Assembly (NCBI RefSeq): GCF_021117405.1
Contig: NZ_CP088251.1
Location: 2,232,001 to 2,296,000 of the forward strand
DNA from: Frateuria edaphi
GTDB taxonomy: Bacteria; Pseudomonadota; Gammaproteobacteria; Xanthomonadales; Rhodanobacteraceae
DNA: 64,000 nucleotides
Reading direction: 5' to 3'
A program made the translations under genes and the position numbers. Shown in pieces: positions 1-64,000 of this stretch (position 1 is its first letter; every line of letters begins with the position of its first letter). The notes below the pieces were generated by a model. It was given only the letters and a program-made list of their open reading frames with translations. It did not search any database and was not told where the DNA came from.

Positions 1-399
1 TTCAACGCCAAGGCGAAGAACGTGATCGCGCTGTGCCGCATCCTCATCGAGCAGCACGGCGGCGATGTGCCACGCACGCGCGAAGCGCTGGAAGCCCTGC
101 CAGGGGTCGGCCGCAAGACCGCCAACGTGGTGCTCAATACCGCCTTCGGCGAGCCCACCATCGCGGTGGACACGCACATCTTCCGCGTCTCCAACCGCAC
201 CGGCCTCGCGCCGGGCAAGGACGTGCGTGCGGTCGAGGACAAGCTGGAAAAAGTGGTGCCGGCCGAGTTCAAGAAGGACGCCCACCACTGGCTGATCCTG
301 CACGGCCGCTACGTGTGCAAGGCACGCAAGCCCGACTGCCCGATCTGCCCGATCCGCGACCTCTGCAAGTATCGGCACAAGACGCCGCCCGCGCCGTAG
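1..399 (+). CDS. nth: Endonuclease III, 5'-truncated by window edge
   Basis: C-terminal part of the base-excision-repair glycosylase/AP lyase that removes oxidised pyrimidines from DNA. The frame is open from base 1, so the start lies outside the window. The helix-hairpin-helix segment LPGVGRKTANVVLNTAFG carries the catalytic lysine, and VDTHIFRVSNR carries the catalytic aspartate. The end has the four-cysteine iron-sulfur pattern C-x6-C-x2-C-x5-C (CKARKPDCPICPIRDLC). All expected C-terminal motifs are intact. The next gene converges from the minus strand. Confidence 0.96.
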   Translation, partial: FNAKAKNVIALCRILIEQHGGDVPRTREALEALPGVGRKTANVVLNTAFGEPTIAVDTHIFRVSNRTGLAPGKDVRAVEDKLEKVVPAEFKKDAHHWLILHGRYVCKARKPDCPICPIRDLCKYRHKTPPAP

Positions 400-426
400 G
401 CCATAGGGTGGGCTGCGAAAGCCTGC

Positions 427-1224
427 TCAGGCGACGTGCGTCAGCGAGCGGTAGAGCATGTAGATCGCCACGACCACGATCACGCCGGCGAAGACCACGT
501 TGAGCGCACCGCGCGTGCCGGCCAGGCGCCGCGCGCCCAGGGCACCCAGCCAACCACCGATCACGCCACCGCCGATGAACTCGGCCGCGATGCGCCAGTC
601 GACCAGGCCCGATGCCGCGTAGTTGCCCGCGGTGGTCGCTGCGAAGGTACCGACGGAGAACAACGAGGTGCCGATCGCGTTGATGATCTCCATCCCGCTG
701 GCGAACATCAGCCCGGGCACGATCAGGAAGCCGCCGCCGATCCCGAAGAACCCGGCCAGGCCGCCAGCGCCGATGCCGACGGCGCCCAGCCGCGGCAGGG
801 TATTGGGCAATGGATAGCGATCCGCCGCCCCGTCGCGCCGCCCGCGCAACATCAGGAACGCCACCACCAGCATCAGCAACGCGAACAACGCCAGCAGCCG
901 ATGGCCGTCCATCGCCTTGCCCACGCTCGATCCCAGCCAGGCGCCGAGCACGCCGGCCGCGGCGAACACGAATCCCGCGCGCCAGCGCACGTGGCCGGCG
1001 CGCGCGTGCGGCAGCAGGTTGGCGAAGGCGTTGGCCGACACGGCCACCGCGCTGGTGCCGATCGCCAGGTGCGGATCGCGCACGCCGACGACGTACAGCA
1101 GCAGCGGCGTGGCCAGGATCGACCCGCCGCCACCGATGAGGGCCAGCGAAAACCCCACGGCGGAGCCGCACAGCACCGCCAGCAGTTCGCCAATCCCGGG
1201 CACCAGGCTCACGGGGTCGCCCAA
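427..1224 (-). CDS. TauE/SafE-family sulfite/anion exporter
   Basis: A 265-residue polytopic membrane protein of the TauE/SafE (formerly DUF81) family, which exports sulfite or sulfoacetate-type anions across the inner membrane. The N-terminal helix contains the glycine-rich stretch SLALIGGGGSILATPLLLYV, and a second half repeats the pattern (AGFFGIGGGFLIVPGLMFA), as expected for this two-repeat fold. It lies 30 bp downstream of the DUF442 sulfurtransferase gene on the same strand, so the two are probably co-transcribed. The substrate is inferred from the family and the neighbour. Confidence 0.85.
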   Translation of the reverse strand: MGDPVSLVPGIGELLAVLCGSAVGFSLALIGGGGSILATPLLLYVVGVRDPHLAIGTSAVAVSANAFANLLPHARAGHVRWRAGFVFAAAGVLGAWLGSSVGKAMDGHRLLALFALLMLVVAFLMLRGRRDGAADRYPLPNTLPRLGAVGIGAGGLAGFFGIGGGFLIVPGLMFASGMEIINAIGTSLFSVGTFAATTAGNYAASGLVDWRIAAEFIGGGVIGGWLGALGARRLAGTRGALNVVFAGVIVVVAIYMLYRSLTHVA

Positions 1225-1254
1225 CAGCGGGACACGTCGCCGGACCGCGTTGGA

Positions 1255-1680
1255 TCAGGCATGCCGCATCGCCCGCAGCCGTGGCGCGAGGGCCGCGATG
1301 TCATAGCCTGCCTCGCCGGCCGCCTTCACGATCGCGTCGGCGTCGCCGGCGCGGGCGGCCTGTAGCGCCCACAACGTGGTCGAACGCGTGCCGGTGCGGC
1401 AGAAGGCCAGCACCGGCGCAGGCAGTTCCGCCACCGCCCGTGCCATGGCCTCGATGACGGCGGCTTCGTACTGCCCGGGCACGACCGGGATGTCGCGGTA
1501 GGCCAGTCCGCGCGCGGCGGCGGCCTGCGCCATCTCGGCACTGGACGGCTGGTCGTCCGCTTCCCCGTCCGGCCGGTTGTTGATCACGCTGCGAAACCCG
1601 GCGGCTTCGAGGTCGGCCATCTCGCCGGGCAGGATCTGCGGCGACACGCTGATCTGGTCGGTCAACTTGCGGATGTGCAT
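1255..1680 (-). CDS. DUF442/TIGR01244-family sulfurtransferase (phosphatase-fold)
   Basis: A 141-residue protein of the TIGR01244/DUF442 family, a tyrosine-phosphatase/rhodanese-like fold. The active-site loop is AFCRTGTRS with the presumed catalytic Cys94. The conserved motif RSVINNRPDGE lies near the N-terminus. The start at 1680 is preceded by AGGAG at good spacing; a longer reading to 1746 has no such site. In the Xylella/Agrobacterium BigR operon a DUF442 domain is fused to an ETHE1-like dioxygenase and sits beside a TauE exporter for sulfide detoxification. Here it stands alone but keeps the TauE partner. Confidence 0.82.
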   Translation of the reverse strand: MHIRKLTDQISVSPQILPGEMADLEAAGFRSVINNRPDGEADDQPSSAEMAQAAAARGLAYRDIPVVPGQYEAAVIEAMARAVAELPAPVLAFCRTGTRSTTLWALQAARAGDADAIVKAAGEAGYDIAALAPRLRAMRHA

Positions 1681-1721
1681 GAAGCGCTCCTGTGGTCGAC
1701 GGTGAGCGCAGGTCGCTTTTC

Positions 1722-1799
1722 GCAGGAGCCCATTCGTGTGCGACACCTGAGCTTCGATGGCGCATCAGGAAGAGAGCATCGCCACGAGCGGGCTCCTGC
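1722..1799. repeat. Dispersed long inverted repeat, copy 1
   Basis: Arms GCAGGAGCCCATTCGTG (1722-1738) and CACGAGCGGGCTCCTGC (1783-1799) pair at 15 of 17 positions around a loop of about 44 bases. The same arm sequence style recurs at 46683, 53125 and 63788. It lies upstream of the DUF442 gene, just before the Pho porin terminator. Confidence 0.75.
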
Positions 1800-1819
1800 A
1801 AAGACAACCTCGCAACCCT

Positions 1820-1854
1820 CAAAAAAAATAACGGCGGGCTTGCGGCCCGCCGTT
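1820..1854 (-). terminator. Rho-independent terminator of the Pho porin gene
   Basis: A perfect 10-bp stem (AACGGCGGGC, 1830-1839, with GCCCGCCGTT, 1845-1854) is followed on the minus strand by a T run (complement of AAAAAAAA at 1821-1828). Its orientation fits termination of the minus-strand porin gene that ends at 1963. Confidence 0.88.
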
Positions 1855-1962
1855 GTCCCTCCCTGGGTAGAACTCCCTTCCGATAACCACTCCTTGACAC
1901 GCGGCTAATGATCCACGGGCCGCGTGAAGGTTTGTTCAAGAAGCGCCAAACGCAGCGCCCGC

Positions 1963-3216
1963 CTAGAACGCGACCTCGCCGAACACGCCGATTTCGTTCG
2001 TCTTGACGTTTTGTACATGCGGCGGCACCGGATCGGCGACCGAATGTTCGGCCTTTTCGTGCTTCCACACCGCGGCCAGTTTGAAGCCCTTGGTCACCTG
2101 GTACTGCAGGCCGAGGTTGTAGTAGACGTCCTTCGCGCCGTCGTCCAGGTCCTTGCTCAGCTTGGCGTTGTCGTAGCGGGCGAACAGCGCGACGTCATCG
2201 GTGAGCGCCACCGACCCCCACAGCGAGTAGCCGTCGGCCTTGTCCTCGACCGGGCTCAGCACCAGGTTGCCCCAGTTCTTGGCGGTGAAGTACTCGGCAC
2301 CCACGCGCACTTTCTTGTCCTGGTAGGCGACCATCACATCGCCGCGCTGCGCGGTGTTCGGCGCATCGATGCTCTCGGTTTCCTTGCCCAGGTGACCGCT
2401 GTAGCCGCCGACGGCGACGATCATGCCTTCGAACGGAACGAAGCCCACGCGACCTTCGATGTCCACGCCCTTGCTGCGGCTGGGGTTCTTGTAGCCGCCG
2501 CCGTTGACGACCGACACCGCGTAGTTGGCGACCTTGTTCGCGCCGAGGTCACCGCCCAGGTGCAGGCCCCAGTCGGCCGAGTTGGCGTACTTCAGGCGGT
2601 CGGTCAGGGTGTTCTCGACGTAGCGGAAGCCGTAGTAGCTCTCCACGAACGGAATCCACGGCATGTCCGCCGAACCGATGCGCAGCACCGCCGCCTGGTC
2701 GAACTTGCCCTGCACGTAGGCCTTCTTCACGAACAGGTTCGTCTCGCCGTCGGCGCTGACATAGTTGAAGTCGGTGGTGAGGTTGGCCGACCAGATGTCG
2801 TTGAACTGGTGGTCCACGCCCAGGTAGAAGCGCTTGACGTCCAGGCCCGTGCCCGAGGCATCGGTCTTGCCGGTGTCGCTGTTCTTCTGGTCGATGTTCG
2901 AGAAGTCGAAGAACATCTTGCCGGAGAACTTGGTGTCGGCCAGCGCCTTGTCGAGCGACGAGGCCGAGCTGGCCTGCGACTTCTGCAGCGCCTCGATGTT
3001 CTGGCCCGTACTCACATTGATGTCGGACTGCGCATCGGTGCGCTGTTCCAGCTCGTCCATCTTGGCCTGCAGGGCGGCCAGCTGGGCCTTGAGCTGCTCG
3101 ACCTCGGCGCTGCGCGCAGAGGACTGCGCATCCTGCGGGACCGGTGCCGCGTGCACGCCGGCGGCTGCCAGGCCCAGACCGGCGGCGACCGCCACCACGA
3201 GCATCTTCGAACGCAT
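1963..3216 (-). CDS. Phosphate-selective porin O/P family protein
   Basis: A 417-residue outer-membrane porin of the OprO/OprP family, which passes phosphate or polyphosphate during starvation. The start at 3216 has GGAGAG upstream and gives a clear signal peptide ending at HA-APVPQ (about residue 23). A coiled-coil stretch follows (about 35-65: EVEQLKAQLAALQAKMDELE), then an alternating beta-barrel sequence. The last residue is Phe (GEVAF), the usual outer-membrane assembly signal. A Pho box lies about 115 bp upstream, and pstSCAB-phoU lies beyond the RNase T gene. The exact anion selectivity cannot be read from sequence. Confidence 0.92.
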   Translation of the reverse strand: MRSKMLVVAVAAGLGLAAAGVHAAPVPQDAQSSARSAEVEQLKAQLAALQAKMDELEQRTDAQSDINVSTGQNIEALQKSQASSASSLDKALADTKFSGKMFFDFSNIDQKNSDTGKTDASGTGLDVKRFYLGVDHQFNDIWSANLTTDFNYVSADGETNLFVKKAYVQGKFDQAAVLRIGSADMPWIPFVESYYGFRYVENTLTDRLKYANSADWGLHLGGDLGANKVANYAVSVVNGGGYKNPSRSKGVDIEGRVGFVPFEGMIVAVGGYSGHLGKETESIDAPNTAQRGDVMVAYQDKKVRVGAEYFTAKNWGNLVLSPVEDKADGYSLWGSVALTDDVALFARYDNAKLSKDLDDGAKDVYYNLGLQYQVTKGFKLAAVWKHEKAEHSVADPVPPHVQNVKTNEIGVFGEVAF

Positions 3217-3330
3217 GTAATTCTCTCCACTGTTGGTAGGAACCACTCGACCGCCCCCTTCGATCCTGGATGGCCAAGCAGGGACAGGCGGCAGGATGCG
3301 GCGCGTCGTTTACGGTTCCGTGCCGGTTGC

Positions 3331-3348
3331 GTGACAGAACGAAGACAG
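3331..3348 (-). promoter_or_regulatory. Pho box upstream of the porin gene
   Basis: On the minus strand the site reads CTGTCTT-CGTT-CTGTCAC: two 7-base direct repeats separated by 4 bases. This matches the PhoB box rule (CTGTCAT, 4-base gap, CTGTCAT) at 12 of 14 repeat positions. It sits about 115 bp upstream of the porin start and 63 bp before rnt on the other strand. PhoB-dependent induction under phosphate limitation is inferred. Confidence 0.85.
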
Positions 3349-3410
3349 TGCGCATCGTGCGCAGACGCGGACTTCGCGAGCGCGCCACCGGGCGCTGATA
3401 TGCTTCGTCG

Positions 3411-4070
3411 ATGGAATACGTAAGCAACAGCATGGCCGCCCGCATGTGCCAGCGGTTCCGCGGCTTCATGCCGGTGATCGTGGACGTGGAAACCGGCGGC
3501 TTCGATGCCGAGCACGACGCGCTGCTGGAAATCGCCGTGGTCACCCTGGCGATGGACGGCGAGGGGTACCTGCACCCGCGCGCCCCGGTGTTCACGCACG
3601 TCGAGCCGTTCCCCGGCGCCCGCATCGACCCGCGCTCGCTGGAGATCACCGGCATCGACCCGGACAATCCGCTTCGCGGCGCGTTGTCGGAGCGGCAGGC
3701 GCTGGACCACGTGTTCAATCCGGTCCGCCAGGCCATGCGCGAGAGCGAATGCCAGCGGGCCGTACTGGTCGGCCACAACGCGGCCTTCGATCTGGCCTTC
3801 CTCAACGCGGCCGTGCGCCGCTGCGGGCACAAGCGCAACCCGTTCCATCCTTTCAGCTGCTTCGACACCGCCACGCTGAGCGGCCTGGCCTACGGACAGA
3901 CCGTGCTGAGCAAGGCGGTGCAGGCAGCGGGCCATGCATTCGACGGACGCGAGGCGCATTCGGCCATCTACGACGCCGAGCGCACGGCGGAACTGTTCTG
4001 CTCGATCGTCAACCGCTGGCGGCGGCTGGAAACGCTCGAGCGCGACCAGGTCGGACTGACGCTGACCTGA
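3411..4070 (+). CDS. rnt: Ribonuclease T
   Basis: A 219-residue DEDD-family 3'-5' exoribonuclease that trims tRNA and other stable RNA 3' ends. ExoI is IVDVETGGF (acidic pair). ExoII surrounds [13 protein letters not shown], and ExoIII is [14 protein letters not shown], giving the DEDDh catalytic set. [20 protein letters not shown] and GQTVLSKA closely resemble the E. coli enzyme, and the length is near its 215 residues. The start is uncertain: ATG 3411 is the longest reading and ATG 3432 is also possible, neither with a strong ribosome site. It is unusual to find it inside a phosphate locus. Confidence 0.95.
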
Positions 4071-4096
4071 TCGCTTTCATGACAGCCGGATGCGGC

Positions 4097-4125
4097 GTGT
4101 CATCACGCTGCAACATTCATCTCAT
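4097..4125 (+). promoter_or_regulatory. Candidate weak Pho-box array upstream of pstS
   Basis: Three 7-base units spaced by 4 bases: GTGTCAT (4097-4103), CTGCAAC (4108-4114) and ATCTCAT (4119-4125). They match CTGTCAT at 6, 4 and 5 of 7 positions. The 11-base periodicity is what PhoB requires, but the matches are weaker than at the porin site. The array is 77 bp ahead of the pstS start. Confidence 0.45.
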
Positions 4126-4201
4126 CTCATTGCAACACCGCTGACCTCAAATGCGTCCGCCGGGAATCCGCCCGCGACGCACCATCTTGAGAGGACTGAC
4201 C

Positions 4202-5239
4202 GTGTTGAATGCAACCACCACCGTTTCCCGCCTCGGTACGGCTGCCGTACTGGCTGCCGCCTCGCTGCTGGGTGCCAACGGCGCCCAGGCGACCGACATC
4301 ACCGGCGCCGGCTCGAGCTTCGTCTACCCCGTGCTGTCACGCTGGTCGGCGAACTATGCCGAGAAGACCGGCAACCACCTCAACTACCAGTCGGTCGGCT
4401 CCGGTGCCGGCATCGCGCAGATCAAGGAAGGCACGATCGACTTCGGCGCCTCCGATGCGCCGATGAAGGCCGAGGACCTCCAGAAGTTCGGCCTGGGCCA
4501 GTTCCCGGTGGTGGTCGGCGGCATCGTGCCGGTGGTCAACATCGCCGGCGTGCAGGCTGGCCAGATCAAGCTCGACGGCGCGACGCTGGCCGACATCTTC
4601 CTGGGCAAGATCAGGAACTGGAGCGATCCGAAGATCGCCGCGCTCAACGGCGGGCTCAAGTTGCCGGCCGGCAAGATCACCGTCGTGCACCGCTCCGACG
4701 GTTCGGGCACCTCGTTCAACTTCACCAATTACCTGTCCAAGGTGAGCCCCGAATGGGCCGGCCAGGTCAAGTTCGGCACCTCGGTCGACTGGCCGACAGG
4801 CGTGGGCGGCAAGGGCAACGAGGGCGTGTCGCAGTACGTCAAGCAGATCAAGGGTTCGATCGGCTATGTCGAATACGCCTACGCGGTGAAGAACAAGATC
4901 AGCTGGATCGACCTGAAGAACGCCGCCGGCAACGTCGTCGCTCCCAACGCCGACAGCTTCGCCGCCGCGGCCAGCACCGCCGACTGGGCCAGCGCGAAGG
5001 ACTTCAACCTGATCATGACCAACGCCCCGGGCGCCAAGGCTTGGCCGATCACCGCGACCACCTGGGTGATCATGTACAAGCAGCCGAAGAATGCCGAGCA
5101 CAGCAAGGTCGCCTTCGACTTCTTCAAGTGGGCGCTGGAGAACGGCCAGGACCAGGCCGCCGCGCTGGACTACGTGCCGCTGCCGCAGAGCCTGGTGCAG
5201 AAGATCGAGGCCTACTGGGCGTCGGAATACAAGCACTGA
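4202..5239 (+). CDS. pstS: Phosphate ABC transporter substrate-binding protein PstS
   Basis: A 345-residue periplasmic phosphate-binding protein. The GTG start at 4202 is chosen because GAGAGGA lies 6-7 bases upstream and a clean signal peptide follows (hydrophobic AAVLAAASLLG, cleavage near AQA-TDITG). Phosphate-contacting motifs are all present: TGAGSSFVYPVLSRW at the mature N-terminus, GSGAGIAQI, FGASDAPM, and HRSDGSGTSFNFTNYLS with the Arg/Ser/Thr ligands. It is the first gene of pstSCAB-phoU. A 152-bp gap with a GC-rich hairpin separates it from pstC, which may uncouple the high PstS yield from the permease genes. Confidence 0.97.
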   Translation: MLNATTTVSRLGTAAVLAAASLLGANGAQATDITGAGSSFVYPVLSRWSANYAEKTGNHLNYQSVGSGAGIAQIKEGTIDFGASDAPMKAEDLQKFGLGQFPVVVGGIVPVVNIAGVQAGQIKLDGATLADIFLGKIRNWSDPKIAALNGGLKLPAGKITVVHRSDGSGTSFNFTNYLSKVSPEWAGQVKFGTSVDWPTGVGGKGNEGVSQYVKQIKGSIGYVEYAYAVKNKISWIDLKNAAGNVVAPNADSFAAAASTADWASAKDFNLIMTNAPGAKAWPITATTWVIMYKQPKNAEHSKVAFDFFKWALENGQDQAAALDYVPLPQSLVQKIEAYWASEYKH

Positions 5240-5391
5240 GCGACGACCGATGCCTTCCCCCGCGCCGCGGGGGAAGGCGCCGGCCGGGCCGATCGGGGGC
5301 GATCCTGGCGATACGCCCCATCGGTCTTCCGGCCCCACCGGGGGAAGCAACAGCATCCCTCGCCTTTGACCCGCACGGCTGATCCCTACTG

Positions 5392-6399
5392 ATGTCCACT
5401 ATCCCCGCTTCCGTCGCGCCCGAACAGCGGGCAAGCCACGACGCCCGCCACGATCGCCTGTTCGCCGGCCTGCTCAAGGCCTGCGCGATGATCGTCCTGG
5501 CGGCGCTGCTGGGTGCGGCGTTCGCCACACTGTGGGGTGGGCGCGAGGCGTTCAGCACGTTCGGCTGGCACTTCCTCACCAGTTCCGCGTGGGACCCCAG
5601 CAGCCAGGAATACGGCGCGCTGGTGCCGGTCTACGGCACGCTGGCCACCTCGTTCATCGCGCTGCTGATCGCGGTGCCGGTGAGCTTCGGCATCGCTCTG
5701 TATCTTTCGGAAGTCGCACCGCGCTGGCTGCGTACGCCGGTCGCCTCGGCGATCGAGCTGCTGGCGGGCATCCCTTCGATCATCTACGGCATGTGGGGCC
5801 TGTTCGTCTTCGCGCCCTTCTTTGCCGAACACATCAAGCCGTGGCTGACCAATTACCTGGGCAACAACCCCGATGACGGCAATCCTTCATGGATCGCCAC
5901 GCACATTCCGTTCGTCGGCAAGATGTTCGCCAGCGACTATCCGTTCGGCGCCAGCATCCTGGTTGCCGGCATCGTGCTGGCGATCATGATCATCCCGTTC
6001 ATTTCCTCGGTGATGCGCGAGGTGTTCCAGACCGTACCCACGCGCCTGAAGGAGTCGGCCTATGCGCTGGGCTCGAGCACCTGGGAAGTCTCCTGGGACA
6101 TCGTGCTGCCGTACACGCGCTCGGCGGTGATCGGCGGCATCTTCCTGGGGCTGGGTCGCGCGCTGGGCGAGACGATGGCGGTGACCTTCGTGCTCGGCAA
6201 CGCGATGGACCTGTCGGCCTCGCTGCTCGACCCGGGCGCCTCGATCGCCTCGACCATCGCCAACCAGTTCAGCGAGGCGGTAGGCCTGCAGAAATCGGCG
6301 CTGATGGCGCTGGCCTTCCTGCTGTTCGTGGTGACCTTCATCGTGCTGCTGATAGCGCGGCTGATGCTGCGCCGACTGGCCAGCCGGGAGGGCCGCTGA
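5392..6399 (+). CDS. pstC: Phosphate ABC transporter permease PstC
   Basis: A 335-residue inner-membrane permease subunit. It starts with a hydrophilic N-terminus followed by a first transmembrane helix (CAMIVLAALLGAAFATLW). The core is VPVYGTLATSFIALLIAVPVSFGIALYLSE and GIPSIIYGMWGLFVF. The cytoplasmic coupling loop that contacts PstB is ESAYALGSSTWEVSWDIVLP, followed by GLGRALGETMAVTFVLGN, typical of PstC. Its stop codon overlaps the pstA start (TGATG), so the two are translationally coupled. No strong ribosome site is visible before ATG 5392. Confidence 0.96.
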   Translation: MSTIPASVAPEQRASHDARHDRLFAGLLKACAMIVLAALLGAAFATLWGGREAFSTFGWHFLTSSAWDPSSQEYGALVPVYGTLATSFIALLIAVPVSFGIALYLSEVAPRWLRTPVASAIELLAGIPSIIYGMWGLFVFAPFFAEHIKPWLTNYLGNNPDDGNPSWIATHIPFVGKMFASDYPFGASILVAGIVLAIMIIPFISSVMREVFQTVPTRLKESAYALGSSTWEVSWDIVLPYTRSAVIGGIFLGLGRALGETMAVTFVLGNAMDLSASLLDPGASIASTIANQFSEAVGLQKSALMALAFLLFVVTFIVLLIARLMLRRLASREGR

Positions 6400-7262
6400 T
6401 GGACATGCTGTACCTGCGCCGCCGCCTGACCAACGCGCTGGCGCTCATCCTGAGCACGCTCGCCACGCTGATCGGCCTGGCGTTCCTCGCCTGGATCCTG
6501 TGGGAGACCCTTCGCCAGGGGATCGCCGCGCTGGACCTCAAGCTGTTCACCAGGATCACCGCCTATGGCGACCAGGGCGGCCTGGCCAATGCGATGGTCG
6601 GCAGCCTGATCATCAACTTCGTGGGCATCGCCATCGCCACGCCGATCGGCGTGCTGGCGGGAACATGGCTGGCCGAGTACGCCAACCGCACGCGACTGGG
6701 CGAAACCGTCCGCTTCTTGAATGACATCCTGCTTTCCGCGCCCTCGATCGTGATGGGCCTGTTCGTCTACACCATCATCGTGTTGCCGAGCACCGCGCTG
6801 ACCCACGGCAACACCACGTTCTCCGGTTTTGCCGGCGGCGTGGCGCTGGCGCTGATCGCGCTGCCGGTCATCGTGCGCACCACCGACGAGATGCTGCGAC
6901 TGGTGCCTTCGACGCTGCGCGAGGCGGCGCTGTCGCTGGGCGTGCCGCAGTGGAAGCTCACCTCGCAGATCCTGCTGCGCGCGGCGCGTTCGGGCATCGT
7001 CACCGGCGTACTGCTGGCCCTGGCGCGCATCAGCGGCGAGACCGCGCCGCTGCTGTTCACCGCCTTTGGCAACAACTTCATGACGCTCAACCCGATGGAC
7101 AAGATGTCCAGCCTGCCCCAGGTGATCTACCAGTACGCCAACGACCCGGGCGAGGCGATGCATGCACTGGCCTGGGCCGGCGCCTTCGTGGTCACGCTTT
7201 TCGTGCTTCTGCTCAGCCTCGCCTCCCGCCTGCTGTTTACCCGCAAGGTGTCACATGATTAA
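6399..7262 (+). CDS. pstA: Phosphate ABC transporter permease PstA
   Basis: A 287-residue partner permease of PstC. ATG 6399 overlaps the pstC stop by one base. Characteristic segments are [53 protein letters not shown], and the coupling loop [21 protein letters not shown] followed by [20 protein letters not shown]. Six transmembrane segments are apparent. The 3' end overlaps pstB by 8 bp, so the permease genes and the ATPase gene form one tightly coupled unit. Confidence 0.96.
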
Positions 7263-8061
7263 TGCCGCTGCCCTCGCCCTGGCGCCGTCGATGGCGCCGC
7301 CCGTGACCGAGCCCAAGCTCAAGGTCCGCGACCTGAATTTCCACTACGACAGCTTCCATGCGCTGAAGAACATCGCCATGGACGTTCCCGAGAAGCAGGT
7401 CACCGCGATCATCGGCCCTTCCGGCTGCGGCAAGTCCACGCTGCTGCGCATCTTCAATCGCATCTACGCGATCTATCCGAAGTTGAAGGCGACCGGTTCG
7501 ATCGAACTGGACGGCGAGAACATCCTCGACCCGCGCTATTCGCTCAACCGCCTGCGCAGCAAGGTCGGCATGGTGTTCCAGAAGCCGGTGCCGTTTCCGA
7601 TGACGATCTTCGAGAACGTCGCCTATGGCATCCGCCATCACGAGCGGCTGTCCAAAGCCGACATGGAGGCGCGCGTGGAGCAGGCCCTGCGCGGCGCGGC
7701 GCTGTGGGACGAGGTGAAGGACAAGCTCAAGCAGAACGCGCTGGGCCTTTCCGGCGGCCAGCAGCAGCGACTGTGCATCGCGCGCGCGATCGCGTTGCGC
7801 CCCGAGGTGCTGCTGCTGGACGAACCCACCTCCGCGCTCGACCCGATCGCCACGGGTCGCATCGAGCAGTTGATCGAGGAGCTGAAGAGCCAGTTCACGA
7901 TCGTGATCGTGACGCACAACATGCAGCAGGCCGCGCGCGTATCCGACCGCACCGCCTTCATGTACCTGGGCGAGCTGATCGAGTTCGACGAAACCGAGAA
8001 GATCTTCACCAAGCCCGGCAAGAAGCAGACCGAGGATTACATCACCGGCCGCTTCGGCTGA
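7255..8061 (+). CDS. pstB: Phosphate ABC transporter ATP-binding protein PstB
   Basis: A 268-residue ABC ATPase energising phosphate import. It shows Walker [11 protein letters not shown]-loop [12 protein letters not shown], signature [17 protein letters not shown], Walker [14 protein letters not shown] and H-loop [13 protein letters not shown]. The start ATG 7255 has AAGGTG upstream and overlaps the end of pstA by 8 bp. An N-terminal extension of about 20 residues precedes the usual start of the fold ([17 protein letters not shown]). The C-terminus ([11 protein letters not shown]) is typical of PstB. Confidence 0.97.
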
Positions 8062-8153
8062 TGCCTGGAACCTGCACCACGCCTTGACGTCCATCCCGCG
8101 CAGCGGGAATGACGCACGGACGATGCAAACAGCGCGACCACCATGAGGCTCCC

Positions 8154-8873
8154 ATGAGCAGCAAAGACCACATCATCAAGAGCTACGACAGCGAGCTGGC
8201 GCGCCTGACCGGCGAAATCGTGCGCATGGGCGAACTGGCGGCCGCGCAGCTGGAGGCGGCAATCGACGTCGTCGAACGCCGCGACGACCGTGCGGCCCAG
8301 CGCGTCGTCGCCAACGACGATGCCATCGACGCGCTGGAACAGGAGATCAGCCACGACGTGGTGCGCCTGCTCGCCCTGCGCGCCCCGATGGCGGGCGACC
8401 TGCGCAATGTGTTCGCCGCGTTGCGCATCGCCTCCGACATCGAACGCATCGGCGACTACGCCGCCAACGTGGCCAAGCGTTCGATCCCGCTCTCGATGGT
8501 GGCGCCGGTGACGCCCACCAGCGGCCTGGGGCTGCTTGCCAAACTGGCCGCGGCCGAGGTGCGCGACGTACTGACCGCCTACGCGCGGCAGGACGCCGAG
8601 CAGGGCTACCAGGTGTGGAAGCGCGACGCCGGACTGGACGAGGCCTACACCGGCTACTTCCGCCAGTTGCTGACCTACATGATGGAAGATCCGCGCAACA
8701 TCACGCCCTGCACGCACCTTCTGTTCATGGCCAAGAACATCGAGCGCATCGGCGACCACGCGACCAACATCGCCGAGAACCTCTGGTACCAGGTGTATGG
8801 CGAGCCGCTGGACAAGCAACGGGACAAGCGCGACCTGACGTCGAATCCGGAAATGCCCAAGCTGGGAGGCTGA
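8154..8873 (+). CDS. phoU: Phosphate signalling complex protein PhoU
   Basis: A 239-residue all-helical protein that links Pst transport to PhoR/PhoB signalling and represses the regulon when phosphate is plentiful. The two three-helix halves carry the metal-binding signature twice: RIASDIERIGDYAANVAK and FMAKNIERIGDHATNIAE. ATG 8154 is preferred because GAGG lies six bases upstream; the frame could extend to 8109 but without support. Last gene of the pst operon. A short hairpin of the GCGGGAAT type sits in the 92-bp gap after pstB. phoB and phoR are not in this window. Confidence 0.96.
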   Translation: MSSKDHIIKSYDSELARLTGEIVRMGELAAAQLEAAIDVVERRDDRAAQRVVANDDAIDALEQEISHDVVRLLALRAPMAGDLRNVFAALRIASDIERIGDYAANVAKRSIPLSMVAPVTPTSGLGLLAKLAAAEVRDVLTAYARQDAEQGYQVWKRDAGLDEAYTGYFRQLLTYMMEDPRNITPCTHLLFMAKNIERIGDHATNIAENLWYQVYGEPLDKQRDKRDLTSNPEMPKLGG

Positions 8874-8998
8874 GGCAAGGCCCATCTTCCCTTCGGAGCC
8901 CTTTCTCCACAAAAGGGGGCAGGAAACAACCCTGGCGTATTGCTTCCTTGCGCGCCCTCCCGTTTGCCCGGGAGGTGCCGACGGGGGCAACCCGCAGA

Positions 8999-9280
8999 CT
9001 ACAGGTCCGGCCCCGTCACCCTTGCCGCCCGCCGTTGTCGCGCGCTCCGCACGATGCCGAAGATGCCGATGGCCATCCACGCGATTTCCAGCGCAAACGC
9101 AGACACGTTGAAGCTGCCGAACAGCAACGACAGCGTCACTCCCAACGCGCCGAAGACGTTCATCAACTGATAGGTCAGCCCGTTGCCGTGCAGCTTGTGG
9201 GCCTGCAGCAAGAGGAACGCCAGCAGCACCAGCACCACTCCGACAAAGCCCGCCCAGTCGTACCAGAACAGCGTACTCAT
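8999..9280 (-). CDS. CBU_0592-family small membrane protein
   Basis: A 93-residue protein with three predicted transmembrane helices (WAGFVGVVLVLLAFLLLQ, YQLMNVFGALGVTLSLLFG, FALEIAWMAIGIFGIV). The pattern YQLMNVFGALG-SLLFGSFNVSAFALEIAW fits the uncharacterised CBU_0592 family. Its ATG overlaps the rlmB stop (ATGA), so it is the last gene of the rnr-rlmB unit. A longer frame to 9391 exists but would lie inside rlmB. Function unknown. Confidence 0.8.
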   Translation of the reverse strand: MSTLFWYDWAGFVGVVLVLLAFLLLQAHKLHGNGLTYQLMNVFGALGVTLSLLFGSFNVSAFALEIAWMAIGIFGIVRSARQRRAARVTGPDL

Positions 9281-10029
9281 CGCTTCGCTCCGCGCTGGCG
9301 CAGCGCCTCGAACAGCACCACGCCGGTGGCGACCGACACGTTGAGGCTCTCCATCACGCCAGGCATCGGGATCTTCGCCACGAAATCGCACAGCTCGCGC
9401 GTGAGCCGGCGCATGCCTTCACCCTCGCTCCCCAGCACCAGCGCCACGGGTCCACGGAAATCGACCTCATACACGGACGTCTCCGTGTCGCCGGCCAGTC
9501 CGGTGATCCAGACGCCGGCATCCTTGAGCTCGCGCAGGGTGCGGGCCAGGTTGGTGACCGCCACCAGCGGCACGCGGTCGGCGCCGCCGGCCGAGGCGCG
9601 GCGCACCACGGGCGTCAGGCCGACCGCGCGGTCCTTCGGCACGATGACCGCGGTCACCTTCGCCGCGGCCGCCGAACGCAGGCAGGCACCCAGGTTGTGC
9701 GGATCGGTGATGCCGTCGAGCACCAGTACCAGCGTTTCCATGCCGTCGCGTTCGATCAGTGCGGCCAGATCGTCCTCGTGGGTCATCGGCGGGGGTTCGT
9801 AGAGCGCGACGATGCCCTGGTGACGTGCCTCGCCGGCCAGCTTGTCCAGCTGCTCGCGCGGACGGTGGTGCACCGGGATGTGGTGGCTGCGCGCCTGGTC
9901 GATCAGTTCCTTGATGCGCGCGTTGCGCTGTGCAGTGGCGATATCGACCAGCAGTTCGCGCACGCGCGAGGCGTCGTTGGCGAGCGCGCCCTCGACCGGG
10001 TTGATACCGACGATCCAACTCTCGCTCAT
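9277..10029 (-). CDS. rlmB: 23S rRNA (guanosine-2251-2'-O-) methyltransferase RlmB
   Basis: A 250-residue SPOUT-class methyltransferase modifying the peptidyl-transferase P-loop of 23S rRNA. The N-terminal substrate-binding domain begins MSESWIVGINPVEGAL. The catalytic knot carries DPHNLGACLRSAAAAKV, LVLGSEGEGMRRL and MPGVMESLNVSVATGVVLFEA, the three SPOUT motifs. ATG 10029 overlaps the rnr stop codon by four bases, giving the usual rnr-rlmB coupling. The 3' end overlaps the small membrane gene in the same way. Confidence 0.97.
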   Translation of the reverse strand: MSESWIVGINPVEGALANDASRVRELLVDIATAQRNARIKELIDQARSHHIPVHHRPREQLDKLAGEARHQGIVALYEPPPMTHEDDLAALIERDGMETLVLVLDGITDPHNLGACLRSAAAAKVTAVIVPKDRAVGLTPVVRRASAGGADRVPLVAVTNLARTLRELKDAGVWITGLAGDTETSVYEVDFRGPVALVLGSEGEGMRRLTRELCDFVAKIPMPGVMESLNVSVATGVVLFEALRQRGAKR

Positions 10030-12878
10030 GCCTTGCCCTTCGGTTTGCCCCTGCGATCCGATCGCTTGGCGGCCGTGGAAGCAGCCTCCAGCGCCTTGCG
10101 TTTGCCGCCGCCGCTCTTGGCCGCGGCAGCCGGATTGCTCTTGCCACGATTGCCCTTGGCGCTCGCGGCCTGCTCGCCCTTGGCCTGGCGGCCCCTGCCT
10201 TGGCTACCCTCGCCCTGCCGCTTGGCCTCGGGCGGGAGGGCCGACCGGCCAAGCGCCTCGGATGCAAGCTTGGTCGCCTTGCTGCGTGTCTTCGGCGAGC
10301 CGCCCTCGGACGGAACCATCTGCCGCCCCATGGCTTCGGACGCCACCTTGGCGGCTTTGCCGCGAGGGGCGCGATTATCGCCCATCACCGGCGCGGGCGG
10401 CGCTGCCTCGACCGGTGCCGGTGCCGGCACGCCGCGCCCGAACGCCCGGCCCACTGCCCTGGCGGCGCGGCCGAACATCCCGGGCGGCTTGGCGGCCGGC
10501 GCAGCCGGCTTGGGCAGCGAGTAACGCTCGCCACTGGCGTTGTAGTCGTAGGCCTTGCGGGCAGGGGTCGCCGGCTTGGCCTGCTCTCGCCGCGGCGCGA
10601 GCCGGAAGTCGATCTTGCGATCCTCGATGCTCGCGCGCAGCACCTGTACCCGCACGTGGTCGCCCAGGCGGAACTGATCGCCGCTGCGCTCGCCCTTGAG
10701 CAGCTTCCTGATCGGGTCGAAGTGGTAGTAGTCGTTGGCCAGCTGGCTGATGTGCACCAGGCCCGATACGCGCGATTCCTCCAGCTCCACGAACAACCCG
10801 AAGGAAGTGACGCCGGTGATCACGCCGTCGAACTCGCTGCCGATGTGCTTGGACAGCCAGGCGGTCTTGAAGCGCTCATCGACGTCCCGCTCGGCCTCTT
10901 CGGCGCGGCGTTCGCGCTGCGAACAATGCACCGCCATGGAGGCCATGTCGCTGGGCGAATAGACGTAGTCGCTCGGCTTGCCGCCGGTCAATGCGTAGCG
11001 GATCGCACGGTGTACCAGCAAATCCGGGTAGCGGCGGATCGGCGAGGTGAAGTGCGCATAGGCATCCAGCGAGAGGCCGAAATGCCCGCGGTTCTCCGGC
11101 TGGTAGGCCGCCAGGCTCTGCGAGCGCAGCAGCACCGACTGGATCAGCTCGCGCTCGGGGCGGTCGTGCACCATGCGCAGGATGTCCGCGAAGTCGCCGG
11201 GGGTGACCTCCTCGACCGGCGGCATGCGCAGCTTGAACTCGCGCAGGAACTGCTGCAGGTCCTCGTACTTCTCGGCCGGCGGCGGCTCGTGCGCGCGGAA
11301 CAGCGCGGGAATCTTCTTCTTCGACAGGAACGTGGCCGCCTGCACGTTGGCGGCGATCATGCATTCCTCGATCAGCTTGTGCGCGTCGTTGCGTTCGGTC
11401 GCGCCCATCGCCTCGACTTCGCCGCGCTGGTCGAGCCGGAACTTGACCTCCGGCGTCTCGAAGTCGATCGCACCGCGGCGCTTGCGCTGGGCGGCCATCG
11501 CCTTGTACAGCGTGTGCAGGTGTTCCAGTTGGGGCAGCACATCGGAAACCTGGTCGCGCGCCTCCGGATCGAGCAGCCCGACTGCCTGCCATACGATGTC
11601 GTAGGTCAGGCGCGCGTGCGAACGCATCACCGCGTCGTAGAACTTCGACTTCACGACCTCGCCATCGTCGGTGATCTGCATGTCGCAGACCATGCACAGC
11701 CGCTCGACCTTGGGATTGAGCGAGCAGATGCCGTTGGACAGCGTCTCCGGCAGCATCGGCACCACGAAGCCCGGGAAATAGGTCGACGTGCTGCGCTCGT
11801 AGGCCTCGCGGTCCAGTGCATTGCCGACCTTGACGTAGTGCGACACGTCGGCGATCGCCACGATCAGCCGCCAGCCGCCGCCACGGCGCGGCTCGGCGAA
11901 GACCGCATCATCGAAGTCGCGCGCGTCGGCGCCGTCGATGGTCACCAAAGGCAGTTTGCGAAGGTCGGTGCGGCCCTGTCGCTCGGCGGCCGTTACCTCG
12001 GGCTCGACCTGGGCGGCGTCGCGCAGCACTTCGGCCGGCCAGTCATGCGGCAGGTCATGGCTGGCGATGGCCATTTCCACCAGCAGCGAGGGCTGCAAAC
12101 GTTCGCCGAGCACCGACACGATCCGGCCAAGCGGGCCGCGATGCGGCGTCGGCGGATCGGTGATCTCGGCAACCACGATCTGTCCGGCGTGGGCGCCCTG
12201 CTCCTGGCCCGGTGGAACCATCACGTCCTGGTGCAGGCGCCGGTCGTCCGGCGAGACCAGGGTCACGCCGTTCTCGACCACGACGCGCCCGACCAGCCGT
12301 GGCGAACGCCGTTGCAGTACTTCGGCGATCGCGCCCTGGCGCCGGCCGCGCCTGTCGATGCCGACCACGCTGGCGAGTACACGGTCGCCGTGCAGCACCA
12401 TGCGCATCTGCTGCGGCGAAAGGTAAAGATCGTCACCGCCCTCGTCCGGACGCAGGAAACCGTAGCCTTCGGCGTTGGCCAGCACCACGCCGGGGATCAG
12501 GTCCAGCTTGCGCACCGGCGCGTAGTCGCCACGCCGGCCCTGCAGCAGCTGGCCGTCGCGCACCATCGCGCCGAGGCGCTTGCGCAGCGCGCTGATGTCG
12601 GTCTCGTCGCGGAGCTCCAGCGCCTCGGCGATGCGCGCTTCGCTCAGCATCTCGCCGCGGTCATCCAGCAGCGCCAGGATCGCCTCGCGGCTGGGGATCG
12701 GCCGCTCGTAGCGCTGCGCCTCGCGGTCGGCGAACGGATCGCGTCCGCCCTTCGCGTGCGGGGGCGCGCCGGCCGGCGGCGTGCGCCGCGAACCGCCTCG
12801 TGCGCCCGGCTTCGGATTGCGCGGGCCTGCACCCGTATCGCCGCCCTTGCCGGTGCGGGATGTCTTCTTTCTGGTCAC
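10026..12878 (-). CDS. rnr: Ribonuclease R with long basic C-terminal tail
   Basis: A 950-residue processive 3'-5' exoribonuclease. GTG 12878 is chosen because AAGGA lies six bases upstream and the product starts MTRKKTS. Order: basic disordered N-terminus (1-50), winged-helix region (60-125), cold-shock domains (125-300), RNB domain with DGADARDFDD (catalytic Asp315, 321, 323, 324), S1 domain (about 680-762), then a Lys/Ala/Gly-rich tail (763-950). The tail is longer than the roughly 90 residues of the E. coli enzyme and holds a short duplicated motif, AAKVASEAMGR and ATKLASEALGR. It is upstream of and coupled to rlmB. Confidence 0.96.
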   Translation of the reverse strand: MTRKKTSRTGKGGDTGAGPRNPKPGARGGSRRTPPAGAPPHAKGGRDPFADREAQRYERPIPSREAILALLDDRGEMLSEARIAEALELRDETDISALRKRLGAMVRDGQLLQGRRGDYAPVRKLDLIPGVVLANAEGYGFLRPDEGGDDLYLSPQQMRMVLHGDRVLASVVGIDRRGRRQGAIAEVLQRRSPRLVGRVVVENGVTLVSPDDRRLHQDVMVPPGQEQGAHAGQIVVAEITDPPTPHRGPLGRIVSVLGERLQPSLLVEMAIASHDLPHDWPAEVLRDAAQVEPEVTAAERQGRTDLRKLPLVTIDGADARDFDDAVFAEPRRGGGWRLIVAIADVSHYVKVGNALDREAYERSTSTYFPGFVVPMLPETLSNGICSLNPKVERLCMVCDMQITDDGEVVKSKFYDAVMRSHARLTYDIVWQAVGLLDPEARDQVSDVLPQLEHLHTLYKAMAAQRKRRGAIDFETPEVKFRLDQRGEVEAMGATERNDAHKLIEECMIAANVQAATFLSKKKIPALFRAHEPPPAEKYEDLQQFLREFKLRMPPVEEVTPGDFADILRMVHDRPERELIQSVLLRSQSLAAYQPENRGHFGLSLDAYAHFTSPIRRYPDLLVHRAIRYALTGGKPSDYVYSPSDMASMAVHCSQRERRAEEAERDVDERFKTAWLSKHIGSEFDGVITGVTSFGLFVELEESRVSGLVHISQLANDYYHFDPIRKLLKGERSGDQFRLGDHVRVQVLRASIEDRKIDFRLAPRREQAKPATPARKAYDYNASGERYSLPKPAAPAAKPPGMFGRAARAVGRAFGRGVPAPAPVEAAPPAPVMGDNRAPRGKAAKVASEAMGRQMVPSEGGSPKTRSKATKLASEALGRSALPPEAKRQGEGSQGRGRQAKGEQAASAKGNRGKSNPAAAAKSGGGKRKALEAASTAAKRSDRRGKPKGKA

Positions 12879-12947
12879 AAAAGATCCTTGTGGTGGAGCG
12901 CCGCGCAGCATGCCGCACGGTGCAATGAATTTCCTATCAACGAAGTG

Positions 12948-12976
12948 TTGACAAGCTGGGGGGAGGTGCCTACTCT
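12948..12976 (+). promoter_or_regulatory. Sigma-70 promoter of tRNA-Leu
   Basis: TTGACA at 12948-12953 and TACTCT at 12971-12976 are separated by exactly 17 bases. The following GC-rich discriminator is typical of stable-RNA promoters. The expected transcription start near 12983 leaves a leader of about 32 bases before the tRNA. Confidence 0.8.
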
Positions 12977-13014
12977 ACGCGGCTCGCGCAGCCCGAACGG
13001 CTCGCGCGACACCT

Positions 13015-13099
<85 letters not shown>

Positions 13100-13109
13100 A
13101 TTGTAGATG

Positions 13110-13134
13110 AAGCCCGCCGCAAGGCGGGCTTTTT
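13110..13134 (+). terminator. Terminator of tRNA-Leu
   Basis: The stem AAGCCCGCC (13110-13118) pairs with GGCGGGCTT (13123-13131) around GCAA and is followed by TTTTT and a further T run, 11 bases after the tRNA end. Confidence 0.88.
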
Positions 13135-13201
13135 CGTTTTCTGCTTTCCGCAGCGCGCGAGCTTTTCGCTTTCGCGCCCGCCACCTCCGAAGGAAGAGGG
13201 C

Positions 13202-13621
13202 TCAGTCCGCGGCGGTCGGCGGGCCCTTCAACTCCACCACGTTCCCCTGCGGGTCGTAGCAATAGATCGACGGCCCTTCGCCCTGCGCGCCGTAGCGCGA
13301 GCCGATGTCGCCCACGCGCACGCCATGCGCTTTCAGGTGCGCCACGATGGCGGCCTCGTCGTAGCCCTCCACGCTCAGGCACAGGTGATCCATGTTGTGC
13401 CCCTGCGCGCCCGGCCCGGCGCCGCCAAGGCGGCCGAGCTTGCCGTCCACCGGCACCAGGTCGATCAGCGAATCGCCCGCACGCAATTGCACCAGGCCGA
13501 TGGCGTCCTGGCGCCGTTCCTCCGTACAGCCGAGCACGCCGCAATAGAACGCCTGCATCGCGGCCAGGTCGTAGACGCGCAGTACGAGGTGGTCTATCCG
13601 CTGGAGTCGGAAGGGAGGCAT
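13202..13621 (-). CDS. VOC-family (glyoxalase-like) protein
   Basis: A 139-residue vicinal-oxygen-chelate protein with two beta-alpha-beta-beta-beta modules. It begins FRLQRIDHLVLRVYDLAAMQAFYCGVLG and has metal-site candidates His10, a central DHLCLSVEGYD and a C-terminal GPSIYCYDPQGNVVELKGP with the terminal Glu. This layout resembles FosX/virulence-protein-type dioxygenase members. The start at 13621 has AGGA eight bases upstream. Substrate unknown. It is flanked by the tRNA-Leu terminator and the glycine riboswitch, so it is probably monocistronic. Confidence 0.85.
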   Translation of the reverse strand: MPPFRLQRIDHLVLRVYDLAAMQAFYCGVLGCTEERRQDAIGLVQLRAGDSLIDLVPVDGKLGRLGGAGPGAQGHNMDHLCLSVEGYDEAAIVAHLKAHGVRVGDIGSRYGAQGEGPSIYCYDPQGNVVELKGPPTAAD

Positions 13622-13744
13622 GGGCGTTCCTGCCGGATGGGGAAATGCGATGGTACAGGGAGCGGCCGGGCACACGCCCACGCGCTCCTGTCGTTAAGCC
13701 GGATTCCGCGCGCGCGGATGGCCGGCCTGTATAATCGACCCTTC

Positions 13745-13915
13745 GCACGCGGCGGGAGAAGCGGGGAATAGCCCGCTGCCGAAGACGCAACGCCCGTAAT
13801 CGCTCAGGCCCGATACCGCCGCGTGCAAAAACTCTGGAGAGAGCGGTTCGATCCGCCGCCGAAGGGGCACGAAGCGTTCCGCTTCCAAACTCTCAGGCAA
13901 AAGGACAGAGGGGCG
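13745..13915 (+). promoter_or_regulatory. Tandem glycine riboswitch (two aptamers)
   Basis: Aptamer 1 is closed by a perfect 11-bp stem, GCACGCGGCGG (13745-13755) with CCGCCGCGTGC (13816-13826). After an A-rich linker, aptamer 2 is closed by CTCTG (13832-13836) and CAGAG (13906-13910). The class-specific core is clear in the second: GGAGAG, CGCCGAAGGGGCA and AACTCTCAGGCAAAAGGACA. The two-aptamer order and short linker are those of cooperative glycine riboswitches. It lies just ahead of gcvP, so glycine-induced expression is expected. Confidence 0.95.
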
Positions 13916-13956
13916 CCCCGCGTGCGGCACGCACGCGTTGCCTTCGGACGCCCGTC

Positions 13957-16845
<2,889 letters not shown>

Positions 16846-16872
16846 CACCGCGCCACGGGATCGCAACGAAAG

Positions 16873-16902
16873 AACGCCGCCGGCACCACCGGCGGCGTTT
16901 TT
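16873..16902 (+). terminator. Terminator of gcvP
   Basis: A perfect 11-bp stem, AACGCCGCCGG (16873-16883) with CCGGCGGCGTT (16889-16899), loop CACCA, then a run of T. It is 27 bp after the gcvP stop and may also act on the convergent VOC gene. Confidence 0.88.
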
Positions 16903-16926
16903 CGTTGGTGCCGGGACAGCCTGCGC

Positions 16927-17328
16927 TCACGGCCCCCGCGAGGGCCTCCGGGCGTAGCTCACCGTCAGCATTTCCCAGGCGTGCCCGTCCGGCTCGCTCC
17001 AGTACACGTTGCGGCCACCGCCCTGCCCGGTCCGGACCTGCATGTCGACTTCGCCCATCGGCGTACTGCGGTAGGCGATGCCCTTGGCCTGCAACCGGGC
17101 GAAGATCGCATCGAACTCGGCCTCGCTGACGCGGAAGCAGTAGTGCTGCATCGAGAACTCGCCGATCTGGCCGACGTCCAGGGTGAGCCCGTCGTTCACG
17201 TAGACCGGGGAGAACGGGCCCGCCGGAGTGTCCTCCGACCAGGGTACGTCCAGCAGGCTGCCGAGCAGCCTGGCTGCCGCCTTCCGGTCGCGCGAGGGAA
17301 CGATGACGTGGTCGAGCTGGATCGGCAT
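16927..17328 (-). CDS. VOC-family protein
   Basis: A 133-residue vicinal-oxygen-chelate protein (glyoxalase/bleomycin-resistance fold). It begins MPIQLDHVIVPSRDRKAAAR, and its second half ends GGRNVYWSEPDGHAWEMLTVSY with the conserved terminal Glu. His7, His88-like (QHYCFRV) and that Glu are candidate metal ligands. The start at 17328 has AGGAG nine bases upstream; a frame extending to 17451 would run into the GH31 gene. Substrate unknown. It follows the GH31 gene by 34 bp on the same strand. Confidence 0.82.
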   Translation of the reverse strand: MPIQLDHVIVPSRDRKAAARLLGSLLDVPWSEDTPAGPFSPVYVNDGLTLDVGQIGEFSMQHYCFRVSEAEFDAIFARLQAKGIAYRSTPMGEVDMQVRTGQGGGRNVYWSEPDGHAWEMLTVSYARRPSRGP

Positions 17329-17362
17329 GGCGAACTCCTGTCCTGTAATCCGAGAGCGTCCG

Positions 17363-20137
17363 TCACCAACGGACCGTAAGCGTATCGAGCACCGGATGGC
17401 TCGGCACGCGCACCACCGCGGTCGAACTCCCCTGGTCCCACGTCCAGCCATCGACTTTCCGGCCGTCTACTTGGATGTCCGCAGGCCGGGCGCCGGCGTG
17501 AATGTGCAACTCATAGGCGCGCGCCTTCAGCTGCCCAGGGAAGCGGCCACGGGCGGGGCCGATCACCAGTTGCTGCCTGCCCTGCGTATCGGTGGCATGC
17601 GTGATCGGCGTCAGCGCGTACTCGCGTCTGGCGTAGCCGAGGGAGTGGCCATCATCCTCGTACAGCTCCATGTGCCCGTTGCCGCTGCCGTAGACGTTGA
17701 CGATCAACGGATCGAGCGGCCTTGCGTCCGAATAGGCGCTGGGCGGCTGCTCGGGCACGATCGCGCCTTCGCGCACGAACACCGGTATCTCGTCCACCGC
17801 GTAGTGGGCAGTGAAGCTGCGCCCGCCCTCGTGGCGCTTGCCGGTGAAGAAGTCGATCCACCCCCCGGGCGGGAGCCAGACCGTGACGTCGCCGTCGGGC
17901 GCGAGCACCGGCGCCACCAGCATCGATTCGCCGAAGAGGTATTCGTGCGGATGGCGATACGCCTCGTCCCGCTCGGGCCACGCGAGGTAGAGCGGCCGCA
18001 GGATCGGCATCGCGTCGCGGTGCGCCAGCCAGGCCTGGGTATACAGATACGGGATCAGCTGCGTGCGCAGCCTGAAGTACTTGCGCATCAGCGCCACGCC
18101 CGTCTCGCCATACACCCACGGCATGCGCAGGTTGCCCTCGAGCGGGTTGGCGTGGGCGCTGTGCATGCGCAGGATCGGGCTGAAGGCGCCGAATTCGATC
18201 CAGCGCGCGTAGAGGTCGAAGTCGATCCTGCCGCCGTGGAAACCGCCTATGTCATGGCTCATGTACGCCACGCCCACGTTGCCGCCTCGCGCGGTGTACG
18301 CGACTTCATAAGCCAGTACGGGCCATTGCGACCAGGTGTCGCCGGTGAAGAAGCCCGGATAGCGCTGACTGCCCCAACCGCCGTAGCGACCCAGGATGAA
18401 AGCGCGCTCGCCCGTGGCGCGCTGCGTGTAGTCGTAGAACACCTTGTTGGTCCACAGCTGCGGATCGAGCCCCGGCATGGCGGCCGCCCCGCTGCCGCCA
18501 TCGACCCACCACAGGTCCACGCCCTGGCGCATCAGCGGCAGGTGCAGGTCGCGCATGAAGACCTCCGCCTGCGCCTTGTCCGACAGGTCGAAGGCGATCC
18601 GCCCGGGCGGCGGTACATCGCGCAGCGCGACCGGTCCGCGCAGGATGCCCCCGGCACGCTTGCCGGGCTGCACGCGCAGGGCGATGAGATTGGCCTGGCC
18701 GGCCTTCGCATAGGGCGCGATGTCGGCGGTGGTAAGCCGTTGCGGCCACGGCACATGGCTGTGCGGCACCTCGGTGCCGTTGACGAACAGGCGGTACTCC
18801 TCCGCGACCTCACCCAGGTACAGATACAAATGCGCCGGCAGCCGTGCCGGCAACCGCACCGAGGTGCGATACCAGGCTGGCCCCTCGTAGGCCGGCCAGC
18901 CTTGTGCCTGCCAGGGGCGGTCGGTGCGCACAGGCGCCCAGTGGCCGTCGTCGAAGGCGGCCGAGGACCAGTGCCGATCAAGTCCCTGATCGCGCGGATC
19001 GGTGGCGAAGCGCCAGTGGCTGCCTATGTCCAGATCGAAGGCGGCCGCGGGAGGCAACCGTCGGCCAAGGTCCCTTAGCACCTGCGGTGCGTGGCTGTCG
19101 CCGAAGGAGAGGATGCTTTCCTCCGTGTTGGCATAGCCTGGATGATCGTTGAGGGAGAGCTTGATGCCTCGCGCGTGCAGCCAGTCGATGAACGACTGCG
19201 ATTGCGGGATCAGCGGGCTCCAGTCGTAGCCGCCGTCCCAGCCGTAGTTGTGCCACGCGAAATCCAGTACCAGCGTGTCGAACGGTATGCCGCTGTCGCG
19301 CAGCCGCGAGACTTCCTGCTGCAGCGCCTGCTGGTCGTAGCGGCGAAACACCGGGCTGTCGGCCTGCGCGGTGCGCGGGAAGTACTCGAAGTTGAAGTCG
19401 GTGATCCAGGGCCCGAATACGTAGCGGGGCACCATCGGTATCGGGCCGCTCAATCGGGCGTAATCGCGCAGAACGCGTGCGTAGTCGTGCCCATAGGTGA
19501 ACAGGTAGCCGTCCTGGCCGGTGGCATCCGGGCGCGGTTCGATCCATTGCGTCCGGGTATTCCACAGCGGCGTGCGACTGTCGTCGATCCAGGCCCAGCC
19601 GCTGCGGCTGAGCAAGCCGGGCGTGGCCGGCTGCAGGTGCACTTCGATGCCGGGGATGACGATGCCGACCGGGCTTTCGGTGCCATCGCCGTTCGCCGGC
19701 AGGTTCGATCCGCGCAGGTCGTCCAGGGAATACGTCAGCCCGCCCAGGTTGCGATGGTCCACGTCGCCCGGATGCCAGTCGCTTTTCCGCCCGTCCGGAC
19801 CGCGCCAGGTGACCTCGAGGTTGCCGGGCGCGAAGGGGCCCGTGCCTGGCCGGTAGCGCAACGTCATCGCGCTGGACGCCAGGACCACCCAGCCGTCCTG
19901 CCGGGCACGCCGGATCGGCACCGCGGGCCAGTCGCGCTGCCGGATCACGGCGGTGGGCGCGTCGACGAACCGTCCCGAGGGCTCGTATTCCAGCCGCACC
20001 AGGGAAGGCGTCAGGAACTCGAAGCGCGCCTTGCCGACGACGACCGCGGACGCGGCGACGTCCTTTCCCTGCGCCATGGGAACCAGCGCGACGGCCAGCC
20101 ACGCCACCATCAGACACGCGAAACGACGAACGCTCAT
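17363..20137 (-). CDS. Exported glycoside hydrolase family 31 with inserted jelly-roll-like domain
   Basis: A 924-residue secreted alpha-glycosidase. The start at 20137 has GGGAGG upstream and a signal peptide ending near AQG-KDVAA. The N-terminal beta domain covers about 30-230. The (beta/alpha)8 barrel begins at YVFGPWITDFNFEYFP (240). GH31 catalytic positions are the probable nucleophile Asp546 (GVDLWWVDGG) and acid/base Asp600 (FFTGD), followed by HDIGGF and RMHSAH. Residues about 370-510 interrupt the barrel with a carbohydrate-binding/jelly-roll-like module (WYRTSVRLP, LYLGEVAEEYRLFVNG). C-terminal beta domains close the protein. The substrate (alpha-glucoside or alpha-xyloside) is not decided by sequence. 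Confidence 0.9.
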   Translation of the reverse strand: MSVRRFACLMVAWLAVALVPMAQGKDVAASAVVVGKARFEFLTPSLVRLEYEPSGRFVDAPTAVIRQRDWPAVPIRRARQDGWVVLASSAMTLRYRPGTGPFAPGNLEVTWRGPDGRKSDWHPGDVDHRNLGGLTYSLDDLRGSNLPANGDGTESPVGIVIPGIEVHLQPATPGLLSRSGWAWIDDSRTPLWNTRTQWIEPRPDATGQDGYLFTYGHDYARVLRDYARLSGPIPMVPRYVFGPWITDFNFEYFPRTAQADSPVFRRYDQQALQQEVSRLRDSGIPFDTLVLDFAWHNYGWDGGYDWSPLIPQSQSFIDWLHARGIKLSLNDHPGYANTEESILSFGDSHAPQVLRDLGRRLPPAAAFDLDIGSHWRFATDPRDQGLDRHWSSAAFDDGHWAPVRTDRPWQAQGWPAYEGPAWYRTSVRLPARLPAHLYLYLGEVAEEYRLFVNGTEVPHSHVPWPQRLTTADIAPYAKAGQANLIALRVQPGKRAGGILRGPVALRDVPPPGRIAFDLSDKAQAEVFMRDLHLPLMRQGVDLWWVDGGSGAAAMPGLDPQLWTNKVFYDYTQRATGERAFILGRYGGWGSQRYPGFFTGDTWSQWPVLAYEVAYTARGGNVGVAYMSHDIGGFHGGRIDFDLYARWIEFGAFSPILRMHSAHANPLEGNLRMPWVYGETGVALMRKYFRLRTQLIPYLYTQAWLAHRDAMPILRPLYLAWPERDEAYRHPHEYLFGESMLVAPVLAPDGDVTVWLPPGGWIDFFTGKRHEGGRSFTAHYAVDEIPVFVREGAIVPEQPPSAYSDARPLDPLIVNVYGSGNGHMELYEDDGHSLGYARREYALTPITHATDTQGRQQLVIGPARGRFPGQLKARAYELHIHAGARPADIQVDGRKVDGWTWDQGSSTAVVRVPSHPVLDTLTVRW

Positions 20138-20315
20138 GCGAAAAGCCTCCCGGGTTGCCTGCCATGAAGCAGGCGGGGTTGGCTCGTCGTGTCCCACGTT
20201 CGCGCGGGAGGGGAGCCAGGCGCCCGCATCCCCTGCAGCGGACGGCCTGACGAAGGTACAACACCCGGCATCCGCCAAGGTATCCGCCGACCTGCGGGCC
20301 TCGCGTCCGGAAAGG

Positions 20316-22394
20316 TCAGCTCGTTGCCATCGCCGCGGGCAGGCAGCGGCGTTCGAACTCCGCCGCCGGCATCGGCCGGGCCAGCAGATAGCCCTGTATC
20401 TGGTCACAACCCAGCGCGCGCAGTGCGGCGGCCTGCGCGGGCGTTTCGACGCCTTCGGCCACCACTTCCATGCCCAGGGTGTGCGCCAGTTCGATGATCG
20501 CGGCGATGATCGCGCGCGGTTCGTGTCCGCCCTGATCCAGCGCTTGCACGAAGAACTGGTCGATCTTCAGCTGGCGCACCTGGAACTTCTGCAGGTACGC
20601 CAGGCTGGAATAGCCGGTGCCGAAATCGTCGATGGCGAACTCGAAGCCGTGCGCGCGGAAATCCTGGAGGATCGCGGTGGTGCGCTCGGCGTCGCGCATG
20701 GCCATGGTCTCGGTCACTTCGAACATGATCTGCGACGTATCCAGCCCGGCCGCGCCGACGATGCCGGCCGCGGTCTGTACCAATCCGGGCTGCTGGATCT
20801 GCATGGGCGACAGGTTGATCGCGATGCGGACCGGCGCCAGGCCGCGGTCGTGCCAGTCGCGCAGTTGCCGGCACGCTTCGCGGATCACCCATTCGCCGAG
20901 CCGCGCGATCTGCCCGCTGCGTTCGGCGACGCCGATGAATTCCAGCGGCGGGACCGTACCGAGTTCGGGATGGCACCAGCGCAGCAGCGCCTCGGCGCCG
21001 ACCAGGGCGCCGGTGTCGCCGTGGTGCTTGGGCTGGAAGTGCAGCGAGAGGCTGCCGTCATCCAGCGCCGTCTGCAGGCCGCGCTGGATCGCCAGCACGC
21101 GCATCGCGCGATCGCGCATGGAGCGGTCGTAGCAACGGTAGCCGTTGCGGCCGCCCTCCTTGGCTTCGTACATCGCCGCGTCGGCGTGCGCGACCAGTTC
21201 TTCCACGCTCTCGCCGTCGCGCGGGTAATAGGCCACCCCGATGCTCGGGGTGACCCGAAGCGCGGTGTCGCGCACGTCGAAGCTTTCCTGCATCAGCCCA
21301 ATCAGTTGCTGGGCGATGCGCAGCGCCGAGTCCGGACTGCGCATGTGTTCCAGCACCACTACAAACTCGTCGCCACCCAGGCGCGCCAGGCTGTTGATGT
21401 GCAACACGCCGGCCAGCCGCCCGGCCACGGCGCGCAGCAGCTCGTCGCCGAAGCCGTGGCCCAGCGTATCGTTGATGGCCTTGAAGCCGTCCAGGTCGAT
21501 GTACAGCACGGCCAGATGGCCGTGCCCGGCGCGGGCGCGCGCCAGCGCCTGCTCCATGCGCTCGGTCAGCAAGTGGCGGTTGGGCAGCCCGGTCAGTGCG
21601 TCATGCGTGGCCAGGTGATGCAGGCGGTTGTTGAGATGGTCCAGCGAACCGGAAAGCCGTTGGGCACGCACGTACAGCCTCGCGACGATCTCGGACAGGG
21701 CCAGCGTCGCTCCCATCGCCAGCACCGCGACCATGCTGACCACGCTGCCCAGCCACACCGTCCCCGAAGACGCCACCAGCGACAGCTCCGGCCGGTCGCC
21801 GTAGGACAGCCGCGTGGAGAGGTTCAGCAACACCACGATCAGCACGCCCATCAGAACCGACAGGTATGCCCGGCGACCGTACAGTGCGCGCATCGGACGC
21901 GGGCGGAACGCGTGCATCAGGCGCAGGCCACAGGCCACTCCGAAGGTGCACAGCAGCACCCAGTACAACCAGACCCGCGGCTGGTAGCTGATGCCACCGG
22001 CGACGTGCAGCGCGCCCTCGCTGAACATGTGGATGAGCGCCACGCCCACGCCAAGCGCAAGCGAACCGCCCAACCAGCGCAGCCGGCCCATGACCTGGCA
22101 GTCGGCCACCCACAACAGGCCCAGCCCGACGGCCAGTGCCGCGAACGCGGACGCCGTGCTCAATACCGGATCGAACGCGCCCACCGCCCGCGGCAGGCGC
22201 GCCAGCATGCCCACGAAATGCACCGACCACAGGCCGACGCCCAACATCCACGCGCCCACGCCGTACCAGATCAGGCGATGCGCGGCCGCGCGCGAGGCGG
22301 CGATGCGTCCTGTGGCATCGATCGCCTGATAGGCGACCAGGCCGCCGATGAGCAGGGAGAACAGCTCCAGACTGAGGCGAAAGCTACCGACCAT
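20316..22394 (-). CDS. Membrane GGDEF/EAL cyclic-di-GMP protein with MHYT-like sensor
   Basis: A 692-residue inner-membrane protein. Residues about 5-240 form seven predicted transmembrane segments with degenerate MHYT repeats (WSVHFVGML at 56-64, [11 protein letters not shown] at 120-130), a family proposed to sense a metal-bound gas. The GGDEF domain has an intact GGDEF (340-344) but no RxxD inhibitory site before it. The EAL domain has EAL (468-470), DDFGTGYSS (589-597) and EGVET, so phosphodiesterase activity is expected. Whether the cyclase domain makes c-di-GMP or only binds GTP cannot be told. The ATG at 22394 has only a weak ribosome site. Confidence 0.9.
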
Positions 22395-22513
22395 GGCGTT
22401 CTCGAAGCCGACGAGCCGGCAATCTCCGGGTCTTAGCGGCCGCGCGGGGTATTTCTTTAGCTGCCCGCCCGCGGGTGCGACCGCGCATTCTGCCTCCGCG
22501 CGCGTGCGCTTGC

Positions 22514-25492
22514 TCAGTCGCCGCCGGCCTCGACCAGGCTCTTGACCCGCGCCACCAGCTGATCGATCACGAACGGCTTGGTCAGCACCTGCATCCCCGG
22601 CTCGAGCTGGCCGCTGCCGATCACGGTGGTTTCGGCAAAGCCGGTGATGAACAGCACCTTCAAGCGCGGCATCCGCTCGCGCACCGCGTCGGCGAGCTGA
22701 CGCCCGTTGAGCCCGCCGGGAAGGCCGACGTCGGTGACCAGCAGGTCGATGCGCATACCCGCGCGCAACATTTCCAGTGCTGCGGCGCCGTCGCACGCCT
22801 CCAGCACGGTAAAGCCATGCTCGCCCAACACGTCGACCACCAGCATGCGGACGGTCGGTTCGTCATCGACCACCAATACCGTCCTGCCGCGCGGCAGGAT
22901 CGAAACACCCGCCGACGCAGCCTGCTTTTCCTCCACCGGGAACTCGCCCAGGTGTCGCGGCAGCAGCAGGCTCACCCGCGTCCCTTCGCCCAGCCGCGAC
23001 TGGATCTGTACGCGCCCACCCGACTGCTTGGCGAAGCCGTAGATCATGGACAGCCCCAGGCCGGTGCCGCGGCCCAGCGGCTTGGTGGTGAAGAAGGGCT
23101 CGAACGCGCGCGCGACCACCTCCTCCGGCATGCCGGTACCGGTGTCGCTCACGCTCAACTCCAGATAATCGCCCGGCACCAGGTCCAGCGCCCGGGCAGA
23201 CGTCTCGTCGAGCCAGCGGTTGGCCGTACCGATGCGCAGTTGGCCACCTTCCGGCATCGCGTCGCGCGCGTTGATGCACAGGTTGAGCAGCGCGTTCTCG
23301 AGCTGGTGAGCATCGGCCAGGGTGACCCACAGTTCGTCGGCGTGATCGACCTCGAGCGTGACCGCCGGGCCGATGGTGCGCCGGATTAGTTCCTCCATCC
23401 CGCCGATCAGCCGGTTGGCATCCACCGGGTGCGGATCGAGCGTCTGCCGCCGCGAGAACGCCAGCAGACGGTGGGTCAGCGCGGCCGCGCGGCGCGATGC
23501 GTCCTGCGCGGCACCCAGATAGCGCTGCAAGTCTGCGGTGCGCCCCTGTTCGACGCGCACCTGCATCATGTCCAGGCTGCCGCTGATGCCCGCCAGCAGG
23601 TTGTTGAAATCGTGCGCGAGCCCGCCGGTGAGCTGGCCGACCGCCTCCATCTTCTGCGCCTGCAACAGTTGTTCCTGTGCCTGGCGCAGCGCCTCGGCCT
23701 GTTGCCGCTCGGCGGTGACGTCGCGCCCGTAGGCATAGACCAGTCCCCCCTCGGCCGAAGTGCTCCAGGAGATCCAGCGCGCCGTGCCGTCCTGGTGCCG
23801 GTAGCGATTCTGGAAGCCGGTCAGGCGCGGGCCGGCAGCCACCGCGTCGAGGGTCGCGGTCTGGTCCTCGGGCCAGACCCACTGCAGGAAGTGTTGCCCC
23901 ACCAGGGACTCCGGGGCATAGCCGAGGATCGCGGTCCATGCCGGGTTGATGCGCAGGAACAGGCCGGCCGAGTCGACCACTGCCAGCAGGTCGCGCGAGT
24001 TCTCCCAGATCCGGTCGCGCTCGGCGGTGCGCTCCTCCACCTTGCGCTCGAGCGAAGCGGTGAGTTCGCGCACCTCCTGCTCGGCGCGGCGGCGTTCGAT
24101 CACCGCCCGGGTGCGCTCGCCCACTTCGCGGATGAAGGCCAGTTCGTCGTCGGTCCATTCGCGCGCCGTGGCGTGGTTCAGGTACAGCAACGCCACGAAA
24201 CAGCCGTCCTCGGTGATCGGCATGTTGACCACCGACTGCGCGCTGATCGCCTTGAGCGCCTCGGCGCGGGCGGCGGTGCGCGGGTCCTTCTCGGCGTCGG
24301 CGAACACCACCGTTTCGCCGCGGCGGAGGTTTTCGATGTAGCGGCCGTAGTCGCGGAAGTGCAACACGCCGGCCAGGCTGCGGATGCCCGGCGCGTTCCA
24401 GTCGCGCTCGATGGTGATGGTTTCCTCGGTGAGGTCGATCGTGCCGTAACCGGCACGGCTCACCCCCAGCGTCCGGCCGAGGATTTCCCCGGCCGCGTGC
24501 GAAAGCTCGGCCGGCGATTGCACGTCGCGCAGGCGGTCGCCCAGTTCGATCAGCAGCGCCTGGCGACGCGCGTGGGATTGCAGCGCTTCCTGTGACAGGT
24601 GGGCCTCGGTCACGTCGTGGCCTTCGACGAAGATACCGGTGACCTGGCCGGACTCGTCGACGGTCGGCGCGTACACGAAATCGAGGTAACGCTGGACCGC
24701 AGGCTGGCCGGGCGCCGGCGAGAGGCGGATGGGCACGTGCGAGGCGATGTATCGCTCGCCGCTCCGGTAGACCTCGTCCAGCAGTTCGTAGAAGCCCTGC
24801 CCCTCCACCTCGGGGAAGGCGTCGCGTACCGTGCTGCCGATCAATTCGCGCTGGCCGACGAGCCGGCAAAAGGCGTGGTTGACGAACTCGAACTCGTGTT
24901 GCGAACCCCGAAGGACCGCGATGAACCCGGGTGCCTGCTCGAACAGCTTGCGCTGCCGTTCGCGGGCGGCCGCCCGCTGGCGCTCCAGCAGCATCTTGCC
25001 GGTGGTTTCCATGGCCGAGGTGAGCAACCCGGCGACGGCGCCATTCTCGTCGCGCAACGGCGTGAAGGAAAAACTGAACCAGCGCAGGTCGTTGGTGGGC
25101 CCGCCGGCCAAGGCGAACGGCATGTCCTCCACCCATCGCGACCGCCCGGCGAACACCTCGGCGACCATCGGTTCGAGCGTTTCCCATATCTCGGCCCACA
25201 GCCGCGCCGCTGGCTGGCCCAGTCCCGCGGGGTGCTTGCTGCCGAGGATCGGCAGGTAGCCGTCGTTGTAGATGCAGGTACGCTGCGGGCCCCACATGAT
25301 CAGCATCGGCTGGCACGCCTCCAGCACGATCCCGACCGTGGTCTTCAGGCCTTGCGGCCAGTTCGCGGGTGGACCCAGCGGGGTCGACGACCAGTCATGT
25401 CCGCGAACCAGCGCCGGCATCGACCGCCCGTCGGGCGCCATCTCGATCGCCTCGTCGGCTCCCAGGGAGGCAGTCGTAGGTTCGCTGTGCAT
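22514..25492 (-). CDS. Soluble hybrid histidine kinase (PAS-PAS-GAF-PAS-HisKA-HATPase-REC)
   Basis: A 992-residue sensor kinase without transmembrane segments. Order: PAS (about 45-165), PAS (180-300), GAF (305-470), coiled coil, PAS (490-600), HisKA with His627 in [11 protein letters not shown], and HATPase with [18 protein letters not shown] and [13 protein letters not shown]. The C-terminal receiver has the Asp876-877 pocket, phosphoacceptor Asp921 ([11 protein letters not shown]) and Lys972. It resembles the large family of cytoplasmic PAS/GAF hybrid kinases that includes bacteriophytochrome-like and blue-light types. No LOV cysteine motif or chromophore lyase cysteine was recognised. No separate response regulator is adjacent; the GGDEF/EAL gene lies 119 bp downstream. 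Confidence 0.9.
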
Positions 25493-25602
25493 GGCGTCGC
25501 AATGTCCGGAAATAACCAGCTTAGCGCCTGCACTCTACCGTGCGGTCCCCTGGCTGCCTCCCGCAGCCAGGCAGGGCCGCCGACCGGGCGTGGCACGCGA
25601 GG

Positions 25603-25881
25603 TCAATGCTCCAGCGCATCACCGCGCGGGACCAGGGGCCGCGCGACGGGACTGACGAACATCGGTGGCACTCCCCCACCTGGCGTGGTCGAACCCTTCG
25701 CCAACACGGGAGGCTTGATGCCGGTGGGAGCGCTGGCGCCACTCGTCGGCGGGCGGGAGCTGGGCAGGGACTCGTCGATGGGCATGACGGCGGGTTCCAG
25801 AGTTTCGGTCGCACCAGCTTGCCTGGCTGCCAGTGCAGCGGGCGTGTGGGTGGTGGCAAGGAATTGCCGACGCACCCGCAC
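25603..25881 (-). CDS. Hypothetical proline-rich protein
   Basis: A 92-residue open frame, basic at the start (MRVRRQFLATTHTP) and rich in Pro, Ser, Gly and Thr (SSRPPTSGASAPTGIKPP). No domain or membrane segment is recognised. Codon third positions are mostly G or C but not strongly biased, so it may be a chance frame in a GC-rich gap. It shares strand with its neighbours. Confidence 0.35.
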   Translation of the reverse strand: MRVRRQFLATTHTPAALAARQAGATETLEPAVMPIDESLPSSRPPTSGASAPTGIKPPVLAKGSTTPGGGVPPMFVSPVARPLVPRGDALEH

Positions 25882-25938
25882 GCGTCGGGCCTCCGACCGC
25901 CGGAGAATGGGGGAAGGCCCGGCTTACGGTCCGGTCCG

Positions 25939-26358
25939 TCAGGCGCGACCGCCGCTGCTTGGCGCACCGGGCGGAGGATCGAGCCCGCCGTCGCCCTTGC
26001 CGCCGACGCCGTGGCCCTTGGTCGATCCCACGCCGCTCTCGCGGTGCTTGCGCTCCTGTATGTGCTGCGCGCGATCCTGCCCCATGCCGCCGGTCTGGTA
26101 GGTCGGACCGGTTTCGGGCATCGGCATGATCGCCTCCGGATCGACCGGCTCGCCCATCGCCTTCTGCCCAAGCGGGTCGCCGAAGCCGTGGTGCGGGCGC
26201 ATCTGGCCGTTGCCGCTTTCCCCGCCGGTACCACCTGCCGGCTCGACCGCCTCGCCGGTTTCGCCCTGAACCTCTACCTGGTTCTGCCCGGCGCGCTTGC
26301 CAATGGCGTCCTGCAGGTTCTCGTTGGTGCGCCCGCGCGGATCGTCGATGCTGCCCAT
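25939..26358 (-). CDS. Hypothetical low-complexity hydrophilic protein
   Basis: A 139-residue protein, strongly hydrophilic and Gly/Pro/Gln/Glu-rich with no predicted helix or strand core. It starts MGSIDDPRGRTNENLQDAIG and ends GLDPPPGAPSSGGRA. GGAGAA lies before the ATG at suitable spacing, supporting real translation. The composition (glycine, acidic and amide residues, no Cys) is like desiccation or general-stress hydrophilins, but no family is claimed. It is probably intrinsically disordered. Confidence 0.6.
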   Translation of the reverse strand: MGSIDDPRGRTNENLQDAIGKRAGQNQVEVQGETGEAVEPAGGTGGESGNGQMRPHHGFGDPLGQKAMGEPVDPEAIMPMPETGPTYQTGGMGQDRAQHIQERKHRESGVGSTKGHGVGGKGDGGLDPPPGAPSSGGRA

Positions 26359-26502
26359 GGGGTTCTCCGGTTCCGGTTGCTGGAAGGGATCGTGCCCGAG
26401 CGAAGGTCAGCGGGGCGTGCAGCGACAATGGCCGGAGCGTTAGTCGATTCGTGCACATGTGCAGGGGCAAGCTTCCGCGATGCCATGCACAGGCCACCGA
26501 CC

Positions 26503-27015
26503 ATGCAGACCGAAGCCTTCCGGCTCGCTCGCCACGACTGGGTTCCCAACCATCCGCGCCTGCCCGTGCTGCTCTACCACCAGGCGCTCGATGATCCGGG
26601 GAACGATGCCGCGACCACCTTCGAGGCGCGCTTCGATGGCAACGGCTGGCCGCCGCAATGGCGCGCGGGCATCTACGACTTCCACCACTATCACTCCACC
26701 GCGCACGAGGTGCTCGGCGTGGCCAGGGGCACGGCACGGCTCGTGCTGGGCGGACCGGGCGGGCGCGAGGTCGAGGTAGGCGCAGGCGACGTGGTGTTGC
26801 TGCCTGCCGGCACCGGCCACTGCAGCGTCGGATCGAGCGACGGCTTCCTGGTGGTCGGCGCTTATCCGCCCGGGCAGAAGTGGGACATCCGCCGCGAGGC
26901 GCCCACGCAGGAGATGCTCGATCGCATCGCGCAATTGCCCTTCCCGGCGTGCGATCCGGTCAGCGGTGAACATGGGCCGATGCTCGCGTGCTGGAGCCCG
27001 CCGCCCGAGACGTGA
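26503..27015 (+). CDS. Cupin-domain protein (YjlB-like)
   Basis: A 170-residue single-domain cupin. It resembles the B. subtilis YjlB group: LPVLLYHQALDDPGNDAATTFEARF, then cupin motif 1 around YDFHHYHSTAHEVLGVARG (metal-binding histidines and a glutamate) and motif 2 GDVVLLPAGTGHCSVGSSDGFLVVGAYP. The end is HGPMLACW. The start is ATG 26503; ATG 26485 in the same frame is possible and neither has a strong ribosome site. Substrate unknown. It converges with the NAD(P)HX dehydratase gene 15 bp away. Confidence 0.8.
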   Translation: MQTEAFRLARHDWVPNHPRLPVLLYHQALDDPGNDAATTFEARFDGNGWPPQWRAGIYDFHHYHSTAHEVLGVARGTARLVLGGPGGREVEVGAGDVVLLPAGTGHCSVGSSDGFLVVGAYPPGQKWDIRREAPTQEMLDRIAQLPFPACDPVSGEHGPMLACWSPPPET

Positions 27016-27030
27016 CTTCCCTCGTCGCGG

Positions 27031-27912
27031 TTATGCGGACCTGGGCCGGAGGCGGTCCAGGATGCCTGGTATCGGCCCGGGGATCTCACGCGCCAGGAAG
27101 CCCAGCGAACCGACCGAGGCTTCCAGCGCGAGCCCCGCCTGGGCATGCACGAACACGCCCCACAACGCCGCCTGCACGGCATCCCCGCAACGCGCGGCAA
27201 GGCCTGCGATCACGCCTGCCAGCACGTCGCCGGAACCGGAGGTGCCCAGCCCATGGCAGCCGCCGGCATGGATCCACAGGCGACCGTCCGGCGCGGCGAT
27301 CCAGGTCGTGGCTCCCTTGAGCACCAGCACGCTGCGCGTGCGCCGCGCGAACGTGCACGCCAGCGCCTGCGGTTCCTGCTCGACCCGCGCCTTCTCCCGT
27401 CCGGACAGCTTGGCCATCTCGCCGGCATGCGGGGTGAGCACGTACGGCCGCCCCGGCGGCGCGCGCAAGTCCGCCGAGAGTGCCCCGGCATCGATGACCA
27501 GCGTGCCGCCGGCCTGCCGCAGCACCCGCTGCACCAGCGGGGCGCTGGCCGGCGCGGGATTCATTCCCGAACCGATCAGCGCTGCGTCGCAGCCCTCGAT
27601 CGCCTCGTCCAGTGCCGCGTTGCCACGCACGATCTCCCCTTTGCCATTCACCGGAAGGCCGATGACCAGCGCCTCGGGCATGGCCACCGCGAGCGGCAAT
27701 GCGACGTCATCGGCGGTCGCGACCTGCAGCTTGCCGGCACCGGCGCGCAGCGCGCCGGTGCCGGCAAGCAACACCGCGCCGGGCACGCGACTGGAACCGC
27801 CGACGACCAGCACGCGCCCGCGCCGTTCCTTGCCTCCGTCCGGATCGGGCAGCGGCATGCCGCGCAGCAGCCTCGCCGTGAGACGCTGCGGCTTGGCGCC
27901 TGTCGCGCTCAC
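27031..27912 (-). CDS. nnrD: ADP/ATP-dependent NAD(P)H-hydrate dehydratase
   Basis: A 293-residue ribokinase-fold enzyme that repairs hydrated NAD(P)H at the expense of ADP or ATP. GRVLVVGGSSRVPGAVLLAG opens the fold. VLTPHAGEMAKLSG and VLVLKGATTWIA are conserved, and HGLGTSGSGDVLAGVIAGLAAR is the diagnostic nucleotide/catalytic loop. GTG 27912 is preceded by AAGGGAG and overlaps the histidine-phosphatase stop (GTGA). It lacks the NnrE epimerase domain that is fused in E. coli YjeF, so the epimerase, if present, is elsewhere. Confidence 0.92.
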   Translation of the reverse strand: MSATGAKPQRLTARLLRGMPLPDPDGGKERRGRVLVVGGSSRVPGAVLLAGTGALRAGAGKLQVATADDVALPLAVAMPEALVIGLPVNGKGEIVRGNAALDEAIEGCDAALIGSGMNPAPASAPLVQRVLRQAGGTLVIDAGALSADLRAPPGRPYVLTPHAGEMAKLSGREKARVEQEPQALACTFARRTRSVLVLKGATTWIAAPDGRLWIHAGGCHGLGTSGSGDVLAGVIAGLAARCGDAVQAALWGVFVHAQAGLALEASVGSLGFLAREIPGPIPGILDRLRPRSA

Positions 27913-28664
27913 CGCGCTCCCTTGGGCCGGTCCGACTCGATCGTCACCGGCGAACCGGCTTCCACCAGCGGCGCCACGAAGTTGGTGCGCTGGAGCAGCA
28001 GGCCGCAACCGTCCGGGGCCTCGGCATATTCGGTGATGCCGCAATTGGGCACGTCCCCGTTGCGATCGATCGCGAGGATGGTGTCCTCGTCCATGCGCTC
28101 CAGCAGATAGCGAAAGCAGTTCACGATCACCTGGTGCGCAACGATCATCACACGCTCGCCCGCATGGTTGCGCTGCAGGTCGCCGAGCATGCTGCGCAGC
28201 CGTAGCACCACGTCGCACCAGCTCTCGCCGCCGGGTGGGCGGAAATAGAACTTGCCCACCAGCTGGCGCTGCTCGGCCAGTTCGGGAAATTTGCTGCGGA
28301 TGCCGGCGCGGGTGTAACGGTCGAGCACGCCGAACTCTTTCTCGCGCAGGCGCTCGTCGACGACCACGTCCTCGCGCGCACGCCCCAGCGCCGCGGCGAC
28401 CGCCACGGCGGTCTCTCTCGCGCGCTTGTAGGGCGAGGCCATGAAGGTCGTCGGCCGGTCGTCCTCCCGCAGCGCGCGCACCCAGGCGCCCAGTGCCTGC
28501 GATTGCTCCAGGCCCAGCGGCGACAGCGGCACGTCGGCGTCGCGGTGTTTCAGCTCGATCAGCGTCGCGCCGGAAGATTCCGCATGGTCGCGCGCGATAT
28601 TCCCCGCGCTCTCGCCGTGGCGAATGACCCACAACCGCTGAGGCCAGCCCACATTGCCCTGCAT
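27909..28664 (-). CDS. Histidine phosphatase family protein
   Basis: A 251-residue phosphoglycerate-mutase-like phosphatase. It has the phosphohistidine motif VIRHGESAGNIARD near the N-terminus, ASPYKRARETA with the phosphate-binding Arg, the acidic segment LREKEFGVLDRYT, and VMIVAHQVIVNCFRYLL with the second catalytic His. ATG 28664 has GGGAG nine bases upstream; a GTG at 28679 is possible. It is translationally coupled to nnrD downstream. The substrate is not known. Confidence 0.88.
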   Translation of the reverse strand: MQGNVGWPQRLWVIRHGESAGNIARDHAESSGATLIELKHRDADVPLSPLGLEQSQALGAWVRALREDDRPTTFMASPYKRARETAVAVAAALGRAREDVVVDERLREKEFGVLDRYTRAGIRSKFPELAEQRQLVGKFYFRPPGGESWCDVVLRLRSMLGDLQRNHAGERVMIVAHQVIVNCFRYLLERMDEDTILAIDRNGDVPNCGITEYAEAPDGCGLLLQRTNFVAPLVEAGSPVTIESDRPKGAR

Positions 28665-28924
28665 GACCGCTGCTCCCACGCCGCTCTCCCGCTTTGCAAC
28701 AGCGCGAGCTTTGGCACGCAGCGCGTGAATGGCCGGTCGACCGGCGGCGGGCAGGCGTCACGCCCGCCCTGGGCGCCCCGCGCCTGAGCTTTTTCCTAGC
28801 GTCAGTTAGACGATGGCCTCACGGTCCCTCGGCCAACATCACCCCACGAGTGGCGGTCTTTTGGCCGACCGCTCGCAACGCATGCCAGCCCACCCGCGCC
28901 TGACCGTCGAACGAGACCCAAGCC

Positions 28925-29152
28925 ATGCGAAATCCCCTGCAACTGCGCTGCAACCAGTTGGAGCGCTCGATGCGCGCCCTGCACGACGAATGCGACCGCC
29001 TGATGCGCGAGAACGCGATGTTGCGCGAACGGATGCAGGGAGCTGGCCAGTCGGTGCAGCGTCTCGACGATGAACTGGCACGCATCGCCTCCGGCCCGGA
29101 TGCGGAGCAGGCGCCGTTCGTGATCCGCGCTTCGTCGATGCGGATGTATTGA
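28925..29152 (+). CDS. Hypothetical small coiled-coil protein
   Basis: A 75-residue protein, mostly one helix with heptad-like spacing (LQLRCNQLERSMRALHDECDRLMRENAMLRERM), then a short tail FVIRASSMRMY. No signal peptide or membrane segment. No database family is recognised. The Arg-rich, high-GC3 codon use resembles real genes here, but the ribosome site (GAGACC) is poor. Confidence 0.55.
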   Translation: MRNPLQLRCNQLERSMRALHDECDRLMRENAMLRERMQGAGQSVQRLDDELARIASGPDAEQAPFVIRASSMRMY

Positions 29153-29304
29153 CCGGACGTATTAACCGGGGAGCGCAGTTCCTTCCCGGCGGCCTGTTAC
29201 GCCCGTCGATCGGATCGGCAGCCAATGCCCGGGTGACCTCTCAGACGCCGTTGGCCCACGCCTTCGAACAGGCATCCGCCGACGGCTGCCAACGACGCCT
29301 CAGA

Positions 29305-29330
29305 CGAAAAAGCCCGCCGAGGCGGGCTTC
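29305..29330 (-). terminator. Terminator of purA
   Basis: A 9-bp stem, AAGCCCGCC with GGCGGGCTT (29310-29329), is followed on the minus strand by TTTTT. It lies about 30 bp beyond the purA stop and could also serve the plus-strand small gene. Confidence 0.82.
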
Positions 29331-29357
29331 TTCCGTCGAGCCGTGCGGGGCAATCGC

Positions 29358-30710
<1,353 letters not shown>

Positions 30711-30896
30711 TCAGCGCACCAGCTGCAGGACGGCCAGCCCCGCGATCACTGCCACCGCGCCGAACACGCGCAACGTGCGCGGCTTGAGTTCCAGCGCCTG
30801 GCGCACCATCGACTGCCAGTGGGCCGGGGCGGCGAACAGCATCAGGCCTTCGATCACCAGCACCAGGCACAGTGCGACGGACAATTCGTGCGGCAT
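30711..30896 (-). CDS. DUF2065-family small membrane protein
   Basis: A 61-residue protein with two transmembrane segments (LSVALCLVLVIEGLMLFAAP and LRVFGAVAVIAGLAVLQLV). The pattern and its place between hflC and purA identify the DUF2065 (YjeT) family. Function unknown; the position suggests a role near the HflKC/FtsH membrane complex. Confidence 0.85.
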   Translation of the reverse strand: MPHELSVALCLVLVIEGLMLFAAPAHWQSMVRQALELKPRTLRVFGAVAVIAGLAVLQLVR

Positions 30897-30900
30897 GGCT

Positions 30901-31764
30901 TCAGCGCTTGGCGCTGTCCTCGAAGTAACGCAGCAGTTCGGAGTCCGGCTTGAGCACCAGGGTGCCGTGACCATCGGCGAAACCGGTCTTGTACGCCGAC
31001 AGGCTTCGATAGAACGCGAAGAACTCCGGATCCTGGCCGTAGGCGCCCGCATAGATGGCGGCAGCCTGGGCGTCGCCCTGGCCGCGCACGGTGGCGGCGT
31101 CGCGATCGGCGTCGGCGCGCAGCACCTGGCCCTGGCGGTCGGCATCGGCGCGGATCTTTTCGGCCTGTTCCTGGCCGGTGTAGCGCAGTTCGTTGGCCAG
31201 CTGCAGGCGCTCGGCGCGCATGCGCTTGTAGACCGATTCGCTGACCTCCTCGGGCAGGTCGATACGCTTGATGCGCACGTCGACCACGGCGATGCCGAGA
31301 TTCTTTCGCGCGGCGGCGTCGGTCTGCTTGCGCACGCGCTCGGTGATGTCCTTGCGACCCCCGGCGATCAGGTCCTGCAGGCTGCGCGAATTGAATTCGA
31401 AGCGCAGCGCGTCCTTCACCACCGGGCTCAGCCGTTGCGCCGCCTGGTTGGCGTCACCGCTGGTGGCGCGGTAGTAGGCGGCGTTGTCGGCGATGCGCCA
31501 CTTCACGTAGAAGTCGACGTTGACGCTCTTCTTCTCGGAGGTGAAGTAACGCTCCGGCGGCGCGTCCAGGCCCTGGATGCGGCTGTCGAAACGCATCACC
31601 TGCTGGATCACCGGCGCCTTGAAGTGCAGCCCGGGCGTGTAGTCGGTCTGCACGATGCGGCCGAACTGCAGCAGCAGCGCGCTCTGACCCTCGCGCACCA
31701 CGAACGCGCTGTTGAGGCCCAGCAGCACCAGCAGCACCACGATCACGGTCCAGACGATCTTCAT
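30901..31764 (-). CDS. hflC: HflC, SPFH-domain modulator of FtsH
   Basis: A 287-residue membrane-anchored SPFH/band-7 protein. An N-terminal helix (IVWTVIVVLLVLLGLNSAFVV) is followed by the band-7 domain (LLLQFGRIVQTDYTPGLHFKAP), the alanine-rich helical region RMRAERLQLANELRYTGQEQAE-KIRADADRQ and the C-terminal AAIYAGAYGQDPEFFAFYRSL. With HflK it forms the large periplasmic cage around FtsH. Its ATG overlaps the hflK stop by four bases. Confidence 0.97.
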   Translation of the reverse strand: MKIVWTVIVVLLVLLGLNSAFVVREGQSALLLQFGRIVQTDYTPGLHFKAPVIQQVMRFDSRIQGLDAPPERYFTSEKKSVNVDFYVKWRIADNAAYYRATSGDANQAAQRLSPVVKDALRFEFNSRSLQDLIAGGRKDITERVRKQTDAAARKNLGIAVVDVRIKRIDLPEEVSESVYKRMRAERLQLANELRYTGQEQAEKIRADADRQGQVLRADADRDAATVRGQGDAQAAAIYAGAYGQDPEFFAFYRSLSAYKTGFADGHGTLVLKPDSELLRYFEDSAKR

Positions 31765-32801
31765 GGCTGGTTCCCCTTGTCGCTTGCGTCATCGGTGGTG
31801 ACGGCGGCCGCGGTCGGCGGGCTCGCCGGCGCGGCCGGCGGCAGGTTGATGATGGTGCGTCCGCTGGAGCCGTCGATCACCTTGCGGTTGCCGGCCATCA
31901 CCTGCTCCATCGTCTCCAGCCACAGGCGCTTGCGGGTCACTTCCGGTGCCGCCTTGTATTCCTTCAGCAGCAGGTCGAAGCGCGCGGCGTCGCCGTTTGC
32001 ACGGGCGATGCGTTCGGCCTTGTAGCCCGCAGCCTCGGCGGCGATGCGCGAAGCATCGCCGCGCGCGACCGGCACCACCTTGTTGGCGTAGGCCAGCGCA
32101 TTGTTCTCGATGCTCTGCTTGTCCTCGCGCGCCTTGTTGACGTCGTCGAAGGCGTCCTTCACCTCGGCCGGCGGCGAGACGTTCTGGAAGCTCACGGCGG
32201 TCACTTGCAGGCCGCAGTGGTAGCTGTCCAGCGTCTTCTGGAGGGCCTGGCCGGCCTCGCCGACCAGCGCGGCGCCTTCGCCGGAGAGGATCGTGTCCAT
32301 GTCGCTGCGGCCGATCACCGAGCGCACGGCGGCCTCGGAGGCGGCGGCAATGGTGTCTTCCACGTCGTCCACCGCAAACAGGTAGGCACGCGCGTCGGAC
32401 ACCTGGTATTGCACGGTGAAATCGATGGTGATGATGTTTTCGTCGCGGGTCAGCATGCGCACGCTGTCCTGCAGCGAGCGCACGCGGGTGGTCTCGACCT
32501 TGGTGATGGTTTCGACCGGTTGCGGCAGCTTGAAATGGAAGCCTGGCGGCAGCGTGCGGCTGTACTGCCCGAAGCGCAGTACCACGCCGGCCTGGCGGGC
32601 ATCGACGATGGTGTAGCTGCTCAGCAGCAGCCAGGCCAGCACCAATGCCAGCACGATGGTGATGATGCCGCCGGGGCCGCCGTGCTTGCCCAGACGCGCG
32701 CGCAGGCGCCGGAGGGCGTCGTCCAGACCGTTACCGTTGTTGCCGGGACGCTTGCTGTTCCAGGGATCGCGTTGGCCGTTGCCGGGTTCGTTCCAGGCCA
32801 T
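31761..32801 (-). CDS. hflK: HflK, SPFH-domain modulator of FtsH
   Basis: A 346-residue partner of HflC. The start at 32801 has AAGGAG seven bases upstream. The cytoplasmic N-terminus is Gly/Asn-rich (MAWNEPGNGQRDPWNSKRPG), then a transmembrane helix (IITIVLALVLAWLLLSSY). The band-7 domain carries VVLRFGQYSRTLPPGFHFKLP, and the stalk contains NKAREDKQSIENNALAYANK. The C-terminal tail is Pro/Ala-rich. It is the first gene of hflK-hflC-DUF2065-purA. Confidence 0.97.
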   Translation of the reverse strand: MAWNEPGNGQRDPWNSKRPGNNGNGLDDALRRLRARLGKHGGPGGIITIVLALVLAWLLLSSYTIVDARQAGVVLRFGQYSRTLPPGFHFKLPQPVETITKVETTRVRSLQDSVRMLTRDENIITIDFTVQYQVSDARAYLFAVDDVEDTIAAASEAAVRSVIGRSDMDTILSGEGAALVGEAGQALQKTLDSYHCGLQVTAVSFQNVSPPAEVKDAFDDVNKAREDKQSIENNALAYANKVVPVARGDASRIAAEAAGYKAERIARANGDAARFDLLLKEYKAAPEVTRKRLWLETMEQVMAGNRKVIDGSSGRTIINLPPAAPASPPTAAAVTTDDASDKGNQP

Positions 32802-33036
32802 GTCAGTCTCCTTGGGACAAGGGGCAGGCCGGCGGGACGAGCCGGTGGGTGCGTTGCGGAATGAGGGGCATGGGGCGCGGCGTCGAGGTCGGGGATGGGT
32901 GAACCGCGGCGCGCCGCGGTCGATCTCGGTGCGGGCGGGAAAACGCCGCACAAACGCCGCTTAGTCTAGCAGAGGTGAATTCGGGCGTGGCCTGGTTGGG
33001 GTGGCCCTGGGCGCTGTCGGTCCCCGGCGCGGAGAC

Positions 33037-34371
33037 CTACAGGCCGTCCGTCGACCCGAGCACGCCCCGCAGCAGCGCCGCGTCCTGCGGATGGCCGCCG
33101 CCCAGCGGCGCGATCACGCTGCGCGGCGCATCGATCTGCAGCCGCCAGCCGTGTTCGTCGACCGATTCACCGGCAATGGCGCCGGCTGCACGCAGGCGCG
33201 CGTGCAGCCGGCCCGCAGAGAGCGGCAGTTGCAGTTCGGTCTGCACGCGTTCGCCGCCGAGCAGTTCGCCCAGCGCCTGGCGCAGCAGGTCCAGTCCCTC
33301 GCCGGTGTGGGCCGACAGCCAGACCTGGGTCGGCCGCCCCTCACCATCGCGCACGATGCGTGGTTCGGTACCGGCGCGCGGCTCGTCCTCGCCTTCGCGC
33401 AGCATGTCGATCTTGTTCATGACGTGCAGCTGCGGCACGTCACCGGCGCCGATCTCCTCCAGCACGCCGTCGACCACGCGGTGCAACCGCACGCGTTCGT
33501 CGTCGGCGGCGTCGCTGACGTGCAGCAGCAGGTCGGCGTCGCGCGCCTCGGCCAGGGTCGCGCGGAACGCGGCGACCAGGTCATGCGGCAGTTCGCGGAT
33601 GAAGCCCACGGTATCGGCCAGCACGGCCGGACCGCAGGAAAGGTCCTCGATTTTGTGGACCGTCGGGTCGAGCGTGGCGAACAGCAGGTTCGCGGCAAAC
33701 ACCTCGCCTTCGGTCAGCGCATTGAACAGCGTCGACTTGCCGGCGTTGGTGTAGCCCACCAGCGCGACCCGCGGCACCGTGTTGCGCAGGCGCGCACGGC
33801 GCTGCTGCGTGCGCTGCACCTGCACCTTCTCCAGGCGCCGGGTGAGCATCTTGACCCGCTCGCCCAGCAGGCGGCGATCGGTTTCCAGCTGGGTTTCGCC
33901 GGGACCCCGCAATCCGATGGCACCGCCGCGCTGACGCTCAAGGTGGGTCCAGCCGCGCACCAGCCGCGTGGCCAGGTGCTTGAGCTGAGCCAGTTCCACT
34001 TCCAGCTTGCCCTCGTGCGACCGCGCGCGCTGGGCGAAAATGTCCAGGATCAGTCCGGCGCGGTCGACCACGCGCACGGCCAGCAGTTTTTCCAGGTTGC
34101 GTTCCTGCACCGGCGTGAGCAGGTGGTCGATCAGCACCACGTCGGCTTCGGTGGCGCGCACGGCCTCGGCCACCTCTTCAGCCTTGCCCGTACCGATGTA
34201 ATAGCGAGGATTGGGATCTTCCACGCGCGCGGAAACGCTGGCGAGCACTTCGGCGCCGGCCGAGCGCACGAGCTCGGCGAACTCCTCCGCGCGGCGGGCG
34301 GTGTCGCCCTCGCCGCGGGCGTGCGGCAGCACCAGTACGGCGCGCTCGCCCTTCTTCTGTCTATCGAACAC
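33037..34371 (-). CDS. hflX: GTPase HflX (ribosome-splitting factor)
   Basis: A 444-residue Obg-related GTPase that splits stalled 70S ribosomes. The N-terminal HflX domain has YYIGTGKAEEVAE and HLLTPVQERNLEK. The G domain has G1 GYTNAGKST, G2/switch FATLDPTV, G3 DTVGFI, G4 NKID and G5 SAHTGEG. GTG 34371 is chosen because the product then begins VFDRQKKGERAVLV, aligning with the MFDR start of E. coli HflX; an ATG at 34428 would add 19 unconserved residues. It lies 166 bp downstream of hfq and is separated from hflK by 235 bp. Confidence 0.95.
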   Translation of the reverse strand: MFDRQKKGERAVLVLPHARGEGDTARRAEEFAELVRSAGAEVLASVSARVEDPNPRYYIGTGKAEEVAEAVRATEADVVLIDHLLTPVQERNLEKLLAVRVVDRAGLILDIFAQRARSHEGKLEVELAQLKHLATRLVRGWTHLERQRGGAIGLRGPGETQLETDRRLLGERVKMLTRRLEKVQVQRTQQRRARLRNTVPRVALVGYTNAGKSTLFNALTEGEVFAANLLFATLDPTVHKIEDLSCGPAVLADTVGFIRELPHDLVAAFRATLAEARDADLLLHVSDAADDERVRLHRVVDGVLEEIGAGDVPQLHVMNKIDMLREGEDEPRAGTEPRIVRDGEGRPTQVWLSAHTGEGLDLLRQALGELLGGERVQTELQLPLSAGRLHARLRAAGAIAGESVDEHGWRLQIDAPRSVIAPLGGGHPQDAALLRGVLGSTDGL

Positions 34372-34537
34372 TGGGTTGGCGTGGCCTGAGGAAGCGGATT
34401 CGCGCCACCGGCAGCGCGCCGGTGGCATGGGGTGGGCATTGTATGCCCATCAGCAGGCGGTCGACGGCAAGGTCCATGGGCGACAACCGCCGGCGGACCG
34501 GGCGGCCCGCCAGCGGCACGTCAAACCATCCGTGAAA

Positions 34538-34804
34538 TCAGTCTTCGCCTTCGGCGGGCGCGTGGGCGTCGACATGGCCTTCATGGCCATTGCCCATGCG
34601 CACGTTGCGGCTGGGCACGACGGTGGAGATGGCGTGCTTGTAGACCATCTGGCTCACCTGGTTGCGCAGCAGCACCACGAACTGGTCGAACGACTCGATC
34701 GTGCCCTGCAGTTTGATGCCGTTGACGAGATAGATGGCCACCGGAACGCGCTCACGGCGAAGTGCGTTGAGAAACGGATCCTGCAATGACTGCCCTTTGG
34801 ACAT
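34538..34804 (-). CDS. hfq: RNA chaperone Hfq
   Basis: An 88-residue Sm-like hexameric RNA chaperone. Sm1 covers [28 protein letters not shown], with the proximal-face residues, and Sm2 is the conserved [12 protein letters not shown]. The C-terminal tail is short and rich in His, Gly and Glu ([18 protein letters not shown]). AGGGGG precedes the ATG. It sits in the miaA-hfq-hflX order of gammaproteobacteria, although 237 bp separate it from miaA. Confidence 0.98.
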
Positions 34805-35041
34805 GTTGTTGTACCCCCTCGCGAACCTGCGCGGGCCGGAGAAAAAACGCGCGCATGACGCGCCGGCCCAAGTCGAAGGGATATTAACCGCTTTTAAATG
34901 ATGGGCGAAAGCACGGGAACCACGACATGCATCCCGGGATCGCCGCCTCGACGCAGGAGCCCAGTGGCGGGCAATGCGTTTGCTCCGAATGGGCAGCACC
35001 CACAAGTGGGTTCCGCAAGGGCGCGCTCGCATCAGCGGGCG

Positions 35042-35989
35042 CTACAGGAAGAGCTCCAGCGCGCCGCATGCACGATCGAACAGGCCGGCCCGGTCTGGAT
35101 CAAGCGTCCTCGCGTCCAGCTCCGTGCGCAGCCAGGTCATCTGCCGCTTGGCCAACTGCCGGGTGGCGAAGATGCCTTTGTCGCGAAAGACGGCCGCATC
35201 GATGGCGCCGTCCAGGTGCTCCCACGCCTGCCGGTATCCGACGGCGCGCAACGCCGGCAGGTCCGGATCGAGGTCTTGGCGGTCACGCAAGGCGCGCACC
35301 TCGTCGAGGAAGCCGGCAGCCAGCATGGCGTCGAAACGCCGGGCGATGCGGGCGTGCAGCTCGGCGCGGTCGGCCGGAAGCAGCGCCAGCTTGAGCACGC
35401 GCCAGGGAAAGCGTTCGCCGCCGCCCCCGGTCTGTTGCTCGGAGAGCGGTCGTCCAGTCAGCTCGATGACCTCCAGCGCGCGCTGCAGGCGTTGGGCATC
35501 GTTGGCACCGATGCGACCGGCAGCGACCGGATCGCACGCGGCCAGCCGCGCGTGCAGCGCGGGCCAGCCAAGCGCCGCTGCCTCGTCGGCCAGCCGCGCG
35601 CGGATGGCGGGCGCCGCGTCGGGCAGCGCCGAAAGGCCGCGCTGCAGCGCACGGAAATACAGCCCGGTGCCCCCCACCAGCAGCGGCACCCGCCCCCGCG
35701 CATGGATGCGCGCCATGGCGGCCAGCGCATCGGCCCGGAAGTCGGCCGCGGAATACGGCTCGGACGGGTCGCGCAGGTCCAGTAGCGCGTGTGGATGCAG
35801 GGCCAGCGTGGCCGCATCGGGCTTGGCCGCGCCGATATCCAGTCCGCGGTAGACCAGCGCCGAATCCACGCTCACCAGGTCGAGGGCGAAGCGTTCGCTC
35901 AACGCACAGGCGAGCGCCGTCTTGCCCGAGGCAGTGGGGCCCATGAGGAACACGGCAAGCGGGCGCGCATCGGCGGGCATTCCGGCCAT
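35042..35989 (-). CDS. miaA: tRNA dimethylallyltransferase MiaA
   Basis: A 315-residue enzyme adding the dimethylallyl group to A37 of tRNAs reading UNN codons. Walker A is [14 protein letters not shown], then [39 protein letters not shown] and [11 protein letters not shown], the family signatures. The C-terminus has [14 protein letters not shown] and [15 protein letters not shown]. The start is ambiguous among ATG 35989, ATG 35980 and GTG 36001; none has a good ribosome site. Confidence 0.96.
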
Positions 35990-36143
35990 TGTAGGCGGCA
36001 CAGGCGCCTGATCGGCACAGGGACAGACTGCGACCAGTTAGTGACGCCGGTCACATTCGCAGGCTCCTCGCGGCCCTTCGTGACTTGCCTATGAACCACC
36101 GCGGGCGCACCATGCTGGCAGGCGACCACATAGAATTCACGCC

Positions 36144-36395
36144 ATGGTGCACTCGATCGACGCGGAACACGACCAGGACGGTGGGCACGGGGGCGTCGTG
36201 ATGCTGCGACCCGCCTCCGCCACGTCTTTGCCGCGCGTTCGCCCGGCGGCCCAGCCTGCTCCTTCGCGTTCGCCGCAGGGAAAGCCTCCGGTAGCTCGCA
36301 AGCCGGTGTGGGACAAGGACAACTTCGGTTTCTGGCTGACAGTGTGCGTCCTCATCAGCCTCGTCTTCTCGATCGCCTGGCACGCCCTCGGCTGA
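36144..36395 (+). CDS. Hypothetical small single-pass membrane protein
   Basis: An 83-residue protein with a Pro/Arg/Ser-rich cytoplasmic-type N-terminus and one C-terminal transmembrane helix ([22 protein letters not shown]). The short motif [12 protein letters not shown] precedes the helix. No family recognised. No ribosome site is seen before ATG 36144; ATG 36201 in the same frame is an alternative. It stands between miaA (divergent) and tdh. Confidence 0.55.
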
Positions 36396-36474
36396 GGCTC
36401 GGCCGCCCCTGCGGCGAGGCCCTATAATCGTCAGCTTCCCCGCCCGCCTATGCGGGCCAGACGATGGTGGTCCC

Positions 36475-37509
36475 ATGCCGCAGACGATGAAAGCCCTGGT
36501 CAAGCGCAAGCCCGAACAGGGCATCTGGATGGAAGAGGTGCCGGTTCCCCAGATCGGCCCCAACGAGGTGCTGATCAAGGTCGAGAAGACCGCCATCTGC
36601 GGCACCGACCTGCACATCTACAAGTGGGACGAATGGTCCCAGCGCACGATTCCCCAGGGTCTGACCATCGGCCACGAGTTTGTCGGCCGTATCGCCGAGC
36701 TCGGTAGCGCGGTGACCGGTTACAAGGTGGGCGACCGCGTCTCGGCCGAAGGCCACATCGTCTGCGGGCATTGCCGCAACTGCCGCGCCGGGCGCCAGCA
36801 CCTGTGTCCCAATACCGTGGGTATCGGCGTCAACCGCAACGGCGCCTTCGCCGAGTTCGTGGCGGTACCGGCGTCGAACCTGTGGCCTATCCCCGACCAG
36901 ATTCCGTCCGAGCTGGCCGCTTTCTTCGACCCCTATGGCAACGCCGCACACTGCGCGCTTGAATTCGACCTGATCGGCGAGGACGTCCTGATCACCGGCG
37001 CCGGCCCGATCGGCATCATCGCCGCGGGCATCGCCAAGCACGTGGGCGCGCGAAACGTGGTGGTCACCGACGTCAACGACTACCGGTTGAAGCTCGCCGC
37101 CGACATGGGCGCGACCCGCGTGGTCAACGTGGCCAACCAGTCGCTGCGCGAGGTGGTCAAGGACCTGCACATGGAAGGCTTCGACGTCGGCCTGGAGATG
37201 AGCGGCAATCCGCGCGCCTTCAACGACATGCTCGACGTGATGTACCACGGCGGCAAGATCGCGTTGCTGGGCATCCAGCCGAAGGGTGCCGGCATCGACT
37301 GGGACAAGGTGATCTTCAAGGGCCTCACGCTGCAGGGCATCTACGGCCGGCGCATGTACGAGACCTGGTACAAGATGACCCAGATGGTGCTGACCGGCTT
37401 CCCGCTGCAGAAGGTGCTGACCCACCAGATCGCCATCGACGATTTCCAGCGGGGTTTCGACCTGATGGATGCGGGCACCTGCGGCAAGGTGGTTTGCAGC
37501 TGGACCTGA
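36475..37509 (+). CDS. tdh: L-threonine 3-dehydrogenase
   Basis: A 344-residue zinc medium-chain dehydrogenase oxidising threonine to 2-amino-3-ketobutyrate with NAD. The catalytic zinc site is [13 protein letters not shown] and GHEFVGRI. The structural zinc cysteines are in [15 protein letters not shown], and the nucleotide fold contains [20 protein letters not shown]. The length equals the usual tetrameric TDH. ATG 36475 has a GGTGG-like site; ATG 36487 is possible. It forms a pathway pair with kbl 170 bp downstream. Confidence 0.97.
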
Positions 37510-37601
37510 ACCGGCGCGTCCGCTACCGGCGTTGTCAGCGTTGACGCTGGCGCCGGCACAGGACCCACACCGGCATCGGCCGCGCCCTCCCCTTCACACT
37601 T

Positions 37602-37627
37602 GTCACTCCCGCTTTCGCGGGAATGAC
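37602..37627. repeat. Short palindromic repeat between tdh and kbl
   Basis: GTCACTCCCGC and GCGGGAATGAC pair (10 of 11) around TTTC. A related unit with ATCCCGC/GCGGGAAT arms lies at 8093-8111 between pstB and phoU. Small hairpins of this type are common intergenic repeats in proteobacteria. Confidence 0.65.
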
Positions 37628-37679
37628 GGCCAGGCGGCGTCGCAAGCCCAGGCCATTTACCTCAGATCGGAGACCACTC

Positions 37680-38873
37680 GTGACCTATACCGCCCGTGAC
37701 CGCTACGCCGCCGAGCTGGACTCCATCCGTGACCAGGGCCTGTTCAAGGGCGAGCGCATCATCGTGTCACCGCAGTCCTCGGAGATCACGCTGGCCAACG
37801 GCCGCAAGGTCCTCAACTTCTGCGCCAACAACTACCTGGGGCTGGCCGACCATCCGGACGTGATCGCCGCCGCCAAGGAAGCGCTGGACACGCACGGTTT
37901 CGGCATGGCCTCGGTTCGCTTCATCTGCGGCACGCAGGACCTGCACAAGCAGTTGGAGGCGAAGATCGCCGAGTTCTTCGGCACCGAGGACACCATCCTC
38001 TACGCCGCCTGCTTCGACGCCAACGGCGGCCTGTACGAGCCGCTGCTGGGCGAGGAGGACGCGATCATCTCCGACGCGCTCAACCACGCCTCGATCATCG
38101 ACGGCATCCGCCTGTGCAAGGCCAAGCGCTTCCGCTACGCCAACAGCGACATGGCTGACCTGGAGCAGCAGTTGCAGGCGGCCGACGCCGCCGGCGCGCG
38201 CACCAAGCTGATCACTTCCGACGGCTCGTTCTCGATGGACGGGTTCATCGCGCCGCTGGACAAGATCACGGCCCTGGCCGAGAAGTACGGTGCGATGGTG
38301 CACATCGACGAATGCCATGCCACCGGCTTCCTGGGCGCCACCGGCCGCGGCTCGGCCGAGGTGCACGGCGTGATGGACAGGATCGACATCTTCACCGGCA
38401 CGCTGGGCAAGGCGTTGGGCGGCGCCTTGGGCGGTTTCACCACCGGACCGAAGGAAGTGATCGAGCTGCTGCGCCAGCGCTCGCGGCCCTACCTGTTCTC
38501 CAACTCGCTGCCACCGCATGTGGTCGCCGCCGCGGTCAAGGTGTTCGACATGCTGGTCTCGGCCGGCGAGCTGCGCACGCGCGTGCAGGAGAACACGGCC
38601 TACTTTCGCAAGGCGATGACCGACGCAGGCTTCGACATCAAGCCGGGCGTGCACCCGATCGTCCCGGTGATGATCTACGACGCGCCCAAGGCACAGGCGA
38701 TGGCCGCGGCGTTGCTGGAGGAAGGCATTTACGTCACCGGCTTCTTCTACCCGGTGGTGCCGCAGGGCCAGGCCCGCATCCGCACGCAGATGAGCGCGGC
38801 GCACACCCGCGAGCACCTGGACCGGGCGATCGCGGCGTTCACCAAGATCGGCAAGCAGCTGGGCGTGATCTGA
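37680..38873 (+). CDS. kbl: 2-amino-3-ketobutyrate CoA ligase
   Basis: A 397-residue PLP enzyme of the alpha-oxoamine synthase family. It cleaves 2-amino-3-ketobutyrate with CoA to glycine and acetyl-CoA. GTG 37680 is chosen for GGAGA seven bases upstream. [32 protein letters not shown] and [13 protein letters not shown] are typical. The PLP lysine is in [18 protein letters not shown], followed by [13 protein letters not shown]. With tdh it converts threonine to glycine. Confidence 0.97.
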
Positions 38874-39010
38874 GCTTGCGAGTCCTCCCCTTCGGGGAGA
38901 GGGCTGGTGGGAGGGCGCTCTTGCGAAAGCGCCCGCGTACCATCTTCAGATCGGGCTACCCCGCGAGCCCGGCCCCGCAGCAAGCCCTCCCCTTGGGAGG
39001 GCTAGAGGGC

Positions 39011-39769
39011 TCAAGCGAGCCGCAGCGCCCGGACTTCCTCGGCTGAAAGGTGGCGCCACTGGCCCTTGGGCAGCTCGCCCAGGGCTAGGTTGCCGATCGC
39101 CACGCGCACCAACCGCAGCACGCCGATGCCGTGCGCCGCCAGCAGGCGCCGGATGTGCCGGTTGCGCCCCTCGTCCAGCACGACCTCCAGCCATGCGTTC
39201 TTCTCCCCGGTGCGCAGCAGGTCGACCCGTCGAGCGACAAGCCGCTCGCCCTGGTCGATCACGCCCTCGCCCAAGCGAGCCAGCAACGTCGCGTCGGGGA
39301 CGCAGTCGACCTGCACGTGATAGGTCTTCTCGCGGTGCGTGGCCGGATCGGTGATGCCGGCCGCCCACACCGTGTCGTTGCTCAGCAACAGCAAGCCCTC
39401 GCTGGCCTTGTCCAGCCGCCCGACCGGCCCGAGCCAGGGCAATCCCGCCGCAGCCAGCGCGTCGTAGACAGTGGCGCGTCCACGCTCGTCCGCCGCACTG
39501 ACGACCAACCCGCGCGGCTTGTTGAACATCACGTAGACCGGCGTCGTCTCGCCGATCGGCTGGCCATCGACGGTGATGCCGCCCTGCTCCGGCGCGGTCG
39601 GACATTCCGGATCGCGCACCACGCGGCCACCAATCGCCACCCTGCCCGCGCGCACCCACTGCTCGGCTTGGCTGCGCGAACACACGCCACGCTTGGACAG
39701 GACCCGCGCCAATCCGTAGCGGGGACCGGTGGAGACGGAGGCAGTCGAAGGGCGGCGCGGCGGGGGCAT
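39011..39769 (-). CDS. RsuA/RluB/E/F-family rRNA pseudouridine synthase
   Basis: A 252-residue pseudouridine synthase. The N-terminal S4 RNA-binding domain (YGLARVLSKRGVCSRSQAEQWVRAGRVAIGG) is followed by the catalytic domain with Asp in GRLDKASEGLLLLSND and then EGRNRHIRRLLAAHG. The start at 39769 gives MPPPRRP; no good ribosome site is visible. The exact rRNA target (16S U516 or a 23S site) cannot be fixed from sequence. It diverges from the desaturase operon. Confidence 0.88.
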   Translation of the reverse strand: MPPPRRPSTASVSTGPRYGLARVLSKRGVCSRSQAEQWVRAGRVAIGGRVVRDPECPTAPEQGGITVDGQPIGETTPVYVMFNKPRGLVVSAADERGRATVYDALAAAGLPWLGPVGRLDKASEGLLLLSNDTVWAAGITDPATHREKTYHVQVDCVPDATLLARLGEGVIDQGERLVARRVDLLRTGEKNAWLEVVLDEGRNRHIRRLLAAHGIGVLRLVRVAIGNLALGELPKGQWRHLSAEEVRALRLA

Positions 39770-39875
39770 CGGCGAAGCGTATCGACCGCGCTGGAACCGC
39801 GGCAAGCCTGACGGTGCATCCGCCTGTGCGGCTCGTCCGTATTCACATGGGCAAGACGCATCGACAGGGCCACCC

Positions 39876-40820
39876 ATGAACGAAACCGCTCAAGCTGCCG
39901 TACCCGGATTCGCCCGACGCCTGGCGACCGGCGTGCTCCGCTGGTTCGACACCCGTGCCGTCGAGGCGTCCGACGACGATCGCATCGACTGGGCGCGCGT
40001 ATTGCCGTTCATCGGCATGCACGTGGCCTGCGTCGGCGTGCTCTGGGTGGGATTCTCGTGGTTCGCATTCTGGGTGGCGGTGGGGCTCTACGCGCTCAGG
40101 ATGTTCGCGGTCACCGCCTTCTACCACCGCTATTTCTCGCACCATGCCTTCCGAACCTCGCGCCCGGTGCAGTTCGCTTTCGCGGTGATCGGCGCCAGTG
40201 CCGTCCAGCGCGGGCCGCTGTGGTGGGCCGCGCACCACCGCAACCACCATCGCCACGCCGATACCCCGGCGGACGTGCATTCCCCGGTGCAACACGGGTT
40301 CTTCCGCAGCCACGTCGGCTGGTTCCTGAGCCGCAGCGGCTTCCGCACCGACTGGAAAGCGATCCCGGACCTAGCGCGCTTCCCCGAACTGCGCCTGCTC
40401 GACCGCTTCGACCTGCTGGTACCGGTAGCGCTGGCCGTGTGGCTGTTCATGCTCGGGGACCGGCTGCGCACGACGCAACCTGAGCTCGGCACGGACGGCC
40501 CGCAATTGCTGGTGTGGGGCTTCTTCGTATCGACCATCGTGCTTTTCCACGTCACCGTGACGATCAACTCCCTGGCGCACCGCTTCGGCAGCCGGCGTTT
40601 CGTCACGCGCGACAACAGCCGCAACAACTGGCTGCTGGCATTGCTCACCTTTGGCGAAGGTTGGCACAACAACCATCATTTCTTCCCCGGCTCCGCGCGG
40701 CAGGGCTTCCGCTGGTGGGAGGTGGACCTGACCTTCTACCTGCTGCGGTTGCTCGCCCTCCTCGGCGTGGTGAGCCAACTGAAGGCGGTCCCGGCCGGCC
40801 TCAAGCGCCGCGGAGACTGA
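39876..40820 (+). CDS. Acyl-CoA (stearoyl-type) fatty-acid desaturase
   Basis: A 314-residue integral-membrane di-iron desaturase. The three histidine boxes are HRYFSHH (84-90), HHRNHH (120-125) and HNNHH (264-268), with the extra conserved NSLAHRFG. Two pairs of transmembrane helices surround them (ACVGVLWVGFSWFAFWVAVG, FAFAVIGASAV). This is the delta-9 type acting on acyl-CoA or phospholipid acyl chains. First gene of the lipid operon. The flavoprotein gene starts 4 bp after its stop. CAGGG precedes ATG 39876. Confidence 0.92.
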   Translation: MNETAQAAVPGFARRLATGVLRWFDTRAVEASDDDRIDWARVLPFIGMHVACVGVLWVGFSWFAFWVAVGLYALRMFAVTAFYHRYFSHHAFRTSRPVQFAFAVIGASAVQRGPLWWAAHHRNHHRHADTPADVHSPVQHGFFRSHVGWFLSRSGFRTDWKAIPDLARFPELRLLDRFDLLVPVALAVWLFMLGDRLRTTQPELGTDGPQLLVWGFFVSTIVLFHVTVTINSLAHRFGSRRFVTRDNSRNNWLLALLTFGEGWHNNHHFFPGSARQGFRWWEVDLTFYLLRLLALLGVVSQLKAVPAGLKRRGD

Positions 40821-40823
40821 TTC

Positions 40824-42068
40824 ATGCGTATCGCGGTCATCGGGTCAGGCATCGCCGGAATGGCCAGTGCATGGCTGCTCTCGCGCCAGCACGAGGTCAC
40901 CCTTTACGAGGCCAATGCCTATATCGGCGGCCATACGCACACCCATGACGTGGCGCTCGGCGGACGCCGCTACGCGGTGGATACCGGTTTCATCGTCTTC
41001 AACCGGCAGCACTACCCGCTGCTCGGCCGGCTGCTCGAGGAGCTGGACGTGCTGTCGCAGCCGACCACGATGAGCTTCGCCGTGCGCAACGAGCGCAGCG
41101 GACTTGAATACGGCGCCGCCTCGCTGCGTAGCCTGTTCTGTCAACGTCGCAACCTGGTCTCGCCCCGCTTCCTCGCCATGGTGCGCGACATCTACCGCTT
41201 TTACCGCGAGGCACCGGCCTTGCTCGATCAGGCAGGCGAAGGCCCGACGCTCGGCGACTACCTCGCCGGGCAAGGCTATGGCGCGGCGTTCCGCGACGAT
41301 CACCTGGTGCCGATGGCCTCGGCGCTGTGGTCGTCGCCCTCCCGGCAGATCCTCGCCTTCCCTGCCAAATACCTGGTCGCCTTCATGGCCAACCATCACA
41401 TGCTGCAGGTGGAAGGCCGGCCGCAATGGCGGGTGGTCAGTGGCGGCTCCCGCCGCTACGTCGACGCGCTGCGCATGCGCTGGCGGGTGCGCGAGCGGAT
41501 CGCCTGCCCGGTGCTGGCCGTGCACCGGCCGGCGGTCGGCGGCGTGGAGGTGCAGAGCCTGGCCGGATCGGAACGCTTCGACCAAGCCGTGCTGGCCTGC
41601 CACAGCGACCAGGCCCTGGCTTTGCTGGCCCAGCCGAGCGCGGCCGAACGCGAGGTGCTCGGTGCAATCACCTACCAGTCCAATGACACGGTATTGCACA
41701 CCGACACGCGCCTGCTGCCGCGCCGGCGCAGCGCGTGGTCGGCCTGGAATGCACTGGTGCCAGGCGACAGGGACGATGCCTGCACGGTCACCTACTGCAT
41801 GAACCTCCTGCAGTCGATCCAGGCACCGGAAACCTTCTGCGTGTCGCTCAACTGCACTGACCGGATCGACCCGGCGAAGATCCTGCGCCGGCTCACGTAT
41901 GCACACCCGGAATACACCCACGCCGCGGTCGCCGCCCAGCGGCGCAAGGCCGACATCCAGGGTATCGACCGGCTCTGGTACGCAGGCGCCTACTGGGGCT
42001 GGGGCTTCCACGAAGACGGCATGCGCAGCGCGGTCGCCGTGGCCGAAGCGCTTGGAGTGCGCTGGTGA
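40824..42068 (+). CDS. FAD-dependent amine-oxidase-like flavoprotein (COG2907 type)
   Basis: A 414-residue flavoprotein. The dinucleotide-binding motif is IAVIGSGIAGMASAWLLSRQ followed by the acidic strand end TLYEAN, then IGGHTHTHDV. The C-terminus has the FAD-closing motif LWYAGAYWGWGFHEDGMRSA. The family is annotated as an NAD/FAD-binding or amine-oxidase protein and travels with DUF1365 and CFA-synthase genes. A role in oxidising or desaturating acyl chains is inferred. The stop TGA overlaps the next ATG. Confidence 0.85.
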   Translation: MRIAVIGSGIAGMASAWLLSRQHEVTLYEANAYIGGHTHTHDVALGGRRYAVDTGFIVFNRQHYPLLGRLLEELDVLSQPTTMSFAVRNERSGLEYGAASLRSLFCQRRNLVSPRFLAMVRDIYRFYREAPALLDQAGEGPTLGDYLAGQGYGAAFRDDHLVPMASALWSSPSRQILAFPAKYLVAFMANHHMLQVEGRPQWRVVSGGSRRYVDALRMRWRVRERIACPVLAVHRPAVGGVEVQSLAGSERFDQAVLACHSDQALALLAQPSAAEREVLGAITYQSNDTVLHTDTRLLPRRRSAWSAWNALVPGDRDDACTVTYCMNLLQSIQAPETFCVSLNCTDRIDPAKILRRLTYAHPEYTHAAVAAQRRKADIQGIDRLWYAGAYWGWGFHEDGMRSAVAVAEALGVRW

Positions 42069-42838
42069 TGGATGCACCGCTCGCCAGCGCGGTCTACGAA
42101 GGGTGGGTGCGCCACCGCCGCTTCGCGCCGCGGCCGCATGCGTTCCGTTACCGCATTGCCATGCTTTACCTGGACCTGGCCGAATTGCCCCGGTTGTTCG
42201 AAGGTCGTTGGCTGTGGTCGTACGGTCGCGCCAACGTGGCCCAGTTCCGCCGCGGCGATTACCTCGGACCGACCGATCTCCCGCTGGACGAGGCGGTTCG
42301 CCGCCGCGTGGCAGAGCACACCGGACGCCGTCCCGAGGGACCGATCCGTCTGCTCACCCACCTGCGCTACGCCGGGCACTGCTTCAACCCGGTCAGCTTC
42401 TACTACTGCTACGGCGCCGATGGCCGCACGCTCGAAGCGATCCTCGCCGAGATCACCAACACGCCCTGGAAGGAGCGCCACGCCTACGTGCTGCCGCTGG
42501 GCGAGGGCGAGCGACACGGCAGCGTGCACGCCTGGCGCTTCGACAAGACCTTCCACGTGTCCCCGTTCATGCCGATGGAGCGCGCCTACGACTGGCGTTT
42601 CTCCGAGCCGGCGCAAGCGCTGCGCGTGCACATGAACGTGCTGCGCAGCGGCGCCCGCGACTTCGACGCCACGCTCGTCCTCCAGCGCCGCCCCTTCGAC
42701 GGCACGCAGTTGGCCCGCGCGCTGTGGCGCTTCCCGCTGATGACCCTGAAGGTCGTCGCCGCCATCCACTGGGAGGCGCTCAGGCTCTGGCTCAAGCGCA
42801 ATCCTGTTTACGACCATCCACGCCACCACGGGACCTGA
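42068..42838 (+). CDS. DUF1365-family protein
   Basis: A 256-residue protein of unknown activity (DUF1365, COG3496). Conserved blocks are YEGWVRHRRFAPRPHAFRYR, LLTHLRYAGHCFNPVSFYYC and FDKTFHVSPFMPMERAYDWRF. No catalytic motif is obvious. It overlaps the flavoprotein stop (TGATG) and ends 1 bp before the CFA-synthase gene, so stoichiometric production with them is expected. GTG 42065 is a less likely start. Confidence 0.88.
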   Translation: MDAPLASAVYEGWVRHRRFAPRPHAFRYRIAMLYLDLAELPRLFEGRWLWSYGRANVAQFRRGDYLGPTDLPLDEAVRRRVAEHTGRRPEGPIRLLTHLRYAGHCFNPVSFYYCYGADGRTLEAILAEITNTPWKERHAYVLPLGEGERHGSVHAWRFDKTFHVSPFMPMERAYDWRFSEPAQALRVHMNVLRSGARDFDATLVLQRRPFDGTQLARALWRFPLMTLKVVAAIHWEALRLWLKRNPVYDHPRHHGT

Positions 42839-42839
42839 C

Positions 42840-44198
42840 ATGGATCTGGAACTGAGCCCCTCCGACGAGCGCGCCGTCGCCGGCACCCTCGACCAGGCGC
42901 TCCACTATGCCGACCTGCCGACCGAGGCAACGGAAGCGGAGCGGATGCCGACCGCGACTTACGGCGCACTCGACCGCGCCTTGCGCTCCCGCCTGCTCGC
43001 GCAGATGGTGCAATTGCGCGGCTGCCGGCTCGTGCTGACCGATGCACTCGGCCGCGTCGAGCTGGGCCAGCCGGCCGAAGGCGAATCCCTGCTGCGCGTG
43101 CAACTGCAGGTCGACGATCCGCGTTTCTACCGCCTGGTCGCCGCCAACGGCAGCGTCGGCGCGGGCGAGGCCTATATCGAGGGCCTGTGGCGCTGCGACG
43201 ATCCGGTGGCGCTGGTCCGCATCATGGTGCGCAACCGCGACCTGCTCGATGGCATGGAGAGCGGACTGGCGCGGCTTGGCGGGTTGGCGCTGAAGGCGTG
43301 GCACGCGCTCAACCGGAACACGAAAAACGGCAGCCGGCGCAACATCGCCGCGCATTACGACCTGGGCAACCGGCTGTTCGGCCTGTTCCTCTCCGAGGAC
43401 CTGATGTACTCCTCGGCGATCTTCGCCCGGCCGGACGAATCGCTCGAATCGGCCTCGCGCCGCAAGCTCGAGCGCATCTGCCAGAAGCTCGCGCTTGGCC
43501 CCGATGATCACGTGCTGGAGATCGGCACCGGGTGGGGCGGCTTTGCGGTGCATGCAGCCACGCATCACGGCTGCCGCGTCACCACCACGACCATCTCGCA
43601 GGAACAGTACGACCTGGCACGCCAGCGCGTGCGGGACGCCGGGCTCGACGATCGCGTCACCGTGCTGCTCCAGGATTACCGCGATCTCTCGGGCAAGTAC
43701 GACAAGCTCGTCTCGATCGAGATGATCGAGGCGATCGGCGCGGCGTACATGCCAGCGTACTTCGCCGCCATCACGCGCCTGCTGGAACACGACGGCCTGG
43801 CGCTGATCCAGGCGATCACCGTCGAGGACCACCGCTACGCGCAGGCGCTGAAGTCGGTCGATTACATCAAGCGCTACATCTTCCCGGGGAGCTTCATTCC
43901 GGCGGTGAGCGCGATGCTGGAGGCTGCGCGCCGCTCGAGCGACTTGCGCCTGTTCCACCTGGAGGACATCGGCCCGAGCTACGCCCTCACCCTGAAGGCG
44001 TGGCGCGAACGCTTCATGGCCCGCCGCGCCGACGTGCTGGCGGCCGGCTACGACGCGCGCTTCATCCGCATGTGGGAGTTCTACCTGGCCTATTGCGAAG
44101 GCGGTTTTCGCGAGCGTTCGATCGGCGATGTACAGATGCTGCTGACCCGGCCAGGTTGCCGGCGCGAGTCCTACCTGCCGGACCTGGGCCTGCGATGA
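42840..44198 (+). CDS. Cyclopropane-fatty-acyl-phospholipid synthase family methyltransferase
   Basis: A 452-residue SAM-dependent enzyme acting on unsaturated acyl chains of phospholipids. The N-terminal lipid-binding region (about 40-150) includes GEAYIEGLWRCDD. It is followed by RRNIAAHYDLGNRLFGLFL, SAM motif VLEIGTGWGG (225-234), SIEMIEAIG, DYIKRYIFPGSFIP and YLAYCEGGF with the family cysteine. All the CFA active-site regions are present. Whether the product is a cyclopropane, methyl-branched or furan-type acid cannot be told. The next ATG overlaps its stop. Confidence 0.92.
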   Translation: MDLELSPSDERAVAGTLDQALHYADLPTEATEAERMPTATYGALDRALRSRLLAQMVQLRGCRLVLTDALGRVELGQPAEGESLLRVQLQVDDPRFYRLVAANGSVGAGEAYIEGLWRCDDPVALVRIMVRNRDLLDGMESGLARLGGLALKAWHALNRNTKNGSRRNIAAHYDLGNRLFGLFLSEDLMYSSAIFARPDESLESASRRKLERICQKLALGPDDHVLEIGTGWGGFAVHAATHHGCRVTTTTISQEQYDLARQRVRDAGLDDRVTVLLQDYRDLSGKYDKLVSIEMIEAIGAAYMPAYFAAITRLLEHDGLALIQAITVEDHRYAQALKSVDYIKRYIFPGSFIPAVSAMLEAARRSSDLRLFHLEDIGPSYALTLKAWRERFMARRADVLAAGYDARFIRMWEFYLAYCEGGFRERSIGDVQMLLTRPGCRRESYLPDLGLR

Positions 44199-44740
44199 AC
44201 GTCTGGTTCAACATCGTCGGTTACCAACTTGTCTGGCTGGCCACCGTCTGGGGCGCCTCGCACGAACGGGCCTGGCTTGGTCCGCTGGCGCTCCTGCCGT
44301 TCGCGTCGATCCATCTGCGCCGTCGCGACGGGCGGCTGGACGCCTGGCTGCTGCTTGCCGCCGCGGGCTGCGGGACGGTGCTCGATTCGCTCTATGCGGC
44401 CACCGGGACGATTGAGTATGCCTCGCCCTTCCCGTCGGGGCACGCCGCCCCGGCGTGGATCATCACCCTGTGGGCCGCGTTCGCCCTGACGCTGCGGCAC
44501 AGCCTGCGATTCCTGCAGGGACGCTGGCTACTGGCGATGGCGTTCGGCGCCGCAGGAGCGCCACTGGCCTACGTTGCAGCAGCCCGCAGCTGGCAGGCGG
44601 TCGGATTTCCGCAAGGCGTCGTGGTCGCGATAGGAGCGCTTGCCCTGGGCTGGGCCTTCGTACTTCCCTTGCTGCTGCGCCTGGCCATGACCATCGAACA
44701 CCAAACACGCTCGCGGACGGCAAGGCATGTCCACGTCTGA
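44195..44740 (+). CDS. DUF2878-family membrane protein
   Basis: A 181-residue inner-membrane protein with five or six predicted helices (WFNIVGYQLVWLATVWGA, WLLLAAAGCGTVLDSLYA, WIITLWAAFALTLRHSL, WLLAMAFGAAGAPLAYVAA, VVVAIGALALGWAFVLPLLL). It matches the DUF2878 pattern of a polar TGTIEYASPFPSGHAAPAW segment between helices. Function unknown; DUF2878 genes usually sit next to CFA-synthase/DUF1365 genes. Its ATG overlaps the CFA stop by four bases, and its end overlaps DUF1295 by 14 bp. Confidence 0.82.
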   Translation: MNVWFNIVGYQLVWLATVWGASHERAWLGPLALLPFASIHLRRRDGRLDAWLLLAAAGCGTVLDSLYAATGTIEYASPFPSGHAAPAWIITLWAAFALTLRHSLRFLQGRWLLAMAFGAAGAPLAYVAAARSWQAVGFPQGVVVAIGALALGWAFVLPLLLRLAMTIEHQTRSRTARHVHV

Positions 44741-45524
44741 ACTCTGGCATCAGCCCGTCTGGGTCTGGGCGGCAAGCGCCCTCGCGATGACGCTGGGCTG
44801 GATGGTGCAGCGGCGAACGCGCAACGCGGGTGTCGTCGATGCGATCTGGACGGCGGGTCTGGGCGGCAGCGCGCTCTATTACGCCGCGTCGGGCGAGGGA
44901 CTGCCCGACCGCCGTGTCGCCATGGCGCTACTCGGCAGTCTGTGGGCCGCCCGGCTGGGATGGCACCTTGGCCTGCGCATCCTTGGTGAAGCGGAGGACG
45001 GCCGCTATCGCCATCTGCGCAGACACTGGCACGACAACCAGGTGAAGTTCTTCCTGTTCTTCCAGGCGCAGGCCTGGCTGGTTGTGCTGTTCTCATTGCC
45101 ATTGCTGGCGGCGGCCGCCAATCGCGCGCCCTGGTCGGGCTGGGACAGCGTGGGCACCGCCGTATGGCTCCTCGCCATCGGCGGCGAAAGCCTCGCCGAT
45201 CGCCAATTGGCTCGCTTCCGCGCCGATCCTGCCCACCACGGCCTTACCTGCCGGGGGGGCCTGTGGCGCTATTCGCGCCATCCCAACTATTTCTTCGAGT
45301 GGCTGCAGTGGTTCGCCTACCTGTTGCTCGCGGTCGGCTCGATGCTCTGGTGGCTGGCGCTGCTGGGTCCGGTGCTGATGCTGGTGTCGCTGTACTGGGT
45401 CACCGGCATCCCGTTCACCGAAGCACAGGCTCTGCGCAGCCGCGGCGAGGACTACCGCGACTACCAGCGCCGCACCAGTCCGTTCTTCCCCTGGTTCCCC
45501 AAGGATCCCCGCCATGACCGATAG
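44727..45524 (+). CDS. DUF1295-family membrane protein (steroid 5-alpha-reductase-like)
   Basis: A 265-residue polytopic membrane protein. The C-terminal part is diagnostic: GLTCRGGLWRYSRHPNYFFEWLQWFAYLLL and GIPFTEAQALRSRGEDYRDYQRRTSPFFPWFPK, which place it in DUF1295/COG3752, related to 3-oxo-5-alpha-steroid reductases and ICMT-like methyltransferases. That fold binds NADPH or SAM, so a reductase step on a lipid is plausible but unproven. It overlaps both neighbours (14 bp and 11 bp). Confidence 0.87.
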   Translation: MSTSELWHQPVWVWAASALAMTLGWMVQRRTRNAGVVDAIWTAGLGGSALYYAASGEGLPDRRVAMALLGSLWAARLGWHLGLRILGEAEDGRYRHLRRHWHDNQVKFFLFFQAQAWLVVLFSLPLLAAAANRAPWSGWDSVGTAVWLLAIGGESLADRQLARFRADPAHHGLTCRGGLWRYSRHPNYFFEWLQWFAYLLLAVGSMLWWLALLGPVLMLVSLYWVTGIPFTEAQALRSRGEDYRDYQRRTSPFFPWFPKDPRHDR

Positions 45525-46596
45525 TCTCGTGCTCGACGCGCCCATCGCCGCCGTCCCGGAGCGCGGCCTGATCCAGCTCGCCGAGCGCGGGCTGGTTCCC
45601 GACGCCCTGCTGCGGCTGGGCATCCGCCGCCTGTGCGCCCACCGGTTGCGCGACGAGCGCCAGGGCAGCGTGGAGGCGAGCTGGGAGCGCTTCCGCGCCC
45701 TGCTGGATGAGCTGCGCCACAGCCCGCTGGCGGTGCATACCGACGCGGCCAACGCGCAGCACTACGAATTGCCCCCGGCGTTCTTCCAGCTCTGCCTGGG
45801 CAAGCGGCTGAAATACTCCAGTTGCTATTACCCGCTCGGCACCGAGAACCTGGACCAGGCCGAGGAAGCGATGCTCGCGCTCTACGGGCGTCGCGCGCAG
45901 CTGGCCGACGGCCAGGACATCCTGGAGCTGGGCTGCGGCTGGGGCTCGCTGACCTTGTGGATGGCCGAACGCTATCCTGGCGCGCGCATCACCGCCGTCT
46001 CCAACTCGCGCCTGCAGCGCGAGCACATCGAGGCGCGCTGTCGTGAGCGGGGACTGGCCAATGTCACGGTGATCACCTGCGACGTCAACCGCCTCGCGCT
46101 GCAAGGGGCGACGTTCGACCGCGTCGTGTCCGTGGAGATGTTCGAGCACGTGCGCAACTACCAGCGGCTGTTCGAGCAGATCGCGCAATGGCTGCGGCCG
46201 GATGGCAAGCTGTTCGTGCACATCTTCTGCCATCGCGAACTGATGTATCCGTTCGAAACGGCCGGTGGCGACAACTGGATGGGGCGACACTTCTTTACCG
46301 GCGGGCTCATGCCGGCGGCCGATACCTTCCTGCATTTCCAGCAGCACCTCGTCATCGAGGATCAATGGCGTCTTCCCGGCACCCACTACCAGCGCACCGC
46401 CAACGCCTGGCTGGAACGCCAGGATGCCAACCGCAGGCAGGTGCTGCGTGTGCTGGCCGATGCCTACGGCAAGTCCGCCGCCGCGTTGTGGCACCAGCGC
46501 TGGCGCATGTTCTGGATGGCCTGCGCGGAACTGTTCGGTTACGACAACGGCAACGAATGGCTGGTCGGCCATTACCGTTTCAGCCGGCGCGACTGA
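45514..46596 (+). CDS. SAM-dependent methyltransferase, CFA-synthase / coclaurine N-methyltransferase-like
   Basis: A 360-residue class I methyltransferase. The N-terminus IQLAERGLVPDALLRLGIRRL and the block HYELPPAFFQLCLGKRLKYSSCYYP strongly resemble the plant coclaurine N-methyltransferase branch of the CFA-synthase superfamily. The SAM motif is ILELGCGWGSLTLWMAERYP, then SVEMFEHVRNYQ and FVHIFCHRELMYPF. It lacks the N-terminal lipid-binding domain of ordinary CFA synthases. Last gene of the operon, overlapping DUF1295 by 11 bp. The substrate (amine head group or acyl chain) is unknown. Confidence 0.87.
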   Translation: MTDSLVLDAPIAAVPERGLIQLAERGLVPDALLRLGIRRLCAHRLRDERQGSVEASWERFRALLDELRHSPLAVHTDAANAQHYELPPAFFQLCLGKRLKYSSCYYPLGTENLDQAEEAMLALYGRRAQLADGQDILELGCGWGSLTLWMAERYPGARITAVSNSRLQREHIEARCRERGLANVTVITCDVNRLALQGATFDRVVSVEMFEHVRNYQRLFEQIAQWLRPDGKLFVHIFCHRELMYPFETAGGDNWMGRHFFTGGLMPAADTFLHFQQHLVIEDQWRLPGTHYQRTANAWLERQDANRRQVLRVLADAYGKSAAALWHQRWRMFWMACAELFGYDNGNEWLVGHYRFSRRD

Positions 46597-46682
46597 CGCG
46601 TCCGCAAGGCGGACCGCGGCAAACCTTCCGGCTGAAGTCGCAGTGCGGGCCGCCACCACCCGGGGCCTATGCACTCATCCTC

Positions 46683-46745
46683 GGAGCGCCTTTGGGCGCG
46701 ACCATGGGTTGCATGTGGCTTGGCGGTCGCGCCCTGGTGCGCTCC
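46683..46745. repeat. Dispersed long inverted repeat, copy 2
   Basis: GGAGCGCC and GGGCGCGACC on the left pair with GGTCGCGCCC and GCGCTCC on the right, enclosing a loop of about 15 bases. It is the same element as at 1722, 53125 and 63788. It lies just after the lipid operon, in the 265-bp gap before the convergent OmpA gene. Confidence 0.75.
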
Positions 46746-46810
46746 CGCAGAGAGAGGTCGCGACGCACGGATGCGTGGAGATGACTACGCTCCCTTATCC
46801 GGTAAGAACC

Positions 46811-46840
46811 AAAAAAAAGCCCGGCTTGCGCCGGGCTTTT
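46811..46840 (-). terminator. Bidirectional terminator between lipid operon and OmpA gene
   Basis: The stem AAGCCCGGC (46817-46825) pairs with GCCGGGCTT (46830-46838) around TTGC. An A run precedes it (46811-46818) and a T run follows. On the minus strand it ends 22 bp past the OmpA-family stop, and on the plus strand it can end the lipid operon. Confidence 0.88.
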
Positions 46841-46861
46841 CCTGTTGCATGGCAGTTCCGC

Positions 46862-47998
46862 TTACTGCTGGACCTGCAGCTCCGTGCGGCGGTTGCGCGC
46901 GCGGCCATCGTTGGTGTCGTTCGAATCGATCGGGTCGGCTTCGCCGTGGCCGATCGGGCCTTCCAGGCGGCTGGCATCGATGCCGTGCGAGGTCAGGTAG
47001 TCGTACACGATCTTCGCGCGACGCTCCGACAGCGACTGGTTGTAGGCGTCGGTACCGACCGAGTCGGTGTAGCCGGCGACAGTCACGTGCACCTGCGGGT
47101 AGCGCTGCAGGGTATCGACGGCCTGGTCGAGGATGGCCAGCGAGTCGGAGGTCGGCTCGGCGAGCGCCTTGCTGATGTCCGTTTCGCCCTTCGACGGACG
47201 GTCGAACTTGAAGTTGACGCCGCGCAGGTCGATCACGACCTTCTGCGGGCAACCGTCCGGACCGACGATCGTGCCGGCGGCGGTGGCCGGGCACTTGTCT
47301 TCGCAGTCGTTCACGCCGTCGTTGTCGCTGTCCTGGGTGGAGCAGTCATTGGCCGGCGGGGGCGGCGGCGGGGCAGCCTGTTCCGGAGCGGCAGCCGGCT
47401 CGCCGAAGCGCGACACGATGCTGAAGCCCAGGAACCAGTCGCCGTAACCGTCTTCCGTCGGCTGGCTCTTGTCGTCCCAGTCGTAGCGGTAACCGGTCTC
47501 GATGCGGATGTCCGAGCTGTCGGAGACAGTCTTGGACACGCCCACGCCCAGCTGGGCGGCAGGCGACCAGCCATCGTCGATCGCGTTCTGGTGGTAGCTG
47601 CCCATCACGCCGGCGAGAACATACGGACGCCAGGCATTCCAGTCGCCACCGTAGAAACGCGCAGTGACGCCGAAGTTGTTGTTGGACCAGTTGCCACCGC
47701 CCACGGCGGCATCGCGGTCACGCTGCGTGCGGTCGATGAACAGGTCGATCGAAGCGTTCGGAGCGATGAAACGGCCGATACCGAGCCCGTAGTAGAACTG
47801 GCGGCTGTTGGTGTTGCGATCGGTATCGTTGTAGTAGCCGCCAATGGTCGGGGCGATATACCAACGGCCGTCATAATCGCCCGTGGTGGTCATCGGGGCG
47901 GTATCGGCGGCGGCGTCAGCGGTATTGTCCTGCGCGTGAACGGCACCTACGCCGCCCAGGGCCAAGGCAATAAGGAAATACAAGCCCTTACGTTTCAT
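46862..47998 (-). CDS. OmpA-family outer-membrane protein (OprF-like)
   Basis: A 378-residue porin-like protein. The signal peptide ends at HAQ (about residue 23). An eight-stranded barrel follows (about 40-200), then a Pro-rich linker (AAPPPPPPAND). A thrombospondin type-3 calcium repeat (DSDNDGVNDCEDKCP) comes next, then the OmpA peptidoglycan-binding domain with TVAGYTDSVGTDAYNQSLSERRA and GHGEADP. AAGGAGA precedes the ATG. It links the outer membrane to the cell wall, with adhesion or pore roles by family. Confidence 0.94.
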   Translation of the reverse strand: MKRKGLYFLIALALGGVGAVHAQDNTADAAADTAPMTTTGDYDGRWYIAPTIGGYYNDTDRNTNSRQFYYGLGIGRFIAPNASIDLFIDRTQRDRDAAVGGGNWSNNNFGVTARFYGGDWNAWRPYVLAGVMGSYHQNAIDDGWSPAAQLGVGVSKTVSDSSDIRIETGYRYDWDDKSQPTEDGYGDWFLGFSIVSRFGEPAAAPEQAAPPPPPPANDCSTQDSDNDGVNDCEDKCPATAAGTIVGPDGCPQKVVIDLRGVNFKFDRPSKGETDISKALAEPTSDSLAILDQAVDTLQRYPQVHVTVAGYTDSVGTDAYNQSLSERRAKIVYDYLTSHGIDASRLEGPIGHGEADPIDSNDTNDGRARNRRTELQVQQ

Positions 47999-48342
47999 CA
48001 GGTGTCTCCTTCAATTATTGGTGTTCGCAGCCGTTTCACCTCATACGGACCGCGCGTCAAACTCACTTTGACTTCCGGAAGCTTGAGCCGCCCCCTCGCT
48101 TTTAGTCCCTACGGGCAAGCGGCACGAGTGTAGCAAAACCGTTAAGCCGTTCTCACAACGGCGCAGGTCCCCCGGTGAGGCCTTGTTCAGCAAAGCCCCA
48201 CGCCCATTGCCGCCCGAATGGCGTCGAAATGGCGTGAATACGAGAAAACCCGGCCGCTTGGACCGGGTTTTTCGTGGAAGGCATTCCAGGCGTTAGCCTG
48301 TTTTCATTGCCGCCCCAATGCCATTGGCGCGGCTAATTGTAG
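47999..48342. other. Intergenic region upstream of the OmpA gene
   Basis: 344 bp without a supported gene. The OmpA-side part is relatively AT-rich and should contain its promoter and leader; no convincing -35/-10 pair was identified. The prpD side contains a terminator hairpin at 48245-48272. I see nothing else. Confidence 0.6.
48245..48272 (-). terminator. Terminator downstream of prpD
   Basis: AAAACCCGG (48245-48253) pairs with CCGGGTTTTT (48263-48272), loop of nine bases. T runs exist in both directions. It lies about 70 bp past the prpD stop. Confidence 0.7.
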
Positions 48343-49794
48343 TTAAAGCGTGAAAAGCCCAAGGAAACGCTGGATCGGCATGGCGTCCAGCACCTTCGGA
48401 TCGGCGGCAGCGTCCAGGATGGCCTTCACACGGTGCGCCGGCAGGTGGCCGCGCAGGGCCGCCTCGAACTTCTTCAGCAACACCGGGATGCCCTCGGCGC
48501 GACGCTTGCGGTGACCGATCGGATAGTCGATGGAGACTTTCTCGGTGGACGTGCCGTCCTTGAAGAACACCTGCACCGAGTTGCCGATGTAGCGCTTGTC
48601 CGGATCGAAATAATCCTTGGTGAACTGCGGGTTCTCGCGCACTTCCATCTTGTCGCGCAGCGCGTCGATGCGCGGGTCGGCGGCGACGTCGTCGTTGTAG
48701 TCCTCGGCGGTCAGGCGGCCGAAAATCAGCGGCACCGCCACCATGTACTGGATGCAGTGGTCGCGGTCGGCGTAATTGGCCAGCGGACCGGTCTTGTCGA
48801 TGATGCGCACGCCCGCTTCCTGCGTCTCAAGCACGATCTTTTCGATCTGGTCGAGCTTGCCGGCCACCTGCGCGTGCAGCTGCATGGCGCATTCCACCGC
48901 GGTCTGCGCGTGGAATTCGGCCGGGAAGCTGATCTTGAACAGCACGTTTTCCATCACGTAGCTGCCGAAGGGACGCTCGAACTCGAATGCGTTGCCCTTG
49001 AAGGCCACGTCGTAATAGCCCCAGGTCTTGGCGCTGAGCGCCGACGGGTAACCGACTACACCGCGGTAGACCGCGTTGATCGCGTGGGTCACGGCGCGGC
49101 GGCAGGCGTCGCCCGCGGCCCAGCTCTTGCGCGGCCCGGTGTTGGGGGCGTGGCGATAGGTGCGCAGCGCGCCGTTGTCGATCCAGCTGTGCGACACGGC
49201 GGTGGTGATCTGCTCCTTGGAGCCGCCGAGCATTGCGGTGGAGACCGCGGTGGAGGCCAGGCGCACCAGGATCACGTGGTCTTGGCCGACGCGGTTGAAG
49301 CTGTTCTTGAGCGCGTAGCAGCCCTGGATCTCGTGTGCCTTGATGGCGTAGCCGAGGACGTCGCGCACGGTGAAGGGCTGGCCGCCCTCGCGCTCGGCCT
49401 TGCGGCTGAGATAATCGGCCACCGACAGGATCGCGCCCAGGTTGTCCGACGGATGGCCCCATTCGGCCGCCAGCCAGGTGTCGTTGAAGTCGAGCCAGCG
49501 GATCTGGGTGCCGATGGCGAAGGCGCCCTGCGCCGGATCGAGCTCATGGCTGGTGCCCGGCACGCGCGTGCCGCCCGGCAGGTTGGCGCCCGGCACCAGC
49601 GGCCCGAGGTGCTTGACGCACTCGGGGAACTTCATCGCCAGCATCGCGGTGCCCAGCGAATCGAGCAGCATGTAGCGGGCGGTGTCGTAGGCTTCCTTCG
49701 ACTCGATCCGGTAGTCGGCCACGTAGTTGGCGATGTCGACCATCGGCTGGTCGGGATCGGGGCGAACGGCGGAACGGATGTCGTGGGCGCTCAT
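48343..49794 (-). CDS. prpD: 2-methylcitrate dehydratase PrpD
   Basis: A 483-residue MmgE/PrpD-family dehydratase of the methylcitrate cycle for propionate. The start MSAHDIRSAVRPDPDQPMVD at 49794 is chosen because the preceding reading to 49986 is unlike the family. Conserved blocks: MLLDSLGTAMLAMKFPEC, RWLDFNDTWLAAEWGHPSDNLGAIL, HEIQGCYALKNSFNRVGQDHV and KSWAAGDACRRAVTHA. Length matches E. coli PrpD (483). It is separated from prpC and prpB by a TerC gene on the other strand and an outer-membrane protein gene, unlike the usual contiguous prp operon. Confidence 0.95.
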   Translation of the reverse strand: MSAHDIRSAVRPDPDQPMVDIANYVADYRIESKEAYDTARYMLLDSLGTAMLAMKFPECVKHLGPLVPGANLPGGTRVPGTSHELDPAQGAFAIGTQIRWLDFNDTWLAAEWGHPSDNLGAILSVADYLSRKAEREGGQPFTVRDVLGYAIKAHEIQGCYALKNSFNRVGQDHVILVRLASTAVSTAMLGGSKEQITTAVSHSWIDNGALRTYRHAPNTGPRKSWAAGDACRRAVTHAINAVYRGVVGYPSALSAKTWGYYDVAFKGNAFEFERPFGSYVMENVLFKISFPAEFHAQTAVECAMQLHAQVAGKLDQIEKIVLETQEAGVRIIDKTGPLANYADRDHCIQYMVAVPLIFGRLTAEDYNDDVAADPRIDALRDKMEVRENPQFTKDYFDPDKRYIGNSVQVFFKDGTSTEKVSIDYPIGHRKRRAEGIPVLLKKFEAALRGHLPAHRVKAILDAAADPKVLDAMPIQRFLGLFTL

Positions 49795-49959
49795 GGAGGG
49801 CTTCTCGCGGGATGAAAAACGGCCATTGTATCCGGCCGACCGCATGGTTGCTCCATTCCCGGCATGCGCGGCTGCTGGATATGGCGGTCGCGCACAGGTG
49901 CCCGCCTGCAGGGCAATGCCGAGCTTGACCGTCGCCGGCGCCACCTCGACAATCGCGGC

Positions 49960-50095
49960 ACACCCAAAGGGGAGTAGTTCCGGCACCGCGGTTTTCCACG
50001 CGGTGCCGTGCGGTGATCGTCATCACGGACGCCTTCGCGTCCCGGTCACCCCGGCGAGGTCTTTCGCGAACGAGACTTTTGCGGTGGCGACGGGC
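49960..50095 (+). promoter_or_regulatory. yybP-ykoY (manganese) riboswitch
   Basis: The leader of the TerC gene contains the class hallmarks in order. The conserved loop AAAGGGGAGTAG is at 49966-49977. A strong hairpin GGCACCGCG/CGCGGTGCC follows (about 49982-50007). The second conserved loop CATCACGG is at 50021-50028. A distal segment GAGGTCTTTCGCGAACGAGAC follows. The same motif precedes TerC-family alx and mntP in E. coli. The ends are approximate. Confidence 0.85.
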
Positions 50096-50145
50096 CTGTG
50101 CGCGTGTCCGCCGTCATCGCCATGAGTCACGCGCGGGAGCTTTGC

Positions 50146-50823
50146 ATGGACATCAGCGGTACCGATTTCGTCTCCGGCCTCCTGGCCATCATCCTGCTCG
50201 ACCTCGTGCTCGCCGGCGACAACGCGATCGTGATCGCGCTGGCCGCGCGCAACCTGCCCAAGGCGCTGCAGAGGAAAGCGGTGTTCTGGGGCACCTTCGG
50301 CGCGGTGGCCGTACGCGTGGCGTTGACCGCTGTCGTCGTCTACCTGCTCAAGTTGCCCGGCCTGATGCTGGCCGGCGGCGTGCTGCTGTTGCCGATCGCC
50401 TGGAAGCTGATCAAGCCCGAGGCGGAAAGCGGACACGAAGTCAGTGCGGCGGACAGCTTCTGGGCCGCGCTGCGCACGATCGTGGTGGCCGATGCGTTGA
50501 TGGGCCTGGATAACGTGCTGGCGATCGCCGGCGCGTCGAAAGGCCATCTGGGACTGGTCGTGCTTGGCCTGCTGATCAGCGTGCCGCTGGTGGTGTGGGG
50601 TTCGACGCTGATCCTGAAACTCATCGAGCGCTTTCCTTTCATCGTCTACCTGGGCGCAGGCGCGATCGCCTGGACCGCCGGCCGCATGATCGCCCATGAC
50701 CATCTGCTGCGCGGCTGGTTCGATGCGCATCCCTGGCAAGGCTACGCGCTGGACATCCTGCTGATCACGCTGGTGTGCGGCGGCGGCTGGCTGGCCCAGC
50801 GTCGCAGGGCCCGGCTGGGGTGA
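50146..50823 (+). CDS. TerC-family membrane protein (YjbE/Alx-like manganese exporter)
   Basis: A 225-residue polytopic inner-membrane protein of the TerC/YjbE family. The signature acidic-asparagine motifs are LLDLVLAGDNAIVIALAARNLP in the first helix pair and VVADALMGLDNVLAIAGASKGH in the second half, which line the metal path. ATG 50146 has GGGAGC upstream. The manganese riboswitch immediately ahead supports a Mn-exporting or metal-loading role. The gene is monocistronic and lies between the divergent prpD and a convergent outer-membrane protein gene. Confidence 0.9.
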   Translation: MDISGTDFVSGLLAIILLDLVLAGDNAIVIALAARNLPKALQRKAVFWGTFGAVAVRVALTAVVVYLLKLPGLMLAGGVLLLPIAWKLIKPEAESGHEVSAADSFWAALRTIVVADALMGLDNVLAIAGASKGHLGLVVLGLLISVPLVVWGSTLILKLIERFPFIVYLGAGAIAWTAGRMIAHDHLLRGWFDAHPWQGYALDILLITLVCGGGWLAQRRRARLG

Positions 50824-50862
50824 ATGCGAGGGACCGCAACCGGAGCGGTTGCGGTCCTTCCG

Positions 50863-51714
50863 TTACCAGCGCAGCTTCGCGAACGCCGACGGTCCGCTAA
50901 GGGTCATGTCCAGGTCCGCGTCGTAGGCACTGCGGTTCCAGTGCAGCTTGATCTGGCTGTAGCCGTATTCGACACCGAAGCCCAGGTTCCGCCACGGCAA
51001 CCATTCCACGCCGAGCGCGGCGTTGTAGATATGCCCGCTGATGCGGCCGCCGTTCTTGCGCACGCCCGACGCGTCCAGGTACATGCGCCACTGGTCGTTG
51101 AACATGTGGCGCCAACCCAGCTGCAGCATCGGTGCCCAGGCGCTGTCGTTGCTGGTGGTGGCGACCGATACCACCTGCTCGCCTCCCTGCCCCAGATCGT
51201 AGGCGCCATCGCCCGCCAGCGCGGTCTTCACCCGATACCAGCCCGCGCCCAGGCCGACGCCATAGGCGTCGTTGCCCTGTCCGAACCACCAGCGCCAGGC
51301 GACGCTGCCGAAGTTGAAATCGAGCTTGGCGCGGACGTCCGCGTTGGCGCTGTAGTTCACGCCGTCATAGGTGATGTCGCGCGCGAGCACCTGGTGGCTG
51401 GAGCGGTCGATGTTGTAGTAGTCGAGCGCCAGGCCCTGGTGTTCGCCGAACAGGAAGTCGGCGCGCACGCGCGGCACGGCCTTGTTCTTGTCGAAGCCAA
51501 GGTCGTCCTCGAGGTTGATGGTGCCGCTGAGCGTGTCGCTCGGGTCGGCGATCCTGACGTCCGTGTCCACGCCGGCGTAGTAGCCACCCAGCCGCACGCT
51601 GGCGCGGTCCAGGACGGGGGAGGAATCCTGTGCCATCGCGGCGGTGCTCCCCAATGCGAGCGGGACCAGGACAAGAAGCGGGGACCACGACGGACGCTTG
51701 GCGGGATGTCGCAT
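50863..51714 (-). CDS. Predicted outer-membrane beta-barrel protein
   Basis: A 283-residue protein with a signal peptide (VPLALGSTAAMAQ-DSSP) and alternating hydrophobic/polar strands: VRLGGYYAGVDTDVRIAD, VRADFLFGEHQGLALDYY, GSVAWRWWFGQGNDAYGVGLGAGWYRV. It ends in the outer-membrane signature FAKLRW with terminal Trp. About eight to ten strands are likely. The segment GTINLEDDLGFDKNKAVPRV resembles uncharacterised barrel proteins of Xanthomonadales and Burkholderiales. Function unknown. The start at 51714 has only GAGAG upstream. Confidence 0.78.
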   Translation of the reverse strand: MRHPAKRPSWSPLLVLVPLALGSTAAMAQDSSPVLDRASVRLGGYYAGVDTDVRIADPSDTLSGTINLEDDLGFDKNKAVPRVRADFLFGEHQGLALDYYNIDRSSHQVLARDITYDGVNYSANADVRAKLDFNFGSVAWRWWFGQGNDAYGVGLGAGWYRVKTALAGDGAYDLGQGGEQVVSVATTSNDSAWAPMLQLGWRHMFNDQWRMYLDASGVRKNGGRISGHIYNAALGVEWLPWRNLGFGVEYGYSQIKLHWNRSAYDADLDMTLSGPSAFAKLRW

Positions 51715-51933
51715 GCGGAGGCTCTCTCGGAATGGCGGGCCATGGTAGCCAGCGTCCCCGTGGACAGGCCGTGGACAGCGCCGATCCATGACCATCGCAT
51801 GCTTGTGCGGGAGTCCCCTTTGGGGCCATGCCTTCGGAGCATCGCCCACCAGGGGCGCATGCAAGGGATGCGCGCAGCGCGAGCCCTTTCCGCCGAAGTC
51901 CCTCCCGACGGGGAGGGACTTCCAGTCGGGCGC

Positions 51934-53079
51934 TCAGCGCTTCTCGATCGGCACGTAGGTCTGGTCTTCCGGACCGGTGTAGTTCGCGCTCGGACGGATG
52001 ATCTTGCCGTCCTGGCGCTGCTCGATCACGTGCGCGCTCCAGCCGGAGGTGCGCGCGATGACGAACAGCGGCGTGAACATGGCGGTCGGCACGCCCATCA
52101 TGTGGTAGGCGCTGGCCGAGTACCAGTCGAGGTTGGGGAACATCTTCTTGAGGTCTCCCATCAGTTTCTCGATGCGCTCGGAGACCTCGAACAGGGTCGG
52201 ATTGCCGCCATCGGTGCAGAGCTTGCGCGAGATTTCCTTGATGATCTCGTTGCGCGGGTCGGACACCGTGTACACCGGATGGCCGAAACCGATGATGATT
52301 TCCTTCCTTTCCACGCGCGCGCGGATGTCCGCTTCCGCCTCGTCGGCGTTGCGGTAGCGCGCGATGATCTCCATCGCCACCTCGTTGGCGCCGCCGTGCT
52401 TGGGACCGCGCAGCGCGCCGATCGCGCCGGTGAGGGCCGAATACATGTCCGAACCGGTGCCGGCGATCACGCGGGCGGTGAACGTCGAGGCGTTGAACTC
52501 GTGCTCCGCGTAGAGCACCAGCGACTTGTCCAGCGCCTGCGCATGCAGTTCGCTCGGCGCCTTGCCATGCAGCACGTGCAGGAAGTGCGCGGCGATCGAC
52601 TCGTCATCGGTCTCCGTCTCGACCCGCTTGCCGTTGTGGCTGAAGTGGTACCAGTACAGCAGCATCGAGCCGAAGCTCGCCATCAGGCGGTCGGCGATGT
52701 CGCGCGCGCCGGTGACGTTGTGGTCCTCCTTCTCCGGCAGCACCGTGCCCAGCACCGAGCAGCCCGTGCGCAGCACGTCCATCGGGTGGGTCGCGGCCGG
52801 CAACAGCTCCAGCGCGCACTTGACCGGCGCCGGCAGGCCGCGCAGGCGCTTGAGCTTGGCCTTGTAGTTCTGCAGCTCCGTCCAGCTCGGCAGCACGCCG
52901 TGCACCAGCAGGTAGGCCACTTCCTCGAAACTGCCCTTGGCCGCCAGGTCATGGATGTCGTAGCCGCGGTAGTGCAGGTCGTTGCCGCTGCGGCCGACCG
53001 TGCACAGCGCGGTATTGCCGGCCGGCACGCCGGACAGCGCAACGGATTTCTTGGCCTTGGGGAGGACTTGCTCGGTCAT
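51934..53079 (-). CDS. prpC: 2-methylcitrate synthase PrpC
   Basis: A 381-residue citrate-synthase-family enzyme condensing propionyl-CoA with oxaloacetate. It begins [20 protein letters not shown] and [12 protein letters not shown], typical of PrpC. Active-site regions are [16 protein letters not shown] (His), [14 protein letters not shown] (His) and [25 protein letters not shown] (Asp region replaced in the small domain as usual for the family). Length fits methylcitrate synthase (about 385) rather than the longer citrate synthase. AGGAG precedes the ATG. Confidence 0.95.
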
Positions 53080-53124
53080 AGGGTATCTCCTGGATGCAAG
53101 GGTTGGGTGCCAGGCGGGGACTCT

Positions 53125-53192
53125 TGTAGGAGTGCACCCTGTGCGGCGACCGGATGTGCGGCAGAACGGTCGCGGACAGGGTCCGCTTTACA
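53125..53192. repeat. Dispersed long inverted repeat, copy 3
   Basis: TGTAGGAGTGCACCCTGT and GGCGACC pair imperfectly with GGTCGCGGACAGGGTCCGC and TTTACA. It is the most diverged of the four copies and fills most of the 123-bp gap between prpC and prpB. Confidence 0.65.
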
Positions 53193-53202
53193 GGGAGCCT
53201 GA

Positions 53203-54087
53203 TCAGCTCTCTTTGGAAAACAATGCGTCGAGCTTGTCCTCGTAGGCGTGGTAGCCCAGGAAGTCGTACAGCTCCTCGCGCGTCTGCAAGGTATCGATGA
53301 TGCCCTTCTGCGTGCCTTCGCGGCGCACGGTTTCGTAGAAGTTCAATGCCGCCTTGTTCATCGCGCGATAGGCGCCGCAGCAGTAGAGCGCGATGTCCAC
53401 GCCAGCCGAGCGCAGCTCGTCGGTAGTGAAGAACGGCGTGGAACCGAATTCGGTGAGGTTGGCCAGGATCGGTACCTTCACCGCCGCCTTGAACCGGCGG
53501 TAGTCGTCCAGCGTCTTCATCGCCTCGGGGAAGATCATGTCGGCGCCAGCCTCGACATAGGCGCAGGCGCGTTCGATCGCCGCGTCGATGCCTTCCACGG
53601 CCGCCGCGTCGGTGCGGGCCATGATCACGAAGCCCGCATCGGTACGCGCATCCACCGCCGCCTTGACCCGGTCGACCATCTCCGCCTTCGACACGACTTC
53701 CTTCCCGGGACGATGGCCGCAGCGTTTCTGGCCCACCTGGTCTTCCATGTGCACGGCGGCCACACCGACGTTGATGAAGGAGCGGATCGTGCGGGCGATG
53801 TTGAATGCCCCACCCCAGCCGGTATCGATGTCGACCAGCAACGGCAGCTGGGTGGCGTCCACGATGCGGCGCGCGTCGGTAAGCACGTCCTCCATCGTGC
53901 TGATGCCGAGATCCGGCATGCCCAGCGAATTGGCCGCCACGCCGCCGCCGGAAAGGTAAAGCGCCTTGTAGCCGACGCGCTTGGCCATCAAACCGGCGTA
54001 GGCGGTGATCGCGCCCATCACCTGCAGGGGCTGCTCTTCGGCCAGCGCGGCGCGGAAGCGGGCGCCGGGGGATGCGATGGGGGACAT
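53203..54087 (-). CDS. prpB: 2-methylisocitrate lyase PrpB
   Basis: A 294-residue ICL/PEP-mutase-superfamily enzyme splitting 2-methylisocitrate into pyruvate and succinate. The substrate loop [12 protein letters not shown] contains the catalytic Cys. [18 protein letters not shown] supplies the metal-binding Asp, and VHMEDQ and [20 protein letters not shown] are typical. GGAG precedes the ATG. It is first in the prpB-prpC unit; no PrpR-type regulator or AcnD/PrpF is adjacent. Confidence 0.96.
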
Positions 54088-54150
54088 GGAAGGCTCCGCG
54101 GGAAAAGCGCCATTTTAGCGCACCGTCCGCCCTTGCCCCTGTCCCGGGAC

Positions 54151-54172
54151 TTGACCCTCACGTAACGTGAGG
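54151..54172 (+). promoter_or_regulatory. MerR-type operator/promoter
   Basis: TTGACC (54151-54156) is followed directly by the 17-base palindrome CCTCACGTAACGTGAGG (54156-54172). This layout, a -35 element abutting a palindrome in a long spacer, is that of MerR-family autoregulated promoters. The -10 element is poor (around AGCCT, 54177-54181). The regulator gene starts 36 bp downstream. Confidence 0.75.
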
Positions 54173-54207
54173 CTGGAGCCTGCCGGCACGCACCGAGGAG
54201 ACCCACC

Positions 54208-55224
54208 ATGCCGCTGACCGTCGGCGAACTCGCCCGCCGCTGTGGACTGACCGTCCGCACGCTGCACCACTACGACGCCATCGGCCTGCTCAAGCCCTCG
54301 CTGCGCTCCGATGCGGGCTATCGCTTGTACGACCGGACCAACGTGGAACGCCTGCACCGTATCCAGGCGTTGCGACAGTTCGGCCTGCCGCTGGCCGACA
54401 TCGGAACCGTCCTGTCCGGGCCCGAGCAACCGCTGGGCGAGCTGATCGATCGCCAGATCGCCCAGCTCGACCGCGAGCTCGACCGCGCTGCCCGCCTGCG
54501 CAGCCGCCTGGTTGCACTTGGCGGGCAGCTGGCCGCCGGACAGTCCCCCGACCTGGCCGAGTGGCTGGACACGCTGGAACTGATGACCATGTACGAAAAA
54601 TATTTCTCCCCCGAGGAGCTGCAAAGCCTGCCCTTGCACAACGACCCGGATGTATTGGCGCATTGGAATGCGCTGATCGGCGAAGTACAGGCCGCCATGG
54701 ATCGCGGAGTCACGCCCGAGGCGCCGTATGCGCATGCGTTGGCCTTGCAGTGGATGGAAGCGGTCCAACGGGGCACGGGCAACAACCCCGGCTTCATCAC
54801 CCGCCTGAAGGCGATGCAGGACAACGAGCCGGGGATACGCGAACGCAACGGCATCACGCCTGCGCTGGAGCGTTTCATCGAGCGGGCACTGGTAGACGCG
54901 AGGCTGGTGATCTTCGAGCGTTACCTGGGTCCGTCGGACATGGAACGCATGCGCGCGAATTACGGTGCTCACATGTACGACTGGCCGCCGCTCATTGCGG
55001 AAGTGCGTGGCGCCATCAACGCGGGCGTGCCGCCGACCGATCCCCATGCCCAACGGTTGGCGCGGCGCTGGATGGAACTCTTCCGCGCCTATGCCGGCGA
55101 CGATCCGGCCACGCACGCGCGCATCCGCGAGGCCTACGTGAACGAGCCGGATCTGCGCAGCGGCAGTTCGGTGGATCCGGCGATGCTTGCGTATGTGCGC
55201 TCGGCGATCGAGGCGATGGGATAG
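54208..55224 (+). CDS. MerR-family transcriptional regulator with two TipAS-like domains
   Basis: A 338-residue regulator. The N-terminal winged helix (TVGELARRCGLTVRTLHHYDAIGLLKPSLR, GYRLYDRTNVERLHRI) is classic MerR. A coiled-coil dimerisation helix follows (about 75-115). Two successive TipAS-like ligand domains come next, about 125-215 (MYEKYFSPEELQSLP, WNALIGEVQAAMDRG) and about 235-335 (FERYLGPSDMERMRANYG, WPPLIAEVRGAINAG). TipAS domains bind thiopeptide or other hydrophobic antibiotics. AGGAG precedes the ATG, and a palindromic operator lies just upstream. No adjacent efflux pump gene is seen. Confidence 0.88.
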   Translation: MPLTVGELARRCGLTVRTLHHYDAIGLLKPSLRSDAGYRLYDRTNVERLHRIQALRQFGLPLADIGTVLSGPEQPLGELIDRQIAQLDRELDRAARLRSRLVALGGQLAAGQSPDLAEWLDTLELMTMYEKYFSPEELQSLPLHNDPDVLAHWNALIGEVQAAMDRGVTPEAPYAHALALQWMEAVQRGTGNNPGFITRLKAMQDNEPGIRERNGITPALERFIERALVDARLVIFERYLGPSDMERMRANYGAHMYDWPPLIAEVRGAINAGVPPTDPHAQRLARRWMELFRAYAGDDPATHARIREAYVNEPDLRSGSSVDPAMLAYVRSAIEAMG

Positions 55225-55558
55225 GCGCACCCGCACAACCGGCCATTCGCGACGGCGCAGGTGACGGGGAGGTTTCCCGCGTGACTGCCAAGAGCATGCG
55301 CCGAACTTCCATGCGCTGTCGCAAGCGTGGCCCCTCACCCCAACCCTCTCCGCGGAGGGCAGAGGGCGTGGCTCGCGGGCGCGCGAAGCATCCCGGTCGG
55401 CTACCGACGCGCGCCTCTTCCCTCCGGGGCGAGGGCTGAGTGAGCAGCCAGGGCTTGCGGGGAGTTCCGGCCTAGCAGTGGAAAGCTTCGTCGTTGCTCA
55501 CTCCGGAAAAGAAAAAGGGCGGCCAAGGCCGCCCCTTTTTTGACCAGGCCCGGAAGCC
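55225..55558. other. Intergenic region with GC-rich hairpins
   Basis: 334 bp without a supported gene. It holds two short GC-rich inverted repeats of the CCCTCTCCGCGGAGGG and CTTCCCTCCGGGGCGAGGG type (about 55345-55375 and 55415-55440) and, at the mdh end, a terminator. No other signal is seen. Confidence 0.6.
55514..55540 (-). terminator. Terminator of mdh
   Basis: GGGCGGCC (55517-55524) pairs with GGCCGCCC (55527-55534), extended by flanking A/T pairs. T runs exist in both orientations, 19 bp past the mdh stop; it may also end the MerR transcript. Confidence 0.85.
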
Positions 55559-56545
55559 TTACTTCTTCGCGAACAGGTGTTCGACGCCGCCACGCTCCTC
55601 GCGCAGCTCCTTGTCGGTCGCGTCCATGCGGGCGCGCGAGAAATCGCCGGTCTCCAGACCCTGCACGATGGCGTACTTGCCATCCTTCACGGTCACCGGA
55701 TAGCCGTAGATCACGCCCGGCGCGATGCCGTACGAGCCGTCCGACGGAATGCCCATCGAGACCCAGTCACCCTCTTCCGTACCCAGCGCCCACGAGCGCA
55801 TGTGGTCGATCGCGGCCGAAGCGGCCGAGGCGGCCGACGAGGCACCGCGGGCCTTGATGATGGCCGCGCCGCGCTGCTGCACGGTCGGGATGAAGTCGCT
55901 TTCGTACCAGGCCTGGTCGACCAGCGACAGCGCCGGCTTCCCGTCCACGGTGGCGTGGTGGATGTCCGGGTACTGCGTGGAGCTGTGGTTGCCCCAGATG
56001 GTCATCTTCTTGATGTCGGTCGAGTGCTTGCCGGTCTTCTCCGCGAGCTGCGACAGCGCGCGGTTGTGGTCCAGGCGCACCATCGCGGTGAAGCACTTCG
56101 GGTCCAGGTCCGGCGCGTTCTGCTGGGCGATCAGCGCGTTGGTGTTGGCCGGGTTGCCGACCACCAGCACCTTCACGTCGCGCTTGGCGTGGTCGTTCAG
56201 CGCCTTGCCCTGCGGGCCGAAGATGGCGCCGTTGGCTTCCAGCAGATCCTTGCGCTCCATGCCGGGGCCGCGCGGACGGGCGCCGACCAGCAGCGCGTAG
56301 TCGACGTCCTTGAAGGCGACGTTGAGGTCGTCGGTAGCCACCACGCCGGCGAGCGTCGGGAACGCGCAGTCGTTGAGCTCCATCACCACGCCCTGCAGCG
56401 CGGGCAGCGCCGGGGTGATCTCCAGCAGGTGCAGGATGACCGGCTGGTCCTTGCCCAGCATGTCACCTGCGGCGATGCGGAACAGCAGCGCGTAGCCGAT
56501 CTGGCCAGCGGCGCCGGTGACGGCAACTCGGACGGGGGCTTTCAT
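55559..56545 (-). CDS. mdh: Malate dehydrogenase
   Basis: A 328-residue NAD-dependent malate dehydrogenase of the cytosolic-like group. It has [27 protein letters not shown] (nucleotide fold), [18 protein letters not shown] (substrate Arg loop), [29 protein letters not shown] and the catalytic His in [18 protein letters not shown] 56545 has AAGGAG seven bases upstream; a GTG immediately before it is too close to the ribosome site. It supplies oxaloacetate for the TCA and methylcitrate cycles. Confidence 0.97.
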
Positions 56546-56607
56546 CACTTCACTCCTTAAGGTTCAAGAGGTGGACTGCGGCCCACCAAGGCTGGTAATC
56601 GAGAAGG

Positions 56608-57807
56608 TCAAGCCAGTTCGGCGAAGAATTCCTGGATGCGCTTCAAACCCGGCTCCAGCTGGGCGGTCGGGCAGGTGTAGGAAATGCGCAGCGAACGCGG
56701 TTCGCCGAAGGCCGAGCCGGGCACGCAGGCGACGCCCTTGGCTTCGAGCAGCGCCGCGCAGACGTCCACGTCGCTGTTGATGGGCATGCCGTTGTGCGAC
56801 TTGCCGAAGGCGACGGAGATGTCCGGGAAGGCATAAAACGCACCCTGCGGGCGCGGGCAGACCACGCCGGGAATCGCGCGCAGCGCGGCGACCACGACGT
56901 CGCGCTTGGCGGCGAATTCGGCGCACTTGGCCTGCGGGACGTCCTGCGGACCGCTGAAGGCGGCCACCGCCGCGGCGGTGATCACTTCCGGCACGCTGGT
57001 GATGTGATTGGAATTGAGCGTAGTGACCGCCTTGGCCACCGACTCGGGGCCGGCCAGCATGCCCACGCGCCAACCGGGCATGCCGTAGGTCTTGGACACC
57101 GAATCGACGAACACCAGCCGCTCGCGCAGTTCGGGTCGGGCAAAGACGAAGTTGTGGTAGCCGATACCGTCGAACACCATCGAGTTGTAGATGTCGTCGG
57201 TGATGATCCACGTATCCGGATAGCGCACGAGCACGTCGGCCAGCGCGGCGATTTCCTCGGCCGTGTAGACCATGCCGGTCGGATTGGACGGATTGTTGAA
57301 GAGGAACACCTTCGGCTTGCGCTTGAGGGCTTCCTCGAGCTGCGCCGGTGCGAGCTTGTAGTTCTGCGTCGACGGGCACGGCAGCACGTTCATCTTCGCG
57401 CCGACGATGTCGGCGATGTCGCGGTAGGTCGTCCAGTACGGCGCGGCGAAGCAGATCTCGTCGCCCTCGTCGAGCAGCGCCTCGGCCAGGTTGTAGAGCA
57501 CCTGCTTGGCGCCGATGCCGATGGAAAGGTTCATGCGGCCGTAGCCGGAGAAACCCAGCGCCTCGATGTGCTCGAGGAAGGCATCCAGCAGCGGCTCGGC
57601 GCCGCGGTTGCTGCCGTACTGGCCCGAGTCGTGGCTGAGCGACTCGCGCGCCGCGGCGTAGACGTGCTCGCCGGGCAGGAAGTTGGGCACGCCGATCGAG
57701 AAGCTGATGATGTCCCTGCCCTGCGCCTTCAACTGCCTGGCCTTTTCGGCGATGACCATGATCGCGCTGGGCTTGGCGCGACCGACACGCTGGGCGAGCT
57801 GGGGCAT
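56608..57807 (-). CDS. PLP-dependent aminotransferase, class I (aspartate/aromatic type)
   Basis: A 399-residue fold-type I aminotransferase. It starts LAQRVGRAKPSAIMVIAEKARQ and has ISFSIGVPNF and NNPSNPTG. The PLP lysine is Lys239 in VDSVSKTYGMPGWRVGML, and RISYT near the end contains the carboxylate Arg. It belongs to the bacterial aspartate-aminotransferase (AspC/AspB subgroup Ib) family; the exact amino acid is inferred. GAGGAAG precedes the ATG. It lies 62 bp upstream of mdh on the same strand, so co-transcription would link oxaloacetate and aspartate. Confidence 0.9.
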   Translation of the reverse strand: MPQLAQRVGRAKPSAIMVIAEKARQLKAQGRDIISFSIGVPNFLPGEHVYAAARESLSHDSGQYGSNRGAEPLLDAFLEHIEALGFSGYGRMNLSIGIGAKQVLYNLAEALLDEGDEICFAAPYWTTYRDIADIVGAKMNVLPCPSTQNYKLAPAQLEEALKRKPKVFLFNNPSNPTGMVYTAEEIAALADVLVRYPDTWIITDDIYNSMVFDGIGYHNFVFARPELRERLVFVDSVSKTYGMPGWRVGMLAGPESVAKAVTTLNSNHITSVPEVITAAAVAAFSGPQDVPQAKCAEFAAKRDVVVAALRAIPGVVCPRPQGAFYAFPDISVAFGKSHNGMPINSDVDVCAALLEAKGVACVPGSAFGEPRSLRISYTCPTAQLEPGLKRIQEFFAELA

Positions 57808-58142
57808 GGCTTCCTCGGGGGGTGTGGGTGAGGTAACCGGCGGATTTTAGCACGCGGCCGGAAAGCGCTTTCTTCCCCGGACGCAGCTCGGGGGAGAGGG
57901 TCGGAAAAGCCAGAGGGTTCGGTCGTCACGCTGGCCCGAAGCCCAACGGTACAGGGGATGGGACGGCCGAGCCGAGCTGAGTTGCACGGCGCGGTTGGCG
58001 CAACCCAGTCGCGCCCAGGGCGCTCCTATAACGCACGCGTGGTGTCGATCTCGTCCCGGAGAGCTGAGAGGGCTCGATCCAGGCGACGGGCCTCTCCCTC
58101 CCCGATCGCGTCGGGGAGGGAAACCAGATCACGCGACAAGGC
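57808..58142. other. Intergenic region with GC-rich hairpins
   Basis: 335 bp without a supported gene. It should hold the promoter of the aminotransferase gene. Short inverted repeats are visible at about 57872-57903 and at 58088-58121 (CTCCCTCCCCGATC / CGGGGAGGGA). No other signal is recognised. Confidence 0.55.
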
Positions 58143-58652
58143 TCAACCGCGCTGGTCGAGCTTTTCGTTCCATTCCTTGATGCGGTCGGCCTGCGCGGCC
58201 ATCAGCGCATCGACGTCGCCTTCGACGGCCACACGCTCGATGGTGTCGCCTTGGCGGATCGCGTTGACCACCTTCTGGTCGTCACCGCCGACCACTTCGC
58301 CAAACACGCTGTGCTTGCCGTCCAGCCACGGGGTCGGGCCGTGGGTGATGAAGAACTGGCTGCCGTTGGTGCGCGGGCCGGCGTTGGCCATGGACAGCAC
58401 GCCCGGCTTGTCGTGGCGCAGCGAGGGGTGGAACTCGTCCTCGAACTTGTAGCCGGGGCCGCCGGTGCCGGTGCCCAGCGGGCAACCGCCCTGGATCATG
58501 AAATCGTTGATGACGCGGTGGAACGACAGCCCGTCGTAATAGCCGCGGCGGGCCAGGTTGACGAAATTGGCGACGGTCACCGGCGCCTTGTCCTCGTGCA
58601 GGCGCAGGTGGATCGGGCCGCGATTGGTCTCGAACGTGACGTTGATGGTCAT
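58143..58652 (-). CDS. ppiB: Peptidyl-prolyl cis-trans isomerase, cyclophilin type
   Basis: A 169-residue cytoplasmic cyclophilin (no signal peptide). The active site is [15 protein letters not shown] with the catalytic Arg, followed by [34 protein letters not shown] and the Trp region [15 protein letters not shown]. The length and the acidic FEDEF insert match E. coli PpiB. The start at 58652 has AAGGGA upstream. Confidence 0.94.
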
Positions 58653-58728
58653 GGCAATCCCTTGGGACGTGGGCGAAAAGGCCGGCAAGGATAGCGCAGC
58701 AGCCGGCCGTCGCCCGTGAACCGCCTGA

Positions 58729-60414
58729 TCAGTGCACCGCCGGCGCCTCGGCGCTGCGCGCGGTGGCAGGCACCCGTGCCGGCGCGCCTTGCAGCAGCTG
58801 ATGCAGCTTGAGGTAGACCGCGTTGGTCCAGCCGAAACCGATCACGTTGGTGGTGTAGCCGGCGGTGATTTTGACGTCCGCGTTGCCGAGCGCCATGTTG
58901 TATTTCTCGCGGATCGTGCCGTCGTGGGCGAAGCCGGTCTCCACGGTGGCCATGAACTTGTGCGCCAGGCGTTGCGCATCGTCACGGAAGCCGTAGGCGT
59001 CCAGGCCCGAGATCGCCAGCCAGTTGGTGGGCGCCCAGCCGAACGGCTCGTCCCATTGCGCGCCGCTGCTCAGGTTGTCCATCGACAGGCCGCCCTTGCG
59101 CTCGAAAACGGCCAGGTGCTTATCCAGCGAGGCGGCCTGCTCCCTGGAGGCAAGCCCCGCCCACAGCGGCCAGTACGTGGTGACATAAGGCTGCGTCGAT
59201 GGCTTGCCGGCGATGAAGTCGTAGTCCATGTACATGCCCTGCTGCGGCTGCCACAGGTATTTGTTCATCGCCGCCTTGCGCCGCGCAGCGGCCTCGGCCC
59301 ATTGCTGCGCCTCGGCCACCTTGCCCAGTTGCAGGGCAAGGTCGTGCAGGTCGCGCTCGTAGCGGTAGAGCAGGCTGTTGAGGCCCACGCCGGCGTAGTG
59401 GTGCGTGGTGCCACCGTAGGGACCGAAGTGGAAGTTGGTGTCGAAGCCGGACTCGCGCATCGCGCGGTCACCCAGGTAGTAGTCGGCGCTCAGCCGGTAG
59501 CCCTGGGCCCAGGCGCCGGCGCAGACGTCGGACGCCCCGGTATCGCAGCTCGCGGTCTTGAGCTTCGCCGCTTCCGTGGCATCCGGATGTTCCGAGGCCT
59601 TCACCAGATAGCCGGGATCGGCCTTCCGATGGGCCAGCACCCACGCGATCACGCCGCGGTAGTACTCGCTGCCGTGCATCTCCGGCACCGGGCCGGCGCC
59701 CAGGTCGAAGTAGCGCGCCAGTCCGGTGTCGCCCGCGCGGTGCTCCGGTCGCGTCCAGATGCGGTAGTTCGACACCGCCAGCGGATAGGCGTGCACCAGC
59801 CAGGCGTGTCGCTCGGCCTCGTCCTTGAAGGCGCCGTGGGCGGCCAGCACGTCGGCGACCATGCGGCTGAGGAACGGCGGCTGCGAGCGGGTCAGGTAGT
59901 AGGTGCGGTTGGCGTTGAGCACGCCGCCGTAGTGCTCGACCTCGAACAGCATGTTGTCGGTCATGTCGCGCGCCAGGTCATCGCGGTGGTCGGCGAGCAG
60001 GCCCAGCTGAATGAAATAGCTGTCCCAGCCGTACATCTCGTTGAACTGCCCGCCCGGTACCACGTAGGGCCTGGGCAGGTAGAGCAGACCCTCGGCCGGA
60101 AGCTTCGAAGGCATCAGGTCGCCGAGCCGCTCGATGCGCCGGGGCAGCGTGCGTACTTCGACCTTGCAGCGCCTGGCGATGTCGTCGATCCCCGCGGGTT
60201 TGTCCAGGCCCGCCGGCAGGTAGAGCACCGGACGCGCGTCCATCTTCGGATCGTGCAGCGCCGAGCAATCGTCCAGCGAGCGCGTGAGGGTGTCCCAAGC
60301 CTTGTGGATGTAGGTCTCTGTCTTCGCCGGGCTGGGGCTGGCGGCGCTCGCCGCGTTGGAGAGCACGAGCGCCATGGCGCCGAGCAGGGAGACGATCCGC
60401 GGACGGGTCTTCAT
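58729..60414 (-). CDS. Exported trehalase-family glycosidase (GH37-like)
   Basis: A 561-residue periplasmic enzyme with a signal peptide ([21 protein letters not shown]). Trehalase signature 1 is present as [15 protein letters not shown] (120-134) and signature 2 as [10 protein letters not shown] (453-462). The expected acid is Asp325 (RESGFDTNF) and the base is Glu503 (IREKYN). Signature 1 differs from the textbook PGGRF at Arg to Gln, and the segment after ESGFD departs from the usual SSRW, so the substrate may not be plain trehalose. It is third in a coupled operon, its ATG overlapping the esterase stop. Confidence 0.86.
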
Positions 60415-61487
60415 GGATGGGCTTCCTCTTGCGGTGGGGCGAGGTGGCGCTCGAAGAACGCCACGATGGTGCGGTAGGCCTGCCGCGACTCGGGCAGCTC
60501 GGGGTCGGAGAAGAACGAATGCCACATGCCTTCCCACACGTGCAGCTCGGCCTCGACGCCGGCCTCGGTCAGTAGCGTCTGGCTGTGCACCACCGAGCTC
60601 ATCGCCATGTCGCGCGTGCCGGTGATCAGCAGGGTCGGCGGGAAATGTTTGAGCAATTCGGGCGAGAGGCCCGGCTGCACCCTCGGGTCGCTGGCGTCGA
60701 TGCCGTGGAAATACGGCAACGTAGCGAGGTCCAGCGGCTCCGCCGGCACGCCCTGCCCGTTGAGCAACGGCCCGACGTAGGCCGAGTCGCCGGCGATGGT
60801 TACCAGCGAGCCGCAGAAGGTGCCGATCGCGCCGGGCACGGGCACCTTGTCGGCGATGAAGCGGGCCACCGCCTCGCCGGTCAGGATGCCGCCGGCCGAG
60901 CAGCCGTAGATGCCGATCTCGCTTGGCCGATGGGTTTGGAGCAGCTTGCGGTAGACGGCCTCGACGTCTTCGCTGGCGGCGGGGAAGGTGTGCTCGGGCC
61001 CCTGCCGGTAATCCAGCGTGATGACCTCGATCCGGCCCAGGCTGGCGACCGGAATCGCTTCGACGAGACCGCCACTGCCGGCGCCCCAAAGGAAAGCGCC
61101 ACCGTGCAGGTTGACCAGCACGCGATGACGATTGGCCGCGCTGACGCCTTGTTCGGGCAGCACCACGTCGGCGCCGACGCCGGCGATGGTTTCGTGCCGG
61201 ACGGTGACCGGATAGAGCTTGCGCATACGCGCGGCGCGGTCGCTGTTGAGGCGATCGTAGAAGCGCCGGCTCTGCTCGATCGGCGCGCTGAGAGGCGGCG
61301 ACTGGGCACCCGCCGCCAGCATCCGGGGGAAGAACGCGCGCGCCTGCGGCGAAGCGAACTGCGAATACGGGATCGCCACCGAAGCGGCGGTCACCGTGCC
61401 GTCGGGCCTTACCCCGGCCTGCTCATCGGCCCAGGCCGCGACCGCGAACAGGCAAGCCAGAACCGTGAACAAGGCGCGGGCGTTCAT
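60411..61487 (-). CDS. Exported alpha/beta hydrolase (HSL-type esterase)
   Basis: A 358-residue esterase with a signal peptide (LFTVLACLFAVAAWA-DEQAG). The oxyanion motif is HGGAF (128-132), the nucleophile elbow GCSAG with Ser197, and the acid/base pair Asp293 (GTRDM) and His323 (GMWHSFF). This is the hormone-sensitive-lipase/acetylesterase family. GGAGG precedes the ATG. The start overlaps the stop of the GH65-like gene, and the stop overlaps the trehalase start. In this setting a role in removing acyl groups from a sugar is inferred. Confidence 0.9.
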   Translation of the reverse strand: MNARALFTVLACLFAVAAWADEQAGVRPDGTVTAASVAIPYSQFASPQARAFFPRMLAAGAQSPPLSAPIEQSRRFYDRLNSDRAARMRKLYPVTVRHETIAGVGADVVLPEQGVSAANRHRVLVNLHGGAFLWGAGSGGLVEAIPVASLGRIEVITLDYRQGPEHTFPAASEDVEAVYRKLLQTHRPSEIGIYGCSAGGILTGEAVARFIADKVPVPGAIGTFCGSLVTIAGDSAYVGPLLNGQGVPAEPLDLATLPYFHGIDASDPRVQPGLSPELLKHFPPTLLITGTRDMAMSSVVHSQTLLTEAGVEAELHVWEGMWHSFFSDPELPESRQAYRTIVAFFERHLAPPQEEAHP

Positions 61488-63742
61488 GGCCGGTCCTCCG
61501 CGGGTCGGCGCGTGAGCGCGACGCGTCCGTTCCGATCGCGGCTCACGGTGATGTCGTAGTACGCACCACGCAACGCTACGTGGGTCAGCGTGAAGGCGTG
61601 CCACGTCGGCGGCAGCACCGGCGGATAGGCTGCGACCAGGCCGCCGGGTTGCAGGCGCAGGCCGGTGAAGCCGTACTCGATGGTCTGCAGCAGCCCCCCG
61701 GCGGCGGTGATGAAGTATCCCGTGTTGTTGTTCGGCGTCTCGGTGCGCACGTTGAACGGCGGCTGCATCACGCCGGCATGGAGGTTGCGCTGGAACCACG
61801 CATTGGCCCCGGCGGCATCGCCCAGCGTGGCCGCGTAGATCGCCAGCGGCGCCAGACCCATGCTGTTCGGATCGCGGTGCGACTGCGTGATCGGCGCCAG
61901 CGAGTAGTCGTAGTCGCGCCGCCGCACGCCCGGCTCCATCGGCAGGTCCAGCGAAGGCAGGACCAGCATCGGCAACGAGCTGCCGCCCCAGGAATCGATG
62001 TCGTGCGGCACCGACGGATCGAAGTCCAGGTGATGCCCGGTCTTCGCGTCGAATGGGATGTACAGCTTGCCCGCGACCTCCGCCCAGCGCGGATCGGCCT
62101 TCTCGCCCAGCACTGCGGCGGCCTGCGCCGCCAGCCGCAGCGCCTTGCGCGCCGAGACGTTGGTGAAAGTGTCGTTGGGCACGTCATTGTAGTCCTCGTC
62201 CACCGAGGTGACGTGCGGGATTTCATAGCGCTTGCGCTCAGGCACCCAGGTCGCGCGGCTGGCCCAGAAGTCGGCGACCGCGCGGATCACCGGCCAGCCA
62301 TGGTCGCGCAGCCAGCCCTTGTCGCCGCTGGCCAGCCAGTACTGCCACTGCGCGATGGCCACGTCGGCATTGACGTGGATCTCGCGCTCGCCCAGCACGT
62401 AGGCCGGGTGCGGCGTCTGCTCGGTGCCGTGCTGCGGGTCGGACTCCCACGGATACATCGCGCCGCGCAGCCCACGCTCACGGGCGCGCGCTTGGGCAGC
62501 GGGCAGCGTGCGGCTGCGGAAGTCGACCAGCGATCGCGCGCGCTCCGGATGCAACAGCAGCAGCGCCGGGAACACCCAGGTGTCGTTGTCCCAGAACACG
62601 TGCCCGGCATAGCCCGGCGTCAGGCCGCAGGCGCCACTGGGCCATGCGGTGCCGGGCGTGACGTTCGACAGCAGGTAGTACAAGTCCGAGTGCACCATGC
62701 GCTGGGATTCCGGATCGCCCTCGATCCGGATGTCGGAGCGCCACAGGTCGTGCCAAGCGGCGACGTGGCCTTCGCGCAGGCGCGCGAAGCCGTTCGCGCG
62801 CGCCTGCCGCACCAGCGCCAGGTCTGCCTTGGCGTCGCCACCCCAGCCCTCGCGCGACAGCGCCACGAACTTGCCAAAGGCGTAGGTGTGGCCCTTGCGC
62901 ACCTTCGCCTTCAGTTCGAGGGAAAGCCGCCACGGGCTTCGGTAGACGCGGGCACTGCTCGGTGCGAGGCCTTCGGGTAGCGCCACGGCGACCGCCTCGG
63001 CCATCGACAATCCCTGTTCGGCGCGACCGTCCAGCGAGAGGGTCAGCCCCTTGGCATCGCCGTGCGCGTCGAGCACGTGGGTGTCGCCGTGGTACCACAG
63101 CGGGGCGCGGTCGGGCGTGGCCGGCGGGATAGGCTCGAGCTTGAGGTTGTTCGCCGCCACCGCCTCCTGCATCTGCTCGCCGGTGAGGCGGGCCAGGTCG
63201 AAGCGCGGCTGGTGCGGCGCCCACAACGCGAGCGGAAAGGACAGCTCCACCTCGCCGTCGAACTCGGGCGTGATCGACAGCTGTGTTGCCGCCAGGTGCG
63301 GCGAGGCCTGGCTGACCAGCGAGACCACCTCGATGCGCGTGGCGCGGCCGTGGTCGTCGTAGCGGTAGCGCGTGGTCAGCGTGCCGTCGTGCAGGTCCAG
63401 AACCTGTCGGTAGTCACCGAACACGGTTGGATCGAGCGCGACCTGGTTGAGCCAGAAATGCCCGGAAGACGAAGTGCCGGTGCTGTAGTCGATGCCGCTC
63501 CATCCGGGTATCGCCGCGGGACGGGAGACATCGCCCTCGGCGTAGTCCATGAAGGCGGCCATGTAGGACAGGTTGTCCTCGGTGCCGCGCGGGGCACTAA
63601 GTGTGGCCACATAGCCATTGCCGAGCTGGGTCGGAAAGTACGTGGGGAAGTCGCGGGCGGTGGCGGTGAGCAGGAAGCTCGGGTCGGTGGCGGCGGCCGG
63701 CGCGGAAAGTGCGAGGGCGGCGCAGGCGATCAGCCACAGCAT
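61484..63742 (-). CDS. Exported GH65-like (alpha/alpha)6-barrel glycosidase
   Basis: A 752-residue secreted protein. ATG 63742 gives a short signal peptide (LIACAALALSAPAAA-TDPSF); the open reading to 63862 would translate an intergenic repeat and is rejected. An N-terminal beta-sandwich (about 25-300) is followed by the barrel with HVFWDNDTWVFP (381-392), GAMYPWES (427-434), GEREIHVNADVAIA and SVDEDYNDVPNDTFTN (513-528), then a C-terminal beta domain. The pattern matches the glucosylgalactosylhydroxylysine glucosidase/kojibiose-phosphorylase group of GH65. Asp/Glu near 514-516 is the likely catalytic acid. The substrate is unknown. Confidence 0.82.
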   Translation of the reverse strand: MLWLIACAALALSAPAAATDPSFLLTATARDFPTYFPTQLGNGYVATLSAPRGTEDNLSYMAAFMDYAEGDVSRPAAIPGWSGIDYSTGTSSSGHFWLNQVALDPTVFGDYRQVLDLHDGTLTTRYRYDDHGRATRIEVVSLVSQASPHLAATQLSITPEFDGEVELSFPLALWAPHQPRFDLARLTGEQMQEAVAANNLKLEPIPPATPDRAPLWYHGDTHVLDAHGDAKGLTLSLDGRAEQGLSMAEAVAVALPEGLAPSSARVYRSPWRLSLELKAKVRKGHTYAFGKFVALSREGWGGDAKADLALVRQARANGFARLREGHVAAWHDLWRSDIRIEGDPESQRMVHSDLYYLLSNVTPGTAWPSGACGLTPGYAGHVFWDNDTWVFPALLLLHPERARSLVDFRSRTLPAAQARARERGLRGAMYPWESDPQHGTEQTPHPAYVLGEREIHVNADVAIAQWQYWLASGDKGWLRDHGWPVIRAVADFWASRATWVPERKRYEIPHVTSVDEDYNDVPNDTFTNVSARKALRLAAQAAAVLGEKADPRWAEVAGKLYIPFDAKTGHHLDFDPSVPHDIDSWGGSSLPMLVLPSLDLPMEPGVRRRDYDYSLAPITQSHRDPNSMGLAPLAIYAATLGDAAGANAWFQRNLHAGVMQPPFNVRTETPNNNTGYFITAAGGLLQTIEYGFTGLRLQPGGLVAAYPPVLPPTWHAFTLTHVALRGAYYDITVSRDRNGRVALTRRPAEDRP

Positions 63743-63787
63743 CCAGAGGGCGATGCCCTCGAGCGATCCCTTGCCGAACAGCGTGGT

Positions 63788-63847
63788 TGCAGGAGCGCCC
63801 CCGGGCGCGACCCGGGCATGGCGGTCGCGCCCAAGGGCGCTCCTGCA
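63788..63847. repeat. Dispersed long inverted repeat, copy 4
   Basis: The best copy: outer arms TGCAGGAGCGCCC and GGGCGCTCCTGCA pair perfectly (13 bp) and inner arms GGGCGCGACC and GGTCGCGCCC pair perfectly (10 bp). It lies between two GH65-like genes and would be read into the N-terminus of the downstream one if its longest frame were used. Confidence 0.85.
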
Positions 63848-63858
63848 GGGATCGCGGT

Positions 63859-64000
63859 TCATGGCGCCGCCTTGCGTACCAGCTGCACCTTGCCGTCGGC
63901 GCCGCGCCCGACGTGGATGTCGAAGCGCTTCCCGCGGAAATGCACGCCCTTGAGCGTCAGGCCGTTCCAGCCCGGCGGCAGCACCGGCGCGTATCTCTCG
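63859..64000 (-). CDS. C-terminal end of a second GH65-like protein (partial)
   Basis: The last 46 codons of a gene entering from beyond the window, ending at TGA 63859. The product ends YAPVLPPGWNGLTLKGVHF-RGKRFDIHVGR-ADGKVQLVRKAAP. It aligns with the end of the neighbouring GH65-like protein (YPPVLPPTWHAFTLTHVAL-RGAYYDITVSR-RNGRVAL), so the two are tandem paralogues. The operon therefore extends upstream. Confidence 0.75.
   Translation of the reverse strand, partial: ERYAPVLPPGWNGLTLKGVHFRGKRFDIHVGRGADGKVQLVRKAAP

Follow-up and report, generated by a model that had tools for sequence, protein, structure and literature searches.

A seven-gene operon of Frateuria edaphi as a candidate single-locus pathway to dimethyl furan fatty acids under RpoE-ChrR control

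Seven lipid-related genes follow one another almost without spacing in Frateuria edaphi, which raises the question of what acyl chain they make and what switches them on. The window analysed here is the 64,000-nucleotide stretch from 2,232,001 to 2,296,000 of NZ_CP088251.1 (GCF_021117405.1), and all operon coordinates are relative to it. We conclude that the operon is in all probability a complete pathway for dimethyl furan fatty acids (FuFAs) at a single locus under RpoE-ChrR control, an assignment built on sequence comparison. Its features are as follows.

39816-39841, + strand: RpoE (ECF11)-type promoter box GCATCC-N16-CGTA, putative function, 34 bp 5' of the desaturase ATG
39876-40820, + strand: fatty acid desaturase (Pfam FA_desaturase PF00487, 3e-21)
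40824-42068, + strand: UfaD-like flavoprotein of the amine oxidase type (Pfam Amino_oxidase PF01593, 7e-17; NAD_binding_8)
42065-42838, + strand: UfaO-like DUF1365 protein (Pfam PF07103, 2e-87)
42840-44198, + strand: UfaM-like SAM methyltransferase, the first CMAS (Pfam PF02353, 2e-78)
44195-44740, + strand: DUF2878 small membrane-type protein (Pfam PF11086, 2e-36)
44727-45524, + strand: DUF1295 protein (Pfam PF06966, 2e-70; Steroid_dh, 7e-8)
45514-46596, + strand: FufM-like SAM methyltransferase, coclaurine N-methyltransferase-like, the second CMAS (Pfam CMAS, 5e-39)
46812-46843, no strand assigned: terminator-like stem-loop between the operon and a convergent OmpA-family gene

The seven open reading frames occupy 39876-46596 of the + strand and are spaced, in gene order, by +3, -4, +1, -4, -14 and -11 bp. 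The coupling of the genes described in the initial annotation was thus borne out, neighbouring genes being 1-3 bp apart or overlapping by 4-14 bp, and Pfam agreed with the family name given to each gene. The stem-loop comprises a 14-pair stem with a T tail on the - strand and a 6-pair one on the + strand, where shuffled sequences lead to an expectation of 0.5.

Conservation of the gene order, a check set beforehand, was observed among near relatives but not farther out. The near-relative set consists of the best 80 of at least 570 FufM relatives (at least 594 stretches matched), of which seven are cut by contig ends and the other 73 were used for counting. Within these 73 operons from the best 80 of at least 570, all seven genes occur in the same order in 56, only DUF2878 is missing in 12, only DUF1295 is missing in four and ufaM-DUF1295-fufM alone is kept in one, with DUF2878 absent from 13 in total. 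FufM was found in 19 of 299 Pseudomonadota genomes in the wider sample; all seven genes are together in just four of these 19 (Frateuria edaphi included), six are together in one and fewer in 14.

The two methyltransferases and the proposed pathway

The first CMAS carries S-E-A-Q-I-Y at six signature positions in all 80 family members, and the Cys and both His residues of cyclopropane synthases are absent from every one of them. We examined the Cys/His bicarbonate site, which we take to include C139 and H266 of the E. coli cyclopropane fatty acid synthase, and found S and Q in their place. Thirteen of 13 other CMAS proteins encoded next to DUF1365 have E-A-Q, and at the Cys position nine of them have S, three A and one C, whereas all six CMAS proteins from genomes without DUF1365 have C-E-H-H. 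Elsewhere, the Frateuria genome encodes another CMAS, which does have C-E-H-H. By its residue signature, the first CMAS is of the UfaM type and distinct from cyclopropane synthases, and plain cyclopropane synthesis was rejected on the same signature.

The second CMAS matches the coclaurine N-methyltransferase 6gkv in the PDB (9e-76). Among the 299 genomes the FufM family is set apart from the CFA synthases by a score gap, with members scoring at least 356 bits and the next protein 134, and DUF1365 is present in 18 of the 19 FufM genomes, so that FufM forms a separate family in a subset of UfaMDO genomes. A coclaurine-type methyltransferase had been described as an extra gene at the operon end. 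The position is right, but the protein corresponds to FufM and the gene would therefore encode the published second methylation rather than an addition to it.

The remaining genes fit the same scheme. The desaturase matches the acyl-CoA desaturases 4zyo (5e-25) and 4ymk (3e-24) and is one of three PF00487 matches in the genome; it is acyl-CoA desaturase-like and its role would be substrate supply. The nearest PDB relative of the flavoprotein is the LkcE amine oxidase (8e-38). The DUF1365 protein, the single match of its kind in the whole genome, had no PDB relative at E<=0.01. In the operon and its relatives it adjoins the amine-oxidase-like flavoprotein, as expected of a furan fatty acid pathway, and it follows the flavoprotein in every operon relative examined that has one. 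The predicted structure of DUF2878 is confident and helical, with no PDB match at E<=0.001 in a structure search. In the genome sample DUF1365 is present in 44 of 45 DUF2878 genomes, and we propose DUF2878 to be an accessory protein.

Published work on Rhodobacter and Rhodopseudomonas, whose genes are spread over separate loci, covers the UfaM, UfaD, UfaO and FufM steps (PMC7380195, in the parts available). We infer the corresponding roles here from the protein families, the residue signature, the order of the genes and their co-occurrence. In the proposed pathway, the desaturase would supply cis-monounsaturated acyl chains, UfaM would methylate the double bond and UfaD would form a methylated conjugated diene. 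UfaO would then insert oxygen from O2 to give a monomethyl furan ring, to which FufM would add a second ring methyl with SAM as donor. The DUF1295 protein may act as an NAD(P)H-dependent C=C reductase, its substrate being a pathway acyl chain, either a methylated alkene or an ene-dione from a furan opened by singlet oxygen. The idea of a co-translated lipid pathway to an unusual acyl chain is retained from the initial annotation, and the furan named there as one possibility is sharpened to UfaD, UfaO, UfaM and FufM.

A furan-free alternative is that the operon makes cyclopropane chains, or else methyl-branched saturated ones for which DUF1295 would be the reductase. Both methyltransferases do belong to the CMAS family and are called CfaS1 and CfaS2, that is, assumed to be CFA synthases, in the available text on Stenotrophomonas maltophilia (PMC11832516). 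In E. coli, UfaM of Halomonas, which has ufaD, ufaO and ufaM in succession, yielded 11-methyloctadec-12-enoate and also raised cyclic fatty acids (PMC12089945, as far as the accessible text goes), and an 11-methyl-18:1 chain would suit a DUF1295 protein with a weak likeness to C=C reductases. However, such a product would leave DUF1365 and the flavoprotein without a role, and the residues missing from the first CMAS are found in the other CMAS of the genome. We consider an operon without furan improbable.

Promoter box and probable RpoE-ChrR control

Of 70 upstream regions, 57 have the GCATCC-N16-CGTA box no more than 400 bp from the start of the operon, against a mean of 0.04 in shuffled sequences, and the exact box is absent from the other 13. 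The same box is also found 5' of the genome's own rpoE, and rpoE-chrR lies at C1:1.802 Mb, 0.47 Mb from the operon. It had been remarked that no rpoE/chrR is adjacent. This is correct for position but does not indicate that the operon has left the regulon, since the genome has rpoE-chrR with the same promoter-like box; rpoE-chrR and the common box, which mark membership of the RpoE-ChrR (ECF11) regulon, are both present. As the box precedes both the operon and rpoE-chrR, control of the operon by RpoE-ChrR is likely, and an RpoE-free operon was rejected.

In three S. maltophilia loci (L055, L059 and L068), rpoE-chrR stands divergently upstream of the seven genes, with two boxes back to back between them. 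A sigma factor was noted upstream in six of seven clusters. Loss of chrR raises the S. maltophilia cluster 165- to 697-fold, an increase that is reversed without rpoEc. In the accessible parts of the literature, this induction on chrR loss is reported for that cluster only (PMC11832516), and for Frateuria it would apply by analogy.

The same paper bears on whether singlet oxygen matters at all. Its available text describes S. maltophilia rpoEc-chrR-chrA mutants without a singlet-oxygen phenotype, and in the chrR mutant the cluster affects menadione tolerance and CAZ susceptibility (PMC11832516), as would suit membrane remodelling against superoxide or some other stress to which singlet oxygen is irrelevant. 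Against this, the RpoE-ChrR regulon is described as having FuFA genes in its core (PMC6852236, available text), 63 of 68 sampled ChrR genomes carry DUF1365 and the phenotype may vary by host. We regard remodelling of this kind as doubtful, and we favour a FuFA pathway under RpoE-ChrR.

The DUF1295 protein

DUF1295 is the least expected part of the operon, and no role was found assigned to it in the literature that mentions it, as judged mostly from the openings of abstracts. It is present in 17 of 19 FufM-bearing Pseudomonadota genomes and missing from two, compared with 11 of 280 that lack FufM (p 1.6e-18, uncorrected for relatedness). Fourteen of the 17 have it no more than 600 bp away from FufM; these linked cases span ten families, and in two of them (G225 and G013) it follows FufM rather than preceding it. 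Of 44 records found, nine named plasmid loci were examined, and it directly precedes FufM in all nine. A strict tie to FufM was nevertheless rejected: three genomes (G147, G091 and G293) have DUF1295 near DUF1365 and/or ChrR without FufM, and no physical link was seen in 10 of 28 genomes. Four clusters lack DUF1295, but they do not prove it dispensable because all four genomes carry a match elsewhere, one of 387 bits and three of 144-170 bits; in two of these three, the match reads through a single stop codon.

Foldseek with the predicted model of the protein (pLDDT 95.6) placed 4QUV and 7BW1 first (E 0.008-0.06, probability 0.99-1.00, all matches lying above E 0.001), and the predicted overall fold weakly resembles the C=C reductase fold of steroid 5-alpha-reductase and Delta14-sterol reductase, with a TM-score of about 0.5 to 4QUV, 7BW1 and 7C83 versus 0.36-0.37 (by query length) to ICMTs. 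DUF1295 might alternatively be an ICMT-type membrane methyltransferase and no reductase. Ma-ICMT 4a2n (2e-4) outranks the steroid reductase 7c83 (7e-3) in the sequence-profile search, and again in a second one (0.019 and 0.16), yet the ICMT match spans profile positions 170-254 only. In Foldseek the ICMT 5VG9 stands third by protein, before 7C83, with 4a2n lower down. No listed NCBIfam model was found at its cut-off, the sole match being the isoprenylcysteine methyltransferase model at 26 bits against 160, whereas in Pfam Steroid_dh passes its cut-off and ICMT (6e-5) falls just under. An SRHPNYF motif is invariant in DUF1295, and we take it to fit steroid/sterol reductases. A methyltransferase is unlikely on this evidence.

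We propose that DUF1295 as a reductase acts on the acyl chain of the pathway or, more boldly, on the ene-dione from a furan opened by singlet oxygen. Dimethyl-FuFA was formed by FufM both in vitro and in R. sphaeroides with no DUF1295 added (PMC7380195, available text), so the FufM step itself does not require DUF1295, unless the host provided it. The boldest form, repair in which DUF1295, with a build like that of enone-reducing enzymes, would convert the ene-dione to a saturated 1,4-dione that can re-close to the furan (Paal-Knorr), is a long shot. Were it true, FuFAs would be a renewable rather than a one-shot singlet-oxygen sink in bacteria, and the view of them as consumable antioxidants or one-time messengers would change. 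The same would hold for algae through the co-induced Chlamydomonas set, where CFA1, CFA2, DUF1365 and DUF1295 are all listed as SAK1-dependent singlet-oxygen genes and another table calls CFA2 a coclaurine N-methyltransferase (PMC4067076, parts available). In R. palustris, the gene numbered next to fufM is RPA0923, for which a deletion was made (PMC7380195, same portions); that RPA0923 is a DUF1295 gene is our guess.

Relation to known systems

FuFAs are antioxidant lipids consumed by singlet oxygen, and the operon very probably makes the dimethyl form from ordinary membrane fatty acids. This suggests what chemistry may underlie a stress cluster of Stenotrophomonas and relatives that has been published but not explained, places all known FuFA pathway genes on a single 6.7-kb piece for FuFA production and points to DUF1295 as a pathway component whose function is directly testable. 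A search for furan fatty acid with Stenotrophomonas found no literature, and with Xanthomonas, Lysobacter, Acinetobacter, Dyella and Rhodanobacter there was none among the matches listed in a non-exhaustive search.

The annotations and order of smlt2375-smlt2367 of Stenotrophomonas maltophilia fit the desaturase-to-FufM core, under sigma-Ec/ChrR control (PMC11832516, 2025). Unlike the Frateuria operon, the smlt2375-smlt2367 cluster lies beside rpoEc, starts with an additional gene and ends with a lipocalin, and the accessible text leaves its chemistry as 'membrane lipid modification', with no furan, UfaM or Lemke in it. Another gammaproteobacterium, Halomonas sp. YLGW01, has ufaD-ufaO-ufaM as three consecutive genes and a UfaM product shown in E. 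coli; FufM, DUF1295 and a desaturase, all present in Frateuria, go unmentioned in the available parts of the report (PMC12089945).

The closest enzymatic parallel is that of Rhodobacter sphaeroides UfaM/UfaD/UfaO and Rhodopseudomonas palustris FufM, the same four enzyme kinds, which act on phospholipid acyl chains (PMC7380195, available text). The flavoprotein and DUF1365 genes adjoin there as they do here, and the R. sphaeroides genes are under RpoE-ChrR. In R. sphaeroides, however, ufaM lies apart from ufaD-ufaO, and the R. palustris genes ufaM, ufaO and ufaD carry the locus numbers RPA2569-2571 and fufM the number RPA0924, whereas in Frateuria all are in one unit, which adds the desaturase, DUF2878 and DUF1295 to the four pathway genes.

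Probable furan fatty acid pathway

The seven genes were found at exactly the positions proposed in the initial annotation, all in a single direction, and the tight spacing it described was measured as +3, -4, +1, -4, -14 and -11 bp. Their Pfam families are, in order, FA_desaturase, Amino_oxidase, DUF1365, CMAS, DUF2878, DUF1295 and a second CMAS, and no listed NCBIfam model was matched at its cut-off by any of the seven proteins. The host genome is a single contig of 3.77 Mb. A divergent RNA pseudouridine synthase gene on the 5' side and a convergent OmpA-family protein gene on the 3' side look to be no part of the set. The features are as follows.

39816-39841: box GCATCC-N16-CGTA, a promoter-like RpoE (ECF11) motif ahead of the operon
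39876-46596, + strand: seven-gene operon
44195-44740, + strand: DUF2878 gene
46812-46843: terminator-like stem-loop

The furan fatty acid (FuFA) pathway has been described in Rhodobacter sphaeroides, where cis-vaccenate is methylated by UfaM, the methylated diene is made by UfaD and the furan is closed with O2 by UfaO, a DUF1365 protein; in R. palustris the second methyl is added by FufM (PMC7380195). Plant counterparts are AT3G23510 (similar to UfaM and UfaD), AT1G30130 (UfaO) and AT4G33110 (FufM) (PMC10940516). Judged from sequence, the operon probably encodes one member each of the UfaM, UfaD, UfaO and FufM kinds, an assignment based on a residue signature, the FufM profile and DUF1365 co-occurrence. 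The cysteine and both histidines of cyclopropane synthases were absent from the first CMAS protein in 80 of 80 cases (the window, 76 loci and 3 plasmid loci). Their E-A-Q pattern was also observed in the DUF1365-adjacent CMAS of all 13 further genomes chosen from the FufM profile-search list, with S (nine), A (three) or C (one) at the Cys position. C-E-H-H was found in all six CMAS proteins picked from genomes without DUF1365 and also in a separate CMAS that the host genome encodes at another site. FufM retains E-H-H in 78 of 79, with a gap in the other one. Over 299 Pseudomonadota genomes the FufM profile gave 19 matches of at least 356 bits, the next being at 134 bits; the 101-bit match in genome G217 covers the C-terminal part only. 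DUF1365 occurs in 18 of the 19 FufM genomes versus 76 of the 280 others (two of the 76 being fragments).

Consecutive ufaD-ufaO-ufaM genes are reported from Halomonas, whose UfaM formed 11-methyloctadec-12-enoate in E. coli and increased cyclic fatty acids as well (PMC12089945). The UfaM, UfaD, UfaO and FufM reactions have been demonstrated in other organisms (PMC7380195), and the operon's counterparts would be expected to catalyse the same ones. The operon desaturase is related to acyl-CoA desaturases and would supply the monoene.

Gene order, accessory genes and mobility

Relatives were fetched with their flanks using FufM, the last operon protein, giving at least 594 pattern-matching stretches, at least 570 of which code for one. 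Only the 80 best-scoring went into the analysis, so near relatives are over-represented, and gene order was counted on 73, as seven loci end at contig edges. Among them, Dyella and Oleiagrimonas have the FufM proteins most like that of the operon (75-77% identity), which makes the host a probable member of the Rhodanobacteraceae; Lysobacterales names are frequent, and the operon is also found in Achromobacter and Aquabacterium. The idea that the same seven-gene order recurs elsewhere was borne out in these near relatives (complete in 56 of 73) but not across the wider sample, where all seven genes surround FufM in four of the 19 FufM genomes (G000, G213, G154 and G094, the window's own genome being among them). 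G031 has six of the genes there. G013, G225 and G187 carry the flavoprotein gene together with DUF1365 and ufaM, and G020, G259 and G119 carry the flavoprotein gene with DUF1365; all three were absent around FufM in the remaining FufM genomes. Among the clusters inspected, a clustered desaturase was seen only in the four seven-gene genomes, G031 and an Acinetobacter plasmid locus.

Within the 73 loci DUF2878 is absent from 13, of which 12 are otherwise complete, while DUF1295 is the sole missing gene in four; Achromobacter piechaudii (L065) retains only ufaM-DUF1295-fufM. DUF1365 is present in 44 of 45 DUF2878 genomes, and a structure search with the confident six-helix DUF2878 model found nothing in the PDB at E<=0.001. 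L075, a contig that bears the label Candidatus Eremiobacteraeota, has the seven genes in order with a 69% identical FufM, reflecting either transfer or a binning error. In a Thermomonas MAG (L038:8180-8950) the first half of DUF1295 is apparently frameshifted.

Five rhizobial clusters (L136, L137, L175, L176 and L178) have DUF2177 and DUF2147 genes close to FufM; DUF2177, which is also one of the SAK1-dependent singlet-oxygen genes of Chlamydomonas, is likely a further accessory. A lipocalin gene was noticed around all four beta-/gammaproteobacterial clusters (L133, L134, L135 and L177), a chalcone isomerase family gene and DUF2256 near L133, L134 and L177, and a cryptochrome/photolyase gene near L133 and L134. 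The sets of Burkholderia anthina (L177), Acinetobacter piscicola (L133), L175 and L176 are plasmid-borne; PLSDB classes the L177 plasmid as conjugative and those of L133, L175 and L176 as mobilizable. TniQ/TniB/Mu-type transposase genes lie a few kb from the B. anthina set. The capacity to make FuFA may be passed on as a mobile trait.

Probable regulation by RpoE-ChrR

The genome's own rpoE-chrR pair lies at ~1.802 Mb, ~0.47 Mb from the operon, beside lipocalin and TspO genes. A dyad word count recovered ATCC-N16-CGTA in 58 of 71 upstream regions of 220 bp, the top dyad of one shuffled set occurring in 8. Of 70 regions, 57 have the longer GCATCC-N16-CGTA no farther than 400 bp from the operon start (median distance 32 bp; shuffled mean 0.04). 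An identical box precedes the genome's own rpoE and a version with a 17-base spacer its lipocalin gene. Fifteen exact copies were counted in the genome versus 2 for the reversed control pattern; several sit within ORFs and may be there by chance. Exact boxes also lie 24-122 bp 5' of script-chosen starts at L146, L143, L141 and L152 in this genome, ahead of genes that Pfam assigns to methionine sulfoxide reductase, ClpS, DsbD_TM/redoxin and DUF3034 and that are candidate RpoE targets.

In three S. maltophilia loci a back-to-back box pair ~0.9 kb 5' of the desaturase separates it from a divergent rpoE-chrR, with a further box immediately 5' of the desaturase. One RNA-seq experiment found the published cluster of this species, smlt2375-2367, up 165- to 697-fold without ChrR, an induction that reverts when rpoEc is lost along with ChrR (PMC11832516). 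RpoE would be expected to drive transcription of the operon. Within the fetched stretches of the best 80 relatives chrR was matched in 15 and lipocalin in 56, and over the 299 genomes DUF1365 occurs in 63 of 68 ChrR genomes versus 29 of 231 others (two DUF1365 fragments left out). The S. maltophilia mutant phenotypes count against the furan fatty acid/singlet-oxygen reading: in that paper's assays rpoEc-chrR-chrA mutants had normal singlet-oxygen tolerance, and in the chrR mutant the cluster changed menadione tolerance and CAZ susceptibility (PMC11832516).

DUF1295 and its possible role

The DUF1295 profile matches 28 of the 299 genomes: 17 of the 19 FufM genomes and 11 of the 280 that lack FufM (p 1.6e-18 by Fisher's test, genomes treated as unrelated). 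In 14 of the 17, from ten families, it lies <600 bp from FufM, ahead of it in 12 and behind it in G225 and G013. Among 44 FufM-bearing plasmid records, DUF1295 immediately precedes FufM in all nine named loci examined (Acinetobacter, Cupriavidus, Caballeronia, Burkholderia, two Rhizobium, Shinella, Mesorhizobium and Ensifer, the last unannotated and detected by tblastn). Sigma and anti-sigma genes sit just 5' of DUF1295 in six of seven Rhizobiales/Caballeronia/Burkholderia plasmid loci, with a hydrolase intervening in one; at the R. leguminosarum locus they are more distant and oppositely oriented. An exclusive bond to FufM was rejected: DUF1295 lies near DUF1365 and/or ChrR in three genomes without FufM, two FufM genomes lack it, and it is physically unlinked in ten of the genomes that have it. 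The distribution points to a place for DUF1295 in the FuFA pathway, mostly in the branch leading to dimethyl FuFA. CFA1, CFA2, DUF1365, DUF1295 and DUF2177 are among the singlet-oxygen genes that depend on SAK1 in Chlamydomonas (PMC4067076), and the authors of a later review state that they are investigating a possible furan-type modification in this alga (PMC8491031).

The predicted DUF1295 model (mean pLDDT 95.6) gave zero Foldseek matches at E<=0.001. Its top matches were Delta14-sterol reductase 4QUV (E 0.008) and steroid 5-alpha-reductase 7BW1 (0.06), followed by an isoprenylcysteine methyltransferase (5VG9, 0.12), an 8XKU subunit (0.17) and steroid reductase 7C83 (0.2), all five with probabilities of 0.92-1.00. 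The rival methyltransferase identity shares this list, and the sole NCBIfam model matched is a methyltransferase model, below its cut-off. As a reductase, DUF1295 might reduce a C=C in a pathway acyl chain. FufM is reported to be active in vitro on its own (PMC7380195), which makes a DUF1295 step after furan formation attractive. Its substrate could be the enone-like ene-dione produced by singlet oxygen. Furans react with singlet oxygen to ene-diones, which are enone-like compounds, and the saturated dione derived from such an ene-dione can re-close to a furan.

Our literature search, which covered few subscription papers, found no role assigned to DUF1295 and, together with a text search of PMC11832516, no paper uniting FuFA enzymes with such a sigma-controlled cluster. 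The pathway enzymes themselves are already published, as is a sigma-controlled cluster of this type.
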